A stretch of 64,000 nt of DNA, taken from contig NZ_BMXI01000017.1 of the NCBI RefSeq assembly GCF_014651675.1, forward strand, positions 1 to 64,000, read 5' to 3'. The notes under the pieces were generated by a model, which ran no database searches, was not told the origin of the DNA, and saw only the letters and a list, made by a program, of their open reading frames with translations. Source of the DNA: Roseibacillus persicicus. GTDB lineage: Bacteria > Verrucomicrobiota > Verrucomicrobiia > Verrucomicrobiales > Akkermansiaceae. This document shows positions 1 through 64,000 of the stretch, piece after piece (position 1 is the stretch's first letter; each line of letters starts with the position of its first letter). The position numbers and the translations under genes were made by a program.

Positions 1-821
1 GCATCCTCGTGCTTGGCGGTGGCCTGGGCAATGAGGCGGTCGAAGCGGGCGATGCTGGCAGTGAGGGCTTGGAGTTGCTTGACGAAGGCGCGGATGAGTT
101 CGGTGGCGACTTCGAGTTCAATCGGGTCGGTGCACAATGGGACGGAGCCAGCAATAAGGGTGAGCCTTTTCTCGATGACTTCCGGCCGCCGGCTACCATG
201 GGTGTAGTAGAAGGTCTTGATGGTTGCGGGGCGGGCCTTGCGCAAGTCGGCGAGAGTGGGCCATTTGTTGAGAAAGGCACAGGCGAGCGGGCTGTAGAGG
301 TAGCGACCTACCAGTTCAAGAGACTGGGGATAAGTGTCTTTGAGGGCTTGGGTGAGCTTGTTGGTGATGCTGGTGCGCAGGTCGACGAGCTGCCTGCGCT
401 TCTCGGTCACGGCGCTGAGTGCGCGGGTTTGTTCGTCGGCTGGTTGCCAGGGTTGGAGCTCGCAGTGGCGCTCAAGAACGAAGCGGGCCAGGGCGTGGGC
501 ATCACGACGGTCGTCCTTGGCGCGGGAGGCAGAAAGGCTTTCGCGGTAGCGTTTGATGACCGCGGGATTGACCAGGTAGAGAGCGAGGAAGTCGAATTGC
601 CGGAAGTAGTGGGTGAGGTTGATACAGGGTTGCTCAATGCAGGCCGCGATGGTGCCGGATCCAGATTCGAGGCGGGCTTTGAGGGAGAGGACCCAGGGTT
701 GGAGGTCTTCGGGAGCGGAAGGGACCTTGCCTTGTTCGACGATGGTTCCGGTCTCATCGAGGAGACAGAAGTCGATGGAACTATCGGAGCGGTCGATGCC
801 GAGATGGAAGCGATGGTTCAT
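1..821 (-). CDS. IS110-family transposase, C-terminal part beyond window edge
   Basis: The minus-strand frame is open from an ATG at 821 down to base 1 (about 273 codons), so the 3' part lies outside the window. The protein opens with MNHRFHLGIDRSDSSIDF, where D10 would be the first acidic residue of the RuvC-like DEDD fold. It later carries the signature KDDRRDAHALARF, typical of the N-terminal domain of IS110/IS1111 transposases, followed by a helical region and the start of the transposase_20 region. These enzymes act as RNA-guided recombinases. A long plus-strand open frame covers the same DNA but is only the antisense shadow. The family call is strong; whether the element is intact cannot be judged here. 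Confidence 0.9.
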   Translation of the reverse strand, partial: MNHRFHLGIDRSDSSIDFCLLDETGTIVEQGKVPSAPEDLQPWVLSLKARLESGSGTIAACIEQPCINLTHYFRQFDFLALYLVNPAVIKRYRESLSASRAKDDRRDAHALARFVLERHCELQPWQPADEQTRALSAVTEKRRQLVDLRTSITNKLTQALKDTYPQSLELVGRYLYSPLACAFLNKWPTLADLRKARPATIKTFYYTHGSRRPEVIEKRLTLIAGSVPLCTDPIELEVATELIRAFVKQLQALTASIARFDRLIAQATAKHED

Positions 822-1455
822 GATGATGGTTTGATAATTTTAGGAACACGCGGGCTTGCTCGGGCGACGTCTTTATAGGAATGTCATGGGAGACAACCAC
901 TGAGGAGTCGTTGTTGAGCAAACCACGCTCCCCCGGGTCGGACGCCTTGTTCTTATTCGTTGCAGCGAAAGACGCAGCAAAGTCCTGACCCGGGGAAGGC
1001 GTGGAGATTCATTTTCGAGGAGAAGAGCGGATAGAGAAAGGAAGGAAATGGAAATAAGTCGTTGGTCGCGCGACGGACTTGTTCACAATCGGAGGAGAGA
1101 CGTGGAGGCTATCGTTCCGAGCCTCCTTCCTCCGCTTGATGAATAAGTCCGGATGTCCTATAAAGACGCAGAACCACAAATCCGACAGCGCTGTACGCTT
1201 GGAGATTGAGTGGAGGTGGGAGGGTGGTAGAACGATTGAAAGCTCGCTGACCGGATTGATTGGCGGGGCTGTGACGTTCGTTTGTTTGAAGAGTCTCTCG
1301 CTGCATACGAATTCCAATCCGGTGTCGGCGAAGATGTTCGGTAGGATATCCGAGTTGTTCCTGTGCCTGGCTTTTGTGGCATGCTGTCGGTTAGGCCATT
1401 TGGTTTCTTGCTTTGTCGATGGCGAAATGTTCGAAATTGAAGGTCGTCACTTGCC
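822..1455. other. Intergenic region between IS110 transposase and sulfatase
   Basis: About 630 bases without a convincing gene. The first 200 bases are probably the non-coding left end of the IS110 element. The rest contains several overlapping open frames on both strands (for example 1079-1459 plus and 1158-1490 minus) whose translations are low in complexity, lack recognisable domains and overlap one another. The element boundary cannot be placed without the other end. Confidence 0.5.
925..1002. repeat. Long imperfect inverted repeat upstream of the IS110 transposase
   Basis: Bases 925-939 (ACGCTCCCCCGGGTC) pair with 987-1002 (GACCCGGGGAAGGCGT), giving a GC-rich stem of about 15 pairs with one bulge and one mismatch around a 47-base loop. 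It lies 100-180 bases upstream of the transposase start, in the non-coding end where IS110 elements encode their structured guide (bridge) RNA. It could be part of that RNA, an element end, or an unrelated hairpin. Confidence 0.45.
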
Positions 1456-3204
1456 ATGAGAAATCTAGTTTTCATCCTACTGCTTGCCACGTTTCGATTC
1501 CCGGTTCAGGCGGCAGAGGATGAGGAAAGGCGGCCCAACGTCATCGTTATCCTCACCGACGATCAGGGCTATGGGGACATGTCATGTCATGGCAATCCGT
1601 GGTTGAAGACACCAAATCTCGATCGAATGCGCGACGAGGGCACCCGGTTTGAGGATTATCACGTCGACCCTGTCTGCACACCGACGCGTGCCGCGCTGAT
1701 GACCGGTCGCCACTCGCTTCGGGTAGGCGCATGGACCGTTACTGATGGACGACAACTTCTCAATCATGAGGAAGTCACCATGGCAAATGTCTTTCGCGAG
1801 TCAGGCTATCGGACTGGAATGTTCGGGAAATGGCACCTCGGTGACCCCTTTCCTTATGCGCCGCGCTTTCGCGGTTTCGATGAGGTGGTTTGCCACCGGG
1901 CTGGAGGGGTCGACGAGATTGGCAATCCGCTGGGAAACAACTACTTTGACGACACCTATTTTCGGAACGGTAAGCCGGAGAAATTTGAAGGGTATTGCAC
2001 TGACGTTTTCTTTGAAGAAATGCTTTTCTTCATCAAGGCGAAAAAGGAGAAGCCGTTTTTCATCTACCTGCCACTCAACGCCATGCATGGTCCTTTCACG
2101 GTAGCGAATCGATATGCGGATCGATTTAGAGAGCTTGGCCTGCCGGAGAAGCGCTCTCTATTCTACGGGATGGTAGAAAATTTTGACGAAAATCTTGGAC
2201 GGCTTTTCTCTGCTTTGAAAGAGGAGCAGCTGGACGAAGAGACCATAGTGGTCTTCATGGGAGACAATGGCTCTGCGGGTGGAGCTCGGGTCGACGAAGG
2301 CCATGTTGGCTTCAATGCCGGCATGCGCGGCTCAAAGGGCGATACGTATGAGGGTGGCCATCGCGTGGCATGTTTCATTCGCTGGCCGGGACAGGTGGAA
2401 GCCGGGCGGCAGATCGATGCGCTGACGACGCATCACGATTGGTTGCCCACTCTGATCGATATGTGCAATCTGGAACCACCCGAAGAACTCGAAGTCGATG
2501 GACGCAATCTCTATGCCTTGCTGAAAGGAGAGGAGGCCGAGTGGGCTGATCGAACGGTATTCGTCATTCGTCATAGTGGCGACCCAGTGCCGTGGAGCGC
2601 AGGGGAAAAGACGAAGCAGAGATTTCCCCGGCGCGCGATCCTGACCAAGCGGTGGCGAGTGGTTGACGGCGAACTTTACGATATTGAGCGAGACCCCGGC
2701 CAAACGAAAGACCTCGCAGCGAAGCACCCGGAAGTCATCGCCAAATTGGATCGCGCCTATCAGGAATGGTGGCGTGATGCGATGGCACATGAAGCGGCCT
2801 ACACTCGTTTCTTCATCGGCGCTAAAGAGGAAAACCCGACCTCCTTCACGGTGCGTGACTGGCATCCGACACAGGGCCAAGTCATCTGGAAGAAAGAGCA
2901 ATTGGCGGATGATCGGATTTTGATCAATGGCTTCTGGGAGTTGGATGTGCGCGAGCAGGGTCGCTATCGTTTCCGCCTCAGTCGTTATCCTGACGACGAG
3001 CTACAAGCCATGGGTGCGAGTCGGGCACACCTTCGCATCCGAGATATCGAGAAGGAGCTCTCACTGGAACCCGCAGACGAAACCGCTCATTTCGAGGTGA
3101 ATCTCTCAGTCGGCCCGGTCCGGCTTCAGACTTGGCTGACCGACAGCCAATCCGGAGAACAGCGAGGTTCATATTATGTCACTGTAACTCGATGTAGTCA
3201 GTGA
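1456..3204 (+). CDS. Secreted sulfatase (formylglycine-type arylsulfatase family)
   Basis: A 582-residue protein with an N-terminal signal peptide (first ~19 residues, ending VQA). The sulfatase fold starts at NVIVILTDDQGYGD with the metal-binding D35-D36. C74-T-P-T-R followed by AALMTGR is the C-x-P-x-R site at which the catalytic Cys is converted to formylglycine. FMGDNGS and the later GMRGSKGDTYEGGHR segment give the second metal-site Asp/Asn and the substrate-pocket Lys region. The C-terminal ~130 residues after the usual sulfatase end look like an extra beta-rich domain. It probably removes sulfate esters from polysaccharides in the periplasm or outside the cell. It lies next to glycosidase genes; the exact substrate cannot be told from sequence. 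Confidence 0.93.
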   Translation: MRNLVFILLLATFRFPVQAAEDEERRPNVIVILTDDQGYGDMSCHGNPWLKTPNLDRMRDEGTRFEDYHVDPVCTPTRAALMTGRHSLRVGAWTVTDGRQLLNHEEVTMANVFRESGYRTGMFGKWHLGDPFPYAPRFRGFDEVVCHRAGGVDEIGNPLGNNYFDDTYFRNGKPEKFEGYCTDVFFEEMLFFIKAKKEKPFFIYLPLNAMHGPFTVANRYADRFRELGLPEKRSLFYGMVENFDENLGRLFSALKEEQLDEETIVVFMGDNGSAGGARVDEGHVGFNAGMRGSKGDTYEGGHRVACFIRWPGQVEAGRQIDALTTHHDWLPTLIDMCNLEPPEELEVDGRNLYALLKGEEAEWADRTVFVIRHSGDPVPWSAGEKTKQRFPRRAILTKRWRVVDGELYDIERDPGQTKDLAAKHPEVIAKLDRAYQEWWRDAMAHEAAYTRFFIGAKEENPTSFTVRDWHPTQGQVIWKKEQLADDRILINGFWELDVREQGRYRFRLSRYPDDELQAMGASRAHLRIRDIEKELSLEPADETAHFEVNLSVGPVRLQTWLTDSQSGEQRGSYYVTVTRCSQ

Positions 3205-3576
3205 GGGCTAGACACATTTAATTGAGGCGGCGATTCAACTTGCGTCCGACTTACCGAGTAAGAATTCGCCGATTGACTTGGTTTTCCATTTGGCAACCCA
3301 TAGGAGGTTCCGGTCGGAAAGATTTTTTGAACCACAATTCGGGCTGGTTGCTTTCCCGTGAGTTCTACCCAAACATTTTGCGGGTCGATGCAACGAACGA
3401 CTTCCTGCAGGGCCTGAATGCTATCGTCGAACAAGTGGACCACCTCGACAATGGGGAAGCGGATTTTGCTGCCATCAAAAATTCTGAAGGAGCTGATTCT
3501 TCCCTGGTGATTGGGCTGGCGGCGCGCTTTTCTCTTGTCAAAGTAAACCAAAGAGGGGTGTTTTGCATTAGTAGGT
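3205..3576. other. Intergenic region upstream of the ECF sigma gene
   Basis: About 370 bases. Overlapping open frames exist on both strands (3222-3587 plus, 3198-3551 minus). The minus frame reads fairly protein-like in its middle (around 3300-3480), so a decayed gene remnant is possible, but neither frame matches a family I recognise. The promoter of the sigma/FecR/GH13 operon should lie in the last ~60 bases. Confidence 0.35.
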
Positions 3577-4110
3577 ATGCAGAGTGACGAAGAAGAAGAG
3601 CAGGAGTTTGTGGCGCTCTTGACGGCGCATCAGGGGCCGATTCTGGCTTATATTCGTTCACTGATGCCGGGGTTTTCGGGAGCGAGCGATATTTTGCAGC
3701 AGGTTAACATGGTGTTGTGGCGGAAGCGGGAGAGCTTCGAGCTGGGGACGAATTTCAAGGCCTGGTCCTTCACGGTGGCGCGGAATATGGTGTTCACCCA
3801 GCGTCGGAAGTTGAAGAAGGGGGCATGGTTAATTTTCGACGATGACTTGGCAGAGCGATTTGCGGAAGAGTTCGAGGAGGATGATGAGAGCTTGGATCGG
3901 GCGCACCGGGCTTTGGCGCAATGTGTGACCCAGTTGCGTCCTCACGACTTGGAGTTGGTGCGGAAGCGCTATGCCGAGGAGGTGGGGTTGGATGAGTATG
4001 CGCGTGATTTGAATCGCAGTCCCGGGACTCTGAAAGCGCGGCTTTTCAAGATTCGGGCGAATCTCCGTCGGTGCATTGAGCTGCAGCTGCAAACCTCTCC
4101 CCAATCATGA
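3577..4110 (+). CDS. ECF-type RNA polymerase sigma factor
   Basis: 177 residues, the usual ECF length. Sigma region 2 spans about residues 12-75 (LTAHQGPILAYIRSLMPG, then FKAWSFTVARNMVF). Region 4 spans about 110-165 (LRPHDLELVRKRYAEEVGLDEYARDLNRS), the helix-turn-helix that reads the -35 element. It resembles the planctomycete/verrucomicrobial ECF group that is paired with a FecR-domain protein. Its stop codon overlaps the start of the FecR gene (ATGA), so the two are translationally coupled. The ATG at 3577 follows a GTAGG stretch. It presumably directs a cell-surface or carbohydrate-response regulon. Confidence 0.93.
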   Translation: MQSDEEEEQEFVALLTAHQGPILAYIRSLMPGFSGASDILQQVNMVLWRKRESFELGTNFKAWSFTVARNMVFTQRRKLKKGAWLIFDDDLAERFAEEFEEDDESLDRAHRALAQCVTQLRPHDLELVRKRYAEEVGLDEYARDLNRSPGTLKARLFKIRANLRRCIELQLQTSPQS

Positions 4111-5543
4111 AAGCTGAATTGAAGAATGAGGCCCTGTTGCAGTCCCTGTTCGATGGTGATAGTTCGCCAGCGGAGGTGGAGGAGGCGAAAGAGTTGCTGC
4201 GTTCGGACCGAAAGTGGCGGAAGCTCTATCTTGACTATAGCCGACTGCATCACTCGCTCTGCGAAAAGTATGAAGGTGCGGAGGGCAAGGTGGTGCAGGC
4301 TGAGTTTTCGCAGCGACGGCGGTTTGGGGTCCGCGAACTGCTGGGGTTGGCTGCGGCGATCCTAGTGTTGGGGGTGTTGACTGCTTTGGCGCTTCGACCA
4401 GTCGGGGATCCTGCGACGTTGGTGCAATACGGGCCAGAGTCCCGAGGGGTGATTTCCCATGTGAATGGCTCGGGGAGCGAGGGCAAGTTGTTTCAGGGGT
4501 CGACCTTGAAGTTGGCGCGTGGGGCTGTTTCTCTGACCTTTCCGACAGGAGTGACGGCATTGGTCGAAGGGCCGGCCGAGCTGAGGGTGACGGGGGAGAA
4601 CGCTTTGCATTTGGAAAAGGGGCGGGCATTTTTTCAGGTTCCGGAGGGAGCAGAGGGTTTCATCTGCACGACGGAATCGCTGCTGGTCGAGGATCTGGGA
4701 ACCGAGTTTGGGGTCTTGGCTGGTCGGGAAGAGGAGGTCCATGTCATCAAAGGTTCGGTACGATTGAAGCCGATTGATGGAACGGGAGACTTTCAGGACT
4801 TGAGGGAGGGAGAGGGGCTTGCATGGCGGGATTCCGCGTTGGAGTTGTCGGTTCCGTCGCGCGATTTTGCCTCGGACTTCGCTGGCCGGGTCACGATCTT
4901 TGCCGACGATTTCGATGAGCCGGACGGGACTGATTTGCATGGCAAGCGGCCTGACATTGGGGACGGGCGCTGGGAGGTCACGCTGGGAGATGCGACAATC
5001 CGCGATAATATTTTGGATACATCGGGTGCCTTTCGTAAGGCTGCCTTTGTAGCGGTGCCGCCGATGTTGAATGAGCTGAGTCATGTCCTGCTTCTGACGA
5101 TTGAGGCTGAAACCTCACAGGCCGCAATGCATACGCCCGGTTGGGCGGGGGTGAGTCTCTATACTGGCGAAGTGGAGCGAATCTTTGTGGGGGATCCCAA
5201 TGGGCCGGGCATTAGCTGGGGATTGCATCCGGCCGGATGGCAGGCCCAGAATGCGTGTCCCCAGTTGGCGGGGGAGACGATTGTGACCTTACGCTATGAC
5301 TATCGCACGGGTCTGACAGAACTCTTTGAAGGAGATACCACGACGGGGGAAGCTCTGGCATCGGAGTGGATTGCGCCGGGCCTGGTCTTTGACCGACTGC
5401 GGATTGCCAATGGGAGCCAGTTGGATGCGGCGATAGATGCGGGGCTGGGCAGTGGGGTGGTGGAATCCGTGCCAAAGGTCGACGTGCGGAGTGACATTGC
5501 GATTCGCAGTTTACGTCTGGACGTTTTGAACTCGGGAAATTGA
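4107..5543 (+). CDS. FecR-domain transmembrane anti-sigma regulator with C-terminal LamG-like region
   Basis: 478 residues. The N-terminal ~70 residues form the cytoplasmic anti-sigma part with a DGDSSPAEVEEAKELL segment. A single membrane helix lies at about 76-96 (LLGLAAAILVLGVLTALAL). The FecR domain follows at about 120-240, with FPTGVTALVEGPAELRV and the LVEDLGTEFGVL motif common to this family. From about residue 260 to the end is a beta-rich, LamG/concanavalin-like region that would sit in the periplasm and could bind a ligand. It starts within the sigma gene's stop codon. The likely role is to hold the ECF sigma factor until an outside signal is sensed; the ligand is unknown. Confidence 0.85.
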   Translation: MKAELKNEALLQSLFDGDSSPAEVEEAKELLRSDRKWRKLYLDYSRLHHSLCEKYEGAEGKVVQAEFSQRRRFGVRELLGLAAAILVLGVLTALALRPVGDPATLVQYGPESRGVISHVNGSGSEGKLFQGSTLKLARGAVSLTFPTGVTALVEGPAELRVTGENALHLEKGRAFFQVPEGAEGFICTTESLLVEDLGTEFGVLAGREEEVHVIKGSVRLKPIDGTGDFQDLREGEGLAWRDSALELSVPSRDFASDFAGRVTIFADDFDEPDGTDLHGKRPDIGDGRWEVTLGDATIRDNILDTSGAFRKAAFVAVPPMLNELSHVLLLTIEAETSQAAMHTPGWAGVSLYTGEVERIFVGDPNGPGISWGLHPAGWQAQNACPQLAGETIVTLRYDYRTGLTELFEGDTTTGEALASEWIAPGLVFDRLRIANGSQLDAAIDAGLGSGVVESVPKVDVRSDIAIRSLRLDVLNSGN

Positions 5544-5549
5544 GAAGAG

Positions 5550-6887
5550 ATGAAGGTGTTCTTCCTCCTCGCCATTTGGGGGCAATTGTCGCTAGCTGAG
5601 GAGGTGACTCCGCCTCCTCCACCGGTAATGGTCCAGCTCTTTGACTGGACCTTTGCGGAGATCGGGCAAGCCCTTCCCGCGCTGCAAGAGCAGGGTTATA
5701 GCCACATCCACGTTTCGCCCGTGCAGAAGAGTGTGGAGAATGGGAAGTGGTGGGGGAAGTATCAGCCCTTGGATTATCGAGTCATCGAAGGGCCATTGGG
5801 GGCGCGGGAGGAGTTGGTTGAGCTCGCAAGAAAGGCGACCGATCGTGAACTGACGCTGGTGGTGGATGTGGTGCCCAATCACATGGCTGGCAGTCCGTAT
5901 GTATCGGTGAGGCGGGGGCGGCTGCGGGAGGTTCGCTTCGCGGATTTTTCGGTTGAGGACTTTCATCCCTACGCTCCGATCCGGGACTGGAGCAACGTGC
6001 GGCAGGTGCGCAATCGGTGGCTGTTTGGTGCGTTGCCGGATCTGCGGACGGAGTCGGAAGGAGTTCGGGCCAAGTTGGTAGCTCATCTGAAGGACTTGCA
6101 GAGTTGCGGGGTTAGGGGCTTCCGGGTGGATTCGGCACGGCACATCCCACCGGCTGATTTGCGGGCGATTCTGGGTCAGTTGGAGGAGCCGGGGTTTGTG
6201 GTCGGGGAGATCGCGGACCATTCCTTGGAGACTTTCGAGCCTTATCTGGAAGGGCTGCCCGAGATGCGCTTTTTCGACTTTCCCCATCTCCTGCGTCTGG
6301 CGGAATGTTTAAGGGGGGAAAGGGCGATGAGCGATCTGATAGAGGGAAAAACGCTTTCGCTACAGTTGCCCCCGCGGGCGTCTGTGAGTTTGCTGCGCAA
6401 CCATGATTTGGATCGGGGAGAAGCCAATCGGACCGAAGGAATTGATGACCCTCGATACCGTATACCTGACGGGGCTTGGCAGATTGGGTATGCTGCCTTG
6501 TTTGGAATGGGGGAAGGGGTGCCGTATGTTTTTGTCGATGATCCCAAGGTGCTCAAGCCGGTTGGACGAGAGCATGGTTATGACCGTCCCGGGCTCAAGG
6601 AAGGGATTTCGTTCTTCCGCGCGACCTATGGTTTGCAGACGAGAGTGCTTTCCGCGCAGAAGGACGCGTTGGCTTGGAGCTTGGGCGATTCCGCCTTTAT
6701 GATTTTGCAGCGGGAGGCTGTGGCGGAAGGCAGTGTGATGCCGGTTGGTAGTCTAAGGACCGGCCGATATCGTGATGTCTACACTGGGGTAGAGATCACC
6801 GTCACCGAGAGCTGTGAAGTGATTCTGCCGGCCCTGGGTCAGCTCCAGGGCTACGGCTTCTTACTCCAAGAGAACGCTACGGATTGA
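5550..6887 (+). CDS. Secreted alpha-amylase family (GH13) enzyme
   Basis: 445 residues with a short signal peptide (first ~16). All four GH13 regions are visible: DVVPNH (D106-H111), GFRVDSARH with nucleophile D194, VVGE with acid/base E220, and LRNHD with D286. The catalytic triad is therefore complete. It starts 6 bases after the FecR stop, so it is probably the third gene of the sigma/FecR operon, an uncommon placement for an amylase. It likely hydrolyses alpha-1,4-glucans outside the cytoplasm. Its 3' end overlaps the convergent GH78-like gene by 11 bases. Confidence 0.9.
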   Translation: MKVFFLLAIWGQLSLAEEVTPPPPPVMVQLFDWTFAEIGQALPALQEQGYSHIHVSPVQKSVENGKWWGKYQPLDYRVIEGPLGAREELVELARKATDRELTLVVDVVPNHMAGSPYVSVRRGRLREVRFADFSVEDFHPYAPIRDWSNVRQVRNRWLFGALPDLRTESEGVRAKLVAHLKDLQSCGVRGFRVDSARHIPPADLRAILGQLEEPGFVVGEIADHSLETFEPYLEGLPEMRFFDFPHLLRLAECLRGERAMSDLIEGKTLSLQLPPRASVSLLRNHDLDRGEANRTEGIDDPRYRIPDGAWQIGYAALFGMGEGVPYVFVDDPKVLKPVGREHGYDRPGLKEGISFFRATYGLQTRVLSAQKDALAWSLGDSAFMILQREAVAEGSVMPVGSLRTGRYRDVYTGVEITVTESCEVILPALGQLQGYGFLLQENATD

Positions 6888-8562
6888 CGAGCTCGAACTG
6901 ATAGGTTCCCGATTGGGCAATGATTTCATGTCGTCCCTGGGCGAAACGCATGAGTTGGCAGGCTACGGCCTTTTCGAGGGGGAGACCTCCTTCGGTGAGC
7001 TGCGCCTTTTCTTCGCCAGGGAGGGCGATGATACCAGTGGTGTTAGGCGGCACGGTGACGGTGGCGCTCAGGCCTTTCTCCGATGTTTTCCAGTGGATGG
7101 CGAGGCGTCCGTATGGGGTTTCGTGATGAGCTTTGACCTCGGTGACGGAACCGTCGGTAGGAATGAAGGGCGAGACGCGCAGGGATTTGAAGCCTGGACT
7201 CTGGTGAATAAAGCCAGCGAGGAAAGCGAACATCCACTCTTGGGTATTGGCAAGAGCAACGGCAGATGGCGCGGCGTCCTCCGCGCCGAAGCTCTTGGCC
7301 AGAGAGACCGCCTGTTCGTGATGGTCGGTCCAGCTTAGGACGGGGAGAACGGCGGCTGTTCCGAGGTTGCCGGCCTTGAGTCCCTCTTTTTCCAAGCGGG
7401 TCGCAAGAGCATCGGCGGTGGGTTGCTTGGCTTCGGGAGGAAGGAGGCTATAACGGAGAGCAAGAATTTGGGCAGTTTGGGACTTCTCAGTCAACTTGCC
7501 GTCGACAAAGTATTTTTTCTGAAATCCCTCGCGAACTTTGGAGAACCAAACCTGGTGCTGCATGATGTAGGGCAAATGCTCCATCGCTGTGGCCATCTCG
7601 CTGAGGATGCGGCAATCGAGCGAAAAGACACAGGCCGCGAGAAAGTCGGAGGAGGTGGGGTCGTCCTTGTGACCGTAGTCGCCTCGGTCGATACCAAAGG
7701 TCTTGCCGGAAAAGTCGGAGTCGATCTTCTGGATGGCGCCGACATGAGCGACGGCGGGGTCGAATGCGAGTTCGACGAGAGACTTGTCACCAGTGAGTTG
7801 CCAGAGAGCAAAGGGCACCACGAGTCCGGCATCGGAATACCCGGGAGCGGGTTTGCTGTTTTCTCCGGTACCAGCCAGAGAGGGAAGGAGTCCGCCTTCT
7901 TCCGCGCTTTCGACGAAGCCGTCTAGCCACGAGCGATAGTAGTCGTTCAGATCTGCCTGAAAGGCGTAACCTCGGGCAGTGAGCTGGAGGGGCGCGCCCC
8001 AGGGGAGGCCGTCTGGTTGGAAAGTGGGGGTGGGAGTGAGAGCTTTTTTGCGGGAATCAATCGCTGCTTTGAAAAGCTGGTTCAGGGTCTCGTCGGAGCA
8101 GGAGAAGTCTCCGGTGCTCTTGGCCTCCGTGCCTGAGATGGTTGCGGGCTCGCTCTTTTCGCTGGGAAGGGAGAAGGAGGCTGGAGCGCTCCAAGGGCCT
8201 TCTTCCTTTTGATTGTTCCAGAGTTGGACTGTCCAATAATAGGTCGTATCCGGCGTCAACGCAGGGCCTTCATAAGGCATGAAAATGGATTCAAAGCCTT
8301 CCACTTTTCCTGAATCCCAGATGAGCTCTCCGTCGGGTTTCAGCGTGTCCTTATCTTTACCAACAAGGATGCGGTAGGAGCTTTGCAGTTGTCCGCGTCC
8401 TTCCGCCTTGATTTTCCAAGAAAAACGAACGGAGGCCTCTTCCTTCTTGTAGTCGGGGGAAGTGGAGAGACTCGCCAAACTGATCTTGCCCAACTCCGGT
8501 TCTTTGGCAGATAAGGGGGCCGATAGAGCCAGCATCAGGGGGAGGATTTTCCAAGATTTCAT
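6877..8562 (-). CDS. GH78 alpha-L-rhamnosidase-like protein, short and with degenerate active site
   Basis: 561 residues with a signal peptide (first ~19, ending LSA). The N-terminal part (about 25-132) is the fibronectin-like domain of rhamnosidases (SSYRILVGKD...GELIWDSGKV...YYWTVQLWNNQ). An (alpha/alpha)6 region follows at about 155-480 and a C-terminal beta domain after that (SLRVSPFIPTDGSVTEVKAHHETPYGRL). Family members are usually 700-1,100 residues. The stretch equivalent to the catalytic-acid motif (CPQR-D/E-x-LGW) reads PTPTFQPDGLPWGAP at about 177-191, so the expected Cys-Pro-Gln-Arg and acidic residues are missing, and I do not see the WE-x-W/NH block either. It may be inactive, a binding protein, or act on another sugar. 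Confidence 0.75.
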   Translation of the reverse strand: MKSWKILPLMLALSAPLSAKEPELGKISLASLSTSPDYKKEEASVRFSWKIKAEGRGQLQSSYRILVGKDKDTLKPDGELIWDSGKVEGFESIFMPYEGPALTPDTTYYWTVQLWNNQKEEGPWSAPASFSLPSEKSEPATISGTEAKSTGDFSCSDETLNQLFKAAIDSRKKALTPTPTFQPDGLPWGAPLQLTARGYAFQADLNDYYRSWLDGFVESAEEGGLLPSLAGTGENSKPAPGYSDAGLVVPFALWQLTGDKSLVELAFDPAVAHVGAIQKIDSDFSGKTFGIDRGDYGHKDDPTSSDFLAACVFSLDCRILSEMATAMEHLPYIMQHQVWFSKVREGFQKKYFVDGKLTEKSQTAQILALRYSLLPPEAKQPTADALATRLEKEGLKAGNLGTAAVLPVLSWTDHHEQAVSLAKSFGAEDAAPSAVALANTQEWMFAFLAGFIHQSPGFKSLRVSPFIPTDGSVTEVKAHHETPYGRLAIHWKTSEKGLSATVTVPPNTTGIIALPGEEKAQLTEGGLPLEKAVACQLMRFAQGRHEIIAQSGTYQFELVNP

Positions 8563-8624
8563 GAGGATGGTTAATTTGCTTTTCCGAGAAGATTCGTCAA
8601 GAGGCGAGGATGATTTCCCGTTTC

Positions 8625-9899
8625 TTAGGCGATGGTATCCGCGCCGAAGTAGGGGCGGAGGGGTTCGGGGACGGTGATGGTGCCGTCGGGGTTCTGGTAT
8701 TGCTCTAACAGGGCCACCATCAGGCGGGGCAGGGCGGTGCCGGAGCCGTTGAGGGTGTGGCAGAAGTTGTTTTTCCCGTCGGCGTCCTTGTAGCGCAGCT
8801 TCATGCGGCGGGCCTGGTAGTCGCCGAAATTCGAGCAGCTGGAGACTTCCAGATACTTGCCTTGGCCCGGGGCCCAGACCTCGATGTCGTAGGTCTTGCA
8901 GGCGCTGAAGCCGACGTCACCGGTGCAGAGCTCGATCACGCGGTAGTGCAGGCCGAGGGTCTGGAGAACGCTTTCGGCATGGCCGGTGAGCTCCTCGAGG
9001 ACCTCCATCGACTTGTCAGGGTGGGCCAGTTGCACGAGCTCGATCTTGTCAAACTGGTGCATGCGGATGATGCCCTTGTTGTCGCGACCGGCGGATCCGG
9101 CTTCGCGTCGGAAGCAGGGGGTGTGGGCGGTCATCTTGATGGGGAGCTGGTCCTCGGCCAAGATGGTGTCGCGGTAAAGGTTGGTGACAGGGACCTCGGC
9201 GGTGGGGGCGAGGAACGTTTGCCCCTCGTTGAGACCGTACATGTCGTCCTCGAACTTCGGAAGCTGGCCGGTGCCGAACATGCACTCGCGGTTGATGAGG
9301 TGGGGGACGTTGACCTCCTCGTAGCCGTTGGTCTCGGTCTGGAGGTCTAACAAATACTGGATGAGGGCGCGCTGGAGCTTGGCGCCCTTGCCGCGATAGA
9401 CCGCGAAGCCGCTGCCCGCGATGCGCACGGCGTCGTCGAAGGAAATGAGACCCAGACCTTCCGCGAGTTCGACGTGGTCCTTGGGATCGGTGACCTCGCG
9501 CTTGTCGCCCCATTCCCGGATGACGGGGTTGGCGTCCTCGTCCGCGCCAATGGGGCAGGCTTGGTGGGGGAGGTTGGGGATGGAGAGGAGGAGGGCCATC
9601 TGGTGCTCCTCGGCCTCATTGGATTGCTCGTCGAGAACCGCGATCTTGTCGCCGATGATGCGCACATCTTCCTTGATGGCCTCGGCTTCATCGGCCTTGC
9701 CCTGACCCATCAGGGCTCCGATTTGCTTGGAAAGAGTCTTGCGCTCGGATTGGAGAACCTGCTTTTCGGTTTCGGCTTTGCGGCGGGTTTCGTCGTAGGC
9801 GAGGACCTTGTCGACCAAGGTGTGGGGATCGCCTCCACGGGTGCGGACGCGGTCTTTGACGAAGTCGGGCTTTTCGCGAAGGAGCTTGATGTCGAGCAT
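8625..9899 (-). CDS. serS: Serine--tRNA ligase
   Basis: A cytoplasmic class II aminoacyl-tRNA synthetase of 424 residues, the usual length. It begins MLDIKLLREKPDFVKDRV, the classic SerRS N-terminus, so the start is placed at 9899 and not at the upstream in-frame ATG at 9941. Residues ~30-100 form the antiparallel coiled-coil arm that grips the long variable arm of tRNA-Ser and tRNA-Sec. Class II motif 2 appears as CFRREAGSAGRDNKGIIRMHQFDKIE and motif 3 as NGSGTALPRLMVALLEQYQ. It charges tRNA-Ser through a seryl-adenylate. It appears to be monocistronic. Confidence 0.97.
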   Translation of the reverse strand: MLDIKLLREKPDFVKDRVRTRGGDPHTLVDKVLAYDETRRKAETEKQVLQSERKTLSKQIGALMGQGKADEAEAIKEDVRIIGDKIAVLDEQSNEAEEHQMALLLSIPNLPHQACPIGADEDANPVIREWGDKREVTDPKDHVELAEGLGLISFDDAVRIAGSGFAVYRGKGAKLQRALIQYLLDLQTETNGYEEVNVPHLINRECMFGTGQLPKFEDDMYGLNEGQTFLAPTAEVPVTNLYRDTILAEDQLPIKMTAHTPCFRREAGSAGRDNKGIIRMHQFDKIELVQLAHPDKSMEVLEELTGHAESVLQTLGLHYRVIELCTGDVGFSACKTYDIEVWAPGQGKYLEVSSCSNFGDYQARRMKLRYKDADGKNNFCHTLNGSGTALPRLMVALLEQYQNPDGTITVPEPLRPYFGADTIA

Positions 9900-10126
9900 T
9901 GCGCGGCGTTTTAAGCATGAATCGCGGAGGGGTTCACGCAATTGTTTCGAGGAGAGGGTGGATTTTGGAGGAAGAACGGTGGAGTGGGGGATTTTGGGAG
10001 ATTTTTAGCAGGTGGGCTTGCGGGAATACTCGGTCGCTGCGCCTTCTGTGGTGAATCGGTCATCGCGGATAAAAAGCCTCAGCTCAGACTTTCGCTTTTT
10101 CGAAAACTGGCAGTAGAATCCCGCCG

Positions 10127-10822
10127 ATGATGAACTGGCGGTGGGCTCAATATTTTTTGGCGGTGGCTGCGGCGGTTGCTCCTTTGTTGGGAGTCTTCTT
10201 TTGGGGATGGAATGCGCGGGAGGTGGTTCTGCTGTATTGGATCGAGAATATTATCATCGGTTTCTGGCAATTGATGAAAATGGGGGCCGTGGGGGTTGGC
10301 AAAGTGAAGGATGTGGGGTGGTTTTTTGTGCCGGGGATGCTGTTCACGATGGCGTTTTTCACCATTCACTATGGGGGTTTTTGTGCGGGGCACGGGGTCT
10401 TTGTGCTGGAGATGACTAATTCCGGTGTCGCGGGATCGGGAGCAGAAGGAATCGATATGAAGGGGCTCAAGTTCTATCTCGGGCCCCTGCTTTTTGTGCA
10501 GTTGCTCTTCATGGTGGTCGGGCAGGCGTGGGCGGCGTTGCCGGTGGCGAGCATCTGGTCGGTGGCGGCCATTTTCGCCATGCGGGGATTGGGGTTTGTG
10601 CAGGACTTTATTCTAACAGGCGATTGGAAAAGGGCGGAGTTCCAGAAGCTGATGTTTGAGCCCTACAAAAGCATCATTGCGCTCCACGTTGCCATCGTTT
10701 TCGGGGCGGGATTGACCTTGGCTTTCAAAGGAGCCTGGCCGGTCCTGGCGATCATCGTGGTGGGCAAGTTGGTCATGGACTTTACCCAGATCCGGAAGCA
10801 GGAGATCGAGCAGGGAAACTGA
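10127..10822 (+). CDS. DUF6498-type integral membrane protein
   Basis: 231 residues with about five to six hydrophobic helices. The N-terminal NAREVVLLYWIENIIIGFWQLMKM is the signature of the DUF6498 family, whose function is unknown. It has a double ATG start (10127 and 10130). No neighbour in the same operon helps assign a role. The C-terminus is basic and probably cytoplasmic. Confidence 0.7.
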   Translation: MMNWRWAQYFLAVAAAVAPLLGVFFWGWNAREVVLLYWIENIIIGFWQLMKMGAVGVGKVKDVGWFFVPGMLFTMAFFTIHYGGFCAGHGVFVLEMTNSGVAGSGAEGIDMKGLKFYLGPLLFVQLLFMVVGQAWAALPVASIWSVAAIFAMRGLGFVQDFILTGDWKRAEFQKLMFEPYKSIIALHVAIVFGAGLTLAFKGAWPVLAIIVVGKLVMDFTQIRKQEIEQGN

Positions 10823-10994
10823 GGCAGGAGGGAGGCGCGCTCTCCTTTTTGAAAGGGAGAAGGGGCAGGGTTGGAAGCGGTTGCGTGGAAAATAGGGGGA
10901 GAAATCGGGGAGTTTTGCCCGGGGAGACGACGTTACTTGTTCAGAGCGTTCGCCTAGTGCGCGCTTTTCTCGGCTCAACCTGAAACCCGTCTTT

Positions 10995-13900
10995 GTGAAA
11001 ATACCCCTCAAAATACCGACCCTGATCTTCTCATTGGGTGCCCTGTTCGCACCCTCGGCTTTGCAGGCTGATTTGATCGCGCTCTATCGCTTTGACGAGG
11101 CTTCGGGGAGTTCTGCCGAGGATTTTGTCGCGGGGCGGGACGGGAGTTGGATTCCGGGGACTTTGGGGACCCCGGACTGGAATCCGGGAGGCGGTCAGAT
11201 TGGCGGCGCGGCTCGTTTTCCCGGGGTGGGTTCGCATCAGAATTACTTCACGCTTCCCGGCTTTCCGGAGCTCAATGGAGCACCCGAGGGCATGACGATT
11301 TCGGTTTGGTTCAAGCCGGATGGCAGCACGGGATATCGTGGGTTGATCATGACGCGTGGGGTGAATGGGGGCGACAACTACGGCATCGGGCATGAGAACA
11401 GTCACCTCGACGGGCGAGTCGATAGCCAATCGCTCGACACCTTGGAGGGGACGATGGCAGGCACCGGGGAGTGGTTTCACGTCGCGTGGGTCTGGGACAA
11501 TGTCGCGGGGACCCAGAGATTCTACATCAACGGATCGCCCTCGGGTTCGGCGGTGCCAGTCGACCTGCAGACCATCACCAGTAATGTGGATTGGCGGGTG
11601 GGGGATGACGCGTGCTGCAACGGCCGCAATCTGGACGGAATGGTGGATGACCTTTCGGTGTGGGAAGAGCCTTTGACTTCGGCCGAGGTGAGCACTCTTT
11701 ATCTGAATGGGCTCAGTGGTTTCAGTGCCAACGAGGTCGTGCCTCCCCCGGTGACGGAGCCCTTGAATGTGGGGCTGGTGATCAACGAGGTTCATTACGA
11801 TCCGGATCCCAAGACCGACTTCGTGGAGTTCATCGAGATTCTCAATACTGGACCGGGGGCTCTCGACCTGAGCGGCTACCGCTTTACCGAAGGGGTGGAT
11901 TTTATTTTTCCGCAAGGAACGGTCTTGGACGAGGCCGAGTATTTGATTCTGGCGGAGGATGCGGATTTTATTGCCGGGGCTTACTCGAATCTTCCTCAGG
12001 TTTTCCAATATCAGGGCTCGTTGAGCAATGATGGGGAGACGCTGGTGTTGCGGGATGCGACGACTGCGGTTGTGGATGAGGTGGACTACAAAGCGGAATT
12101 TCCCTGGCCCATTGCAGCCAACGGGGAGGGGATGTCGATGCAGTTGATCAATGGAACCCTCGATAATGATTTGGGTGGAAGCTGGCGGGCGGGGCTCCCG
12201 AGTCCGGGGATTCAGAACCCCAAGTTCGCAAGCAACGCACCGCCACAGATGCGGCAGGTCGAGCACTTTCCCGCCCAACCGACTTCCTCCGAAAGCACGA
12301 CCATCTCCGTCAAAGTGAGTGATCCCGACGGGGTTGCCTCCATGACCTTGTTCTACCAAATCAACGCGCCAGGGCAGTATATCCCCGCCTTCAACCCCTT
12401 GTCGATTTCGACCGTCAACAGCGCCCCTTCGACGCCTTTGCCGGCCAATCCCGCCTTTGAGGATCCCGCGAATTGGGTTTCTCTAACAATGAACCCGGAT
12501 CCAATGAATCCGGACTACTATCAGGCCACGATTCCGGCACAGCCGCACCGAACCCTGGTGCGCTATCGAATCGAGGCAGAGGACGAGCTCGAGAACTCGG
12601 TCCGGGTGCCCTATGAGGATGATCCGTCTCTTAACTTCGCCTACTTTTCCTACGATGGGGTTCCGGATTACACTGCAGGGCTCAACTCGGTTCATCCCGG
12701 GGGACCAGGCCACACGTATCCCTCGGCGATGTTGACCAGTCTGCCGGTCTATCACCTGATCACCGATGGCGATGACTTTGCGGAGTGCTGGGCTTATGAT
12801 TCGTCGGATCGAGTAAGCACGGATTCCAACTCCCGCTCAAAGTTCAACTGGGAAGGCGCCTTTGTCTATGGGGACAAGGTGTATGACCATGTGGAGTATC
12901 GTCTGCGCCAACGCAACGATCGGTATGCGGGGGGCAATGGGCGCCGGTCGATGCGCTTTCGCTTTCAGCGTGGCAATTACTTTCAAGCGCTGGACCCGAC
13001 GGGGGAGCCCTATCCGGAAAAGTGGCGCTCGATGAATACAAGCAAGATGTCCCGCTTCACCGAAGGAGCCAATCACGGAATGCGGGAGCTGGTTTCCTCG
13101 CGGCTGTGGAATCTCGCCGGGGTGGTGGCTCCGGACTTTCAGCATGTTCACTTCCGGGTCATCGATGATGTGCAGGAGCAGGCGAATCAATATCAGGGGG
13201 ACTTCTATGGTCTTTCCATGATCTTCGAGGATGTCGACGCTCGTTTTGTGGATTCCCGGAATTTGGCGAAAGGAAATATCTATAAGCTGAAGGATGGGGA
13301 AAGCAGCCCGCTCGAGCTGCAGAAGTATCAGGCGCGCGATGCGGTGACGAACGGGAGCGACTTTCTAAATATTCGAGAAAATCTAGGACCGCCGACCCAG
13401 TCCGACCAGTGGTTGCGCGACCACGTGGATTGGGATTCCTGGTATCTCTACGCTGCGTTGGGTGAGGGGTTTCGTCACTACGACTTTGCGCCCAACATCT
13501 GGAAAAATCGAATCTGGTATTTCAAGCCCGACCCGGGAAATCCCTTGGGGAAAATGTCGATCATTCCCCACGACACGGATGCAACGTGGAAGAGAGGAAC
13601 CAATGACTCGCAGTGGAATGATCCCTCTTATGCTTCCGGGACTGGATATCGCGGCCGGGTGGTGGGGATCGACTTGCCGAAGGAGGCGATTCAAGAAATC
13701 ACGGGGCTGAATGGGAGTGATGGAGAGAACCATCCCGAGCGGCCGGCATTCATGTTAGAGTATCGCAACACCATCCGCGAAGTGCGCGACCTCCTCTGGC
13801 AGCCCGAGACGGTGAATGGAGTAATCGATCAAGTCGCTGCTCACATAGCAGAGTTCTCGCTGGCGGATCGCGACCGGTGGGACCAGGGGCCGGCTGCCAC

Positions 13901-15785
13901 TGGAAACGAGGATATCGGGCCGCTGGAAAGTCAGGTGGCCACTATGAAGAACCTCGCCTTCGTGGAGGACCTCTACATGGGGAACTCTTTGGCCGGAGGC
14001 CGGGCCCAGTGGTTGACGAATCTCGCCGAGGATTCCCAAATCCCGGTCACTCCTCAGATTACGTATGTGGGGCCCTCCGAGCATCCCACGGGCGAGCTGG
14101 CTTTTGAGTCCAGCGACTTCTCCGACCCCGACGGGGACGAGACCTTTGGCGCGATCGAGTGGAGGGTGGCGGAGGTGGCTCCGCCTGCGGAAGCGGAGGT
14201 CGCCATCATTCCGTTCGGATCCACATGGAAGTATTTGGACAATGGTTCTAATCAAGGCACGGCTTGGCAGGAGGTTTCCTTTGACGACTCGTCCTGGGCA
14301 TCGGGGGTGGCTCCGTTGGGTTATGGCGATGGAGATGAGGCCACGGTCGTGAGCTATGGTCCGGATGCCAGCAACAAGTATCCCACCACCTATTTCCGAA
14401 AAACCTTCACCCTCAACGATGTCGCTTCGCTAGGGAGTCTGGTGATGACGGTGTATCGTGATGACGGGGTGGTGGTGCATCTGAATGGATCCCAAGTCTA
14501 CACCAGCAACATGCCAACCAGTGGGGTCAATTATCTGACCTTTGCGACGGGAAATGCCGCGAACGATGGCAATACTCCCTTGGTAGCGACTCTTCCCAAC
14601 TTCCTATTCAACGAAGGGCTGAACACTTTGGCGGTCGAGATTCATCAGCGTACGGGAAACAGCAGTGACATTGGTTTCGAGCTGTCGTTGGTGGATGCGC
14701 CCCCAGTCTCGCAAGACCCTCTTCATGAGTGGAACGCCACTTGGGAGTCCGGGGCCTTGGCGACCTTTCAACCGGAAATCGCGGTTCCTGCGATTGCTAC
14801 TCGCGAGGGGAGGCTCTATCGGGCCCGGGTGCGGCATCAGGACCAGTCGGGGCGTTGGTCTCATTGGTCGGCGCCTTACGAGTTCGAAGCGGGAGCGGCT
14901 GATGCCAGTCTATGGCAGGGGTCTTTGGTCATTAGCGAGCTGATGTATCATCCCGCGTCACCGACTGCGGCGGAGATTCTCAATGGCTTCGATGACGATG
15001 ACCTTTTTGAGTATATCGAAATCCAGAATGTGGGGAACCAGACGCTGGACTTAAATGATGTTCGGCTCACCAAGGGGGTGGACTTTAACTTTTTCAACTC
15101 TGCGATTACCTCTCTTGATCCGGGGCAATATGTTTTGGTGGTGAATGACCTCGCGGCCTTCGAGATGCGCTATGGGACAGGGTTGCCGGTGGCGGGAGAG
15201 TTCGAGGATGGGAAGTTGGATAATGGGGGCGAGAACGTGAAGCTGACCTTCGGAGCGGGAATCGCGATTCAGGAATTCGAGTATGATGACGCTTCGCCCT
15301 GGCCCCTTGAGCCGGATGGCAATGGTCCGAGCCTCGTGCTGTTAGACCCCATCTCCTTGCCGGACCATGGCCTGCCTGGGAATTGGGTCGCTAGTAGCGC
15401 GCCGGGGGGAAGCCCGGGAGGTCCCGAGCTGCTTCAGTTCGTCGGAAATCCTGAAGAGGACTTGGATGGAGATGGGCTGAATGCGCTTTTGGAATATGGC
15501 TTTGGGTCTAGCGACGCCGTTCGAAATGCCGCGCCTTTCCAGCTTGTGAGTTCAGCTGAAGGTGTCTTGGAACTGGAGTTCGAGCTCAATCTTCTGGCGG
15601 GAGATTTAACTTGGGAACTGCAAGTGTCTGATGAACTGTTAGACTGGGATGCGGTTGACTCAGCCTACGTGATGACGGGAAATGAGAACAATGGAGATGG
15701 CACGGCGACCATTCGATTTGCGGTGCCAGAGAGCGAAAGTGAGCTTCGACGATTCTATCGCTTGAGGTTCGATCTCTTGCCCTAG
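10995..15785 (+). CDS. Giant exported LamG / lamin-tail / CotH-kinase surface protein
   Basis: 1,596 residues starting at a GTG (MKIPLKIPTLIF), with a signal peptide ending near residue 25. Domains in order: LamG-like lectin fold (~26-240); a first lamin-tail domain (~258-390, INEVHYDPDPKTDFVEFIEI); a CotH-kinase-like region (~640-930, with MRFRFQRGNYFQ, GDFYGLSMIFEDVDARF and IPHDTDATWKRG); a galactose-binding-like sandwich (~1070-1232); a fibronectin-like stretch; a second lamin-tail domain (~1311-1465, ISELMYHPASP); and an acidic tail. This architecture is common in Verrucomicrobiota and Planctomycetes. CotH proteins phosphorylate protein substrates in Bacillus spore coats; here a surface role is inferred. 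No sortase or PEP-CTERM anchor is visible. Confidence 0.88.
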   Translation: MKIPLKIPTLIFSLGALFAPSALQADLIALYRFDEASGSSAEDFVAGRDGSWIPGTLGTPDWNPGGGQIGGAARFPGVGSHQNYFTLPGFPELNGAPEGMTISVWFKPDGSTGYRGLIMTRGVNGGDNYGIGHENSHLDGRVDSQSLDTLEGTMAGTGEWFHVAWVWDNVAGTQRFYINGSPSGSAVPVDLQTITSNVDWRVGDDACCNGRNLDGMVDDLSVWEEPLTSAEVSTLYLNGLSGFSANEVVPPPVTEPLNVGLVINEVHYDPDPKTDFVEFIEILNTGPGALDLSGYRFTEGVDFIFPQGTVLDEAEYLILAEDADFIAGAYSNLPQVFQYQGSLSNDGETLVLRDATTAVVDEVDYKAEFPWPIAANGEGMSMQLINGTLDNDLGGSWRAGLPSPGIQNPKFASNAPPQMRQVEHFPAQPTSSESTTISVKVSDPDGVASMTLFYQINAPGQYIPAFNPLSISTVNSAPSTPLPANPAFEDPANWVSLTMNPDPMNPDYYQATIPAQPHRTLVRYRIEAEDELENSVRVPYEDDPSLNFAYFSYDGVPDYTAGLNSVHPGGPGHTYPSAMLTSLPVYHLITDGDDFAECWAYDSSDRVSTDSNSRSKFNWEGAFVYGDKVYDHVEYRLRQRNDRYAGGNGRRSMRFRFQRGNYFQALDPTGEPYPEKWRSMNTSKMSRFTEGANHGMRELVSSRLWNLAGVVAPDFQHVHFRVIDDVQEQANQYQGDFYGLSMIFEDVDARFVDSRNLAKGNIYKLKDGESSPLELQKYQARDAVTNGSDFLNIRENLGPPTQSDQWLRDHVDWDSWYLYAALGEGFRHYDFAPNIWKNRIWYFKPDPGNPLGKMSIIPHDTDATWKRGTNDSQWNDPSYASGTGYRGRVVGIDLPKEAIQEITGLNGSDGENHPERPAFMLEYRNTIREVRDLLWQPETVNGVIDQVAAHIAEFSLADRDRWDQGPAATGNEDIGPLESQVATMKNLAFVEDLYMGNSLAGGRAQWLTNLAEDSQIPVTPQITYVGPSEHPTGELAFESSDFSDPDGDETFGAIEWRVAEVAPPAEAEVAIIPFGSTWKYLDNGSNQGTAWQEVSFDDSSWASGVAPLGYGDGDEATVVSYGPDASNKYPTTYFRKTFTLNDVASLGSLVMTVYRDDGVVVHLNGSQVYTSNMPTSGVNYLTFATGNAANDGNTPLVATLPNFLFNEGLNTLAVEIHQRTGNSSDIGFELSLVDAPPVSQDPLHEWNATWESGALATFQPEIAVPAIATREGRLYRARVRHQDQSGRWSHWSAPYEFEAGAADASLWQGSLVISELMYHPASPTAAEILNGFDDDDLFEYIEIQNVGNQTLDLNDVRLTKGVDFNFFNSAITSLDPGQYVLVVNDLAAFEMRYGTGLPVAGEFEDGKLDNGGENVKLTFGAGIAIQEFEYDDASPWPLEPDGNGPSLVLLDPISLPDHGLPGNWVASSAPGGSPGGPELLQFVGNPEEDLDGDGLNALLEYGFGSSDAVRNAAPFQLVSSAEGVLELEFELNLLAGDLTWELQVSDELLDWDAVDSAYVMTGNENNGDGTATIRFAVPESESELRRFYRLRFDLLP

Positions 15786-16747
15786 TCGGGTTGGGGAGCT
15801 TCTCTGCGGAGGATTTCGGCCATGGCCCACTCGGCGTGTTCGGCGATGAGGGGATCGGGGTCCTGCGCCGCAGTGCGCAGGGCTGGCAGGTCGTCATGAT
15901 TGCCGGTATTTCCCAGCGCGACACACACGTTGCGCAGGAAGCGCGGGCGCTTGGAACGCTTGATGGGGGACTTGCTGAAGAGGGTGCGGAACTCCTGATC
16001 GGTAAGGGCGAGAAAGTCGCGCAGGCTGTGGTCGAAGATGGTCTCGCGGGCGTGCAGGCGGGTCTCTTGCGAGACTTTCGCAAAGCGGTTCCACGGGCAA
16101 ATTGCCAGGCAGTCGTCGCAGCCATAGATGCGGTCGCCCATCAGAGGGCGTAGCTCGAGGGGAATGGGTCCCTTGTGCTCGATGGTGAGGTAGGAGATGC
16201 ATCGACGGGCATCCATGGAGTGGGGCGAGGTGATGGCCCGGGTGGGACAGGCATCGATGCAGGCGGTGCACTTGCCGCAGCGGTCGTTCTCGGGTTGGTC
16301 GACGGGGAGAGCGAGGGTTGTTAGAAAGTCGGCGAGGAAGAACCAGGAGCCGAGCCCGCGATGGATTTGCACGGTCGACTTGCCGTTCCATCCCAAGCCT
16401 GCCTCGTTGGCAAAGTCGCGCTCGAGAACCGGTCCGGTATCGGTGTAGAATCTTTGGGTTCCTCCGTGTTGTTCGAGAAAGAGGTTGAGATCGCGCAACT
16501 TGGGGGTAATGAAATCGTGGTAGTCCCGATTCCAGGAATAGGAGGCGATGCGGTAGTTGGCGGGTGGGTGTGGACCGGTGTGATAATTGAAGGCCATCAC
16601 CACCACCGATTGGCAGCCCGGCAGGACGATGCGCGGGTCGGAGCGGCGCTCGGGGTCGCGCTCCAGCCAAGTCATATCGCCATGCTTTCCGTCCTTGATC
16701 CAATCTTGAAAAGCGTCGGCGTGGCGGGCCCGCTGGGCAGGTGCCAC
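15782..16747 (-). CDS. queG: Epoxyqueuosine reductase
   Basis: Catalyses the last step of queuosine synthesis, reducing epoxyqueuosine in tRNA, using cobalamin and two [4Fe-4S] clusters. Both cluster motifs are present: CGKCTACIDACPTRAI and CDDCLAICPWNRF. The N-terminal cobalamin region SVVVMAFNYHTG and a C-terminal HEAT-like tail are also seen. The only ordinary start codon is GTG at 16747, which truncates the conserved N-terminus. The frame continues upstream as ELKTELTAKALELGFADLRV, matching the family, until an in-frame TAA at 16826-16828. The only non-standard candidate there is ATC at 16816. The gene overlaps the CotH gene's stop by 4 bases. Confidence 0.93.
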   Translation of the reverse strand: MAPAQRARHADAFQDWIKDGKHGDMTWLERDPERRSDPRIVLPGCQSVVVMAFNYHTGPHPPANYRIASYSWNRDYHDFITPKLRDLNLFLEQHGGTQRFYTDTGPVLERDFANEAGLGWNGKSTVQIHRGLGSWFFLADFLTTLALPVDQPENDRCGKCTACIDACPTRAITSPHSMDARRCISYLTIEHKGPIPLELRPLMGDRIYGCDDCLAICPWNRFAKVSQETRLHARETIFDHSLRDFLALTDQEFRTLFSKSPIKRSKRPRFLRNVCVALGNTGNHDDLPALRTAAQDPDPLIAEHAEWAMAEILRREAPQPD

Positions 16748-16913
16748 CCGCAGATCGGCAAAGCCGAGTTCCAGGGCTTTGGCGGTGAGTTCGGTCTTGA
16801 GTTCGGCGGGGTCGATGGCGGCAGTTTAGCGATTGCTTTCCCGATGTCCACCGTAGGGAGGGGGCGCGGGTCTTGGCACTTGTGTTTTTTCCGATTGCTG
16901 GGACTTTTTAAGA

Positions 16914-18149
16914 GTGGAAAGCAAGAGCCCATCGTTTTGGAAGCAGCATTGGAGAAAGCTGGTTGCGGGCTATCTGGTGCTCTTGCTGGCGTCGCATCTG
17001 GTTGTCTTCTTTTCCAAAAAAGGGCCAGAAGAGGAGCCTGCCCATCGGGTTGTGACCGAGGACGGTCTTGTCATCGCCTATTCGGAATGGGGAGAACGCG
17101 TGGGGGTGCCGCTCATCCTTTCCCATGGTAGTCCCGGGGGCGGAGGGTCGGACTTCGAGGTCTTCGCGCGAGAACTCGCCAAGGAGCGTTGGGTGATCGC
17201 ACCGGACCGATGGGGTTTCGGGCAATCGACGAAGGATGTGGACGACTACTCCTTCATCGCGGATGCGGAGGCGATCGCAACTTTGATGGCGGCGCTGGAA
17301 ATCCCCGAGGTGGACGCGATGGGCTGGTCCTATGGCGGAGGGGTAGTTCTGGAGTTGGCCCGGCGCCATCCTGATTCGGTTAGGTCCTTGGGCTTGTTGG
17401 GGGCGATTGGGATTCAGGAAGGGGAGGGCAGTGGAAGCTATGCGGTGGAGCAGGCGAAGTATTTCTTGATGAAGCTAGCGGTGGTGGCTCTGCCTGAGGT
17501 CGTTCCACACTTTGGATTGGCGGGAGACCGAATGAAGCGGCGGGCATTCGTGCGGGATTTTCAAGACGCCGACATGCGGCCCATGCGAGGATTGATGGAA
17601 TCATTGGAAAAGCCGGTGCTGATTGTGCATGGCGAGGATGACCCCATGGTGCCGGCTTGGGTGGCGGAAGAGCATCATCGTTTGCTCGGCAATAGTCGTT
17701 TGGTGGTCCTAGAAGGGTCGCACTTTTTCCCGATGGGAGGGGAAGGGGTGGAGGCAGCGGTGAAGGAGGTGAATTCCTTTCTCAATGCCGTCGCGCTTGG
17801 CGAGGAGGTGAACGGGGAGAGCTACCAATCGCGTCGCACGAATATGAAGGCTCTCTGGCCGGGAGGGCCATCCCTGCGCGGATGGAAACCCTGGTGGCTG
17901 GTGATGCTCGTGAGCGGGGCGTTGGCCTGGCGCTTCCCTCGAACCACCGTTTTTCTAGCGGGCTGTGTTGGGTCATTGCTTCTGTTCGATGGGCTGCTGG
18001 CCTTGGGGGCCGTTTTACTCGTGTTGCTGGGAAAGCGATTTTTCGGCAAAAAGCCGACGAAAAGGCGGCCTCGGTGGAAGCGGTTTCTGCTAGTAGTAGA
18101 CTTCTTGGCAGGGAGTGTTTTGGGGGGACTGTTGTTGCGGTTGGGATAG
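16914..18149 (+). CDS. Membrane-anchored alpha/beta hydrolase
   Basis: 411 residues from a GTG. A membrane helix lies at about 16-33. The hydrolase fold spans ~45-300, with an oxyanion-region SHGSPGGG, nucleophile S139 in GWSYGGG, an acidic residue in GEDDP (D243) and H270 in EGSHFF. The triad is complete. The last ~90 residues contain two to three further membrane helices and a basic loop (KRFFGKKPTKRRPRWKR), an uncommon extension. Substrate unknown; an esterase or peptidase-like activity at the membrane is likely. It is transcribed divergently from queG. Confidence 0.82.
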   Translation: MESKSPSFWKQHWRKLVAGYLVLLLASHLVVFFSKKGPEEEPAHRVVTEDGLVIAYSEWGERVGVPLILSHGSPGGGGSDFEVFARELAKERWVIAPDRWGFGQSTKDVDDYSFIADAEAIATLMAALEIPEVDAMGWSYGGGVVLELARRHPDSVRSLGLLGAIGIQEGEGSGSYAVEQAKYFLMKLAVVALPEVVPHFGLAGDRMKRRAFVRDFQDADMRPMRGLMESLEKPVLIVHGEDDPMVPAWVAEEHHRLLGNSRLVVLEGSHFFPMGGEGVEAAVKEVNSFLNAVALGEEVNGESYQSRRTNMKALWPGGPSLRGWKPWWLVMLVSGALAWRFPRTTVFLAGCVGSLLLFDGLLALGAVLLVLLGKRFFGKKPTKRRPRWKRFLLVVDFLAGSVLGGLLLRLG

Positions 18150-18209
18150 GAAGCTATGGGGTTGGAAGCTGGGGAACTCTTTGATATCAATTGCGGTGCG
18201 CACGTTGCC

Positions 18210-19223
18210 ATGAAGTTTTCCTCATTCCCTCGATTTTTGATTCTCGGATTGCCGCTTTCGCTTTCAGTAGTTTTCGCCGCTCAAATTGGACTTAAACGTT
18301 CTTGGCAGACAGAAACTGTTTCGGGAAAGGCGCAACCACGGCACGAGCATGCGTTTGTGAAAGTGGGTGAGCGCTTTTATGCTCTGGGAGGACGGCGTGT
18401 TCAGCCGGTGGACGTCTTTGACCCTCTAACAAATTCGTGGAGTCAAGCAAGTGCGCCTCCGATGGAGTTGCACCACTTTCAGGCGCTGGAGTGGGAGGGA
18501 AAAGTTGTTGTCGCGGGGGCTTTCACGGGACGTTATCCCGGGGAGACACCGGTTGAACATATTTACTTTTATCACCCCGAGCGCGACGAATGGAGCCGGG
18601 GTCCGGAGATTCCCGCAGATCGTCGCCGGGGATCGGCGGGGGCTTTTTTGCGTGAAGGGAAGCTCTATTTGGTGAGCGGGTTGACCGATGGCCATCGTTC
18701 TGGGTGGGTGCCTTGGTTCGATGAATATGATTTTGCGACTGGCAAGTGGCAGCAGTTGCCCGACGCTCCCCGTTGCCGTGACCATTTCCAAGCTGTGCTC
18801 GTGGAGGATGAATTGGTTTTGGCGGGCGGAAGGCGCTCCGGAGTCAATGGGAACACCTTTGCCGCCGTGGTCAAGGAGGTCGATGTCTTTGATTTCAATA
18901 GTGGAAAGTGGCGGACCTTGCCGTCTCCCGAGGGTGATTTGCCGACCCCGCGAGCGGGGACCTCGGCCTTGGAGATGAATGGGAAAGTGGTGGTGATCGG
19001 CGGAGAAACGAGTCGCAAGGAAGCCTATCGGGAAGTCGAGTATCTCAATTTGGAAAGTGAAAGGTGGTTTTCCTGGGAGCCTCTGCCGCAGGGACGCCAT
19101 GCCACTCAGCCAATCCTCTTTGACGACACTATCTACTTGCAGGCTGGCTCGGTTGCGAGGGGAGGAAAGGAGACTGATTCCCTAATCAGTTGCCCAGTGT
19201 TTTTGTGGGATTTTGCCGAATAG
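18210..19223 (+). CDS. Exported kelch-repeat beta-propeller protein
   Basis: 337 residues. The start is placed at the ATG at 18210 because it begins a good signal peptide (MKFSSFPRFLILGLPLSLS...FAA); an upstream in-frame ATG at 18156 gives an unlikely leader. At least five kelch-type blades are visible, with motifs such as FYALGGRRVQPVDVFDPLTNSWS, LYLVSGL...DFATGKWQQLP, LVLAGGRRSG...DFNSGKWRTLP and VVVIGGETS. Kelch propellers bind proteins or sugars; sialate-epimerase-like or sensor roles are known, but no catalytic residues can be assigned. It follows the hydrolase gene on the same strand after a gap of 60 bases. Confidence 0.78.
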   Translation: MKFSSFPRFLILGLPLSLSVVFAAQIGLKRSWQTETVSGKAQPRHEHAFVKVGERFYALGGRRVQPVDVFDPLTNSWSQASAPPMELHHFQALEWEGKVVVAGAFTGRYPGETPVEHIYFYHPERDEWSRGPEIPADRRRGSAGAFLREGKLYLVSGLTDGHRSGWVPWFDEYDFATGKWQQLPDAPRCRDHFQAVLVEDELVLAGGRRSGVNGNTFAAVVKEVDVFDFNSGKWRTLPSPEGDLPTPRAGTSALEMNGKVVVIGGETSRKEAYREVEYLNLESERWFSWEPLPQGRHATQPILFDDTIYLQAGSVARGGKETDSLISCPVFLWDFAE

Positions 19224-19284
19224 CGGTTGGCTGGCGCTCTTTCTATTTTCTGCTCGTGGAGAGTTGTGAAAGGGTTGCTGGAGA

Positions 19285-19794
19285 ATGTGGTATTTCGAAT
19301 CAAACGGAACGCAGCAGGGGCCTGAGGATAGCGAGCAAATTCAGAAGCGGCTGAGCAATGGTGAGCTCTCCGGTTCGACCCTGGTCTGGCGGGAGGGGAT
19401 GGGGGATTGGACGCCCTTGTCGCAGGTCCCCGAGCTCAATTCGCATACTGTGGCTCCGGTTCAAGCAGTCGCGGGACCTTACGCGCCTCCCCAGCATATT
19501 CAGGGCGTTCCTGGTGCGGCGGGTTCGATGCCGACTAGCAACGGAATGGCGATCACGAGTATGATTCTAGCCATTTGTTCGGTCGTTCTGACCTTTGTAT
19601 GTGGCATCGGCTTCGTGCTGGCGCTACCAGCAGTCATCTTTGGCCACATTGCGCGCAATCAGATCAAGTCTTCGAGCAATATGCAGACTGGCGAAGGGAT
19701 GGCCCTGGCGGGTCTCATCATCGGCTATATTGTGCTAGTGGTGATGCTCGTCATGCTGGTGGCTGTCGGGGTCGCAATCGGGCTGGATTCGTAG
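19285..19794 (+). CDS. GYF_2 / DUF4190 membrane protein, copy 1
   Basis: 169 residues. Residues 1-60 form a bacterial GYF-like domain (WYFESNGTQQGPEDSEQIQKRL...TLVWREGMGDWTPL). A linker follows, then a DUF4190 unit with two membrane helices (AITSMILAICSVVLTFVCGIGF and GMALAGLIIGYIVLVVMLVML) around IARNQIKSS. Function unknown; such proteins are abundant in PVC and related bacteria. The downstream gene is a paralogue with the same layout, so this is a tandem duplication. Confidence 0.8.
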   Translation: MWYFESNGTQQGPEDSEQIQKRLSNGELSGSTLVWREGMGDWTPLSQVPELNSHTVAPVQAVAGPYAPPQHIQGVPGAAGSMPTSNGMAITSMILAICSVVLTFVCGIGFVLALPAVIFGHIARNQIKSSSNMQTGEGMALAGLIIGYIVLVVMLVMLVAVGVAIGLDS

Positions 19795-19885
19795 CGTTGG
19801 GTGGAGATTTTGAACAGGAAGAGGCTCTTACCGGTGCCGATTATGGGGGCTGGATCTTCCCTGATCTTTCTGGCAAAGAGTGGCC

Positions 19886-20482
19886 ATGTGGTTTTACGCA
19901 AAGAATGGTGAGCAGCACGGCCCAGTCGAGGCCGATGACCTGCGTTCCCGGCTAAAGAGTGGAGATCTTTCCAATGGGACATTGGTTTGGCGGGAGGGAA
20001 TGGCGCAGTGGACTCCGCTGGGGGAGGTTCTCGAGCTCCGCGAGCCGGTCCCTGCTGCCACGGTTGAAGCTGCGCCGGCAGGTGAAACCGAGTCTGTGCC
20101 TTCTCCGAGCCAGCCGCAGCCTGCGACCCGGATGGTGCAGCCTTCTCCTCAATTGGTTGCTCCCGTGCAGCAGAACACGATGGCTCTGGTGAGTATGATT
20201 TTGGGAATTGTGAGCGTGGTCTTCTGCACCGGAGGTTTTTTGACCGGAATCCCAGCCATCATCTGTGGCCACATTGCCCGGAAGCAGTTTCGCAATTCGC
20301 CGACTCCCCAGACGGGGGAAGGGATGGCGACCGCTGGCTTGATTCTAGGGTATCTCATGACGATTCTGTCGATTCTGGTGATCGTGGCCTATATCGTCTT
20401 CGTGGTGGTCGCGGTTGGTAGCGCTGCAACTTCAGCCTCTCCGATGCCGGTGCCTTCTCCCTCGCCTTCCTTGGCCCCTTGA
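19886..20482 (+). CDS. GYF_2 / DUF4190 membrane protein, copy 2
   Basis: 199 residues from the ATG at 19886, chosen over an upstream GTG at 19880 because MWFYAKNGEQHGP aligns exactly with the start of copy 1. It has the same GYF domain (TLVWREGMAQWTPLGEV), a longer proline/glutamate/serine-rich linker (about 60-90), and the DUF4190 double helix (ALVSMILGIVSVVFCTGGF, GMATAGLILGYLMTILSIL). The C-terminus ends in a Ser/Pro-rich tail. The conserved block IARKQFRNSPTPQTGEGMA mirrors IARNQIKSSSNMQTGEGMA of copy 1, showing descent from one gene. Confidence 0.8.
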   Translation: MWFYAKNGEQHGPVEADDLRSRLKSGDLSNGTLVWREGMAQWTPLGEVLELREPVPAATVEAAPAGETESVPSPSQPQPATRMVQPSPQLVAPVQQNTMALVSMILGIVSVVFCTGGFLTGIPAIICGHIARKQFRNSPTPQTGEGMATAGLILGYLMTILSILVIVAYIVFVVVAVGSAATSASPMPVPSPSPSLAP

Positions 20483-20557
20483 GGAAAAAGTGGAGTAAAA
20501 CAGCCTTAAGATTCGTTGGTCAGACCACGTAAGAGAGGCTAGATTTACAAACACGCG

Positions 20558-21715
20558 ATGAGGTATGATTTTGATATTCCCCTGACCTTTCAGCACCGAG
20601 TGGTGTTCGAGAGGGATGTCTTTGGGGATGAAAGTGAGGTTTTGGCGGAGTTGTTGACCGAGCCTTCGGGGCGGATCAGCAGGGTATTTGTCTTTGTCGA
20701 GGAAGGGCTTAAGGAGGCTTTTCCCGATTTGAGCAAGAAGGTGGCGGCCAAGTTGGCTCGTATTCCGTCCTTGGAAGATCGGGGAGGCATGCAGCTGCCG
20801 GGTGGTGAGCCTTGCAAGGTGGACGACCGGGTTTACCAGAAGGCCTGTGATGCCATTGCCGCCGCGGGAATCGACCGGCACTCCTATGTCTTTGTCATCG
20901 GAGGAGGAGCGTTTCTCGATGCCATCGGATTCGCGGCTGCAACCGTGCACCGTGGGGTGCGGCTGGTGCGCTTTCCGACCACCACGCTTTCGCAGGATGA
21001 CAGTGGTGTGGGGGTGAAATCCGGGATTAATAAGTACGGTAAGAAAAACTTTATGGGGGCTTTTGCGGTGCCATATGCGGTGGTCAACGACTTCGCTTTT
21101 CTGCACACCCAGTCGGAGGAAGTTCGTTTGGATGGGCTTGTGGAGGCCGTGAAAGTGGCGCTCGTTAAAGACGGGTCATTTTTCAATTGGATCGAAGATC
21201 ATTTGCCTGAATTGGTCGCGCTTGAAAAGCCTGCTCTGGAAGAGGCTGTGGAGCGTTCGGCAGTTCTCCATGCCACCCACATCGCGGAGGGGGGCGATCC
21301 CTTCGAGTCCGGCAGCAGCCGTCCCCTCGACTTCGGTCACTGGGCAGCGCACAAGTTGGAGCAAATTAGCGATTTTCAGTTGAGCCATGCGCGGGCGGTC
21401 TCCGTTGGTCTGGCGCTGGATTGCCTTTACTCGGTCAAGAAGCAGTTGCTGTCGCCCGAGGATGGCGAGCGGATTTTGCAGACCTTGGAGCGAATGGGGC
21501 TGCCGGTCTGGAGCGACTTTTTCGATGCCCGGCAAGCCGACGGGCGCCGGGAAGTTTTTGCCGGGCTGGAGGAATTCCGTGAGCACCTCGGCGGGCAGCT
21601 GACGATTCTACTCCTCCGGCAGCCGGGGGAAGGAATCGAAGTTCACGAGATGGATGAAGGTGTCTTGGAGGATTGTATCGCCGAGTTGCGCGAGCGAGCC
21701 TGTGCCTTGGTGTAG
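20558..21715 (+). CDS. eboD: 3-dehydroquinate synthase-like EboD
   Basis: 385 residues of the sugar-phosphate-cyclase/dehydroquinate synthase superfamily. The NAD-binding GGGAFLDAIGFAAATVHRG is followed by FPTTTLSQDDSGVGVKSGINKYGKKNFMG, with metal-binding E/H residues in LDFGHWAAHKLEQISDFQLSHARAVSVG. The pattern matches the EboD branch and not housekeeping AroB. In complete ebo clusters (eboA-F) it works with a prenyltransferase (EboC), a TIM-barrel protein (EboE) and a phosphodiesterase (EboF) in export or localisation of a metabolite; cyanobacterial ebo supports scytonemin movement. Here only eboF follows, 8 bases downstream. The exact reaction is unknown. Confidence 0.85.
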   Translation: MRYDFDIPLTFQHRVVFERDVFGDESEVLAELLTEPSGRISRVFVFVEEGLKEAFPDLSKKVAAKLARIPSLEDRGGMQLPGGEPCKVDDRVYQKACDAIAAAGIDRHSYVFVIGGGAFLDAIGFAAATVHRGVRLVRFPTTTLSQDDSGVGVKSGINKYGKKNFMGAFAVPYAVVNDFAFLHTQSEEVRLDGLVEAVKVALVKDGSFFNWIEDHLPELVALEKPALEEAVERSAVLHATHIAEGGDPFESGSSRPLDFGHWAAHKLEQISDFQLSHARAVSVGLALDCLYSVKKQLLSPEDGERILQTLERMGLPVWSDFFDARQADGRREVFAGLEEFREHLGGQLTILLLRQPGEGIEVHEMDEGVLEDCIAELRERACALV

Positions 21716-21723
21716 ATTTGTCG

Positions 21724-23073
21724 ATGAAGCGTCTAGCGGTCCTCAATGTGGTGGGTCTCTGCGAGCGAGAGCTGCTTGAGATGCCGTTTTTGCGGAAATG
21801 GGCAGAGGGACGGGAACGTCGTTCCTTCAAACCTGCTTTTCCCGCGGTCACTTGCACAGCTCAATCCAGCTATCTGACCGGATTAGCGGTGGGCGAGCAT
21901 GGCATTGTCGGCAACGGCTGGTATGACCGCGAGGCTGCGGAAGTTAAATTCTGGAAGCAAAGCAACCACCTCGTTAAGGGGGAAAAGCTCTGGGAGCGTC
22001 TGCGGCGCGAGCGTCCGGGCTTTAGGTGCGCCAAGTGGTTCTGGTGGTATAACATGTATTCCAGCGCGGAGTTTTCCATGACCCCGCGTCCGATGTATCC
22101 AGCCGATGGGCGGAAGTTTTTTGATGTTTACGCGCATCCGCTTTCCTTGCGGGATGAGGTGAAGAAAGAGCTGGGGGACTTTCCTTTTCCCTCTTTCTGG
22201 GGTCCGCGGGCCGGCATTGATTCCTCGAAGTGGATTGCCAATTCAGCAAAGTGGATTGAGAAGCGGGAGAGCCCGGACCTGAACCTCGTCTACTTGCCAC
22301 ACCTCGACTACAGCCTGCAGAAATTCGGTCCTGGAGCCCCTGAGACCGTACAGGAAATCAAGGCCATCGACGATGTTCTCGCCGACTTGATTCCCTATCT
22401 GGAGGGGCGGGGAATTGAAGTGGTGGTTCTTTCCGAATACGGGATTTCCAAGGTCGACCGTGTGGTTCATCTCAATCGTATTTTTCGCGAGAAAGAATGG
22501 ATTACGATCAAAGACGAGCTGGGACTGGAGCAATTGGATTGCGGTGCCAGCAAGGTCTTCGCAGTCGCGGACCATCAGGTGGCGCATATTTATTTGAATG
22601 ACCTGTCGCTCAAGGAGGAGGTGCGAACGCTTTTGCAAAGTACCGATGGCGTGGAAGAGATCCGCGAGGGTTGGGAAGGTGTCGGCGGCGAACGGGGAGG
22701 GGACCTGGTGGCAGTCTCCGAGGCTGATTCTTGGTTTAGCTACTACTACTGGTTAGACGATGCGGTGGCCCCGGACTTTGCCCGCACCATCGATATCCAC
22801 CGCAAGCCTGGCTATGATCCCGCAGAGCTATTCATCGATCCTGCGCTGAAATTTCCCCAGCTCAAGGTCGCGGCATTTCTTGCCAAAAAGAAACTTGGGA
22901 TCCGCGGCTTGTTAGATGTCATTCCGCTTGATGCTGATTTGGTGAAAGGATCCCACGGGCGCGATTCGGTCGGGCCTGATGAGCAACCTGTGGTCGTCGG
23001 GACAGGAGCTTCCCAGTGCGGGAGCGAGAGAGAGGTCTTTCACTACCTGCTGAAGCGCTGCAAGGCGGATTGA
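21724..23073 (+). CDS. eboF: Nucleotide pyrophosphatase/alkaline phosphatase family EboF
   Basis: 449 residues starting at the ATG at 21724 (MKRLAVLNVVGL). The metal-dependent phosphodiesterase fold shows the nucleophile region PAFPAVTCTAQSSYLTGL, with the catalytic Thr in VTCT, HGIVGNGWYDR, the LVYLPHLDYSLQKFGP motif with metal-binding Asp and His, and a final ADHQVAHIY region; SEYGISKVDR supplies further ligands. These features fit EboF-type type I phosphodiesterases. No signal peptide is seen, so it is cytoplasmic. It is co-transcribed with eboD (8-base gap). A few bases separate it from the convergent protease gene. Confidence 0.82.
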   Translation: MKRLAVLNVVGLCERELLEMPFLRKWAEGRERRSFKPAFPAVTCTAQSSYLTGLAVGEHGIVGNGWYDREAAEVKFWKQSNHLVKGEKLWERLRRERPGFRCAKWFWWYNMYSSAEFSMTPRPMYPADGRKFFDVYAHPLSLRDEVKKELGDFPFPSFWGPRAGIDSSKWIANSAKWIEKRESPDLNLVYLPHLDYSLQKFGPGAPETVQEIKAIDDVLADLIPYLEGRGIEVVVLSEYGISKVDRVVHLNRIFREKEWITIKDELGLEQLDCGASKVFAVADHQVAHIYLNDLSLKEEVRTLLQSTDGVEEIREGWEGVGGERGGDLVAVSEADSWFSYYYWLDDAVAPDFARTIDIHRKPGYDPAELFIDPALKFPQLKVAAFLAKKKLGIRGLLDVIPLDADLVKGSHGRDSVGPDEQPVVVGTGASQCGSEREVFHYLLKRCKAD

Positions 23074-23095
23074 GGATTCGCCCGATCGTCGCGCG

Positions 23096-23917
23096 CTATC
23101 GTTTCCGACGCAAGACTCCGCACAATCCCAGAGCAGCCAAGCAGAAAGTGGTGGGCTCGGGGACAACGGGAGGGGCGCTCCCGTTGGTGGCGATGATGTT
23201 GTTGATGTCGCTGCGATAGGTGCCGATATCGGCGTGAAAAGTTCCATCTTCCCCGGAGACTTCACCGATTGCGACCATGATGCCGCCCAAGTACCATCCC
23301 TGGCTACTGGGAAGACCGGTGGTGACTTCGTAAAAGGTCGCTCCACCCGAGTCGCCGGTCCGTCCTTGCGCTTCCCCGGCCATGGTGTCGTCGTAGGCGG
23401 TGAAAAAGAGCTGGGTGTCTCGGCCGTTGACCGCCAGTGGAATGCCGGTGGCGGTCACCTCGTTGGTTCCCCATGATTTGCCACCTCCAAAACCGGTCAT
23501 GACTACATCAGTCCCGGCATTCACTGAACCGAGGGAGACTGAGGGGAGTCCCAGAGAGTTGGTGAGGCGATAGAGCCTGAGGTCGGGATTAGGATCACCC
23601 GTCAAAGAAATAGAAATCGGATTGGCCAGCTCGTAAATATGAAGAGGGTCCGCGTCGTAGGTGATGCCTTCGAAAATAACCGAAGAAGAGGTTGCGCTCG
23701 GGGAATCGTCAAAAACATGGTTGGCGGTCAGGACCCAGCCTCCCCCCAGATAGACGGCCGAACCCTGTGTGCCTGAGACGTTCAAGACGTTGTCCCAAGG
23801 AGAGCCATCGAGAGGATCCGTGCTGTGGCTCCCGCTGGGAGTGCCGACCGTGACCGCGCCGATATTGCTCGAAACGAGTAGGAATGCTGCAAGATACGGA
23901 GGGAACTTAATCTTCAT
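23096..23917 (-). CDS. Trypsin-like serine protease with PEP-CTERM sorting signal
   Basis: 273 residues. Signal peptide to about residue 21. Catalytic triad in the S1 family order: H67 in WVLTANHVF, D112 in PDLRLYRL, and S190 in GRTGDSGGATF. The C-terminus carries a PEP-CTERM signal: VPEPTTF, a hydrophobic helix (CLAALGLCGVL) and a basic end (RRKR), which directs cleavage and surface attachment by an exosortase system. The protein is therefore probably an exported, surface-anchored protease. It is convergent with eboF. No exosortase gene is in the window. Confidence 0.88.
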   Translation of the reverse strand: MKIKFPPYLAAFLLVSSNIGAVTVGTPSGSHSTDPLDGSPWDNVLNVSGTQGSAVYLGGGWVLTANHVFDDSPSATSSSVIFEGITYDADPLHIYELANPISISLTGDPNPDLRLYRLTNSLGLPSVSLGSVNAGTDVVMTGFGGGKSWGTNEVTATGIPLAVNGRDTQLFFTAYDDTMAGEAQGRTGDSGGATFYEVTTGLPSSQGWYLGGIMVAIGEVSGEDGTFHADIGTYRSDINNIIATNGSAPPVVPEPTTFCLAALGLCGVLRRKR

Positions 23918-23974
23918 TAGATTTTTCGTGTATCGAATTAATATCCTTTTGGCAAAGGAAAAAGCCCTAAGGAC

Positions 23975-25312
23975 TTATGCGGGTTCCTCATCCTGTGAGG
24001 CCCGCAACGAGGGCAGAAGCTCCAGCGCCTCTTCGCGCGTGGTCAAAGCTCCCTCAAGTTGGCGGGTTTGGATTTCCTCCAAGATTTCGCGAAATTGAGG
24101 CCCGGGCTGCAGCCCCAGTTCGATCAGGTCTTTGCCCGTCACAAGAGGTTTCGGGATGATCGGCTCGTTGGCGAATTCGACCACTTTGGCGGTGAGAAAG
24201 TCGAAATTGTCGGTGAAGCCGTTCGAGGATTCGCAGTCGACCTTGTGAAGCTGGAGTTCGAGCGGGAAAGTCGGTCGCGCCATAAAGCGCTTCAACTTGG
24301 CCGCCCGCATATCCTGCACGTGCATGAACTGCATGTGACGGGCGACCAGTTCCCGCACATCGGCAATGGTATCGTTGGAATAGCGTAGTCGGCGCAGGAT
24401 TTCCTCCGCCATCTCCGCTCCTACCGCATCATGCCCGGAGAAGCGAATCCGTTGGTCGACCTCGTCCCAAGTGTAAGTGGGTGGTTTGCCGATATCGTGG
24501 AGGAGAACGCCCAGGCAGAGTTCCAGCGGCGCATCGTCAGGCAGGAGGTCGAGGGCGATCTTGGTATGGGTGTAGACATCGCCCTCGGGGTGCCACTGGG
24601 GTGGCTGCTCGCAACCGACCAGGGGGAGGGCTTCGGGGAGAAATCTTTCCAAAAGCCCTGAATCCAACAGCAGTTGCAGGCCCTCGGCCCGGCGAGGGTC
24701 CGTGATGATGCGCGAGAATTCGTCCCGGATTCGTTCCGGAGAAATCTGGTCGAGGAGGGCGGCATGGTCCTTCATTGCCTGCCAGGTTGCAGGCTCTACG
24801 GTGAAGCCCGTCTTCACCGCGAAGCGCACCGCGCGCAGGAGTCGCAAGGCGTCCTCTTGAAATCGTTGCGCGGGATTCCCGATGGCTCGCAGGACTCCAT
24901 TTGAGAGATCTTCCTGGCCACCCACATAGTCGAGGATTTCTCCGGTGAGGGGATTTTGGAAAAGTCCATTGATGGTGAAGTCCCGGCGTTGGGCGTCCTC
25001 TTTCGCATTGGTAAAGGTGACTGATTCCGGGCGGCGGCCATCGTGGTAGGAGCCGTCATGACGGAAGGTGGCGACCTCGAAGTGATAGCCCTTCTTTTTT
25101 ACCAAGATGACCCCGAAGTGAGCGCCAACCGCATTGGTTTTGCTGAAAAGAGCTTCCACCTCCTCCGGAGTGGCAGAGGTCGCGATGTCGTAATCCTTGG
25201 GCTCGATACCGAGCAGCTGGTCGCGCACGCAACCACCCGCGAAGAGGGCTTCATAGCCGGATTCGATCAAGCGGGAAGCCACCGTTGTGGCAGTCTTTCT
25301 GAGAGAAGGCAT
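23975..25312 (-). CDS. cca: CCA tRNA nucleotidyltransferase with HD domain
   Basis: 445 residues. The class II nucleotidyltransferase head has GGCVRDQLLG and the metal-binding DYDIATSATPEE. Motif RRDFTINGLFQNP and the ERIRDEFSRII region complete the CCA/poly(A) polymerase core. A C-terminal HD domain is present (LLHDIGKPPTYTW). It adds or repairs the 3' CCA of tRNAs. A poly(A) polymerase role cannot be excluded from sequence alone, but the full-length layout with HD domain favours CCA. It is downstream of the BLUF gene on the same strand. Confidence 0.9.
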   Translation of the reverse strand: MPSLRKTATTVASRLIESGYEALFAGGCVRDQLLGIEPKDYDIATSATPEEVEALFSKTNAVGAHFGVILVKKKGYHFEVATFRHDGSYHDGRRPESVTFTNAKEDAQRRDFTINGLFQNPLTGEILDYVGGQEDLSNGVLRAIGNPAQRFQEDALRLLRAVRFAVKTGFTVEPATWQAMKDHAALLDQISPERIRDEFSRIITDPRRAEGLQLLLDSGLLERFLPEALPLVGCEQPPQWHPEGDVYTHTKIALDLLPDDAPLELCLGVLLHDIGKPPTYTWDEVDQRIRFSGHDAVGAEMAEEILRRLRYSNDTIADVRELVARHMQFMHVQDMRAAKLKRFMARPTFPLELQLHKVDCESSNGFTDNFDFLTAKVVEFANEPIIPKPLVTGKDLIELGLQPGPQFREILEEIQTRQLEGALTTREEALELLPSLRASQDEEPA

Positions 25313-25354
25313 GGAAATGGACGGAATCAGGGGCGAGTGAAGCCCGGAGAGAGG

Positions 25355-25786
25355 TCACGCCAGGGTCGCGATACGCTGGGTGACATTGAGAATGGCCTCG
25401 GCGACCTCGTCACTATGCAGGTTGTTTTCCATTGTCATCTCAAAAATTTGCGCCAACTCGTCTTCGAGGGTGATTTTTTCGTCAAAAGGCAAATCATCCG
25501 GCAGATAACGCATGGACCAATTGGGGAAGATACGTTTTTCGATTCGAGCCAAGGGAACCGCCACGAATACCCGGTGGCGGGGGTCGTCCTTGATGGCTGT
25601 CATCAGGGCTTCGACGTCCTCTTTTCTGCCTTCGAGATACTGCATAAAGAGCTGGTTGTCGTAGTAGAGGTAACCTGTGATATCGAGGCTCTTGTTCTTT
25701 TCGGCCGCGGCTTGGGATAGCTCTTGCAGCGACTTATCATCAAAGTTGGTGAGAGCCAAGCTGGTGTATGCAATCCCAAAAATCAT
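25355..25786 (-). CDS. BLUF-domain blue-light photoreceptor
   Basis: 143 residues, essentially a single BLUF domain plus a short helical cap. The residues that hold and sense FAD are all present with family spacing: Y7 (IAYTS), N31, Q49 (LFMQYLEG), W90 and M92 (PNWSM). The spacings Y to N (24), Y to Q (42) and Y to W (83) match AppA. No output domain is attached, so it must signal by protein contact. It lies between cca and coaX with no obvious partner such as an EAL protein. Confidence 0.93.
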   Translation of the reverse strand: MIFGIAYTSLALTNFDDKSLQELSQAAAEKNKSLDITGYLYYDNQLFMQYLEGRKEDVEALMTAIKDDPRHRVFVAVPLARIEKRIFPNWSMRYLPDDLPFDEKITLEDELAQIFEMTMENNLHSDEVAEAILNVTQRIATLA

Positions 25787-25858
25787 AACGGAAACTGAAT
25801 CATCTTTTCGAAAAGAGCAAAAGCTAGAACTGGGTGAATTCTATTCCAGCTTTGTTTC

Positions 25859-26602
25859 TTAGGCGTTTAAAAGGCCAATTTTCAGAATGCCTTCGAGGGT
25901 AAGGTGAGCGTTCACTTGTGTGATCTCGGGCATTTTGGAGGCGATTAAGGCGGCATCGCCACCAGTGGCATGAATTTGGGGAGTTTCAGGAAGCTCGGTC
26001 GTGAGGGCTTTTAATATTTCCCGAATCAAGCCTCGGTAGCCGATGACGGCTCCAACTTGCATCGCGTGTTCGGTGGATTTGCCAATCGCGCTGGGAGGTT
26101 CGTTGAGGTCAATGCGGGGGAGCAGGGCGGTCCGCTGGTGGAGGTCGTCGCGAAGGGCACCGAGCCCGGGGGCAATCACCCCTCCCAAGTAGGTGCCTCC
26201 GTGGGTCGCTGATACGACATCGAAGGTTACAGCGGTGCCAAAGTCGATTACGATGGCCGATTGCTGCAAGGGAGCAAGCGCGGCTGCGTTGGCGAGCCGG
26301 TCGGGGCCGATTTGGGCCGGCTTGGGATAATCGATGGAGATGGGAAGCCTGCTCTGGTAGCTCACCACATGGGTGGCGATGCCCAGTTCGTTGAGCGTCG
26401 CTTCCAGGAGTTCTGCCTTTAAAGGAACAACGGAGCAAATCGTGGCTTGTTCGAGGATAAACTCCGGAAGGGCGGCAACGATGGTCTCGCGACTCAGCTC
26501 GGCGGTGGGGATGACGGCCCGCCAGTCGAGGATGCGGTCATCGTCTGCCACGGCGAACTTCGTGCGGGTATTGGAGTTGTCGATGAGGAGGTGGATGGAC
26601 AG
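25859..26602 (-). CDS. coaX: Type III pantothenate kinase, unusual start codon
   Basis: Phosphorylates pantothenate in the first step of coenzyme A synthesis. The ASKHA-fold phosphate motif is LLIDNSNTRTKFA; DFGTAVTFDVVS, GGVIAPGLGALRDDL and ATGGDAALI are also present. The frame extends up to an ATG at 26668, but that lies beyond a terminator hairpin (26636-26659) ending the upstream amt gene, and would add a 22-residue leader absent from the family. No ATG, GTG or TTG exists near the homologous start. CTG at 26602 (giving 247 residues, LSIHLLIDNSN) is the best fit; a second CTG is at 26623. Start placement is therefore uncertain; function is not. Confidence 0.88.
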   Translation of the reverse strand: MSIHLLIDNSNTRTKFAVADDDRILDWRAVIPTAELSRETIVAALPEFILEQATICSVVPLKAELLEATLNELGIATHVVSYQSRLPISIDYPKPAQIGPDRLANAAALAPLQQSAIVIDFGTAVTFDVVSATHGGTYLGGVIAPGLGALRDDLHQRTALLPRIDLNEPPSAIGKSTEHAMQVGAVIGYRGLIREILKALTTELPETPQIHATGGDAALIASKMPEITQVNAHLTLEGILKIGLLNA

Positions 26603-26628
26603 GAAATAGGGGAAAGTGGGCAGGGGGC

Positions 26629-26659
26629 AAAGAAAAAGCGGCCGGTTTCCCGGCCGCTT
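26629..26659 (-). terminator. Rho-independent terminator of amt
   Basis: On the minus strand, a perfect 10-base-pair stem (arms 26650-26659 and 26636-26645, AAGCGGCCGG and its complement) with a 4-base loop is followed by TTTCTTT. It begins 36 bases after the amt stop codon. Confidence 0.85.
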
Positions 26660-26694
26660 CTGATGCATGAACGAATCGAACTATTGAAAGAAGA

Positions 26695-28041
26695 TTACTC
26701 GGTGTAAGCAGGGATACCGTGCTCGGCCACGTCGAGGCCTTCTGCTTCTTCTTCTTCGCTAACCCGGACACCCATGATGAGCTTGAGGATGAAGAAGAGA
26801 GCGAAGGAGAAGACGAACGCGAAAGCGTAGACTCCTACGATACCGATGAGCTGGGAAACGATGCTGAACTCGGTGTTGAAGAAGGCCAGGGAAAGCGTTC
26901 CCCAGATTCCGCAGATACCGTGAACCGAAATCGCACCCACTGGGTCGTCGATTTTGATCTTGTCGAAGAAGAGAATGGAGAAGACCACAATCACACCACC
27001 CACGGCACCCATGGCAACGGCGGCCCAAGGACCAACCACATCGGCTCCAGCAGTGATGCTGACAAGACCAGCGAGGATACCATTGAGAGCCATGGAGAAG
27101 TCAGGCTTCTTGAGGACAATCATCGAAGTGAAGATGGAAGTCAGGGCGCCAGCAGCTGCAGCAAGTGCGGTGGTGACGAACACGAGACCAAGAGGTCCGG
27201 GAGCTGCAGAGAGGACAGAACCTCCGTTGAAGCCGAACCATCCGAAGAAGAGGAGGAAGACACCGATAGCAGCGAGAGGCATGCTGTGACCGAGGATAGG
27301 CTTAACCCCAGCAGCGGTGTATTTGCCTTTGCGTGGTCCAAGAATGAGAACTGCGGCAAGAGCGGCAGCACCACCGAATCCGTGAACGACAGTCGAACCC
27401 GCGAAGTCCTTGAAAGGAACTTTGAGAGAGGAGAGCCAGCCGCCACCCCAGTGCCAAGAACCAGCAACGGTGTAACCAACAGCCACCAGGATGGTGGAGT
27501 AAATCATGAAGGTGCCGAGCTTGGCACGCTCTGCAATTGCACCAGAAACGATGGTCGCGGCGGTCGCGGCGAACATGGCTTGGAAGATGAAGTCACCGTA
27601 GGCAGTCATGGCCAGTGCGGTGCCGCCGTAGGCGAAAGTGTCGTTCTCGCCGCCACCCAGACCACTGATGGGTCCGTTGATGCCGAGGATGCCGGGAATC
27701 TGCCAGCTATCGACAGGGTAGTGAGTGTTGAAACCCATCAAGGCATAGGTCAGAAGACCGATGGAGATAATCCAGACGTTCTTAAAGAGAATGTTTACCG
27801 TGTTCTTCTTCTGGGTGAGTCCCGCTTCCAAAGTGGCGAAACCCAGGTGCATGATGAAAACCATCGCAGCAGCTATGCAGGTCCAGAGCATCGAGGTTGT
27901 GAAGAAGTCGAACGCGTAAGCGGCATCCCCTTGAGCCTCGACGAGTGCGACGTAGTCCGCATCTTGTTCTTGGCCGAAAGCCGTGCTCGCCATCGCAATC
28001 GGGGCTAGAAGCCACGGGAGTTTTGATCGTAGTGATATCAT
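26695..28041 (-). CDS. amt: Ammonium transporter (Amt/Mep/Rh family), copy 1
   Basis: 448 residues with a signal-like N-terminus (MISLRSKLPWLLAPIAMASTAFG) and about eleven membrane helices. Family motifs include HLGFATLEAGLTQKKNTVNILFKN, the pore-lining first His in DFAGSTVVHGFGGAAALAA, FGWFGFNGGS, and the second His in ISVHGICGIWGTLSL. It carries ammonium across the inner membrane. The C-terminal tail RVSEEEEAEGLDVAEHGIPAYTE is the regulatory tail that GlnK-type PII proteins contact; no glnK is adjacent. A sigma-54-type promoter lies upstream, pointing to nitrogen control. A second amt is divergent. Confidence 0.96.
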   Translation of the reverse strand: MISLRSKLPWLLAPIAMASTAFGQEQDADYVALVEAQGDAAYAFDFFTTSMLWTCIAAAMVFIMHLGFATLEAGLTQKKNTVNILFKNVWIISIGLLTYALMGFNTHYPVDSWQIPGILGINGPISGLGGGENDTFAYGGTALAMTAYGDFIFQAMFAATAATIVSGAIAERAKLGTFMIYSTILVAVGYTVAGSWHWGGGWLSSLKVPFKDFAGSTVVHGFGGAAALAAVLILGPRKGKYTAAGVKPILGHSMPLAAIGVFLLFFGWFGFNGGSVLSAAPGPLGLVFVTTALAAAAGALTSIFTSMIVLKKPDFSMALNGILAGLVSITAGADVVGPWAAVAMGAVGGVIVVFSILFFDKIKIDDPVGAISVHGICGIWGTLSLAFFNTEFSIVSQLIGIVGVYAFAFVFSFALFFILKLIMGVRVSEEEEAEGLDVAEHGIPAYTE

Positions 28042-28083
28042 GGTGTTATTTGACTGGATTTAATTGAGTCAAAACCAGAAAAA

Positions 28084-28098
28084 GCAGAGGCCGTGCCA
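28084..28098 (-). promoter_or_regulatory. Sigma-54-type -24/-12 promoter for amt
   Basis: On the minus strand the sequence TGGCACGGCCTCTGC has GG and GC dinucleotides with the obligatory 10-base spacing and a full TGGCAC -24 box; the -12 box is CTGC where TTGC is the consensus. It ends 42 bases before the amt ATG, leaving a normal leader. This fits nitrogen control by an NtrC-type activator. Confidence 0.7.
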
Positions 28099-28112
28099 AG
28101 TTTGAAAACTTG
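28097..28112. promoter_or_regulatory. Perfect palindrome overlapping the -24 box
   Basis: CAAGTTTGAAAACTTG is a 7-2-7 perfect inverted repeat that overlaps the first bases of the -24 element of the amt promoter and lies 84 bases upstream of the divergent amt. It has the form of an operator for a dimeric regulator; which protein binds is not known. Confidence 0.45.
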
Positions 28113-28195
28113 TCGCAGTTCATTAATAATCAGTCACAAATTGAGTTTCAATTGGTCTCAAAGCTTGAAATCTGCTCTTTTCGCTCCACCAAACC

Positions 28196-29500
28196 ATGAA
28201 CGAAATTAATACTTGGAAGAGGAATGGATGGCTGCTCGGAGCCTTTTTATTGGGAGCGGGAAGCCTGTCGGCACAGGAGGCAAGCCCCTCCCTCAATAGC
28301 GGCGATACCGCCTGGATGATCACCGCCACCGTGCTAGTGCTCTTCATGACTTTGCCGGGTCTCGCGCTTTTTTATGGAGGCTTGGTGAGGTCCAAGAATG
28401 TTCTCTCGGTGCTCATGCAGTGCTTTTCGGTGGCCTGTCTGGCTTCTTTAGTCTGGGTGGCGGTGGGCTACAGTTTGGCCTTCAGCGGTGGAAATGACTG
28501 GATCGGCAATTTGGACAAAGCCTTCTTGAAAGGGGTGGGGGTTGACAGTCTCTCGGGGGAAATTCCCGAGTCGGTCTTCATTATGTTTCAAATGACCTTC
28601 GCGATCATCACCCCCGGTCTGATTGTGGGAGCTCTGGTGGAGCGGATGAAGTTCTCGGCGGTGCTCCTGTTTTCCGCCCTTTGGTTAATCGTGGTCTATG
28701 CGCCTGCTGTGCACTGGGTGTGGGCGAGTGAGGGACTGATGTTCAAGTGGGGAGCTTTTGACTTGGCGGGCGGCATCGTCGTTCACGCCACTGCGGGGGT
28801 GTCTGCTCTTGTTTTGGCCAAGATGCTGGGGACCCGTACCGGATTTCCCAACAAACTGCAGCCGCCGCACAATCCCGGCATGGTCATGATTGGGGCTTCG
28901 ATGCTCTGGGTGGGCTGGTTCGGATTCAATGCCGGTAGTCAACTGGCGGCCAATGGTTCGGCGGGGATGACGATGCTGGTCACTCACCTTTCCGCCGCGA
29001 CGGCGTCCTTGACTTGGGCCGTTGTCGAGCGCTTGAAGACAGGGAAGTCCGGCCTCGTCGGAGTCGTCACTGGCATGGTGGCGGGAATGGCGACTATCAC
29101 TCCAGCCTCGGGTCATGTCGGGCCCATGGGGGCGATTCTGCTAGGTTTCCTTGCAGGGGTGATTTGTTACTTCATGTGCGGCCTGATTCGAAATGGGCTC
29201 AAAATCGACGACTCGCTCGATGTCTTTGCGGTCCATGGAGTGGGCGGGATTCTGGGCACGCTGCTGGTGGCCTTCCTCGGGCACGAAAGTCTGGGCGGCG
29301 TCGGTGGTGACTTCAATATGCTGGCTCAGTTTGGAGTGCAGGTGAAGTCTCTCGCGATCACCATCGTGTGGTCCTTGGTCGCTACGGTGGCGATTGTGTT
29401 TATCGTCAAAAAGGTCACCGGGCTGCGGGTTTCTGACGAAGCCGAGCAGAACGGACTCGACTTCGAGGAGCATGGCGAGGCCGCCTACACCCTCGACTAG
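28196..29500 (+). CDS. amtB: Ammonium transporter (Amt/Mep/Rh family), copy 2
   Basis: 434 residues with a signal peptide (to about residue 26, SLSA) and eleven predicted membrane helices. Closer to the AmtB group than copy 1: GLALFYGGLVRSKNVLSVLMQ at the first helix, MFQMTFAIITPGLIVGALVERMKFSA, first pore His in GGIVVHATAGVSALVLA, WVGWFGFNAGSQLAA, and second pore His in VFAVHGVGGILGTLL. The C-terminal tail (GLRVSDEAEQNGLDFEEHGEAAYTLD) is the PII contact region. Transcribed divergently from copy 1 across a 154-base shared control region; I see no clear sigma-54 site in this direction. A terminator follows. Confidence 0.96.
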   Translation: MNEINTWKRNGWLLGAFLLGAGSLSAQEASPSLNSGDTAWMITATVLVLFMTLPGLALFYGGLVRSKNVLSVLMQCFSVACLASLVWVAVGYSLAFSGGNDWIGNLDKAFLKGVGVDSLSGEIPESVFIMFQMTFAIITPGLIVGALVERMKFSAVLLFSALWLIVVYAPAVHWVWASEGLMFKWGAFDLAGGIVVHATAGVSALVLAKMLGTRTGFPNKLQPPHNPGMVMIGASMLWVGWFGFNAGSQLAANGSAGMTMLVTHLSAATASLTWAVVERLKTGKSGLVGVVTGMVAGMATITPASGHVGPMGAILLGFLAGVICYFMCGLIRNGLKIDDSLDVFAVHGVGGILGTLLVAFLGHESLGGVGGDFNMLAQFGVQVKSLAITIVWSLVATVAIVFIVKKVTGLRVSDEAEQNGLDFEEHGEAAYTLD

Positions 29501-29532
29501 AGAAGCCTCCTAGAGACTCGTTTCAATAAAAA

Positions 29533-29560
29533 AGCCCTCCGTCACTGGAGGGCTTTTTTT
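29533..29560 (+). terminator. Bidirectional terminator between amtB and sodN
   Basis: Stem AGCCCTCC (29533-29540) and GGAGGGCT (29547-29554) around a 6-base loop, followed by T residues to 29560 and preceded by a run of A residues, so it can end transcription from both sides. It follows the amtB stop by 32 bases and the convergent sodN stop by 27. Confidence 0.9.
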
Positions 29561-29587
29561 GTGGAAAGGTTTTGGAAGCGGGGCGTT

Positions 29588-30052
29588 TTATTTCGCCTCT
29601 TCTTTGGTGCCGAATTCCTTCTCGAAGTCGTGGAGAAGGTCGTGAAGCTTTTGCACCTCGGCAGCGTCGGTGGACTGCTTGCACTTCATGGCGGTGACGA
29701 TGATGCTGTGGCAGAGGCGGAGCTTTTCGTGATAGGCCTCGGCCTCGGCATCGATGGTGGTAGGCTTCAGGCGCTGGGCGAGGAAGTAGTTGAGAACCTT
29801 GTCTTGGATGGACTGGGCGTGCGACTCCTTGTTCATGATCCAACGGGTGAGCTGGTGCGCGTTGGCGGAGGGGTCTTTCTGGAGCTCGATAATGGTTTTG
29901 CTAGCCTTCTCGATAGTGACGAAGTCCGTGTGCATGGACTGGATGACATTGTTGTCATCATAGATTCCGCAAGGGATCTGGCAGTGGGCTCCGACCTGTG
30001 AAGAAGAGAGAAGAGCGAGGCCGGCGAGTGTTCCTAGGATTGCTTTTTTCAT
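29588..30052 (-). CDS. sodN: Nickel superoxide dismutase with Sec-type signal peptide
   Basis: 154 residues. After a typical signal peptide (MKKAILGTLAGLALLSSSQVGA) the mature protein would begin H23-C24-Q-I-P-C28-G-I-Y31, the nickel-hook motif HCxxPCxxY of Ni-SOD, with His-1, Cys-2 and Cys-6 as metal ligands. The rest is the family's four-helix bundle (FVTIEKASKTIIELQKD, HQLTRWIMNKESHAQSIQDKVLNYFLAQRLKP). In Streptomyces and cyanobacteria the short leader is removed by SodX; no sodX is seen here, and an ordinary signal peptidase could expose His-1, placing the enzyme in the periplasm. It removes superoxide. Confidence 0.93.
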   Translation of the reverse strand: MKKAILGTLAGLALLSSSQVGAHCQIPCGIYDDNNVIQSMHTDFVTIEKASKTIIELQKDPSANAHQLTRWIMNKESHAQSIQDKVLNYFLAQRLKPTTIDAEAEAYHEKLRLCHSIIVTAMKCKQSTDAAEVQKLHDLLHDFEKEFGTKEEAK

Positions 30053-30139
30053 GACTCGGCCAATCTAAGTCTCCTCCGTTAGGATGCAAGCGAGTCTTTG
30101 AGTCTGCAGCGCAACTTTTTCTGCTGTTAGAGAGGAGGT

Positions 30140-31261
30140 CTACAGTGCCGCGATGAGCAGGGAAAAGAAGTCGACCCCGTCCTCCAAGTCGCTCACGCGT
30201 ATGAATTCGTCGGCCGTGTGGGCCTGGTCGATGGAGCCGGGCCCGATGCAAACTGCTGGAAGGCCGGCGTCATTGAGATGGGCCGCATCCGAGAACCAGG
30301 GAGCACCCACCAGTTTGCTCCCGGGCAGGGCGGTCGCGAATTTTTGCAGCCAGGGATGGTCTGCTTTGACCTCCATGGGAGGGGCTTCGCTGGCGTCGGT
30401 GATGGTGAGGGGAAGCTTGAATTCCGCAATCATTTGCTCCAGCAACTGTTTGGCTCCACCGGCTTGTGCGAGGTCGGGGGTGAAGCGGATGTCGAGAGTG
30501 GCGGCCGCGAAGTCAGGCACGATGTTAGGGCTGCTGCCGCCCGTGATGGTGCCGATATTGAGCGTGGAATGCTCGAGGATGGGGTGGGTGTATGTGGTCA
30601 GCCGGTTGGTGAGCTTGCGATTGAGAAGATCGAGCGAGGCAGTGAGTTTGAGAATGGCATTTTCGCCCAAGTGTGGCTGCGAGGCGTGCGTCGCTTTGCC
30701 GGTGGTTTCCACCGTGGCCCAGAGCGAACCCTTGGTCACGTGGACGAAGTCGAGCGAAGTCGGCTCGCCCACCAGCGCGAATTCATACTCACCCGCATGA
30801 TGTTTGGCGAAATGTTTGGAGCCCGGTTGATGGGATTCCTCGCCCATAAAGCCCACGAAGTCCACCGCGACCGGGAGGTCGGCCAGGCGGTCATTGTTTT
30901 GGAAAAGAGCAAAGAGCATGGCGGCCATCGGGCCCTTGGTGTCGGAGGTGCCGCGCCCCCAGATCTTTCCATCGCGAATCTCGGCTGCGAAAGGATCGAC
31001 CGTCATGCCGTCGATTGCGACGGTGTCGAGGTGGGGGCCGAGAAGGATACGGGGTCGGTCCGTGGGGCCGGGGGCGCGCGCGATGAGATTGGGGCGGCCT
31101 GGCAGAATCTCCTCCAGCGTCACGGTAAAGCCCCATGAACTCAGCAAGGGAGCCAAAAAGTCTGCCATCGCCTTTTCGCCGGAATAGGGGGAATCCGGAA
31201 CGGCGTCGGGATTGACCGACGGGACGCGAACGAGGTCTTGCAGAAGAGTGGTAACGGTCAT
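30140..31261 (-). CDS. M20-family deacylase (ArgE/DapE-like)
   Basis: 373 residues of the M20 metallopeptidase family. Metal-binding residues lie in ILLGPHLDTVA (His, Asp), GRGTSDTKGPMAAML (Asp), FMGEESHQPGSK (catalytic Glu) and GEPTSLDFVHVTKG (Glu), with a C-terminal His in DQAHTADEFI. The dimerisation domain sits between (KATHASQPHLGENAI). Candidates are N-acetylornithine deacetylase or succinyl-diaminopimelate desuccinylase; sequence alone does not choose. It is upstream of sodN on the same strand. Confidence 0.85.
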   Translation of the reverse strand: MTVTTLLQDLVRVPSVNPDAVPDSPYSGEKAMADFLAPLLSSWGFTVTLEEILPGRPNLIARAPGPTDRPRILLGPHLDTVAIDGMTVDPFAAEIRDGKIWGRGTSDTKGPMAAMLFALFQNNDRLADLPVAVDFVGFMGEESHQPGSKHFAKHHAGEYEFALVGEPTSLDFVHVTKGSLWATVETTGKATHASQPHLGENAILKLTASLDLLNRKLTNRLTTYTHPILEHSTLNIGTITGGSSPNIVPDFAAATLDIRFTPDLAQAGGAKQLLEQMIAEFKLPLTITDASEAPPMEVKADHPWLQKFATALPGSKLVGAPWFSDAAHLNDAGLPAVCIGPGSIDQAHTADEFIRVSDLEDGVDFFSLLIAAL

Positions 31262-31311
31262 GGGAGGAGGAGAAAGAAGGCGGAGCAGACGCTAGGCCAT
31301 GGCGTCTTTCC

Positions 31312-31603
31312 CTATGGGGCTTCGCAGTATTTTTCCAGCCAATTCGCGTAGTCCTGCTGAGTCAAAGTGCTGGCTGCAAGTCCAAGGGTATGGGTGACCG
31401 CTTCAACCTCGGGGGCTTGTAGGGCTTGACCATTCATTCTGAGGAAAACGTAAGCAGCCATGAATCCTGTGCGCTTGTTGCCGTCTGCGAAAGGATGGTT
31501 CTTAACGATGCCGTGAGCGTAGCTGGCGGCTAACTGAAACAGATTGGCTTTCTCGTAATGAAAAAGCTGCTGAGGTTGCCCCAGAAAAATGTGGTTCGGT
31601 CAT
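31312..31603 (-). pseudogene. Decayed Doc/Fic-type toxin gene
   Basis: An ATG at 31603 overlaps the antitoxin stop (ATGA) and encodes MTEPHF, the usual Doc start. After a few codons that frame becomes nonsense and stops within about 35 codons. A different frame then encodes the C-terminal two-thirds of Doc: QPQQLFHYEKANLFQLAASY, the Fic motif HPFADGNKRTG, and the end LTQQDYANWLEKYCEAP before TAG at 31312. About 40 residues between the two parts (the LGLLESALA region) are missing. This is a deletion with a frameshift. The Fic loop is intact but has no start, so toxin is probably not made. Confidence 0.8.
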
Positions 31604-31830
31604 TTGGCTAATTCATTGAGAGCGTTGCGATACTGGTCCAAGCCTTCTTCCGTGAGCTTCACAATTTGTTCAAGGTCCGAACTACTCTGATTGATTGTTA
31701 CCGAACCCTCCCCACTGTCAGTGAGGTAGACGGTTGTGCCTTCCTTGCCATTGAGCTGTTGCAAAGCTTCCGTCGGTAAAATGATACCTAGCGAATCACC
31801 TACTTTCTGGATTTGGGCCTCGATATTCAT
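31600..31830 (-). CDS. AbrB/MazE-type antitoxin
   Basis: 76 residues, start MNIEAQIQKVGDSLGIILPTEAL, a SpoVT/AbrB-type swapped-hairpin DNA-binding domain, with an acidic C-terminal helix (DLEQIVKLTEEGLDQYRNALNELAK) that would bind the toxin. This is the common antitoxin partner of Doc toxins. Its stop overlaps the ATG of the broken toxin gene. With the toxin decayed it may still act as a regulator or an anti-addiction antitoxin. Confidence 0.85.
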   Translation of the reverse strand: MNIEAQIQKVGDSLGIILPTEALQQLNGKEGTTVYLTDSGEGSVTINQSSSDLEQIVKLTEEGLDQYRNALNELAK

Positions 31831-31935
31831 GTATACACAAGTTCGTAGTTGAAGACTGTCGATTCAGTGAAGGGAAAGGCTTGAGGATAGCGAGATAGCT
31901 GAGGCGGGGGACAAGAAAGTCCGGTCCGGTTGTTA

Positions 31936-32778
31936 CTACGAGCGTTCGATTGTGGGGAGCAACTCGTCCACCGCCGAGAGGAAGCTGGGAAATTCAGGGT
32001 TCCATCCCGTGGCCTGGAGCTTGTGGTTGGAGACCGCTTTGTGGGTCCAGCCACGTTTGGAATTGGGGTTGGGAGGCGCGGTTGGGGGGAGGGGGAGCTT
32101 GAGCTTGTCCGCGAGTTGCTGATAGGTCGCTAGCTGGCTGGTGGGCTCGTTGTCGCTGACGTTGTAGAGTCCGGATTTCTCCTTCTCGATGAGATGAAGA
32201 ATGGCGCGGGCGGCATCGTCGCGGTGGATTTGATTGAGGATCCGGATCCCCAGGCCGGCAGTGGTTTCCTCCAAGGTGGCTTCTCCGCTTAGAAATCGTT
32301 TCAGGATCACACTGCGATGCGGGCCGTAGATGCCAGAGAGCCGTAACGAGGTTCCCCCTGCTGCGAGGACGGTTTTTTCCGCTTCGAGAAGAATGGTTGA
32401 GGTCGCGGTGTGACCGGCGAGCGGGCTCTCTTCATCGACGGTGCTGCCATCGGTCTGGCGATAGACCGAGGTCGACGAGATGAAGGTGAGTTTGGCCTCG
32501 GAAAAGGTCTCGAGGAGGCAGTTTGTGCCTTCGAGAAAGACCTTCCGGTAGGCGTCCGGACCGCCGCGACCAGAGGAGGCGCTGGCGAGAATGTGGGTGG
32601 GGGGAGAAACGTTCTTGGCCAGAGTCAGGAGGGCGGCCGGGTCGGTGAAGTCGACGCCGTGGTCCGAGCCTTCGCCCGACTTGGACAAGGTGATGACTTC
32701 CCAATTGCGTGCACGTGCTTGTTCGCAAACAGCCTGTCCGAGGTAACCGTTTCCGGCAATGAGGAGGGTGGGATTCAT
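31936..32778 (-). CDS. NAD-dependent epimerase/dehydratase (atypical extended SDR)
   Basis: 280 residues with the Rossmann motif LLIAGNGYLGQAV, a SSTSVY strand, and a DDAARAILHLIEK segment as in extended SDR proteins. The usual catalytic YxxxK is not evident (the region reads ATSTILLEAEKTV), so it may be an atypical member binding NAD(P) without classic chemistry. It lies 8 bases downstream of the amidase gene, suggesting one transcript. Substrate unknown. Confidence 0.75.
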   Translation of the reverse strand: MNPTLLIAGNGYLGQAVCEQARARNWEVITLSKSGEGSDHGVDFTDPAALLTLAKNVSPPTHILASASSGRGGPDAYRKVFLEGTNCLLETFSEAKLTFISSTSVYRQTDGSTVDEESPLAGHTATSTILLEAEKTVLAAGGTSLRLSGIYGPHRSVILKRFLSGEATLEETTAGLGIRILNQIHRDDAARAILHLIEKEKSGLYNVSDNEPTSQLATYQQLADKLKLPLPPTAPPNPNSKRGWTHKAVSNHKLQATGWNPEFPSFLSAVDELLPTIERS

Positions 32779-32786
32779 GGGGGCAA

Positions 32787-34001
32787 TCAGTGAGGAGGAT
32801 TGGTGTAGAATTCGGTGAAGCCATTGGCCACGGCTTGGGCATACTCCCGCACGAGAGAGCGTCGCTTGACCCCGTCGATTTCGCGGAAACCTTCGTAGTC
32901 ACCCAGCTGAACACGATCATAGACCTCGCGATGATTCATCACGTAGGGTTCCAGGAAAATGGTGGGAGCTTCGTAGATTCGGTTCGCCAGGAGGTTGCGG
33001 GCAAAGATGGGCCGGGTGGCATCGACCTGAATCGCAGGCGCTGCGGGAGTGTATTGAAAAGGCACCAATCCCGTGTCGCGAAGAAAGACGTCGGAGATGG
33101 TCTGGGCCAGTGGCAGGGCCCGACGGGTTGTCCGGTTGAGCAGGTGGCGCATCATCTCGAAGCGTTGGTCGTCCAAAGCGAGCTCCTCCGCCATGTAAGC
33201 GCCATGGAGGAGGACGTGGAAATGGTTTCTTTCCGCCCAAGGGTTCTCCTCGTCATTCCACGCCTCGGCATTGTAGTGGAGGCACAGAACGAGGTCGGGC
33301 TGAATGACTTCGTTCACCAACTCGCCGCGAGCTCGAATCTCGGCCGTGCGGTAGAAGATTTTTTCGGCCATTAGCCGGTCGGGGAAATCGGGAAGAAAGT
33401 CCTCGGGGCGACTTTGGGTGACGGGCTCGTTGGTCTCCCGAACAAGGGTCACCTTGGCCCCCATTTCTTCCAGCAAAGGCTTGAGATGGAGCGCGGTGGC
33501 CAGGGCCAGTTCACCCTCGCGAACGGGCATTTGATCAGGGTCGTCGCCGAACGGGGCAAAGTTGCGTTGCTCGAGCACCGCGTAGTCCCCGCCGATGTGT
33601 CCCGGGTCGATGGCGATGTGCATCTGGTCCAAGGGGGGCAGGGAATTGGGTTCCTGGGGTTGTTCGGGGAAAGGGAGGCGGGTGAAGCCGCCGTCGGGGC
33701 CGTGATGGTGGCGCACGACCACGCTCTCGTCTTCGACCTTGATGGAGCTTTGCCAAGAATTCGGCAGGGCAAAGATTCCCACTAAGTCGGACATGAATTC
33801 CGTGCTGGAAAGCTGGTTGTCGATGGTCTCAAGGGCGCTCCAATCAGGAGTTTCCGCCAGGGAAGAAAGGGCCGGGCCAGTGGGCAGCGTCGGCGGCGGG
33901 GTGGGAGCCGGTGGCGTGGGCGTGTCCTTTGGCAAAAGGAAAAAGATGAGACCCGCGACGAAGAGGGCGAGAGCGAGCAGAAGTGGGAAGTAGCGACGCA
34001 T
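32787..34001 (-). CDS. N-acetylmuramoyl-L-alanine amidase (amidase_3), membrane-anchored
   Basis: 404 residues. A membrane anchor lies at about 5-23 (FPLLLALALFVAGLIFFLL), followed by a proline/threonine-rich linker (24-45). The zinc amidase domain has H135 in AIDPGHIGG, E162 in VREGELALATALHL, H242 in LCLHYNAE, and a late Glu in TIFLEPYVMNH. It hydrolyses the amide between N-acetylmuramic acid and L-alanine in peptidoglycan, in the periplasm. Probably acts in cell division or wall recycling. Confidence 0.88.
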   Translation of the reverse strand: MRRYFPLLLALALFVAGLIFFLLPKDTPTPPAPTPPPTLPTGPALSSLAETPDWSALETIDNQLSSTEFMSDLVGIFALPNSWQSSIKVEDESVVVRHHHGPDGGFTRLPFPEQPQEPNSLPPLDQMHIAIDPGHIGGDYAVLEQRNFAPFGDDPDQMPVREGELALATALHLKPLLEEMGAKVTLVRETNEPVTQSRPEDFLPDFPDRLMAEKIFYRTAEIRARGELVNEVIQPDLVLCLHYNAEAWNDEENPWAERNHFHVLLHGAYMAEELALDDQRFEMMRHLLNRTTRRALPLAQTISDVFLRDTGLVPFQYTPAAPAIQVDATRPIFARNLLANRIYEAPTIFLEPYVMNHREVYDRVQLGDYEGFREIDGVKRRSLVREYAQAVANGFTEFYTNPPH

Positions 34002-34068
34002 AGGAAGTTGCGTCGCACTCTAACGTGGCCTGCGTCAATTGCGAGGGGAGAACCGCGCCAGCTTTGCC

Positions 34069-34572
34069 TTACTTCTTGCGATTCGGCAGCCGCTTTCCTT
34101 CCAGTCGGGCTTGGATTAGATTCGGGCACTGGCCCTTGGTGCGCAGCTGGTCGCAGGAGGCCTCGATGCGGAGGGATTGTTTGACGGGGCGGAAGCCCAG
34201 TCGCCGGGTCAGGCAGTCGTTGAGAACCTCCAGATGATCGTCTTCGAACTCCAGCACTTTGCCGCAGTCGATGCAGACCAGATGATTGTGCGTGGGACGG
34301 TCGAGAAAGTTGGGGTCGTAGGTTGTCTGTCCGTCCCCCAGATCGATTTCGTGAAGGAGGTCCGCCTCGGTTAATAAAGAGAGAGTGCGATAGAGAGTGG
34401 CACGCGAGGCCGAGGAACCCTTTTTCCGGAACCGGTCGAAAAGCTCCTCGGCGGTGAAGTGATCTTCAGAGGCAAAAATGAGCTCCACAATGGCATCGCG
34501 CTGCGCGGTTTGGCGCAGCCCTTTGGAACGGATAAAGGCATCGAGTTTTTCTCGGACGGCAGGAGGCATCAT
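34069..34572 (-). CDS. Fur-family metal-responsive repressor
   Basis: 167 residues from the double ATG at 34572/34569; an upstream frame to 34683 lacks homology and is not used. N-terminal winged helix: LRQTAQRDAIVELIFASEDHFTAEELFDRFRKKGSSASRATLYRTLSLL. Metal-binding part: THNHLVCIDCGKVLEFEDD, with C100 and C103 of a structural zinc site and a second Cys pair near the end (C140, C149). It could be Fur, Zur or PerR; the residues do not decide. Divergent from the lipoprotein gene; the spacer holds TCAATAATTGA (34585-34595), a near-perfect inverted repeat that may be its operator. Confidence 0.9.
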   Translation of the reverse strand: MMPPAVREKLDAFIRSKGLRQTAQRDAIVELIFASEDHFTAEELFDRFRKKGSSASRATLYRTLSLLTEADLLHEIDLGDGQTTYDPNFLDRPTHNHLVCIDCGKVLEFEDDHLEVLNDCLTRRLGFRPVKQSLRIEASCDQLRTKGQCPNLIQARLEGKRLPNRKK

Positions 34573-34627
34573 CGTGATGCCCCAATCAATAATTGAGGAA
34601 TTCCAGATTGGGAAGGAAGATTGCCCC

Positions 34628-35080
34628 ATGAAGGCGATTGGTTGGGCAGGCTGTATGGGATTGATTCTGGCGAGTTGTAGCAATCACGACCCTCTCGCGG
34701 TCAAACAGTTCACCGTTCGGGACACCGATCCCGGCTGGAGCGAGGACCTGATGGTGCGGGGTGAGATCCAGAAGCGTCTCTACGGAGCCGTGGAGCAAGA
34801 GGATCGGGAAAAGCGGAAGGGGCAATACTATTCCGTTCGCTGGCGGGCCAATCCGGTCGGGGGACTGGTGCAGATTCGTTTTCAATATCGTCAAGCGGCA
34901 ACCGCGAGCAAGGTGCTAGCCGTCACCCAGACCGTTCCGGCGGACGAGGGAACAGGGGTGGTCGAGTTCTCGGTGGCAGGTGATTCCTATCGAAAGGGTG
35001 GCCGGGTTTTGGCGTGGCGAATGACGCTTTCGCAGGGCGGGAATTTGCTGGGTGAAGAGAAATCTTTTCTCTGGGAGTAG
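34628..35080 (+). CDS. Small lipoprotein of unknown function
   Basis: 150 residues starting at the ATG at 34628, chosen because it begins a lipoprotein signal (MKAIGWAGCMGLILASCSNH) with lipobox LASC. The mature part is about 130 residues, rich in beta strands (YSVRWRANPVGGLVQIRFQYRQ...VVEFSVAGDSYRKGGRVLAWRMTLSQGG), and resembles no family I can name. It is divergent from the Fur-family gene, so it may be one of its targets. Confidence 0.7.
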   Translation: MKAIGWAGCMGLILASCSNHDPLAVKQFTVRDTDPGWSEDLMVRGEIQKRLYGAVEQEDREKRKGQYYSVRWRANPVGGLVQIRFQYRQAATASKVLAVTQTVPADEGTGVVEFSVAGDSYRKGGRVLAWRMTLSQGGNLLGEEKSFLWE

Positions 35081-35246
35081 GGGAATTCATACGATGGCGA
35101 ATAAAACCCCGTTTTCAGCCGTCCTAACCCACAAGATGACTGCTCGATATCATGAGAATGTCTTTTCTGGAAAAAGAGTGTCCGATGAGTCGGGTTTGAT
35201 TGACGATTGTCTGAAAGTTGGTTACCTTTCGGACTTTAGTTCCCCG

Positions 35247-35795
35247 ATGTCGAAGACATCTGTAAGAGTGGCAAAATCAGACTCCATAGCGGTAGGTGAG
35301 GTAGAGGGCTCCAAATGGGTGAGAGTCCAAGGCAAGGGTAATTTCATGAGCAGCCCGCGCCTTAAAGAGTACGTGGAAGGGTGTCTGGAGAGCGGGACCT
35401 GCGAGGCTGTGGTCGTCGATTTGGATACTTGTCCTGCGATGGACTCGACTTTCATGGGAACCTTGGCCGGTTTGGCCGGGCGTTTGATGGAGCGGGAAGG
35501 TCGTTTGGCCATTGTCGGACTCTCAGACCGGAACCGGGACTCACTGGTGGATCTGGGGCTGGATGCGATTTTGGAAATGGAGAATGAGGACGGAGCCTCC
35601 GAGTGGAGCAATGACTTGGAGGCCATTCGCAACGGTCTCAAGGATTGGGACGGTGCCCGTGATGGGGCTGCGGCCGCCGAGGAAGTCCTGGAAGCGCATC
35701 GCAAGCTCTGCGAAGTCGACGACCGAAATCACAAGAAATTTGACGCTGTTTTAGACGTGCTGGAAAAAGAGGTTTCAGCACGACAAGCTGGCTGA
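35247..35795 (+). CDS. STAS-domain protein (anti-sigma-factor antagonist type)
   Basis: 182 residues from the ATG at 35247 (MSKTSVRVAKSDSIAVG); the frame extends 65 codons upstream without homology. The STAS fold covers about 10-115, with the phosphorylation-site loop VVVDLDTCPAMDSTFMGTLAGLAG, where Ser in MDST is the switch residue. The C-terminal ~60 residues form a helical extension (AAAAEEVLEAHRKLCEVDD). It precedes a PP2C-type phosphatase by 23 bases, which would dephosphorylate it in a partner-switching pathway. No matching kinase/anti-sigma gene is in the window. Confidence 0.85.
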   Translation: MSKTSVRVAKSDSIAVGEVEGSKWVRVQGKGNFMSSPRLKEYVEGCLESGTCEAVVVDLDTCPAMDSTFMGTLAGLAGRLMEREGRLAIVGLSDRNRDSLVDLGLDAILEMENEDGASEWSNDLEAIRNGLKDWDGARDGAAAAEEVLEAHRKLCEVDDRNHKKFDAVLDVLEKEVSARQAG

Positions 35796-35818
35796 AAGCC
35801 CAATCGGGCAACCTTGCA

Positions 35819-37216
35819 ATGACCGATCGAGAATGGTGGTTAGTAGCGGGGGGCTTGCTGTTATTGGGGCTGCTGGTGTGGCGGTTTTCGCTCTTGCGAA
35901 AAAGGCTTCGGATTCGTGAGCATGAGCTTGCGGCGATCGATGCCGAGGAGCACAGGATGTTCGATTTCTTGCATCATCTCGGCGAGTCAATCGCCGAGGA
36001 GCGTTCGCTTGCCCACCTTTATCGTACAATCGTCGAAGGAATCGAGGAAGTGCTGAACGCCGATGGGGCCGCTCTCTACCTCTTGAATGACGAAGAGTTT
36101 TCGCCAGGTCATCTTAGCAAGACTTGTCCGGCCTTGATCACCGTGCCGAAAGAGGCGCGGTTGGAAGGCGAGGAGGCGACGCGCAAGTGGTTGCGATTGG
36201 GGCGGGTACCACGTGAGGGGGAATTTTTGGATACGGTCCTCGATGAGGTGGCCGGTTGCCGCTGGGCGAGGGGAGAGCAGCCTTTGCCCGATGGAATTGA
36301 AGATTACTTCGGAGTCCCGCTCTCCCATGCCGGGAAGGTCTTCGGGGTTCTTTCCGCGGTTCGCAAAGATCGACGATTCTCCAGCAATGATTGGGATATT
36401 TTTCGTTCTGCCGCCGAGCAGTCTGCCTTCGGACTGGGCAATGCGCTATTGCATCGGGAGGTGCAGGAGAAGCGGCGCATGGACGATGAGTTGCGCACCG
36501 CACAAGAGGTCCAGAAAGTTCTTCTCCCTGACCGCAATCCCGATTGGCCCGGCTATCGTGTCCGGGGAATCAACTTTGCTGCGCGGTTGATCAGCGGGGA
36601 CTACTTTGATTTCGTGGATTTGGCCGATGAGCGGCATGGTGTCGTCATTGCCGACGTTTCCGGTAAGGGGGTGGCCGCAGGACTGGTGATGGCCAGTTGC
36701 CGTAGCGCCTTGCGGGCGCATGCCTTGGTGGCCAATAGCCCTAGTGAGACGCTGGCAGCTCTCAATCGGCAGGTCTTTGCGGATGTGAGGGAGGACATGT
36801 TTGTCAGTGCGGCCTACGCCCAGCTGGAAAATGGCACCGGAAAGATTACCCTGGCGCGCGCCGGCCATGATGCTCCGCTGCTTTACCGCAAAGAAGAGGG
36901 GACGGTCGAGGTCGTGAAGCCCGGTGGGCTAGCGCTTGGGATCGATCGGGGTCCAGTCTTTGAGCGGGTATTAAAGGAGTTGGAGATCGAGATGAATTCA
37001 GGAGATGTTCTTCTCTTCTATACCGATGGGGTCAACGAAGCCGAGAACACCAAAGGGCAGGAATTCGGCAAGGAGCGCCTCCGTGAGCGCTTTGCTGCTC
37101 TCGCAGTGAATGGTGCGGAAGGAGTGGTGGGCGGATTACCCGCCGAGTTGAAAGACTTTGCCGGCAGCCATCCCCAGATCGACGATATCACCCTCGTAGC
37201 CATTGAGCGCATTTAG
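35819..37216 (+). CDS. PP2C-type SpoIIE/RsbU phosphatase with GAF domain
   Basis: 465 residues. One membrane helix (~8-22), a short coiled coil, a GAF domain at ~45-215 (SLAHLYRTIVEGIEEVLNADGAALYLLN), then the PP2C SpoIIE domain from about 230. Metal-binding residues: D261 in ISGDYFDFVDL, ADVSGKGVAAG, FYTDGVNEAEN, and QIDDITLVAIE. It probably dephosphorylates the STAS protein encoded just upstream in response to a signal sensed by the GAF domain. The GAF ligand is unknown. Nearly 600 bases at its 3' end share no operon with the convergent O-antigen ligase gene. Confidence 0.9.
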   Translation: MTDREWWLVAGGLLLLGLLVWRFSLLRKRLRIREHELAAIDAEEHRMFDFLHHLGESIAEERSLAHLYRTIVEGIEEVLNADGAALYLLNDEEFSPGHLSKTCPALITVPKEARLEGEEATRKWLRLGRVPREGEFLDTVLDEVAGCRWARGEQPLPDGIEDYFGVPLSHAGKVFGVLSAVRKDRRFSSNDWDIFRSAAEQSAFGLGNALLHREVQEKRRMDDELRTAQEVQKVLLPDRNPDWPGYRVRGINFAARLISGDYFDFVDLADERHGVVIADVSGKGVAAGLVMASCRSALRAHALVANSPSETLAALNRQVFADVREDMFVSAAYAQLENGTGKITLARAGHDAPLLYRKEEGTVEVVKPGGLALGIDRGPVFERVLKELEIEMNSGDVLLFYTDGVNEAENTKGQEFGKERLRERFAALAVNGAEGVVGGLPAELKDFAGSHPQIDDITLVAIERI

Positions 37217-37240
37217 CGAGACTGGACAAATCGGTGGTTG

Positions 37241-38632
37241 CTAAAGAATGGGGCTGGCCGGGCGCTGGTTCGGAGTGTCGGCATTTCGCAGATGAAAGGC
37301 CCGGACGTATCCCGCTTGGGCAAAGCTGAAAGTGGCTCCGAAAATCATACCCAAAAGACGTTCGTCGAAAGGATTGGAGGTCGCGGACTCGGACAAGATG
37401 CAGATCGAAGCTACTGCCGGGAGAAAGAGGAGCCAATAGTCCGGTCCGGGCGAACTCGCGTTGGCTGCCGCACTGGAAATGCTGAAAGCGATAGCCGCAA
37501 CAAACAGTCCGATGAAAGCCGTCAGGGCGATAAAGCCGCCGGAGAATAGTGAGTAGGTCCAGATCGAATGCCCGGCAAACCAGATATCCGATGACATGAG
37601 CTCGAGATCCTCCCGATCGTAGACCATGTAGAGCTCCGGGAAGTAGTCGTCGTCCCAGTAGAAGGAAGCTCCGACGCCCATGCCATTGACGTAGCGGAGG
37701 GGTTCTCGGTCCAAGGTGTCGAAGATGGCTTTGGCCTCCGCCTGGCGGGTCAGGAGCGAAGGGTCGTTGGCCATGTTCCGGTCGTCAGTCGGGCTGAAAA
37801 GACGTTCCTGCCACCGGTCGAGAGAATTAGGAAAGGCAACGAAGATACCCACTACTAGAGTGAGGCCGGCAATCACCACCACCACCACAGGAAGGATGCG
37901 TTTGAAGAGATCCTGCAGGCGGAACGCGCCCCACTGCAGCCCGAAGGCGAAAAAAAGCGAGGTGGCCAGAGCCGAGGCGGTGATGGGAAAGATCAGCGAG
38001 CGCGTAATAGAGAGCAGCATCGCGGTAAAGAGCGCCGCAATAGCCAGGAGCATCGTCCAGTGGAACTTGTTGCGAAGGAGAATGGAGCATCCAATGAAGG
38101 CGGCGGACCAGCTCAAGGCCGGACTCAAAATTTCCGAGCGGGCGGTGTCCAGGTCGACGGAGGTAAAGGCCAGACCGAAGACGATCCGCCAGACGATATT
38201 GATCATCGCAACGACAAAAACCGGAGTTGCCAAGTGGGCGAGCCGGACTCCCGAGCTGGCCGTGATGTGCGAATTGAGCATCGCGGCAAAGGTGAGGAAG
38301 AAGGGGAGACCTGTTTTCAGGAAACGAGTGAAGGGGACGTCCTGAAGAATCGCGTTGCCGGCCATGAAGGCGAGAAAGAGGGCCCAGATTCCGAGTAGCC
38401 AAGCCCCGGGCCGGACCGCAAGGAAAGGCGCTCCAATGATTACGATGAGACCCGTGACGCCCGCTGCCATGGCCAAGAAGCCATACTGAACCAGCGTCGA
38501 AATCGTGGTCGGGGTCTCCGCCCGATAGTCGAAGGCGAAGGACAGCATGAAGAGCCAGAACAGCACCCGCAAAGCCGTTGTGCGCCAGGTCTTCGGCGGC
38601 AAAACGGTTTCGGGAGCGTCAGCGAGGAGCAT
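37241..38632 (-). CDS. O-antigen ligase-like polysaccharide polymerase
   Basis: 463 residues from the ATG at 38632; the upstream frame opens only from a TTG at 38680. Eleven to twelve membrane helices and a large periplasmic loop (about 290-400) containing GMGVGASFYWDDDYFPEL and GHSIWTYSLFSGGFIAL fit the Wzy/WaaL (O-antigen ligase) superfamily, which polymerises or ligates lipid-linked glycans. No glycosyltransferase genes lie beside it, so its glycan is unknown. Confidence 0.72.
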   Translation of the reverse strand: MLLADAPETVLPPKTWRTTALRVLFWLFMLSFAFDYRAETPTTISTLVQYGFLAMAAGVTGLIVIIGAPFLAVRPGAWLLGIWALFLAFMAGNAILQDVPFTRFLKTGLPFFLTFAAMLNSHITASSGVRLAHLATPVFVVAMINIVWRIVFGLAFTSVDLDTARSEILSPALSWSAAFIGCSILLRNKFHWTMLLAIAALFTAMLLSITRSLIFPITASALATSLFFAFGLQWGAFRLQDLFKRILPVVVVVIAGLTLVVGIFVAFPNSLDRWQERLFSPTDDRNMANDPSLLTRQAEAKAIFDTLDREPLRYVNGMGVGASFYWDDDYFPELYMVYDREDLELMSSDIWFAGHSIWTYSLFSGGFIALTAFIGLFVAAIAFSISSAAANASSPGPDYWLLFLPAVASICILSESATSNPFDERLLGMIFGATFSFAQAGYVRAFHLRNADTPNQRPASPIL

Positions 38633-38807
38633 CGGAAGGGGAAGGGATGGAGGGCAGCCCGGGTGCTCCCATGGATGCAACCCGCGGCTGCGGAGATATC
38701 ACGCTTGCTTGGGAAAAGGTAGTCCCGAATTGACCCAGCGAGGCTGCCGGGGGCGTGGAAGCGGTTTTTTCTTCCCGAGCCTTCTGAATTCAAAGAGGCG
38801 GGATGAG

Positions 38808-39227
38808 CTAAAGGCGCCCCTCGTCCGCGTCAATGTAGTCGCAGAATGAGTAGATGCCTTCCTTGTCCTGAAAGCCGGATTCCTCGATTCGACTGGCGAG
38901 CTTTTCGCTCAAATCATCACGAAATCCCCGGTTCAGGATATAGGAGCGGAACCAAGCGAGTTCATACTCCTCGCGCTTAGTACCCTTTGCGCGAGCCTGA
39001 GCGAGAACCTCCGAGTCCGGGGCGCCGGCTAGCGTGAGTTCCTTGATGGTCTCGTAATCGACTCCCAAAAACTGGCAGATCCAGAGGTCCATGCCCTTGC
39101 CGAGATTGGCATGCAGCTCGGGGTGGAGTTCGCCGGCTGCAAAGAGCCGGATCTTTTCAACCATCCGTGGAAAATAGGGGAGGCCATCGATTTCTGAGCG
39201 TGGCGAGCAAGGGTAAGTATCTGACAT
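38808..39227 (-). CDS. DUF5069 protein
   Basis: 139 residues. The segment DGLPYFPRMVEKIRLFAAGELHPELHANLGKGMDLWICQFLGVDYETI is the conserved core of DUF5069, a family found mainly in Verrucomicrobiota and relatives. No catalytic residues or signal peptide are apparent, so it is probably cytoplasmic. Function unknown. Confidence 0.75.
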   Translation of the reverse strand: MSDTYPCSPRSEIDGLPYFPRMVEKIRLFAAGELHPELHANLGKGMDLWICQFLGVDYETIKELTLAGAPDSEVLAQARAKGTKREEYELAWFRSYILNRGFRDDLSEKLASRIEESGFQDKEGIYSFCDYIDADEGRL

Positions 39228-39399
39228 GGCGCGACTTTCTCTAGATTTGCGGTAAGTTCAAGTGGACTCATTTTCATTTCCGCATTTTGGTCAGGGGAGG
39301 GGTGCTTCCCGTGATTCGAGGGAGAATTGCGAAAAAAGGTGCGATTCTTCGCAAAAACCTCTTGAAATCACCGCCAGAAAGCTTATTCCCTCCGCCCCC

Positions 39400-39669
39400 A
39401 TGGCAAGAAAATGCTGGAAAGCCCGTAACGAACGCAAGGCGAAGACTGTCGCCCGCTATGCTGATCTCCGTCACCAACTGAAGAAGGAAAAAGACTATGT
39501 CGGTCTATCCATGCTTCCACGCGATGCGAGCCCGACTCGCCTCGTCAACCGTTGTGAATTGACCGGACGTCGCCGCGCCTACTTGCGTCGCTTCAAGATG
39601 TCCCGGATTACCTTCCGCGAGCTCGCTTCCGCAGGGATGATTCCCGGCGTGACAAAGTCGAGCTGGTAG
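39400..39669 (+). CDS. rpsN: 30S ribosomal protein S14
   Basis: 89 residues from the ATG at 39400 ([20 protein letters not shown]). The conserved C-terminal half is present: [51 protein letters not shown]. There is no CxxC zinc ribbon, so this is the zinc-free type. It sits in the small ribosomal subunit head. It is encoded apart from the other ribosomal protein genes; an S10/spc operon is not in the window. Confidence 0.97.
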
Positions 39670-39732
39670 TGCTAGGCTGTCCGCAGAACTTTTGGAAGGG
39701 GGTCGTGAACAACCCGTCCCTTCCGTCCTCGA

Positions 39733-39993
39733 ATGCCCATCTACGAATACCTTTCAGCAGAACCGGATAATCCGGAGCGAAGTTGTCGCATCTGTTCGAA
39801 AGGGTTCGAGTTGCGGCGGCCCGTTGATCGGCCTCCGCTCGAAGTCTGTCTTTCCTGTAAGAATCCCGTCAGGAAAGTGATTAGTCGCGTCAATTCGCCG
39901 ACAATCACGAAGCCATTTTCTCCCACCGATGCCAAGAAGGCAGGCTTCACCGTGCTGCAGAAGCGCGATGAGGGAGTCTTTGAGAAGCTGTGA
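39733..39993 (+). CDS. FmdB-family zinc-ribbon protein
   Basis: 86 residues with the family opening MPIYEYLSAEP and a zinc ribbon made by C18xxC21 and C39xxC42, followed by a Lys/Pro-rich tail. FmdB proteins are called putative regulators, but the role is not established. Its stop codon overlaps the GTG start of the CNNM gene (GTGA), so the pair is translationally coupled. Confidence 0.85.
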   Translation: MPIYEYLSAEPDNPERSCRICSKGFELRRPVDRPPLEVCLSCKNPVRKVISRVNSPTITKPFSPTDAKKAGFTVLQKRDEGVFEKL

Positions 39994-41393
39994 GCGGGAT
40001 CTACGATATGGGATTGGTGCTGGCTTCCGCAGGCGCGGAGGTCTCGGATCATTATCCCACGCTGCCTGAAGCGCTTTGGTCGATTTTTTGGAGCATCGTA
40101 TTGCTCCTTGCCAATGCTTTCTTCGTGGCCTCCGAGTTTGCCATCGTCAAGGTCCGTCCCAGCCAGGTCGAGGCCGCTGGCAAGCTGAAGGGAAAGGCTT
40201 ATGCCACTGCTGAGAAAGTTGTCGGCAATCTCGACGGCTATCTCTCGGCCAACCAGTTGGGGATCACTCTGGCTTCTCTTTCCCTCGGTTTCGTTGCCGA
40301 ACCATTCGTGGCCAGTCTGGTCGCTCCGACTCTCTATCAGCTGGACTGGTTCCCCCAGGATCTGATCAGCATCACATCTTTCATCGTGGCCTTGGTGTCC
40401 TTCACCTTCCTCCATGTGGTGGTGGGCGAACTTTTGCCCAAGTCGGTCGCCATTCGCAAGCCACTGGAGTCGACCCTGATTTTGGCCAAGCCATTGAGCT
40501 GGTTCTATTGGCTCACTTGGTTCGCCATTTACTTCCTGCAGGGGACTTCCAACAAATTGCTCAAGTGGATCTTCAAGATGGATCCTGCCGACGAGAGCGA
40601 AGTGCACAGCTCCGAGGAGTTGGCCTTGCTCGTGCGCGAAAGTGGTGAGTCCGAAGAGGTTACCAATACCGAGAAGCAAATTCTCATCAATGCGCTGGAG
40701 TTAAACGACATGACCGTCAAGGAAGTCATGCTGCCGCGTAGTGAGGCTGTGGCTCTCGATTTGGAGAAATCCTTCGAGGACAACCTGGCGATTGCGGTCC
40801 GAACCAAGCACACCCGCTTCCCGCTGGTGCGCGGGCACTTTGACAACACGGTGGGCCTGATTCATATCAAAGACATTCTTAAGCTCGTTCGCGATGAAGC
40901 CCCGGACCTGCTCAAGATCAAACGCGAGCTGAAGGTGGTGCCCGAGACCATGCCCTTGGACGGTCTCTTGGAGTTTTTCCTGAAAGAGCGCGCCCACTTG
41001 GCGATGGTGGTCGATGAATATGGTGACTCTGCGGGACTCGTCTTCATGGATAATATCATGGAGGAATTGGTGGGGGATATTCAGGATGAGTTCGACAACG
41101 AGGAAGCGGGTTACACTCGGGTCAATGAGGAAGAGTTTGTCGTTGAGGGCTCCTTCAGCGTCAACGAACTCGAAACCATTCTGGAAGATTTTGACCTGGA
41201 CGCCAGTGAGGTCACAACCATTGGCGGTTACATCACCCAGCAATTGGGCCGATTACCTGAACCAGGTGAGACCCTCTGCGTTGAGGGCTATGAAGCGAAG
41301 GTCACCAGCACTGATGGCCGTCGGGTAGGACAAGTTCACCTCCGTCGTCTTTCCCAAGTCGAAAGGGAAGAAAGGGAGGACCATGTCGCCTGA
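39990..41393 (+). CDS. CNNM/CorC-type transporter (hemolysin family)
   Basis: 467 residues from a GTG overlapping the previous stop. DUF21/CNNM membrane domain with three to four helices (SIFWSIVLLLANAFFVASEFAIVKVRPSQV; YLSANQLGITLASLSLGFVAEP; VVVGELLPKSVAIRKP). A pair of CBS domains spans about 235-360 (TVKEVMLPRSEAVALD; HLAMVVDEYGDSAGLVFMDNIMEELVGDIQDEFD), and a CorC/HlyC C-terminal domain ends the protein. Such proteins move or regulate magnesium or other divalent cations across the inner membrane. It overlaps the next gene by 11 bases. Confidence 0.92.
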   Translation: MSGIYDMGLVLASAGAEVSDHYPTLPEALWSIFWSIVLLLANAFFVASEFAIVKVRPSQVEAAGKLKGKAYATAEKVVGNLDGYLSANQLGITLASLSLGFVAEPFVASLVAPTLYQLDWFPQDLISITSFIVALVSFTFLHVVVGELLPKSVAIRKPLESTLILAKPLSWFYWLTWFAIYFLQGTSNKLLKWIFKMDPADESEVHSSEELALLVRESGESEEVTNTEKQILINALELNDMTVKEVMLPRSEAVALDLEKSFEDNLAIAVRTKHTRFPLVRGHFDNTVGLIHIKDILKLVRDEAPDLLKIKRELKVVPETMPLDGLLEFFLKERAHLAMVVDEYGDSAGLVFMDNIMEELVGDIQDEFDNEEAGYTRVNEEEFVVEGSFSVNELETILEDFDLDASEVTTIGGYITQQLGRLPEPGETLCVEGYEAKVTSTDGRRVGQVHLRRLSQVEREEREDHVA

Positions 41394-42147
41394 GAAACCC
41401 TATCGCCCTCCGGTCTTTCAACACCTCGATAGCCAACAGACTCCGCTGGGATTGCTTAGCCTGCGCCGGCGGACGGTGCCTTCCCTGGACCATCTGGAAG
41501 TTCACGAAGTGGTTCTTGGGGACGCTTTTCTGATGTCGAGTCTCTTTACCGTAGTTGAGGAGGCTCTTTCCGATCTGGGTCTGGCCGCTGCGAGTGATGA
41601 CTTGAGCGCAGAGCCTTCGCTCGATGTGGTGGTTGGTGGATTGGGCTTGGGTTATACCGCGCAAGCTGCGCTCAAATTTTCAGCAGTTCGCTCTTGCTAT
41701 GTCGTCGACTACCTTCAGCCCGTGATTGATTGGCATCAGGCGGGCTTGGTTCCTTTGGGCAAAGAGCTCAGTGAGGACCCTCGGTGCGAGTTTGTACACG
41801 GAGACTTTTTCGAGCTTGCCCTCGCGGGGAAGGGCGAAGTGCATTTTGCCCCCGAAGATCCCGAGAAGCGGTTTCACGCGGTGCTGCTGGATATTGATCA
41901 TTCCCCGACCAAGCTGCTTCACGAGCGCCACGCTTCCTTCTACGAACCGGAAGGGTTGCGGAGCTTGGCGGACAAGTTGCATCCCCAAGGCGTCTTCGGT
42001 CTCTGGTCCGACGATGCACCTGACGAGGGCTTCTTGTCCGCCCTACGAGAGGTCTTTGCTTCGGCTGAGGCGCACATTGTTACTTTCGATAATCCCATTC
42101 AGGATTGTGAAAGCCGCAGCACGGTTTACGTGGCGAAGCTCGGATAA
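41383..42147 (+). CDS. Spermidine-synthase-like SAM-fold protein
   Basis: 254 residues. A Rossmann methyltransferase fold shows the motif-I-like VVVGGLGLGYTAQAAL, a VVDYLQPVIDWH strand, and a D-x-D region VLLDIDHSPTKLLH. This fits the polyamine aminopropyltransferase-like superfamily; whether it makes spermidine is unclear because the canonical GGGDG is replaced by GGLGLG, as in many bacterial 'spermidine synthase' homologues of unknown activity. Its start lies 11 bases inside the CNNM gene. Confidence 0.7.
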   Translation: MSPEKPYRPPVFQHLDSQQTPLGLLSLRRRTVPSLDHLEVHEVVLGDAFLMSSLFTVVEEALSDLGLAAASDDLSAEPSLDVVVGGLGLGYTAQAALKFSAVRSCYVVDYLQPVIDWHQAGLVPLGKELSEDPRCEFVHGDFFELALAGKGEVHFAPEDPEKRFHAVLLDIDHSPTKLLHERHASFYEPEGLRSLADKLHPQGVFGLWSDDAPDEGFLSALREVFASAEAHIVTFDNPIQDCESRSTVYVAKLG

Positions 42148-42242
42148 AGCTTGATGATTTTCGTCATTCAGTTGCGGCTAAGGTTCATCCTTTTGCCTCG
42201 GTGTAAAGGGTCGGCTCCGTCGCTGGTAAAGACACTTGCTCC

Positions 42243-45200
42243 ATGTCTTTTTCTCCCAGTGCCTTCTTATCTCAATTCGTTCTTTGCCTAGCGGTTGCAG
42301 TTTCTTCGCTCTTTTCCCATGCGGGGGCTGCTCAAGATTCCTCCGGAGAAAATACGATCCTCTGTTATGGCAATTCGATGGTTGAACGTCTCTTGGAGCA
42401 GGGGGAGCTGGAGGCCCGCTTGCAGCTCGCCAATCCCGATGCCGAGTTGAAAGTTCGCAGTCTCGCCTGGACGGGAGACGAGGTTGGCAACCGTCTTCGC
42501 TTGGAAGGTTATGCCAAGCACATGAAGAATCTCTTAGCCGAATGGCCAGCCAAGACCATTGTGCTGGGCTATGGTCTGAATGAATCCTTCGCCGGGGAGA
42601 AAGGGCTTGCCGACTTCAAGGCGCAATATGCGGTTCACCTCGACCAAATCTCACACATCCATCCCGGAGCCCGTCTGGTATTACTCTCTCCCATTGCCAT
42701 TGAGGATGCTTCGCCCGAACGCCAGAAAAACGTGGCCCAATATAGCGCCGCGATTGAAGAGTTGGCCAAGAAAAGGGGAGCCGAGTTTATCGATCTGTTT
42801 TCCGTTACACGGAAAGCTTATACCGAGTCCGAGCCGGCCCTGACGAACAATGGGATTCACTTAAATTCAGCAGGCAACTCCTTGGTGGCGAAGACCATCG
42901 CACAAGCTCTCGGCGGGTCCATGGCTGTCGACCTCAATGCGGAACGTTTGCACGAGGTCACTCTTGCTGCCGCAGCTAAACACAAGCGGGTCGCGGAAGT
43001 GGTGCGGCCGAAGAATGGGGTGGTCTACTTCGGGGTCAGAGCCCGACCTGCCGAGTATGCTGACGAGATGCCACGCTACCATGAGATGATTCGACTCACT
43101 GAAGAAGTGGTGCACCGTCTGGTGAAAGATTCCTCTCTGACTTTTGCCGAAATCCCTGAACCTTCACTGCCTCCCATGCCGGAGGGCAGGGGACGGAGTG
43201 ATGGTGACAAGACCGGCATCATCAAGCCCGTGGCGGAGGCCATGGCCGAGTTCACCGTGGCCGAGGGCTACGAGGTGAACGTCTTTGCCTCCGAAGAACA
43301 ATTTCCCGAGCTCCGCAACCCGGTGCAGATTGCTTTCGATGCCCGGGGTCGCCTCTGGGCGGTCACCATGCCTTCGTTTCCTCACACTGTCCCAGGTCTC
43401 ACTCCTCCCGATCGCATCGTGATCTTGGAAGACACCGACCACGATGGGCGCGCGGACAAGATCACGACCTTCATGGACGGCCTCGATGCGCTCGACGGGG
43501 TGGCCTTTCATCATGATGGAGTCATCATTTCGGAGCAACCGCGTCTCTGGTTGGTCAAGGATACCGATGGAGACGGCCGAGCTGATACTCAGGTCGAGCT
43601 CTTGCGTGGTATTGACGTCACCGACTCTCACCACGGCGGAATGATTGCGGCCGATCCCTTCGGCGACATCATCTTCAGTGATGGGGTTTTTCATCGGTCC
43701 CAATTGGAAACCCCGCAGGGTGTTCACCGGGGAATTGATGCCACGACCTACCGTCTGGACATGAAGGATGGTGGCATTGTGACCGAGTGGCAGCACACCA
43801 CCCCCAATCCCTGGAACGTGGCCTTTGACAAGTGGGGATCCATTTTCCAGACCTATGGCGATGGCCATGTTTACGACGGCACTTCTCTGATTTGGACTCC
43901 ACTGGGTGGCTACCATCCCTTCCGGTTCGCCAATATTGCGACTTATGGCAAAGGATCGGGGATGGCGATTGTCTCCAGTCCGAACTTCCCCGACCGCTAT
44001 CAGCAGAGCATGGTTTCAGCCGCTTTGCTCGGACGTTACGCGGTGACCTTGACCGCCTTCGATGGCCAGTCCGGTATGATCAAAGGCAAAGACCCGCTCA
44101 CCGTCATCGAGTCTCCCAACGCGGCTTTCCGCCCGGCGGACCTCGAGTTCGGCATGGATGGGGCCCTTTATATTTCTGATTTTTGCAGCCCCATTATCGG
44201 CCACGCCCAACACCCGATGCGCGACCCGCATTGGGACCACGATTTCGGTCGCATTTGGCGCGTGGTAAATACCAAAAAGCCTCTCAATCAAGACTGGCCC
44301 CAGATTGAAGGTGCTTCTTTCGACGAGCTTTGCAAGCTCCTGACCCACCCTATGGATTTGGTGCGCCACCACGTGCGGATTGAACTGCGCAAGCATGGTG
44401 CGGAAGGAATGGTGGATTTGGCTCGTTGGCTGGGAGGCCTTGACCAATCCAGCTCTGATTACGAGCAGGCAATTCTCGAGACCATTTTTGTCGGCGAAGG
44501 CTTGGGCGAAGTTCGTCCCCAGTTGATTGAGCGCCTCTTGCAATCGAAGTCCGAACGCTATCGCGGAGCCGCGGTGCAGACTATTCGCATTCAGGCCGAC
44601 AAGCTTCCAAATCTGGTCGAACTCCTGACCTCCGTCGCCGGTGATTCCAGTCCCCGCGTTCAGAATGAAGTGATTGATGCCGTGGCTCATCTGCGGCCCC
44701 AGTATCCGGCCGTGGAAGCTGTTTTGACTCACCTCAAGCCGCTCACTCCTGAGGTGAAAAACTCGTTAACCTACCTCGACCTCGGCATCGAACCTCTCAA
44801 AGGGCGGAGTGTGCCAGTGTTGGAGGTGGATGAAGAATCGCAGTTGACCCACTGGCAGTTTCTGGGAGCAAAGGGTGACAAGAAAGCGGTCGAGTATGCC
44901 ACCACTCGCGAAAAACTTCCCGGGGTCGGCCTCTTCCGAACCTTCGTGCAAGTCGATGAACCCAAGTCGGCGGTGATTGCCATTCAACACAAGGCGATTG
45001 ATATCCGGTTGAACGAGAGCCTGGTGTTTAGTCAGGACTCTCTATGGAGTGGAGACCAGCAGGTGAATGTGGAGCTGTTGAAGGGTCTCAATGTGATTGA
45101 GATTTTGCTCAAAAGCGGGCGCCGGAAGACCAAGACCATGCCGCCGGTCTTTCTCTATGATCCCGTGGGGCAGGCTCTCACCGGAACCGGATATCCCCGC

Positions 45201-46202
45201 GAGTTCGAAGAGCTACGCGCTTCTGCTAAAGAATACGAGAAGCTGGTTGCCGAAAGGGGAAGCGTCCTCCGCATCCAGGCTGCTGCCGAGTTGCAGTTTG
45301 CCCCCACCGAGTTGCGGGCGGCTCCCGGAAGCAAGGTTCGCCTCGTTTTCGAAAATCCCGATATCATGATGCACAACTGGGTGCTGCTCGCTCCCGGAAG
45401 CGTGGACGAAGTCGGAGCCCTAGCGGATCAACTGGCAGCGCAACCGGACGGTGCGGCGAAAGATTATTTGCCTGAAAGTCCCAAGATTCTGGCGGCTTCC
45501 AAGTTGCTTTCTCTGAAGGAAACCCAAGAGTTCATATTCGAGGCTCCTGCGGAGGCGGGAGTCTATCCGTTCATCTGCACCTTCCCCGGCCACTGGCGGG
45601 TGATGAAGGGGAATTTGATCGTGGAAGAACCCAAGCCCGCACCCGCACCCAACAAGGTGGTTCGCCATGCCATCGGTGACGGGGTGGTGATGGAGACCGT
45701 GGATTCGCCTCCGGGTTTCGAGACCTCGCGGCCGATGGGAAGCGCGTACTTGGTGACGGCAAGTGAGGAGACAAAGAACAATCCGTTGGGCGTCCTAATC
45801 GATGGCACCCTTGATTCCTCATTCGGACCGATTTTCCCCAATGGGACGGACAAGGGAGCCTACAAGATAGACTTGGGAGAGTCTCAATCCATTGTCGCAA
45901 TCACCAGTTGGTCCTTCAATCAGGCGGGTCGTCGGGGCGGGCAGTCGGTGAGTCTGTTCGGAAGCAATCTCCCCACGGATCCCGGTTGGGACGTGTCGGA
46001 TTCCAGTCGGTTTGTGTCGTTGGGTGCCATGAGCACGGAAGGGCAGAAGTTGAAGGATTTTACCGCCCTCTCCCGTCGGGCTCCCAAAGGAAAGGTCCTT
46101 GGTGAGTTTCGTTGGATCGTCTGGCAAGTCTCGCCCGTGACGAAGCAGGGGGAGAATACTGCGTTTCAGGAGCTCGCAGTCGATATTTCTGAGGCAAAGT
46201 AA
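42243..46202 (+). CDS. Giant exported SGNH hydrolase / sorbosone-dehydrogenase propeller / HEAT / cupredoxin protein
   Basis: 1,319 residues with a signal peptide (to about 30, HAGAA). Domains: SGNH-like (~38-225; GNSMVERLLEQG, GYGLNESF, LTNNGIHLNSAGN, where the usual Asp of DxxH is Asn); a PVC 'membrane-bound dehydrogenase' six-blade propeller (~335-690; GYEVNVFASEEQFPELRNPVQIAFD, DTDHDGRADKITTF, FGMDGALYISDFCSP); a HEAT-like region (~690-850); and a blue-copper cupredoxin (~1025-1130) with H1044, C1112, H1117 and M1121, spaced exactly as in azurin (Cx4Hx3M). The C-terminal ~180 residues are beta-rich. No CxxCH heme site is present, although relatives often end in cytochrome c. Likely oxidises a sugar or alcohol in the periplasm and passes electrons to copper. 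Confidence 0.85.
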   Translation: MSFSPSAFLSQFVLCLAVAVSSLFSHAGAAQDSSGENTILCYGNSMVERLLEQGELEARLQLANPDAELKVRSLAWTGDEVGNRLRLEGYAKHMKNLLAEWPAKTIVLGYGLNESFAGEKGLADFKAQYAVHLDQISHIHPGARLVLLSPIAIEDASPERQKNVAQYSAAIEELAKKRGAEFIDLFSVTRKAYTESEPALTNNGIHLNSAGNSLVAKTIAQALGGSMAVDLNAERLHEVTLAAAAKHKRVAEVVRPKNGVVYFGVRARPAEYADEMPRYHEMIRLTEEVVHRLVKDSSLTFAEIPEPSLPPMPEGRGRSDGDKTGIIKPVAEAMAEFTVAEGYEVNVFASEEQFPELRNPVQIAFDARGRLWAVTMPSFPHTVPGLTPPDRIVILEDTDHDGRADKITTFMDGLDALDGVAFHHDGVIISEQPRLWLVKDTDGDGRADTQVELLRGIDVTDSHHGGMIAADPFGDIIFSDGVFHRSQLETPQGVHRGIDATTYRLDMKDGGIVTEWQHTTPNPWNVAFDKWGSIFQTYGDGHVYDGTSLIWTPLGGYHPFRFANIATYGKGSGMAIVSSPNFPDRYQQSMVSAALLGRYAVTLTAFDGQSGMIKGKDPLTVIESPNAAFRPADLEFGMDGALYISDFCSPIIGHAQHPMRDPHWDHDFGRIWRVVNTKKPLNQDWPQIEGASFDELCKLLTHPMDLVRHHVRIELRKHGAEGMVDLARWLGGLDQSSSDYEQAILETIFVGEGLGEVRPQLIERLLQSKSERYRGAAVQTIRIQADKLPNLVELLTSVAGDSSPRVQNEVIDAVAHLRPQYPAVEAVLTHLKPLTPEVKNSLTYLDLGIEPLKGRSVPVLEVDEESQLTHWQFLGAKGDKKAVEYATTREKLPGVGLFRTFVQVDEPKSAVIAIQHKAIDIRLNESLVFSQDSLWSGDQQVNVELLKGLNVIEILLKSGRRKTKTMPPVFLYDPVGQALTGTGYPREFEELRASAKEYEKLVAERGSVLRIQAAAELQFAPTELRAAPGSKVRLVFENPDIMMHNWVLLAPGSVDEVGALADQLAAQPDGAAKDYLPESPKILAASKLLSLKETQEFIFEAPAEAGVYPFICTFPGHWRVMKGNLIVEEPKPAPAPNKVVRHAIGDGVVMETVDSPPGFETSRPMGSAYLVTASEETKNNPLGVLIDGTLDSSFGPIFPNGTDKGAYKIDLGESQSIVAITSWSFNQAGRRGGQSVSLFGSNLPTDPGWDVSDSSRFVSLGAMSTEGQKLKDFTALSRRAPKGKVLGEFRWIVWQVSPVTKQGENTAFQELAVDISEAK

Positions 46203-46260
46203 TCGAAGAGTGATTGCTTTGAAGCTCGCGTAAGTGGTCGAGCCGGGTAACTTCTCAAGC

Positions 46261-46899
46261 GTGAACAAGCGAATGGTTCACTACTTGGTTTCTTTTGGGT
46301 TGATGCTTTCGTTCGGATTTTTGAAAGCTAATGATGACGTTCCCGCAGGATATGTCCTCCAAGTCATGGAGCCGAGTGGAGGCAAGATTCTTCGGCCTAA
46401 GGAGTGGTTCTACAATGAAGGTCATCGCGAAAGCGTTTGGATGTGGACGATTTCCAAAGAGGACACCGAGAAAGGGACAAAGTCCTACGACACGGGAGTT
46501 CGGATTCAGGCCATTCTGGGGTTAGAGGAAAAAACAGGAAAGACTCCTCAGAAATTTATCGAGGAGTTTGTTGAGCAAAAGAAGAAGTCGGCCACTGAAG
46601 TTCACAGAACTTGCGAAATCGTGGACCAAGGGCTCTTCTCAAGAATTTGCTTGGAAACCACTGAAGGCGGCCATCGGATTCTCTACTCGATGTTTTGGGG
46701 GAATGACCTTGATATTGCCGTTGTTAGTATTGCGGGGGCTAAGAAGGAAGAGTGGGATCAGTATCAAAAGATTTTCAACCGCATGAGTGATTTTGAACTC
46801 ATAGACATGACTAGGTTTACCCAGAAAGATGGCAAGGATGAACTGGAAGACGTTGTTCCCGAAAAGGAGAATGAAAAGGTCGAGTCAGGAGACAAATAG
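46261..46899 (+). CDS. Exported protein of unknown function
   Basis: 212 residues if started at the GTG at 46261 (MNKRMVHYLVSFGLMLSFGFLKAN, a good signal peptide); GTG 46234 and ATG 46273 are alternatives. The mature region is about 185 residues with WFYNEGHRESVWMWTISKED and FGWGNDL-like beta strands, and a highly acidic, charged tail (DELEDVVPEKENEKVESGDK). I recognise no family. It follows the giant dehydrogenase by about 60 bases on the same strand. Confidence 0.65.
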   Translation: MNKRMVHYLVSFGLMLSFGFLKANDDVPAGYVLQVMEPSGGKILRPKEWFYNEGHRESVWMWTISKEDTEKGTKSYDTGVRIQAILGLEEKTGKTPQKFIEEFVEQKKKSATEVHRTCEIVDQGLFSRICLETTEGGHRILYSMFWGNDLDIAVVSIAGAKKEEWDQYQKIFNRMSDFELIDMTRFTQKDGKDELEDVVPEKENEKVESGDK

Positions 46900-46901
46900 C
46901 A

Positions 46902-47507
46902 TTAGGCGGGTGAGAGGCTATTGAGTTCTTCCTTGAGGTTGAGTCGGGCCTGTCTTTCATACTTTTTCCGAAATTCAGCGTGCTGATAGATTCGTGGACG
47001 GGAGAGAAAGTCCTCGAGAACTTTCGCTCGGCCGATTTTGTAATCGTCGGGTGCAACCCAAGCGTATTCCTCCCTGATGGCCTCGGCATAGATGTGATAG
47101 GTCGGGCTATCGCTGCCCAAAATACTGAGGTCGATATCGCAAATCAGTTGGGCGTCAAGACTGCCAAGTGGTTCTTGATGACGAGTGGCGAGAATGAGTT
47201 CGGCAACCGAGTCTGCTAAAGCATGGCCTCTCAAAAACTCTTTCGCGACTACCGCACTCTGCTCTTCATTGTTACGGGCTTTAGGATCGTAGACGATGTC
47301 GTGAAACCAAATCGCGAATTCGACGGCGAGAGGATCATGCGCAAGGTGGGAGAACTTTTGATACTTGAGCAAGCAGTCCTCAATGTGCGCAAGATTATGA
47401 TAGGCGAGCGAGTTGCGGGTGTAGGCTTCACTTAGAGCCGCGAAGTAATCGTTATTATCAAACCTCGCCGCTTGGCAAAGCCTGACCCATGCCGCGGTGA
47501 GGTTCAT
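46902..47507 (-). CDS. HD-superfamily metal-dependent phosphohydrolase
   Basis: 201 residues. Metal-binding residues in YHNLAHIEDCL and EFAIWFHDIVYDPKARNNEEQSA (His-Asp pair) and a late Asp in DIDLSILG. It matches a cytoplasmic HD family (COG4339) of unknown substrate. It is the last gene of the operon pyk-ychJ-HD, 6 bases after ychJ. Confidence 0.85.
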   Translation of the reverse strand: MNLTAAWVRLCQAARFDNNDYFAALSEAYTRNSLAYHNLAHIEDCLLKYQKFSHLAHDPLAVEFAIWFHDIVYDPKARNNEEQSAVVAKEFLRGHALADSVAELILATRHQEPLGSLDAQLICDIDLSILGSDSPTYHIYAEAIREEYAWVAPDDYKIGRAKVLEDFLSRPRIYQHAEFRKKYERQARLNLKEELNSLSPA

Positions 47508-47513
47508 CGCAGA

Positions 47514-47942
47514 CTAACCCTTCTCGTCGTAATACATCCACTTCCCCTTGTAGCGACGAAACCGGGACTTTTCGTGAAGTTCGTAGTCTTGGCCGTCGAG
47601 TGAATATTTGGCGATGAACTCCACCTTGCCAGTCTTGTCTTCCTTACCGCCCTTGGAGCTCCCCACGATGGTCAGCTTGCGCCAACTGGGGTTCCAGATG
47701 GTTTTATCCAACTCTTGGGCTTGGTTCTTGATGCGCTTGTCGGGATGGGTGGTCGCCACCAGATAATCGACGAGGCGAAAGAAGTAGGCGGTGTAGCGCG
47801 AGCGCATCAATTGCTCGGCAGTCTCGGGTTTGGCGCGCCCATAGTGGAAGGGCATGCAGCATTCCGCATAGCTCTTCTCCCGCTTGCAGGGACATGGGGA
47901 GACTTCGCGTTCGCGGGGAATTTTTTCCAGATTCTCAGCCAT
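47514..47942 (-). CDS. YchJ-family SEC-C motif protein
   Basis: 142 residues. The N-terminal metal-binding SEC-C motif is C17-P-C19 ... C28-C29 (SPCPCKREKSYAECCMPFHYG). The central TAEQLMRSRYTAYFFRLVDYLVATTHP and the C-terminal FRRYKGKWMYYDEK are typical of YchJ (UPF0225). Function unknown; the motif resembles the zinc-binding tail of SecA. It lies 3 bases after pyk and 6 before the HD gene, so all three are one operon. Confidence 0.88.
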   Translation of the reverse strand: MAENLEKIPREREVSPCPCKREKSYAECCMPFHYGRAKPETAEQLMRSRYTAYFFRLVDYLVATTHPDKRIKNQAQELDKTIWNPSWRKLTIVGSSKGGKEDKTGKVEFIAKYSLDGQDYELHEKSRFRRYKGKWMYYDEKG

Positions 47943-47945
47943 TGT

Positions 47946-49358
47946 TTAGGCGTGTTCGAGGAGGATGGTATTGACTGCACGGTCGTCTTGCAAGGTGTCG
48001 GACACCACGATGACCGGAGTCCCCGGAGTGATGTCGCGCTCTTGACGTAGAGTCTCGATTCCCTTGGCAATGGTGAGCCGGGGCATGTTCTCGAAGTCGA
48101 TGCAGAAGGAGCGCACTCCGCGCGAAAGGGTGAGAAAACGACGAACTTGCTCATTGGGAGTAAAGGCAAAGATGGGGGAGCGAGGGCGCATGAGAGCGGT
48201 GTAGTGGGCGGTTGCCCCCGAACGGGTGAAGACCGCCATGATGGCTCCGGGCATGGAGTCCGCCAATTGCACCGCCGAGCGGATCGTTTTCTGTTTATCG
48301 GTTTGTAAGGTCGAGTTCTTCGCAAAGCCCAAACCTCCCGACCGCTCGATACGCCGGGCAACCCGGTTGAGAACCTCGAGACACTCCACGGGATATTTGC
48401 CGATCGAGGTTTCGCCGGAAACCATGAGCACGTCCGCTTCTTCGAAGACCGCATTGGCCACGTCGGTGACTTCCGCCCGGGTGGGGGTGGGGTTGGAGAT
48501 CATGGACTCCAGCATGTGGGTGGCTACGATCACGCGCTTGCCTTGCTCCTGACAACGCTTGACGATCTTGCGTTGGAGAATGGGCAGCTCTTCGATGTGA
48601 ACTTCGATGCCGAGGTCACCCCGAGCGACCATGATGATGTCGGAGGCTTCGATGATGGAGTCCAGATTACGAATGGCTTCCTGGTCTTCGAGCTTGGAGA
48701 CAATCTGTGCGTGTCCACCCAGCTTCTGAATCGCGGCCCGCAGTTCACGGACGTGACCCGCGTCGCGCACGAACGATCCTGCTACAAAGTCCGCCTGACA
48801 CTCCACCGCGAGGTCGAGGTCCTTGCGATCCTTCTCGGTCATGGCTGGAAGGTTCAAGCGTGTGCCGGGAAGATTGATGTGGCGTCGGGAGCCCAGTTCG
48901 CCGGGAGTGTTGTTTACTGCGACGAGGTGGTTGTCCGCAATGGACTCGACCTTCATGATGAGGGTGCCGTTGTCCACAATCAGGGTGTTGCCGACTTTCA
49001 CATCCTCAAGAAGACCACCGTAATTGACGGTGGTCGAGATAGGCAAAGTCGCTTCTGCGTCTTCCGTGCGGAATTCCACCCGGTCGTCTTTTTCCAGCTG
49101 ATAGGGTGTCTCCAGGGTGCCGGTGCGAATGGACGGGCCAGTGAGGTCGAACAGGATTCCCACTGGATACTCGCGCCCGACAGCAATGCGGCGAATCCGT
49201 CGCACGGTGTCGCGGGCGACTTCGTGCTTGGCGTGGGACATATTGATACGAAAGCAGTCGGCACCCGCATCGAGCAGCGCTTCGATGGTTTCATCGCTAT
49301 CGGAGGCAGGTCCCAGGGTGGCGAGTAGGCGCGTGCGGCGCATTGTGACGGGCTTCAT
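47946..49358 (-). CDS. pyk: Pyruvate kinase
   Basis: 470 residues from the ATG at 49358 (MKPVTMRRTRLLATLGPAS), the normal pyruvate kinase start; the longer frame to 49520 is not used. Core motifs: DCFRINMSH, ILFDLTGPSIRTG, the catalytic-loop IIMVARGDLGIEV, HMLESMISNPTPTRAEVTDVANAVFEEADVLMVSGETSIGKYPVE, and a C-terminal regulatory domain with FTRSGATAHYTALMRPRSP. It makes pyruvate and ATP from phosphoenolpyruvate and ADP in glycolysis. It heads an operon with ychJ and the HD hydrolase. Confidence 0.97.
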   Translation of the reverse strand: MKPVTMRRTRLLATLGPASDSDETIEALLDAGADCFRINMSHAKHEVARDTVRRIRRIAVGREYPVGILFDLTGPSIRTGTLETPYQLEKDDRVEFRTEDAEATLPISTTVNYGGLLEDVKVGNTLIVDNGTLIMKVESIADNHLVAVNNTPGELGSRRHINLPGTRLNLPAMTEKDRKDLDLAVECQADFVAGSFVRDAGHVRELRAAIQKLGGHAQIVSKLEDQEAIRNLDSIIEASDIIMVARGDLGIEVHIEELPILQRKIVKRCQEQGKRVIVATHMLESMISNPTPTRAEVTDVANAVFEEADVLMVSGETSIGKYPVECLEVLNRVARRIERSGGLGFAKNSTLQTDKQKTIRSAVQLADSMPGAIMAVFTRSGATAHYTALMRPRSPIFAFTPNEQVRRFLTLSRGVRSFCIDFENMPRLTIAKGIETLRQERDITPGTPVIVVSDTLQDDRAVNTILLEHA

Positions 49359-49501
49359 GTTGGCGGTAGTCAAAACCAATGCAGCGTCCGTGCCGAGTCG
49401 GGATTCTGCCAAAGGGCGACTTTTTCGGGTTGTTGACTCCTGTTCCCGTGATTGCAGGAAACCTTTGTGACAAAAGAGTTTCCAAACACGCAACGCGCAT
49501 T

Positions 49502-51526
49502 CTAACGGGCCGCTTCCCAATAGGCGAGGTCCTCGCGAATTTTCTTCTCTTCTTGAGTGAGTTGCTCCAGAGCCTTTTTGGGGGCCTCGACTTTCTCCGC
49601 GAGTTCCGGCAGCTGTTTTTCCAGCGGGGTCAGCGATTCCTTGCCCGCTTTGACCAAGCCGCCAATCTCCTGATACTGACGTCGGAGACCTTTGAGCGAG
49701 TTGTTGAGCTTGTTCCGCTGGGTCTCCAGTTCCTGAAACTTTTTGGTCTCCTTGCTTTCCTTCTGGGAGAGAGATTTGATTTTTTGGGAGAGCTCCTGTT
49801 GCTGCTCGGTGATTTCCGCCAAATCCTTGCTCTCCTTTTTCAGACTCTCAAGCTTCTGCTGCAGGGTGACTTGGGCCTCTTCCAAGCTCTTCTTCTCCTT
49901 GCGGACGTTTTCGAGCGGCGTCTGAGCTTCGGAAAGCTTTTTGGAAACCTGTTGCAGTTTCTTTTCTTGGGATTGGAGGTCTCGTTTGAGCTTGGCCAGG
50001 GAGTCTTCATTCTTCTTCAGCGCGTCTTTTGTTCCCTTGATGCGTTGGGCCAGCTGATTTCGCGCGTTCTCTGCTGTGGTGAAGGCTTTCTTGGCTTGTT
50101 CGACCTTTTGGCTCTGCTGAGAGATTTGCTTGCGCAGGTAGGCCAGGCGACTTTCGAGGGTGGGGGGATTGGACTCCAAGGACGCAATCGGTGCCTTATT
50201 ACTAGAAATCTCGTAGGCAAAGACCGCGCCATTGTAGTCGGCGGTGAATACGTGCTTCCCATCCTCGGAGAGGGCCGTCGCGGTCACCAGCTCAGGCAAA
50301 TTGCGGAAAGCGATCTTCTCGCCGAAGTCGGGCTTGAAGACCTTGACCACGCGGTCTCGTCCGGCGGTCACGATGTGTCCGTCGCGATGATAGAAGAGCG
50401 CGGTGGCTCCGCCAGGGTGGGCGTTGATTTTCTTTGCCGCCGAACCCTTTTTCATATCCCAGATGAAGAGTTGTCCGTCCTCGCCGGTGCTGGCCAAGAG
50501 CTTGGAGTCAGAGCGGAAGGCGAGCGCGGTGACGTCTGCCTGATGATCGCGCAAAGCGTGAATTTCGTTCCCCGCCAAGTCCCAGACATGAATGCCGCCA
50601 TTGCGGTCGCCGCTGGCGAAAAATTTTCCATCCGGAGAGGCCGCCACGGCAGTGATCCAGTCGGTGTGTTTTTTGATGGAATGACTTTGCTGGTTCTCGC
50701 GGGTGTTCCAGATCTTCAGCAGCCGCGATGGCCCACCCATAGCCACGGTGGACAGGTCCGGGGTGAGGGCTGCGGCGAGCACGGAGTCGAACTCGCGACC
50801 GGCCGTGAAAAGTTCTTTCCCAGTGGTGATGTCCCACGCGATGGCGTAGCCCGACTTGCCCGCGATTCCGCCCGAAGCGAGCAGGTATTTGCCCGAGGGG
50901 TGAAAGGTGAGGGACTCGGGCTGACCCTTGGGGAAGGGGAGGCTTCCGAGGAAGCGGAAGGTTTCGCTGTGGTAGAGAAGAATTTGTTTCTGACCGGTGA
51001 TGGCGAGCAAAGGAGCCCAAGGAGAAGCGGCCATCGCTTTCACCAAGCCAGCTTGGGGCGCGACAAAGGCGGGGTCGAGCGAGACGTCCTCCGGCATGGG
51101 GGGCGGGCCTTCCGGTTTGCCCGCAGAGGTGTCGATGGCGAGGTCGAACTTGGGCTTGTCGGCCTTCTTAGCGGAAGAGTCTTTGGTTTCCAGGACGCCG
51201 CCATCGATCCACGCTCGAATCAGGTCGGCGTCCTTCTTATTAATCTTGCTTCCCTCCGGAGGCATCACCGGCTCCTCGGTTCCAGTGGTGACGGTGTAGA
51301 GCTTGGAGGAGCCTCCGTCGCCCGGGACGACCACTTTTCCACCGGAACCACCCGTCATGAGGGCGGGATAAGAGGAGAGGTCGAGGTCTCCTTTCTTTTT
51401 ATCCGGATTGTGGCAGTTCAGGCAGGACTGCTCGAAGATGGGATAGATGTGATCCTCGTAGGTGATCTTTTCCTGAGCTCTCAGGGGGAAGGCAAGCAGG
51501 AGGGAGATGCGGAAAAGGTTTTTCAT
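49502..51526 (-). CDS. PVC-type cytochrome c / WD40 / coiled-coil protein
   Basis: 674 residues with a signal peptide. A planctomycete-type cytochrome c (~22-110) binds heme through C35-L-N-C38-H39, with a MPPEGSKINKKDADLIRAWIDGG Met-ligand region. A WD40-like propeller spans ~150-440 (LAITGQKQILLYHSETFRFLGSL; FASGDRNGGIHVWDLAGNEIHALRDHQADV; STGEDGQLFIWDMKKG). The last ~220 residues are a long charged coiled coil with many K/E/Q heptads. It sits 15 bases downstream of the DUF1549/DUF1553 gene, its usual partner. Role in electron transfer or polysaccharide use is inferred. Confidence 0.85.
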   Translation of the reverse strand: MKNLFRISLLLAFPLRAQEKITYEDHIYPIFEQSCLNCHNPDKKKGDLDLSSYPALMTGGSGGKVVVPGDGGSSKLYTVTTGTEEPVMPPEGSKINKKDADLIRAWIDGGVLETKDSSAKKADKPKFDLAIDTSAGKPEGPPPMPEDVSLDPAFVAPQAGLVKAMAASPWAPLLAITGQKQILLYHSETFRFLGSLPFPKGQPESLTFHPSGKYLLASGGIAGKSGYAIAWDITTGKELFTAGREFDSVLAAALTPDLSTVAMGGPSRLLKIWNTRENQQSHSIKKHTDWITAVAASPDGKFFASGDRNGGIHVWDLAGNEIHALRDHQADVTALAFRSDSKLLASTGEDGQLFIWDMKKGSAAKKINAHPGGATALFYHRDGHIVTAGRDRVVKVFKPDFGEKIAFRNLPELVTATALSEDGKHVFTADYNGAVFAYEISSNKAPIASLESNPPTLESRLAYLRKQISQQSQKVEQAKKAFTTAENARNQLAQRIKGTKDALKKNEDSLAKLKRDLQSQEKKLQQVSKKLSEAQTPLENVRKEKKSLEEAQVTLQQKLESLKKESKDLAEITEQQQELSQKIKSLSQKESKETKKFQELETQRNKLNNSLKGLRRQYQEIGGLVKAGKESLTPLEKQLPELAEKVEAPKKALEQLTQEEKKIREDLAYWEAAR

Positions 51527-51541
51527 GTCGCTACTAGATTT

Positions 51542-54349
51542 CTAGTGGTTGAAGATGAACTCCTTGGAGTTGAGGAGGGCCCAAAAGAGGTCGGGGTAGA
51601 ACTCGCCCCGAATGTCGTCGGGCGTCTCCTTGAAGGTGGCGAAAAGGTGCTGCAACTCGGCGGAGTTGGGCTCGCGGGAAAGAGTCCGCAGATAGAGGTC
51701 GGTGATGATCTGTTCGGCGTTGCCCTTGTTCTTTTCCTTGAGCGCGTTGACGACCTTTCCGCGATAGATCCGGGTGTGCGTTGATTCCCCATTCAGCAGG
51801 TGGAGGGCCTGCGACAGATTGGGTTCCACCACCACTTCACAGGAGCAGACCGTGGCGCGGGTGGCGCGACCGAAGGTGGTGAGAAAGTAATTGGAAGTTT
51901 GACCGTCGGCAATTTGCACCGCCCGCGCGCCCAGAGGGAGACCTTTGAACTTGTTGGGAGTGTCAGTGACCTGGGCAAGAACGTCGAGGAGGACCTCGGC
52001 CCGGAGTCTTCGCACGCGGGATTTGGAAAAATTGGTTTCGTCCAGCGCATTGGTTTCGTTCGGGATAGTGGAGAGCTGATAGGTGCGGGAGTTGCAGATG
52101 TCGCGCACCAGTCTCTTGATGTCGAAGTTGTATTTCACCAACTTGTCACCCAAAGATGCGAGGAGGGCGGGGTTGGAAGGAGGGTTGGAGATGCGCGCGT
52201 CGTCCACCGGATTGACGATGCCGATGCCAAAGAAGTGAGACCAAACGATGTTGGAGATATTTCCGGCAAACCAAGGGTTCTCGGGTGAGGTCAGCCATTC
52301 CGCCATAGCCTCGCGGCGGGTTTGGTCGCTCTCGCCGAGAGGTTCGCCGCCGAGGAAGGTCGGGATGGCGTTCTTCTTGGTGAGAGGATGTTGGATCTCG
52401 CCGTTGGCGTCGTAGACGATTTGCTCATGAGGGTCTTCGGCGCGCTTGCGTTTGACTTGGGCGAAGAAGCTGGCGAAGCCATAGTAGTCGTCCATAGTCC
52501 AGCGATCGAAGGGGTGGTTGTGACACTGGGCGCACTGGATTCGGGTGCCCAGAAAGACCTGCGCCACGTTCTCGGTGACCTTTTTAATATCTTGTTCCAG
52601 CTTGTAGTAGTTGGTCTGGGGCTCGGTGAGAGTGCCGCCGCGGGTGGCCAGCAATTCACGCACGATCTGGTCAAAGGGAACCCCGCTGGCGACCTTTTCG
52701 CGCAGCCATTCATACCAGAGGGTAGCAGCCTTGTAGGTGACCTGGTTGGCGTTGTTGCCGGTGGAGCGAATCTGGAGAAGTTCGGCCCATTTCATGACCC
52801 AGATCTCGGTGAACTCCTTGCGCTCCAGCAAAGAGTCGATGAGCTGGGCGCGCTTGTCGGGATTGGTGTCTGCTAGAAACTCCGCGCGTTCCTCCGGGGT
52901 GGGCAGGAGGCCGATCAGGTCGAGGTAGATGCGCCGGACAAAGGTTTCATCATCGGCTAGCTCCGATGGAATCATGCGCAGTTTGTGCAGCTTGGCGTGC
53001 ACGTGCTCGTCGATGTAGTTGTTCGGGGAAATACTAGGTTTCTCGTACTTGGCCTCGGCGGGAATCACGATGTTCTGGGTGCCTTCGGTAAAGGTGTGAA
53101 AGCGGGCCATGAGGAAGGCCTCGCCGCGCTGGCCGGAGGTCGCTTTGCCGTTGTTGGGATTGACCTTCACGGAGCTGTCGTTGGAGCTTGTGAAGCTGGA
53201 AAGGGTGGTGACATCGCGGTCCGTTCCGTCCGCGTATTCGGCGCGCACGGTCTGTTGGATGCGCTGGCGGGGGCCTTTCAATACGGTCTCGGCGGGCTCC
53301 ACCGTAATCCCGATGGGGAGAGGAATGTCCTCGGGATCGTAGTTGGCTCCGTCTTCCAGCCAGCGAAGCATGGTGGCGTAGAAGGGATGCTTCTTATCAA
53401 AGAGCTTTCCACCGGTGTGGGGAACCTCGCCGATAGATTTGGTTAGCAGCAGAGATTCCGAGGGGAGGGCGAGGTTGATGCGTCGACCCAGCTGTTCGCG
53501 TGTGATGCGGTCGTAGTCGCCCTCGGGATCGTAGCCAAAGAGCGAGAGCATGAAGCCGTCCTGTCCCCGGGCGGAGCCATGGCACGAACCGGTATTGCAG
53601 CCAGCAGCGGTGAAGATGGGCACGATGTCTTGTTGAAAAGAGACCGTGCGCTCGCGGGTGGCGTCTTTAACCACGAGCGGGATTTCGCGACTCTTTCCGC
53701 GAAAATCGACCCGGATGGTGGTTTCGCCATCAGCCAGCGGATGCAGCGTGGTGCCCTCGACACGCGCGAGCTTGGGGTCGGCCAGCGAGATTTTGACCGA
53801 GGCGCTGACATCCCGCGTGGAGGCGTCCTTTGCGGTAGCGAGAATAACAAGGCGGTGGTAGTCAGAGGCGGTTTCGAGAGAAACGCGGGAAGGGAAGACC
53901 TCGATTCCCGCGAGGAGGGGGTCGGGCTCGTCGGGATTTTCCAAGGGTGCGGTTTTTTCCTTGGGCACCAGAATGACATCTTTCGGCCATGGCGCGCCTG
54001 CGAGCAGCCATTTTTCCAAAGTATCCATCTCCTCGGGAGTCAGGGCCTCGCGCGAAACTTTTTCCGATGAGGGTGGCATGAATTCCTCGTGATCTTCCGG
54101 CAGGCGAACGCGTCGGAGGAGCTCGGAGTCCTTGGGTGACTTTTCGTCGAAGGCGAGTTCTTCATCCCCACCGAGCAAAAAGTCGTCGTGAGTGTGGAGC
54201 TTCAGGCCGCCTTTGCCCTCGTCGGCATGGTGGCATTCCAAGCAGTTTTGTTCCAAAATCGGACGCGCGGCATCGAACAACTCGTTGGCAGAGAGCGCAA
54301 TGGAGCCAGCTGCAAGACAGCCGAGGGAAATGGAGGACAAGGAGGGCAT
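51542..54349 (-). CDS. PVC-type multiheme DUF1549/DUF1553 protein
   Basis: 935 residues from the ATG at 54349 (two codons after a TTG), signal peptide to about 20. Heme 1: C36-L-E-C39-H40 with a MPPSS ligand region (PSCyt domain, ~22-130). Ig-like domains occur at ~160-240 and ~350-440, with an unusual C251x4C256-H257 between them. DUF1549 (~450-650; DDETFVRRIYLDLIGLLPTPEERAEFL) includes a second CxxCH, C606-A-Q-C609-H610. DUF1553 fills the C-terminus (AMAEWLTSPENPWFAGNISNIVWSHFFG; TPNKFKGLPLGARAVQIADG). The DUF1501 protein that often accompanies such genes is absent. Probably a periplasmic redox or carbohydrate enzyme; substrate unknown. Confidence 0.88.
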   Translation of the reverse strand: MPSLSSISLGCLAAGSIALSANELFDAARPILEQNCLECHHADEGKGGLKLHTHDDFLLGGDEELAFDEKSPKDSELLRRVRLPEDHEEFMPPSSEKVSREALTPEEMDTLEKWLLAGAPWPKDVILVPKEKTAPLENPDEPDPLLAGIEVFPSRVSLETASDYHRLVILATAKDASTRDVSASVKISLADPKLARVEGTTLHPLADGETTIRVDFRGKSREIPLVVKDATRERTVSFQQDIVPIFTAAGCNTGSCHGSARGQDGFMLSLFGYDPEGDYDRITREQLGRRINLALPSESLLLTKSIGEVPHTGGKLFDKKHPFYATMLRWLEDGANYDPEDIPLPIGITVEPAETVLKGPRQRIQQTVRAEYADGTDRDVTTLSSFTSSNDSSVKVNPNNGKATSGQRGEAFLMARFHTFTEGTQNIVIPAEAKYEKPSISPNNYIDEHVHAKLHKLRMIPSELADDETFVRRIYLDLIGLLPTPEERAEFLADTNPDKRAQLIDSLLERKEFTEIWVMKWAELLQIRSTGNNANQVTYKAATLWYEWLREKVASGVPFDQIVRELLATRGGTLTEPQTNYYKLEQDIKKVTENVAQVFLGTRIQCAQCHNHPFDRWTMDDYYGFASFFAQVKRKRAEDPHEQIVYDANGEIQHPLTKKNAIPTFLGGEPLGESDQTRREAMAEWLTSPENPWFAGNISNIVWSHFFGIGIVNPVDDARISNPPSNPALLASLGDKLVKYNFDIKRLVRDICNSRTYQLSTIPNETNALDETNFSKSRVRRLRAEVLLDVLAQVTDTPNKFKGLPLGARAVQIADGQTSNYFLTTFGRATRATVCSCEVVVEPNLSQALHLLNGESTHTRIYRGKVVNALKEKNKGNAEQIITDLYLRTLSREPNSAELQHLFATFKETPDDIRGEFYPDLFWALLNSKEFIFNH

Positions 54350-54411
54350 GGGCAACCCATAAAACGTCGCCTGCCGTCTTCTTCTATCGCCTCTTCAAGT
54401 CACGGGCTGGG

Positions 54412-55053
54412 TCACCCGCGCCAAGTCGCGTTTTTGCCCCGGGTGTCGATGTGGATGAAGGTGCGGTAGAGTCCGATTCCTCCCCGAAAGAATCCCTCGT
54501 CACGCAATTGGCAGGCAATGGCATAGGCCTCTTTCGGACCTCCCTCGTAGACGAGGTCGAGCGCTGTATTCTGGGTGTGCCAGGACTTCGAGGCTCCGCC
54601 GCAGGCCTTGTTGTAGGCTGGGCTGCGATAGGCTGAAGTGATGAGATTGAGGGGGCGTCCCAAGCGTTCGCGAATCTCGTCAGCGACGAAAAGAGATGCC
54701 GGCATCTTGCTCCAAAGATGTTGCGGAGGAAGGGAGTTTTTGACCCCGCGAGTGGTTTGTCGATGGGGATTGATGAGCTCGTGGGGGCGAATGTGCCGGA
54801 GGGCGAAAGAGGCGATGAAGTCCTCGTAGGTCGGAGGTCCCGTCGGTCTCGCGGGGGCTGCCGGTGGCGGGGTGTCGATGACCAGTTGCTCGGCCGGAGT
54901 GGGGGGCGGGGGAGTCTGAACGACAGTGACTTTGGAAGGATTTGGCCAGGGTAGGTTCGAGATTGCTTTGGCCGAAAAAGCGGAGCCGACAGCGAGCAGG
55001 GCGGCAGATTCCATCCAACGGCGACGTGAGGGGGAAGGGGGACTCTCAGGCAT
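54412..55053 (-). CDS. M15-family peptidase with Tat-like signal
   Basis: 213 residues. The N-terminus PSRRRWMESAALLAVGSAFSAKA resembles a Tat signal (twin Arg, then hydrophobic). A proline-rich linker (~45-70) leads to a zinc peptidase of the M15A/DUF882 type: ITSAYRSPAYNKACGGASKSWHTQNTALDLV holds a His and Asp (HxxxxxxD), and FIHIDTRG the last His/Asp. It probably cleaves peptidoglycan cross-links in the periplasm. Confidence 0.82.
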   Translation of the reverse strand: MPESPPSPSRRRWMESAALLAVGSAFSAKAISNLPWPNPSKVTVVQTPPPPTPAEQLVIDTPPPAAPARPTGPPTYEDFIASFALRHIRPHELINPHRQTTRGVKNSLPPQHLWSKMPASLFVADEIRERLGRPLNLITSAYRSPAYNKACGGASKSWHTQNTALDLVYEGGPKEAYAIACQLRDEGFFRGGIGLYRTFIHIDTRGKNATWRG

Positions 55054-55126
55054 GAATCGCGGCGATTATTAAGGAATCTTAATTAGTTGGCCAGAGGAAA
55101 TTGAGTTCGCCTGAGTAGCGGTTCTT

Positions 55127-55753
55127 TCACGACTCCGGCCGCAAGGGGCGCGGTTTGGGGGCTTCCGGGCCAGATGGTGGGGCGGGAATATGTTCCATGG
55201 ACTCCACTTTTTGCCGCCAAACCGCATTCTCGGCCGCAACGGCCATGAGGTGTTCCTCGTGGCTGATGCGCTGCTTGTTTTTGATGAAACTGAGGGCGAA
55301 GTAGAAGAGTCCCCAGGCGAATCCTTGGAAAACGAGCCCGCCTCCGACGATTCCCAAGACCTCGAGAAAAGACGGACTATAGCTCAGTGCGTATTCCGCG
55401 AAGGCGCCGGCGAGGGAGACCTGTTGAATGGTCGTGAATTGGACAAAGCGCTTTCGAGTGGTCTCCTCCGTGCGGAAGTAATAGGTCGCGGCGACAATAC
55501 CATTGGCCAGCGTGAGAAAACCAAAGATCGAGGCGAAGCTCCAGAAGGGCAGTATAAACAGCGAAGCCCCAAAGTCATAGGAAGGGAAGGAGGTGAATCC
55601 CGAGGTGAAAACGCTGACAAGAGTCCCGAAGGCCAAGCTGCCCGCCAAAGCCAGCGCGCTGCCGAGATAGAGGCAAAGAAAGAGGGTCAGCCCCCTCCGA
55701 ACAGCCTCTCCAATTGCACTGCCAAAGATTTCCTCGGGATCGAGTTGAATCAT
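55127..55753 (-). CDS. Polytopic membrane protein of unknown function
   Basis: 208 residues with four to five membrane helices (GLTLFLCLYLGSALALAGSLAFG; SLFILPFWSFASIFGFLTLANGIVA; AEYALSYSPSFLEVLGIVGGGLVF; GFAWGLFYFALSFI) and a cytoplasmic proline-rich tail (PAPPSGPEAPKPRPLRPES). I do not recognise a family. It is next to the repeat array. Confidence 0.6.
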   Translation of the reverse strand: MIQLDPEEIFGSAIGEAVRRGLTLFLCLYLGSALALAGSLAFGTLVSVFTSGFTSFPSYDFGASLFILPFWSFASIFGFLTLANGIVAATYYFRTEETTRKRFVQFTTIQQVSLAGAFAEYALSYSPSFLEVLGIVGGGLVFQGFAWGLFYFALSFIKNKQRISHEEHLMAVAAENAVWRQKVESMEHIPAPPSGPEAPKPRPLRPES

Positions 55754-55831
55754 GCCAGTATCTAGCAGAGGGCCTAGATTTTTGCAAAGTCTCGATGTTC
55801 AGCCTGGGTTTAGGAAACAAGCGAATCGCAC

Positions 55832-55960
55832 GGTAGGGTCCTTTTGACAAAAGGACCGCGAGTGTTCGGAGCCGTTCGCATGGCCATCTTGCAGACAACA
55901 GCCGGAGGCCTGGGGACCTTCCCCGAACATTCGCGGCTGTTTTGTCAAAACAGCCCTACC
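55832..55960. repeat. REP-like inverted pair (BIME), array copy 0
   Basis: Left hairpin: GGTAGGG at 55832-55838, with stem arms GGTCCTTTT (55837-55845) and AAAAGGACC (55849-55857), then GCGA. Right hairpin, facing the opposite way: TCGC then GGCTGTTTT (55935-55943) and AAAACAGCC (55947-55955), then CTACC. Both share the same head (GGTAGGG) and tail (CCGCGA) in inverse orientation but have different stem sequences. Confidence 0.8.
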
Positions 55961-56219
55961 GCCCGATTCTCAGACAACTCGTTGGCAGAATCATGATTCG
56001 AAGAGACGGTTCGGTGGGGCGAGTGGGGGCACTCGCGGTCCAACGCTGAGCGCTCTTCTGGAGTGCGTGCCGCTTGCTGCCGCTTTGGGGTGGATAGGTT
56101 CGTTCTCTCACCCGCCCGGGAAGAGTAAAGCTTGCTTGCTCGAACTTGTGGGGCTGCGATTCAAAGAGCGCAACCAACCAAACAGCCAAAGCCCCACTCC
56201 GTATCCTTCACCCCCCACC

Positions 56220-56348
56220 GGTAGGGTCCTTTTGATAAAAGGACCGCGAATGGTCTGAGTTACTCGAATGGTTCACCCGCGGACAACGGCCGAAGGCCTG
56301 GGGACCTTCCCCGAACATTCGCGGCTGTTTTGGCAAAACAGCCCTACC
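56220..56348. repeat. REP-like inverted pair, array copy 1
   Basis: Head GGTAGGG at 56220-56226; arms GGTCCTTTT (56225-56233) and AAAAGGACC (56237-56245). Opposite hairpin arms GGCTGTTTT (56323-56331) and AAAACAGCC (56335-56343) with closing CTACC to 56348. Same layout as copy 0. Confidence 0.8.
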
Positions 56349-56606
56349 GCCCGATTCTCAGACAACTCGTTGGCAGAATCATGATTCGAAGAGACGGTTC
56401 GGTGGGGCGAGTGGGGGCACTCGCGGTCCAATGCTGAGCGATCTTCTGGAGTGCGTCCCGCTTGCTGCCGCTTTGGGGTGGATGGGTTCGTTCTCTCACC
56501 CGCCCGGGAAGAGCAAAGCTTGCTTGCTCGACCTTTTGGGACTGCGATTCAAAGAGTGCACCCCATCAAACAGTCAAAGCCCCACTCCGCATCCTTCACC
56601 CCCACC

Positions 56607-56735
56607 GGTAGGGTCCTTTTGATAAAAGGACCGCGAGAGTTCAGGCGAGTTCGAAAGGTTCTCTCGCGGACGAAGGGCCGGAGCCCTGGGGACCTTCCCC
56701 GAATATTCGCGGCTGTTTTGGCAAAACAGCACTAC
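56607..56735. repeat. REP-like inverted pair, array copy 2
   Basis: Head GGTAGGG at 56607-56613; arms GGTCCTTTT (56612-56620) and AAAAGGACC (56624-56632). Opposite arms GGCTGTTTT (56711-56719) and AAAACAGC (56723-56730), the last pair broken by C to A at 56731. Confidence 0.8.
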
Positions 56736-56993
56736 CGCCCGATTCTCAGACAACTCGTTGCAGAATCATGATTCGAAGAGACGGTTCGGTGGGGCGAGTG
56801 GGGGCACTCGCGGTCCAACGCTGAGCGACCTTCTGGAGTGCGTGCCGCTTGCTGCCGCTTTGAGGTGGATGGGTTCGTTCTCTCACCCGCCCGGGAAGAG
56901 CAAAGCTTGTTTGCTCGAACGTGTGGGGCTGGGATTCAAGGAGTGCAGCCGCCCAAATACCAAAGACCCCACCCCGCGCTCTTCGCCTCCACC

Positions 56994-57123
56994 GGTTGAG
57001 TCCTTTTGATAAAAGGACCGCGAGAGTTCAGGCGAGTTCGAAAGGTTCTCTCGCGGACGAAGGGCCGGAGGCCTGGGGACCTTCCCCTAACATTCGCGGC
57101 TGTTTTGGCAAAACAGCCCTACC
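56994..57123. repeat. REP-like inverted pair, array copy 3
   Basis: Left head is degraded to GGTTGAG (56994-57000), but arms GTCCTTTT and AAAAGGAC are intact. Opposite arms GGCTGTTTT (57098-57106) and AAAACAGCC (57110-57118) are intact. Confidence 0.75.
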
Positions 57124-57285
57124 GACGGAGCCGGGACATTTCTGTCCCTGGGACGGTCCGTCCGCGACGAATCGTCGACATCGGACACGTCCCGACGAAG
57201 CCTCTGACTCACCGAGGCACTGCTCATGGACAGGAATGTCCATGCTCCGGTCGGGTCTTTTTGAAAAAACAGCCCTACCGGTGGC
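57124..57285. repeat. Second REP-like family, inverted pair
   Basis: Left: GACGGAGCC then arms GGGACA (57133-57138) and TGTCCC (57143-57148). Right, inverted: arms ATGGACA (57226-57232) and TGTCCAT (57237-57243) followed by GCTCCGGTC, the complement of the left head. Both have GGAG at the foot of the stem. A third, mosaic hairpin of the first family ends the region at about 57285. Confidence 0.7.
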
Positions 57286-57385
57286 GCTTAGGGGATTGGA
57301 TGGGCGACTCTTTCATGGCCATCAACATCGACCTGAATTTGGCTTTGGTGTTCGTGGGTGAGGCGTTAGCTTCCGGCTTCTCGTT

Positions 57386-59149
57386 ATGCGAAAAATTCTA
57401 ACTGTTCTGTGGCCTTTCCTCCTCGCGCTTTTTGGGGGAGGGCTTCTTGCGCTTTGCTTTGCTCCCTTCAATTGGGCCGATCTCGTTTGGCTCGCTCCAG
57501 TGCTCTGGATGGCGGCTTTTTGGTTGGGAAAGGGCGAGCGTCGTCCCCGCCGCAAAGGATTTTTTCTCGGCTGGCTGGCGGGGCTGGCCTTTTGGTCCAT
57601 CAACTTGAAATGGTTGGCGACCGTGACTGGGGGCACTTATCTGATCCTAGCCGCCTATCTCGCACTGTATTTTGCCTTCTTCGGATTGTTCGTTTCCTCG
57701 GCCGGGAACCCTTTTCGCAAAGAAAGACCCGATGGAACCCGCATGGCGGAAGCTCTTCGTTCGCTCGGCTTTGCGGCTCTCAATGCTGGATTCTGGTGCG
57801 GGCTGGAATGGATTCGCGGCTGGATGTTGACGGGGTTTGGCTGGAACGGTCTAGGAGTGGCCTTTCATGATCGACTACCCCTGGCGCAGGGGGCGGAGCT
57901 AGTAGGAGTAACGGGCTTGGCCTTTCTGCCTGTATTCTTGGCGGGGGTGATGGTGCAGGTGGGAGTCCGCTTGGGCAAAGGAGTGCAGGCGGGAAAAATG
58001 CAGCGGCACTGGGACTTTGCAGTCGCGATTTTACTCCTCGTCGTTTGCTTCACCTACGGAGTTTTTCGCACGGTTTTCATCAATCGATCGGCAGGTGATA
58101 CCTTGCGAGTTCTCTTGGTGCAAATGGACATTCCCCAGAGCGCAGGGCATGTCGAGTGGTCGGGCGAAGAAGTTCATGAAGGCTACGAAGGCGAGACTCT
58201 ACGCGCCCTTGCCGAGGTCGATGCCCGCAATGAAAAGCGCATCGCTGAAGCCGAGGGAGAAGTCGAGTTGGAGTCAGTGGACTGGGTGGTCTGGCCTGAG
58301 GTGGTGCTCTACGGAATTTTGCTCAACGGCGGAGGTGACGAGTTCGCTCTCTATGAGCCCTCCAGCTCGACGCTCCAGCGCATGCGCGAAGCTGGGGTCC
58401 GCAATCTGATGGCGGGAATTTGGGAAGTCGAGGCAGAGCGCGTTGAAGGGGGGCTGCGTCCCACGCAAGAAAATGGCAGCCAGTATAATGCCTTGTTGTC
58501 AGTCAATCCGGCGGGTGAGTTGGCAACCCATCGCAAGCAACACCTCGTGATCTACGGCGAGTTCATTCCCTTCGTGGACTCGGTGAAATGGCTGGGTGAC
58601 ATCTATGAAAAAGTGGCCGGGGTCCCGTGGGGAGGAAACTTGGGTCGGGGAGTGGGGAGTGAAGGCCTCACTCTTCCGGGCGCGGGTGGCGAGGTGAACA
58701 TCATCCCTTCCATCTGCTTCGAAGACACCGTGCCCCGCGTGACGCGCAAGTTCAGCAAAGGCGAGCGCGAAGTTATTGTGAACATCACCAACGACGGCTG
58801 GTTCGGAACCAGCGAGGGGTCGCAGCAACACTTTGACAATGCCCTCTTCCGCGCCATCGAACTCCGCCGCCCGATGCTCCGCGCGGCCAACCGGGGAGTC
58901 ACCGGAGCGGTTTCGGCTACGGGAAGTCTCGTCGATTATGAGACGGGGAAAAAGCAGGTGATGCTCGATGAGGAGGAGAAGCCCTTTGTCCGGGGTAGCA
59001 TCTTGACCAAGGTGAAAATCCCCGAGCGCGGAGGCCCCACTCTCTATGCCCGGGCGGGGGATTGGTTTTCGGTTCTCGGGTTGGTGGTCGCAGTAGGCTG
59101 GATGATCCGTTGCCTCGGCTGTTGTCGCGGCAAGGGTAAAATCTCCTGA
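57386..59149 (+). CDS. lnt: Apolipoprotein N-acyltransferase
   Basis: 587 residues. Six to eight membrane helices in the first ~250 residues (LLALFGGGLLALCFAPFNWADLVWLAPVLW; AGFWCGLEWIRGWMLTGFGWNGLG), then a carbon-nitrogen hydrolase domain in the periplasm. Catalytic residues: E305 (VVWPEVVL), K384 (ATHRKQHLVIYGEFIPF) and C444 (IPSICFED), followed by NITNDGWFGTSEGSQQHFDNALFRAIE. It adds the third acyl chain to lipoproteins. At 587 residues it is longer than the usual ~510, with insertions near 120 and 270-290. Confidence 0.93.
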   Translation: MRKILTVLWPFLLALFGGGLLALCFAPFNWADLVWLAPVLWMAAFWLGKGERRPRRKGFFLGWLAGLAFWSINLKWLATVTGGTYLILAAYLALYFAFFGLFVSSAGNPFRKERPDGTRMAEALRSLGFAALNAGFWCGLEWIRGWMLTGFGWNGLGVAFHDRLPLAQGAELVGVTGLAFLPVFLAGVMVQVGVRLGKGVQAGKMQRHWDFAVAILLLVVCFTYGVFRTVFINRSAGDTLRVLLVQMDIPQSAGHVEWSGEEVHEGYEGETLRALAEVDARNEKRIAEAEGEVELESVDWVVWPEVVLYGILLNGGGDEFALYEPSSSTLQRMREAGVRNLMAGIWEVEAERVEGGLRPTQENGSQYNALLSVNPAGELATHRKQHLVIYGEFIPFVDSVKWLGDIYEKVAGVPWGGNLGRGVGSEGLTLPGAGGEVNIIPSICFEDTVPRVTRKFSKGEREVIVNITNDGWFGTSEGSQQHFDNALFRAIELRRPMLRAANRGVTGAVSATGSLVDYETGKKQVMLDEEEKPFVRGSILTKVKIPERGGPTLYARAGDWFSVLGLVVAVGWMIRCLGCCRGKGKIS

Positions 59150-59212
59150 ATATTCTACCGCTTGTCCGCCGTCTCAGTTCGTCGTAAGATTCTGACAACA
59201 ATCGCACTGAAG

Positions 59213-59749
59213 ATGAAACGCACTCTCCCTTTTCTACCTCTTTTTTTCGTAGCCTGGCTGCTCTCGGCCTGCGCACCCATCAAGCCGGTGCCTTTGATCC
59301 CTTTCATCGATGGCAACCACTGGATGGTCTTTAGCCCGATGGAATACACCCGCGCCAGCACCGGAGTAACCTACGAGGTTCCCGAAGGTTTCGTGACAGA
59401 CTTTGCCAGTATCCCGCGACCCCTCTGGCCGATTTATCCAAAGACTGGCCGCTACCAGTTGGCGGCGGTGGTGCATGATTATCTCTACTGGGAGCAAACC
59501 ACCAGTCGCAAGGAGGCTGACCAGATTTTCCTCGAGGGGATGGAAGAGTCGGGGGTCTCGAAGAAAGACCGGCTCATCATCTATCACGCGGTGCGCAAGG
59601 GGGGCGAGGGCGCTTGGAAGAAAAATGCCGAGCAACGCGCCGCAGGAAAACCACGCGTCATCCCGAGTGAGCACCGCGATATCCCAGCCAATACCGAGTG
59701 GGAAGAGTATCGCGAGTTTCTCTATAAAGAAGGCGTGCGTCCCGAGTAA
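59213..59749 (+). CDS. DUF1353 lipoprotein
   Basis: 178 residues from the ATG at 59213, where a lipoprotein signal begins (MKRTLPFLPLFFVAWLLSAC; lipobox LSAC). The DUF1353 core is VTYEVPEGFVTDFASIPRPLWPIYPKTGRYQLAAVVHDYLYWEQ...ADQIFLEGM. Members are often phage-linked, but nothing else here is phage-like. Catalytic role unknown. Confidence 0.82.
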   Translation: MKRTLPFLPLFFVAWLLSACAPIKPVPLIPFIDGNHWMVFSPMEYTRASTGVTYEVPEGFVTDFASIPRPLWPIYPKTGRYQLAAVVHDYLYWEQTTSRKEADQIFLEGMEESGVSKKDRLIIYHAVRKGGEGAWKKNAEQRAAGKPRVIPSEHRDIPANTEWEEYREFLYKEGVRPE

Positions 59750-59761
59750 GGGGTCGCTAGC

Positions 59762-60751
59762 GTGCGCGCGATGGAAGGAATCACCATTCATGGCTGCGGC
59801 TTGGCCGGGGTCTTTGTCGGCTGGCATCTGTGGCAGCGTGGAATCAGCTTTCGCCATGTGGGCGCACGCGGGGTCGGGGCCTCTTGGGCCGCTGCGGGGC
59901 TCGTCAATCCCGTAACCGGAAAGGGGATGAATATCAGCTGGCGCATTGATGAGTTTCTCGAGGAGATGCGCGAGTTTTATCTCGATGCCGGCTCGATGCT
60001 AGGTCGTCATTATTTTAAAGAAGTGCCCGTTCTACGGGTCTTTGCGGGAGAAAAAGAACGGAGAAAATTTGAGGCCAAGCAATCCGAATTGGAGCCGTGG
60101 ATTGGCGATGTTTATTCCGTTCTCACCGATGTGAAAGGCGGCGAGTCCGGCGGGGTGGAGTGGCAAGGGGGCGGCTGGGTGGACGTGCGGGGATTTCTAA
60201 CAGACTCCCTCGCGTTCTTCAAAGAAGAGGGCTTGGGCGCGCCCGGTCCGGAGGTGGAGATCTTTTGTGAGGGAACCAAGGGGCTGCAGGGAGGGGAGTT
60301 TTCCTATCTGCCCAATCGCTTGGCGAAGGGGGAAATCCTCGAGGTTGAAATTCCCGATTGGAAGGAAGAACGAATTCTCAATCGCCGGGGCTGGAGTATA
60401 CCCATCGGCAATGACCGTTATCGGGTGGGGGCGACTTATGAGTGGGACGACCTCACCAATGAGCCGACCGAAGCTGGACGGGTCAAGTTGGAGGCGCTCG
60501 TGAGAGAGTTTACCGATCTGCCCTTCGAGATTCGAAACCATGTCGCGGGAGTCCGTCCCATCGTGCGCAACAGTGAACCCGTCATGGGCGAACATCCCGA
60601 TGCCCCTAAAAAGTTTCTCCTCAACGGGCTCGGGTCCAAGGGGTGTCTCTATGGGCCCAAGGTGGCCAAGCAATTGGTGGAGCACATTCTGGATGGGCGA
60701 GGCATTGAGCCCGAGCTGAGCCTGCATTCCTTTTCTAACATAAACGGATGA
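59762..60751 (+). CDS. FAD-dependent oxidoreductase, MnmC(o)-like
   Basis: 329 residues from a GTG at 59762 (ATG 59771 possible). FAD-binding N-terminus ITIHGCGLAGVFVGWHLWQRG with the GxGxxG-like GCGLAG, a VGARGVGASWAAAGLVNPVTG segment, a central substrate part, VGATYEWDDLTNEPTEAGR, and the C-terminal NGLGSKGCLYGPKVAKQLVEHIL. It belongs to the DAO family. The general layout fits the oxidase domain of MnmC, which converts cmnm5s2U to nm5s2U in tRNA. Its stop overlaps the start of a YtqB/MnmM-type methyltransferase (ATGA), supporting that role. A simple amino-acid oxidase remains possible. Confidence 0.75.
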   Translation: MRAMEGITIHGCGLAGVFVGWHLWQRGISFRHVGARGVGASWAAAGLVNPVTGKGMNISWRIDEFLEEMREFYLDAGSMLGRHYFKEVPVLRVFAGEKERRKFEAKQSELEPWIGDVYSVLTDVKGGESGGVEWQGGGWVDVRGFLTDSLAFFKEEGLGAPGPEVEIFCEGTKGLQGGEFSYLPNRLAKGEILEVEIPDWKEERILNRRGWSIPIGNDRYRVGATYEWDDLTNEPTEAGRVKLEALVREFTDLPFEIRNHVAGVRPIVRNSEPVMGEHPDAPKKFLLNGLGSKGCLYGPKVAKQLVEHILDGRGIEPELSLHSFSNING

Positions 60752-61290
60752 CGATTAGCGACCAAGCGAAGGAAGCGATCGCCCGCGTGCTGGAGGAGGG
60801 CGAGACTGCCATTGACGCCACGATGGGAAATGGCTGGGACACGGTGTTTCTCGCAGAGACAGTCGGCCCCAGCGGCAAGGTGCTGGCCTTTGACGTGCAA
60901 GAGGCCGCTCTGAAAAAGACGGACAAACGGCTGGAGCGTGCAGGGGTGCGGGAGCGCTGCCAGCTGGTGCACCAGGGGCACGAGACGATGGGTGAACACG
61001 TCTCCGGTGGCGTGGGAGCGGTGATGTTCAATCTGGGTTACCTGCCGTATGCGGATCGCTCGGTCATCACCACCGAGGGGACGACTTTGCGGGCCCTGCA
61101 GACAGCGAGGGAGATTTTGCGACCGGGTGGAGTGATCGCCATCATCTGCTACCGTGGCCACCCCGGCGGGCAGGACGAGGCTCGAGCGGTTTGGCAATGG
61201 GTGCTGGCGCAAAGCGAATCCCTGCAAGTCGATGCCCCTAAAGATTTTCCCGTAGGGGACGGTCCTTTTCTCTTGGCCTTGACCAAGTAG
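60748..61290 (+). CDS. YtqB/MnmM-type SAM-dependent tRNA methyltransferase
   Basis: 180 residues. SAM-binding motif DATMGNGWDTVFLAETVGPSGKVLAFDVQEAAL and the YtqB-family signature VMFNLGYLPYADRSVITTEGTTLRALQTA, ending ICYRGHPGGQDEARAV. YtqB-family enzymes include MnmM, which methylates nm5(s2)U to mnm5(s2)U at tRNA wobble position 34. It overlaps the FAD oxidoreductase by 4 bases, so the two-step final part of mnm5U synthesis may be encoded here by two proteins in place of bifunctional MnmC. Confidence 0.85.
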   Translation: MTISDQAKEAIARVLEEGETAIDATMGNGWDTVFLAETVGPSGKVLAFDVQEAALKKTDKRLERAGVRERCQLVHQGHETMGEHVSGGVGAVMFNLGYLPYADRSVITTEGTTLRALQTAREILRPGGVIAIICYRGHPGGQDEARAVWQWVLAQSESLQVDAPKDFPVGDGPFLLALTK

Positions 61291-61294
61291 AAAC

Positions 61295-62434
61295 CTAGCG
61301 CAAGCGGATGCCGAATTGCTTGGCCCAAAGGTGGAGATCCTTTTTGGAAAGAGCGGCCGCCATCAGGTCGGGGAATTGATCGGGGGTGCAGGCAAAGACC
61401 GGAATGCCGAGGGCCGCGAAGCTTGCGGAGTTTTTCTCGCAATACCAGGGTTTGCCCTCATCGCTGAGAGCGAGCAGGGCGATGACTGTCACTCCGGCGT
61501 CGACCATGCGGGCAGCGGTCTTTAGCATGGGGCGGGCGTCTCCTCCTTCTAACAAGTCGGAAATCAGCACGAAGGTGGTGTCGCTGGGGCGGGTGATGTG
61601 GTCCTCGCAATAGCGCATGGCTTTGTTGATGTCGGTGCCGCCTCCCAGTTGCGTTCCAAAGAGCAGGTCCACAGGATCTTTCAAGTCATCGGTCAAATCC
61701 ACCACCGCGGTATCGAAGAGCACGAAGCGGGTCGACACCGCCGGAAGGGACGCCATCACGGCCCCGAAGATGGAGGAATAGATAATAGAGGCCGCCATGG
61801 AACCGCTCTGGTCGATGCACAAGACCACGTCTTTGAGCGAACTCTGTTTGCGCCCGAAGCCCACCAGCTTCTCGGGAATGATGGTTTTGTATTCGGGCTG
61901 ATAGGTCTTCAGGTTGGCCTTGATGGTGCGTGGCCAATCGATTTCCTTGAGCTTGGGGCGTGGATTGCGCAGGTGGCGGGCGAGGGCTCCTTGCACTGCC
62001 GAGCGGGTGGGTTGCTCCAGCTTCCGTAGCAATTCTTCGACTAACTTGCGCACCACTTCGCGCGCGGTCTCGCGGGTTTTCGCTGGAATGAGATGATTGA
62101 GCGAGAGCAGGCTGGAGACGAGGTGAATATCGGGCTCGGCCTCGGCGAGAATCTCGGGTTCTAACAAGAGCTGCTGCAGGTTGAGCCGTTCGATGGCGTC
62201 CTTCTGCATCACTTGCACCACGCTGGAGGGAAAGTATTTACGGATGTCACCCAACCACCGCGAGACATTCGGGTTGGAGGCTCCCAAGCCGCCCGCGCGT
62301 CCACCGCTATCCTGATCATAGAGCGCTTCCAGAGCCTGGTCCATGCGCAGATCATCTTGGGAAAGCTTGGGCGAGAGGTCATTTGCTGGTTCGCCTAACA
62401 GCAATCGCCAGCGTTTGAGTTCGGAGTCGTTCAT
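61295..62434 (-). CDS. VWA-domain protein (CoxE/MoxR-associated type)
   Basis: 379 residues from the ATG at 62434, overlapping the DUF5682 stop (ATGA). The C-terminal half is a von Willebrand A domain with MIDAS D208-x-S210-x-S212 (VVLCIDQSGSMAAS), T in GGGTDINKAM, and D in ISDLLEGGD. The N-terminal part is helical. Such genes form clusters with a MoxR AAA ATPase and DUF5682, thought to act in metal or complex assembly or in conflict systems; the ATPase would be beyond the window. Confidence 0.85.
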   Translation of the reverse strand: MNDSELKRWRLLLGEPANDLSPKLSQDDLRMDQALEALYDQDSGGRAGGLGASNPNVSRWLGDIRKYFPSSVVQVMQKDAIERLNLQQLLLEPEILAEAEPDIHLVSSLLSLNHLIPAKTRETAREVVRKLVEELLRKLEQPTRSAVQGALARHLRNPRPKLKEIDWPRTIKANLKTYQPEYKTIIPEKLVGFGRKQSSLKDVVLCIDQSGSMAASIIYSSIFGAVMASLPAVSTRFVLFDTAVVDLTDDLKDPVDLLFGTQLGGGTDINKAMRYCEDHITRPSDTTFVLISDLLEGGDARPMLKTAARMVDAGVTVIALLALSDEGKPWYCEKNSASFAALGIPVFACTPDQFPDLMAAALSKKDLHLWAKQFGIRLR

Positions 62435-64000
62435 CGTACTTGCTCGGAAGGAATTGGGGTGGAGGAAGAGGGAGCGGGGAGTTCTAACAGTTCGCAAACT
62501 GTCTGGAGAGCGGGGGCCGCTTGCTCGGCGTTGACGTCCCACTTCTTCTGAGAAACTTGGGGACCGCTGGTGGTGAGGTCGCCGCTCTTGAGGGTTTGCG
62601 CGATTTTCGAGCGTTCTGGAGAGGTGAAGCTCCCGAAGGTGCGGCGGAGGAGGGGGAGGCTTTCTTGAAAATTCTCATCATTCAAGGTGCTCAGCCAATC
62701 ATGGATGAGCGCCAGCAGGGGACGGTCATGAACGAGCAGCGAACCCGAGCCCGCGAGAAAGCCTTGCAACCAGTTGGCGGCCGGAAGGGGATCGGTTCCT
62801 CGGGAGAGCGCAAAGGAAAGGCGTCGCGCTGCTTCTTCGCTTTCGATCCGGTTGGCGTCCCTCAGCAATCGGGTTGCGACTCCCCGGACTTCCGCTTGGG
62901 CGGATTCGAGCAAGGAGAGGCGATTGGCAGCCTGATAGAATCCCTCTAACAGTTCTTCCTTGTCGAGGGTCAGAAGAGCGGCGGAATAATTGCGTAGTAG
63001 GTCAGCGAACTCGCGCCCGGCCTCGTCATCCAGTCCGCTCGCGCTGGCAGCCAGCTCGATGTGCAGTCGGGTGGTGAGGTGTTTGAGAATGAGGGTGACC
63101 TTGGAGGTGTCGGTCTTGCGCACATCGCCGTAGCGGGCGATGCGCACCAGCGCAGGAATGGCGGTGAGCAACTCGCGCGTGTTGTGACTGGTGGCGGCTG
63201 CGGCATCCAGCTGGGTGAGCAGAATTTCGGTGGCCTGGGGCAGGACCGCGAGTAGAGAGTGATCGAGCTTGCTCGTGATGTCATCGAGACTCTGATCCGG
63301 CTCCGTCTTCACCAGTGCATTACCCGCCGCGACCTCAAGGGTGTTGCCGTAGGGAGAGGCATCGATGATGGCGAGAAGCAGCTCGGGTTTCCACTGAAGG
63401 ATCCAGAGTTCCTTGAAGGTGCCTTTCGACCGTGTGTCGCGCGGTTCGCCCCAGTTGATTTTCAGTGCGCGTAGACGATGGAGAAACGCGCTCTTCTTGC
63501 GGCCCGATTCTTCCCGCAAATCGAGAGTCTGCTCTTTCACCCCGGCGGTAGGCTTGAGCCGAAGTCGTTTTTGGGTGGCCTCGATGTCCTTTTGTAGAGG
63601 CAACTGCGAGAGCCCCTCGGGGAGTGTGCCTAGAGCTTTTCCGATTAAAAGCGGTTGGCTCAGGAGGGAGAGAGGGGCGGCGTCTCCTTGGCAAAAGACG
63701 GTTTGAATCGCCTCCATGCTTTCGTCCAGACCGGGGCGCGGACGCCCGCGCATTCCGGCCAGGGACTCGGAGAGGCGGGTGGCTTCGATGATGGATGCGG
63801 AGGAGCCTTCGAGGTCATTTTTGCGCAGAATGCGCGCTGCCTTGGTCAACCAAGTGGTGTGGGGATGCTTTGGTTTCGCCCACACGTGGTCATACCAGCC
63901 CGGGGCCCGCACTCCGGCGCCATAGCCGCTGTGGGTGGTCAGACGGTCCAAGGTCCACGGGGTCCAGGTCGCGGCGACTTTGACCTTGGGGAGACCCTTC
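62431..64000 (-). CDS. DUF5682 protein, N-terminus beyond window edge
   Basis: The frame is open to the right edge (at least 522 codons) with the 5' end missing. The edge sequence LPKVKVAATWTPWTLDRLTTHSGYGAGVRAPGWYDHVW is the DUF5682 core. The rest is helical and leucine-rich. Its stop overlaps the start of the VWA gene, so the two are coupled, as in the known SWIM/MoxR/DUF5682/VWA gene neighbourhoods. No catalytic motif is recognised. Confidence 0.82.
   Translation of the reverse strand, partial: KGLPKVKVAATWTPWTLDRLTTHSGYGAGVRAPGWYDHVWAKPKHPHTTWLTKAARILRKNDLEGSSASIIEATRLSESLAGMRGRPRPGLDESMEAIQTVFCQGDAAPLSLLSQPLLIGKALGTLPEGLSQLPLQKDIEATQKRLRLKPTAGVKEQTLDLREESGRKKSAFLHRLRALKINWGEPRDTRSKGTFKELWILQWKPELLLAIIDASPYGNTLEVAAGNALVKTEPDQSLDDITSKLDHSLLAVLPQATEILLTQLDAAAATSHNTRELLTAIPALVRIARYGDVRKTDTSKVTLILKHLTTRLHIELAASASGLDDEAGREFADLLRNYSAALLTLDKEELLEGFYQAANRLSLLESAQAEVRGVATRLLRDANRIESEEAARRLSFALSRGTDPLPAANWLQGFLAGSGSLLVHDRPLLALIHDWLSTLNDENFQESLPLLRRTFGSFTSPERSKIAQTLKSGDLTTSGPQVSQKKWDVNAEQAAPALQTVCELLELPAPSSSTPIPSEQVR

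Follow-up and report, generated by a model that had tools for sequence, protein, structure and literature searches.

The locus described here is very probably a mosaic tandem array of non-autonomous REP elements of the BIME/REPIN type, whose basic unit is a 130-bp inverted pair of GTAG hairpins able to fold as one branched single strand, and which would have arisen through RAYT mobilisation in trans together with local amplification. It lies in the window, the whole 64-kb stretch of DNA that was analysed, which is a portion of contig C17 in a draft genome of 5.28 Mb that is estimated as 97.5% complete. The array itself is of a known kind, and its family of GTAG-footed hairpins (T family) is a BIME/REPIN array. 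What is new is a GGAG foot (G family), which falls outside the published GT[A/G]G definition and is common beside the RAYTs of this phylum, and an association of RAYT residues 98 and 101 with the second base of the foot.

The array sits in an intergenic gap between two divergent genes, an ORF without a match above cut-off in a Pfam scan and lnt, which was found in all four genomes of the genus; when the upstream regions were compared by eye, the left flank of lnt was not common to the three other genus genomes. The features are as follows.

55127-55753, minus strand: ORF, hydrophobic by eye
55831-57124, no strand: tandem array of 3.3 units, period 388/387 (TRF, direct repeats D1-D3, order and gaps)
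55832-55861, plus strand: T hairpin type A of unit 1, GTAG foot, stem GGTCCTTTT (pattern, fold, covariance model R1)
55931-55960, minus strand: T hairpin type B of unit 1, GTAG foot, stem GGCTGTTTT (pattern, fold, R1)
55961-56219, no strand: S module copy 1, 259 bp, with homologous modules at five other array loci
56220-56249, plus strand: T hairpin type A of unit 2 (pattern and R1)
56319-56348, minus strand: T hairpin type B of unit 2 (pattern and R1)
56349-56606, no strand: S module copy 2 (order and gap analysis, module alignment)
56607-56636, plus strand: T hairpin type A of unit 3 (pattern and R1)
56707-56736, minus strand: T hairpin type B of unit 3, one head mismatch (R1, 40.3 bits)
56737-56993, no strand: S module copy 3 (sequence and direct repeats)
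56994-57023, plus strand: T hairpin type A of unit 4, degenerate head GGTTGAG (R1, 33.3 bits)
57094-57123, minus strand: T hairpin type B of unit 4 (pattern and R1)
57127-57150, plus strand: G-family hairpin with GGAG foot, 3 bp past the B hairpin of unit 4 (G pattern)
57225-57248, minus strand: opposed G-family hairpin with GGAG foot (G pattern; fold z -3.60)
57249-57279, no strand: double-foot element of 31 bp, half A and half B hairpin (fold z -3.44)
57386-59149, plus strand: lnt, with LNT_N and CN_hydrolase domains

TRF reports a single array in the 64-kb window (55831-57124, period 388, 3.3 copies, 90% matches), in agreement with the preliminary description, which had proposed a 388-bp unit in about 3.3 copies carrying two facing hairpins with head GGTAGGG, tail CCGCGA and two unlike stems. 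All of these are present: each unit consists of an inverted T pair of about 130 bp, hairpin A followed by hairpin B across an inner gap of 69-70 bp, and of an S module of about 258 bp, and A and B have the head and tail in common but carry unlike 9-bp stems. Two heads depart from this description: that of the fourth A hairpin, at 56994, is degenerate (GGTTGAG), and that of the third B hairpin has one mismatch. Because the copies are about 90% alike, the array is not recent. The double-foot element at its right end has a head at both ends, one of them reading GGTCGGG, abuts a GGAG foot with 0 bp between, and is the sole example among the 20 array loci scanned. A further GGAG hairpin pair lies on the same contig beyond the window (G000:C17:78463-78574).

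The T hairpins carry GTAG directly before a 9-bp stem with a 3-nt loop, as published for REP heads, and fold as single strands at -8.1 kcal/mol (A, z -3.14) and -8.7 kcal/mol (B, z -3.45), with 0 of 200 shuffles as good in either case. A second family with GGAG heads had also been described, and both its heads and its stems were found (CCGGGACA/TGTCCCTG and CATGGACA/TGTCCATG), but the first stem has one C-T mismatch and the 49-nt stretch holding its hairpin with flanks (57127-57150) folds no better than shuffles (z -1.0, 35 of 200 as good). The hairpin with the second stem, likewise folded with flanks, reaches z -3.60 (1 of 200 shuffles as good), and the whole 129-nt GGAG pair z -5.79 (0 of 200). 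Stem changes were compared over 31 distinct T sequences and over 26 distinct G sequences; from the 82 T pattern rows the distinct 30-mers were used, with one longer row and one palindrome-free row excluded. In the T stems 93.9% of cells are paired versus 81.5% in shuffled sequences and 41 cells are doubly changed versus 16.3, neither figure being reached by any of 500 shuffles, and slid controls gave at most 6 doubly changed cells; pairs with a double change (5 of 9) are reached by 99 of 500 shuffles and are not above chance, and the 12 further pair types are reached by 42 of 500. The G stems are 96.2% paired versus 90.3% and hold 13 doubly changed cells versus 4.0 (0 of 500 shuffles for both), all of them in one of the eight pairs, and the counts of covarying pairs and of types are not above shuffles (reached by 498 and 495 of 500). 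Stem covariation is thus present in both families, weakly in the GGAG one. The claim of better pairing than in shuffled sequence stands for the main measures, shuffles and slid controls taken together, but not for one GGAG stretch nor for the covarying-pair counts.

These hairpins are by no means unique to the locus. The T pattern GGTAGGGN{14,22}CCGCGA has 82 matches in the genome versus 5 for the reversed control, forming by our reading about 23 clusters including that of the window, and covariance model R1 has at least 111 genome matches at E<=0.1, with 150 of the 4680 first-look candidates scored. The GGAG pattern, allowing up to one mismatch, has 90 matches versus 0 in the control, 87 of which start with GGAG, though the pattern itself requires GGAG with one mismatch. 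Both families therefore exist in the many dispersed copies that characterise REPs. The exact T pattern had 0 matches in the named genomes, a set that possibly leaves outside the window's own genome and those very near to it. Complete T pairs number 36 in the 20 array loci, and the hairpins are 69 bp apart in 34 of them and 70 bp apart in 2; inverted REPs at fixed spacing, together with tandem modules, are what defines a BIME or REPIN. The pairs are more alike within loci (mean identity 0.892 over 31 comparisons, with three of the loci counted holding clusters several kb apart) than between loci (0.792 over 599), which suggests that the arrays grew by local amplification.

Arrays at different loci are also built from the same modules. 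At 12 of the 20 array loci a T pair is joined to a G hairpin, in the order [A 69 B] 3 [GGAG pair] 0 [A 69 B] with one extra base in two joins, and across the 20 loci 17 of 44 A hairpins have ATGCTCC immediately next to them on the outer side, and 26 of 49 B hairpins have CTCC and three further bases there. The S module replaces the GGAG pair, fully or partly, at six loci (the window, C11, C14, C10, C5 and one C1 cluster), from which ten copies align with cores such as CTGGAGTGCGYGCCGCTTGCTGCCGCT and GAGCAAAGCTTGCTTGCTC. Since S is common to several arrays, we regard the 388-bp unit as a mosaic of dispersed modules and not as captured local DNA. As a separate observation, the S-module stretch GGACCGCGAGTGCCCCCACTCGC...CACCGAA also matches G000:C4:234591, C3:317274, C14:5923 and other places where R1 lists no T hairpin, so that S may carry a piece of another repeat family.

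How the T/G junctions came about can be read in two ways. One family may have inserted at the foot of the other, an existing foot serving as RAYT target, which would explain why the joins coincide with the feet to the base, the gap being mostly 0 or 3 bp; on the other hand, the same kind and orientation of join at 12 of 20 loci is equally explained by the copying of one ready-made ancestral composite, empty sites were not seen, and we consider insertion at feet conceivable but rather doubtful. For the array as a whole, plain local tandem duplication would be an alternative, with the hairpins kept as transcription barriers or insulators between divergent genes and no present transposition. The position between lnt and the minus-strand ORF would suit such a role, and so would the greater likeness of copies within loci than between them; however, about 22 other clusters (again by our reading) contain these pairs, spaced by an identical inner gap of 69-70 bp, matching hairpins accompany RAYT genes, and an Rfam scan of the array gave nothing near a gathering score, its one match at E<=1 lying far below, all of which makes this alternative unlikely.

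Turning to the enzymes that would move such a REP mosaic, a Y1_Tnp search placed 14 hits in the genome, none on C17, and no RAYT search of the genome placed a RAYT on that contig. The preliminary description had noted no RAYT in the window; this extends to the whole contig, so that the source would act in trans, and RAYT genes do exist on other contigs. One of them, P0001 (C2:128911-129543), has on both sides arrays of GGAGCARGGACATTCCTGTCC hairpins, which are the GGAG family of the window. It passes Pfam Y1_Tnp (26.4 bits, cut-off 23) and fails NF047646 (52.5 bits, cut-off 80), and it is called a RAYT from its flanking hairpins and Y1 domain, not from NF047646. The GGAG family thus has an exact cognate RAYT. 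The Y1_Tnp domain of RAYT type was also seen in frame in a leucyl-tRNA synthetase, after most of the editing domain (L016, G000:C9:37000-41500), in the Met_synt_B12 region of a methionine synthase, with matches in two stretches (L017, G000:C12:145500-149500), and in a type I restriction R subunit (L009, G000:C10:207000-210500); counted by hand, 40 of the 141 RAYT matches from 78 genomes show an open frame of at least 500 aa.

None of the 14 Y1_Tnp hits (13 loci scanned) is directly flanked by T hairpins. A candidate for the T family was reached via a divergent relative, L138, whose RAYT group was considered as the T group and then dropped for a shorter one, A4. This candidate, the C3 RAYT (L173, C3:150072-150527, 159 aa), just passes NCBIfam NF047646 (REP-associated tyrosine transposase; 80.6 bits, cut-off 80), fails Pfam Y1_Tnp (16.7 bits, cut-off 23) and has the HUH and Tyr motifs as DHVH and YIYLNP; it belongs to a RAYT group of about 150 aa that the Pfam Y1_Tnp cut-off misses and NF047646 catches. 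Profile A4, of T type, matches TnpAREP 4er8 at E 1e-12 and the G-type profile matches it weakly (E 0.018). The C3 gene sits within a 181-bp array of CGGTAGG-headed hairpins whose stems are other than those of the T family and bulged (by eye), and which have no CCGCGA tail and are absent from the R1 matches. Relatives of the C3 RAYT were scanned at 15 loci in other genomes, and six of these (L178, L179, L180, L181, L182 and L189, from six genomes) have GGTAGGG hairpins on both sides, with stems that vary by genome and with GGTAGCG on one side of L180; the other nine do not, their hairpins, where there are any, being GCAG, GGAG or other GTAG ones. Two R1 matches flank the RAYT in G015, one of the six genomes. 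A RAYT flanked by exact T stems was not found, the C3 RAYT sharing head and geometry and having other stems. Given that six relatives keep GGTAGGG while the stems vary, head and geometry appear to track the nearer members of the RAYT group as stems drift; stems as the determinant of the RAYT match are not favoured, since they differ between genomes while heads stay.

Judged from sequence comparison, the T family thus appears tied to a RAYT by head, by geometry and by the RAYT group of the relatives, and the C3 enzyme is the likely mover of the T pairs in the window. A RAYT flanked by the same hairpins, the link that one would look for, was therefore found for the GGAG family (P0001, C2), but for the T family only with same-headed hairpins. 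That a single RAYT, the GGAG-type enzyme of C2, moves both families would account for the exact abutment of T and G pairs, which in many arrays follow each other in turn across junctions of 0 and 3 bp, and a T pair does lie 1.2 kb from this gene. However, wherever a foot was called among the nearest relatives of the C2 RAYT it was GGAG or GGGG, and GGTAGGG hairpins flank six close relatives of the C3 RAYT, although the split is unclean once more RAYTs are considered, both feet being seen there. We hold a single mover to be very unlikely.

In the favoured reading, a RAYT made elsewhere would bind the foot tetranucleotide and hairpin on exposed single-stranded DNA, cut beside the hairpin and paste the pair elsewhere, a step modelled on E. 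coli TnpAREP, described as binding a single-stranded foot and hairpin and cutting nearby (PMC8266576). Unequal recombination or slippage would then multiply the pair and its neighbour module into a local array, and a deletion between the tips of A and B would yield the double-foot element. The last step follows the account of double-foot REPs in PMC6006769, which have a head at both ends and are explained there by a central deletion in an inverted REP dimer; the element at 57249-57279 fits this description, with the difference that those REPs belong to RAYT subclass 2.4 and the source of the present one is the GTAG family, which goes with a short RAYT group.

Both GTAG and GGAG had been named as marks of REP elements. 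GTAG is indeed within the published definitions, which rest on a GT[A/G]G head (PMC2817692, PMC3686654, PMC6006769), but GGAG is outside them: Table 1 of PMC2817692 has no GGAG head among its REPs, and the heads enumerated in PMC3733652 are GTAG plus the variants GYAG, GYRG, GTRG, GTMG and GTGG, without GGAG. A literature search for GGAG in connection with RAYTs and palindromes gave two papers, both unrelated to judge by their titles, and as subscription papers were mostly outside that search, absence from print is not established. As its head does not read GT[A/G]G, the G family is strictly REP-like, with a cognate RAYT, and not REP.

To see how common the GGAG foot is, we called feet blind, from like hairpins on both sides of a RAYT and requiring a GN[A/G]G foot in which base 2 could be anything, at 146 different RAYTs (198 loci, 166 with a RAYT, from which 20 duplicate proteins were removed). 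A foot was called for 96 of the 146: 35 GTAG, 31 GGAG, 18 GTGG, 5 GGGG, 5 GCAG and 2 others; a further 6 were ambiguous and no foot was obtained for 44. Shuffling the flanks in 2-mers left 0 calls out of 146. The blind call at L013, the cognate locus of P0001, was GGAG. With 31 of 96 called feet, GGAG is a common foot here. Three calls (L145, L094 and L173) were judged wrong by eye, owing to reverse strand or bulged stem, and were retained in all counts. In pseudomonad REPs such as GTAGGAGC... (PMC2817692 Table 1; PMC3686654) the letters GGAG likewise adjoin the stem, but after a GT[A/G] head; GTA or GTG precedes any example hairpin at only 1 of 66 GGAG-called loci (three sets), and these feet are therefore not the pseudomonad GTAGGAG. 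Three RAYTs with Y98/H101 (L152, L183 and L184) have hairpins called GCAG, possibly a third foot class.

When alignment columns were scanned for mutual information with foot base 2, the highest value belonged to residue 98 (0.73 bit; E. coli numbering, from the 4er8 alignment) and the third highest to residue 101. Both fall within the W94-R104 stretch, which is discussed for GTAG contact in PMC6006769, in a discussion that names H101 and not residue 98. E. coli TnpAREP 4er8 has F98/H101, whereas the G-type RAYT has Y98/T101 and hairpins that begin with GGAG. A rule fixed before the held-out tests, by which Y98 and not H101 gives G and anything else T or C, fits 89 of 94 RAYTs in the first (training) set. 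Held-out set 1 was drawn from a phylum sample of 115 genomes, 24 of which supplied its 43 RAYTs (27 called, 25 evaluable), four loci of the training genomes G000 and G038 being excluded, and the rule was right in 9 of 9 and 13 of 16 cases for its two arms. Held-out set 2 was taken from the best 80 of 335 named loci, reduced to 72 by dropping 8 with a previously seen RAYT (41 called, 39 evaluable); here it was right in 21 of 21 and 14 of 18, two of the 14 having a GCGG foot, in a set biased to GGAG-type RAYTs because its query alignment was rich in them. Altogether the rule held for 57 of 64 held-out RAYTs, set 2 again being drawn from the best 80 of 335 loci. In the pooled sets the foot base is G for all 30 RAYTs with Y98 and no H101 and T for all 20 with H101; those with R101 or T101 but no Y98 are divided, 7 with G and 7 with T or C.

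Shared descent may account for a good part of this. In trees of 157 RAYTs, from which L009 was left out as a misplaced long branch, the supported branches give 6 independent foot-differing pairs, and the rule agrees with the foot difference in an average of 0.8 of them, opposes it in none and does not differ in 5.2; H101 alone agrees in 0.8 and is opposed in 0.7. Without L145, L094 and L173 there are 3 pairs, with the rule going the same way in 0.9 and never opposite, and H101 alone 1.7 and never opposite. Neither the 6-pair nor the 3-pair test can reach significance, and the phylogenetic independence of the residue-foot link, tested on these trees, is not shown, so a causal foot code stays at the level of hypothesis. 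Other columns are also highly informative in the held-out sets (0.63, 0.63 and 0.61, where residue 98 scores 0.66 and residue 101 scores 0.58), so that much of the association may be clade structure. We therefore propose only tentatively, at somewhat less than even confidence, that GGAG is a second REP guide class and that the RAYT reads foot base 2 through its foot-touching strand, where H101 would go with T (GTAG/GTGG) and R101 or T101, above all together with Y98, with G (GGAG); on this view two orthogonal REP systems, with enzymes that differ in this code, would make up the mosaic array in the window.

Inverted REP pairs in tandem modules, with palindromes kept by paired changes, are also found in the BIMEs of E. 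coli and the hybrid BIMEs of Stenotrophomonas (PMC2817692). Two different REPs (Y and Z2) are reported there beside the E. coli RAYT, and hybrid BIMEs combine the REPs of two RAYTs; the inter-REP segments are given as non-homologous and all heads as GT(A/G)G, whereas in the present arrays the feet differ (GTAG, GGAG), short fixed junctions recur at many loci and the S module is common to several arrays. The REPINs of P. fluorescens SBW25 (PMC3116915) similarly consist of two inverted REPs and a short spacer that act as one hairpin unit, and are described in ordered tandem clusters that repeat the REPIN with flanking sequence, with a cluster beside each RAYT. In contrast, the members of a pair here have unlike stems, and pairs of two foot classes alternate.

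How a RAYT chooses its REPs is known at the level of contacts for one enzyme, and GT[A/G]G has so far been taken as the REP head. RAYTs with a natural GGAG foot, 25 of which are in named records (from the best 80 of 335 loci), make the guide-reading residues testable in vitro by swapping one or two residues together with one foot base. The mosaic arrays also hint that hairpin families belonging to different enzymes move or are multiplied as joint units, which bears on the origin of BIMEs; most of the interest would lie in the foot code, should it prove true.
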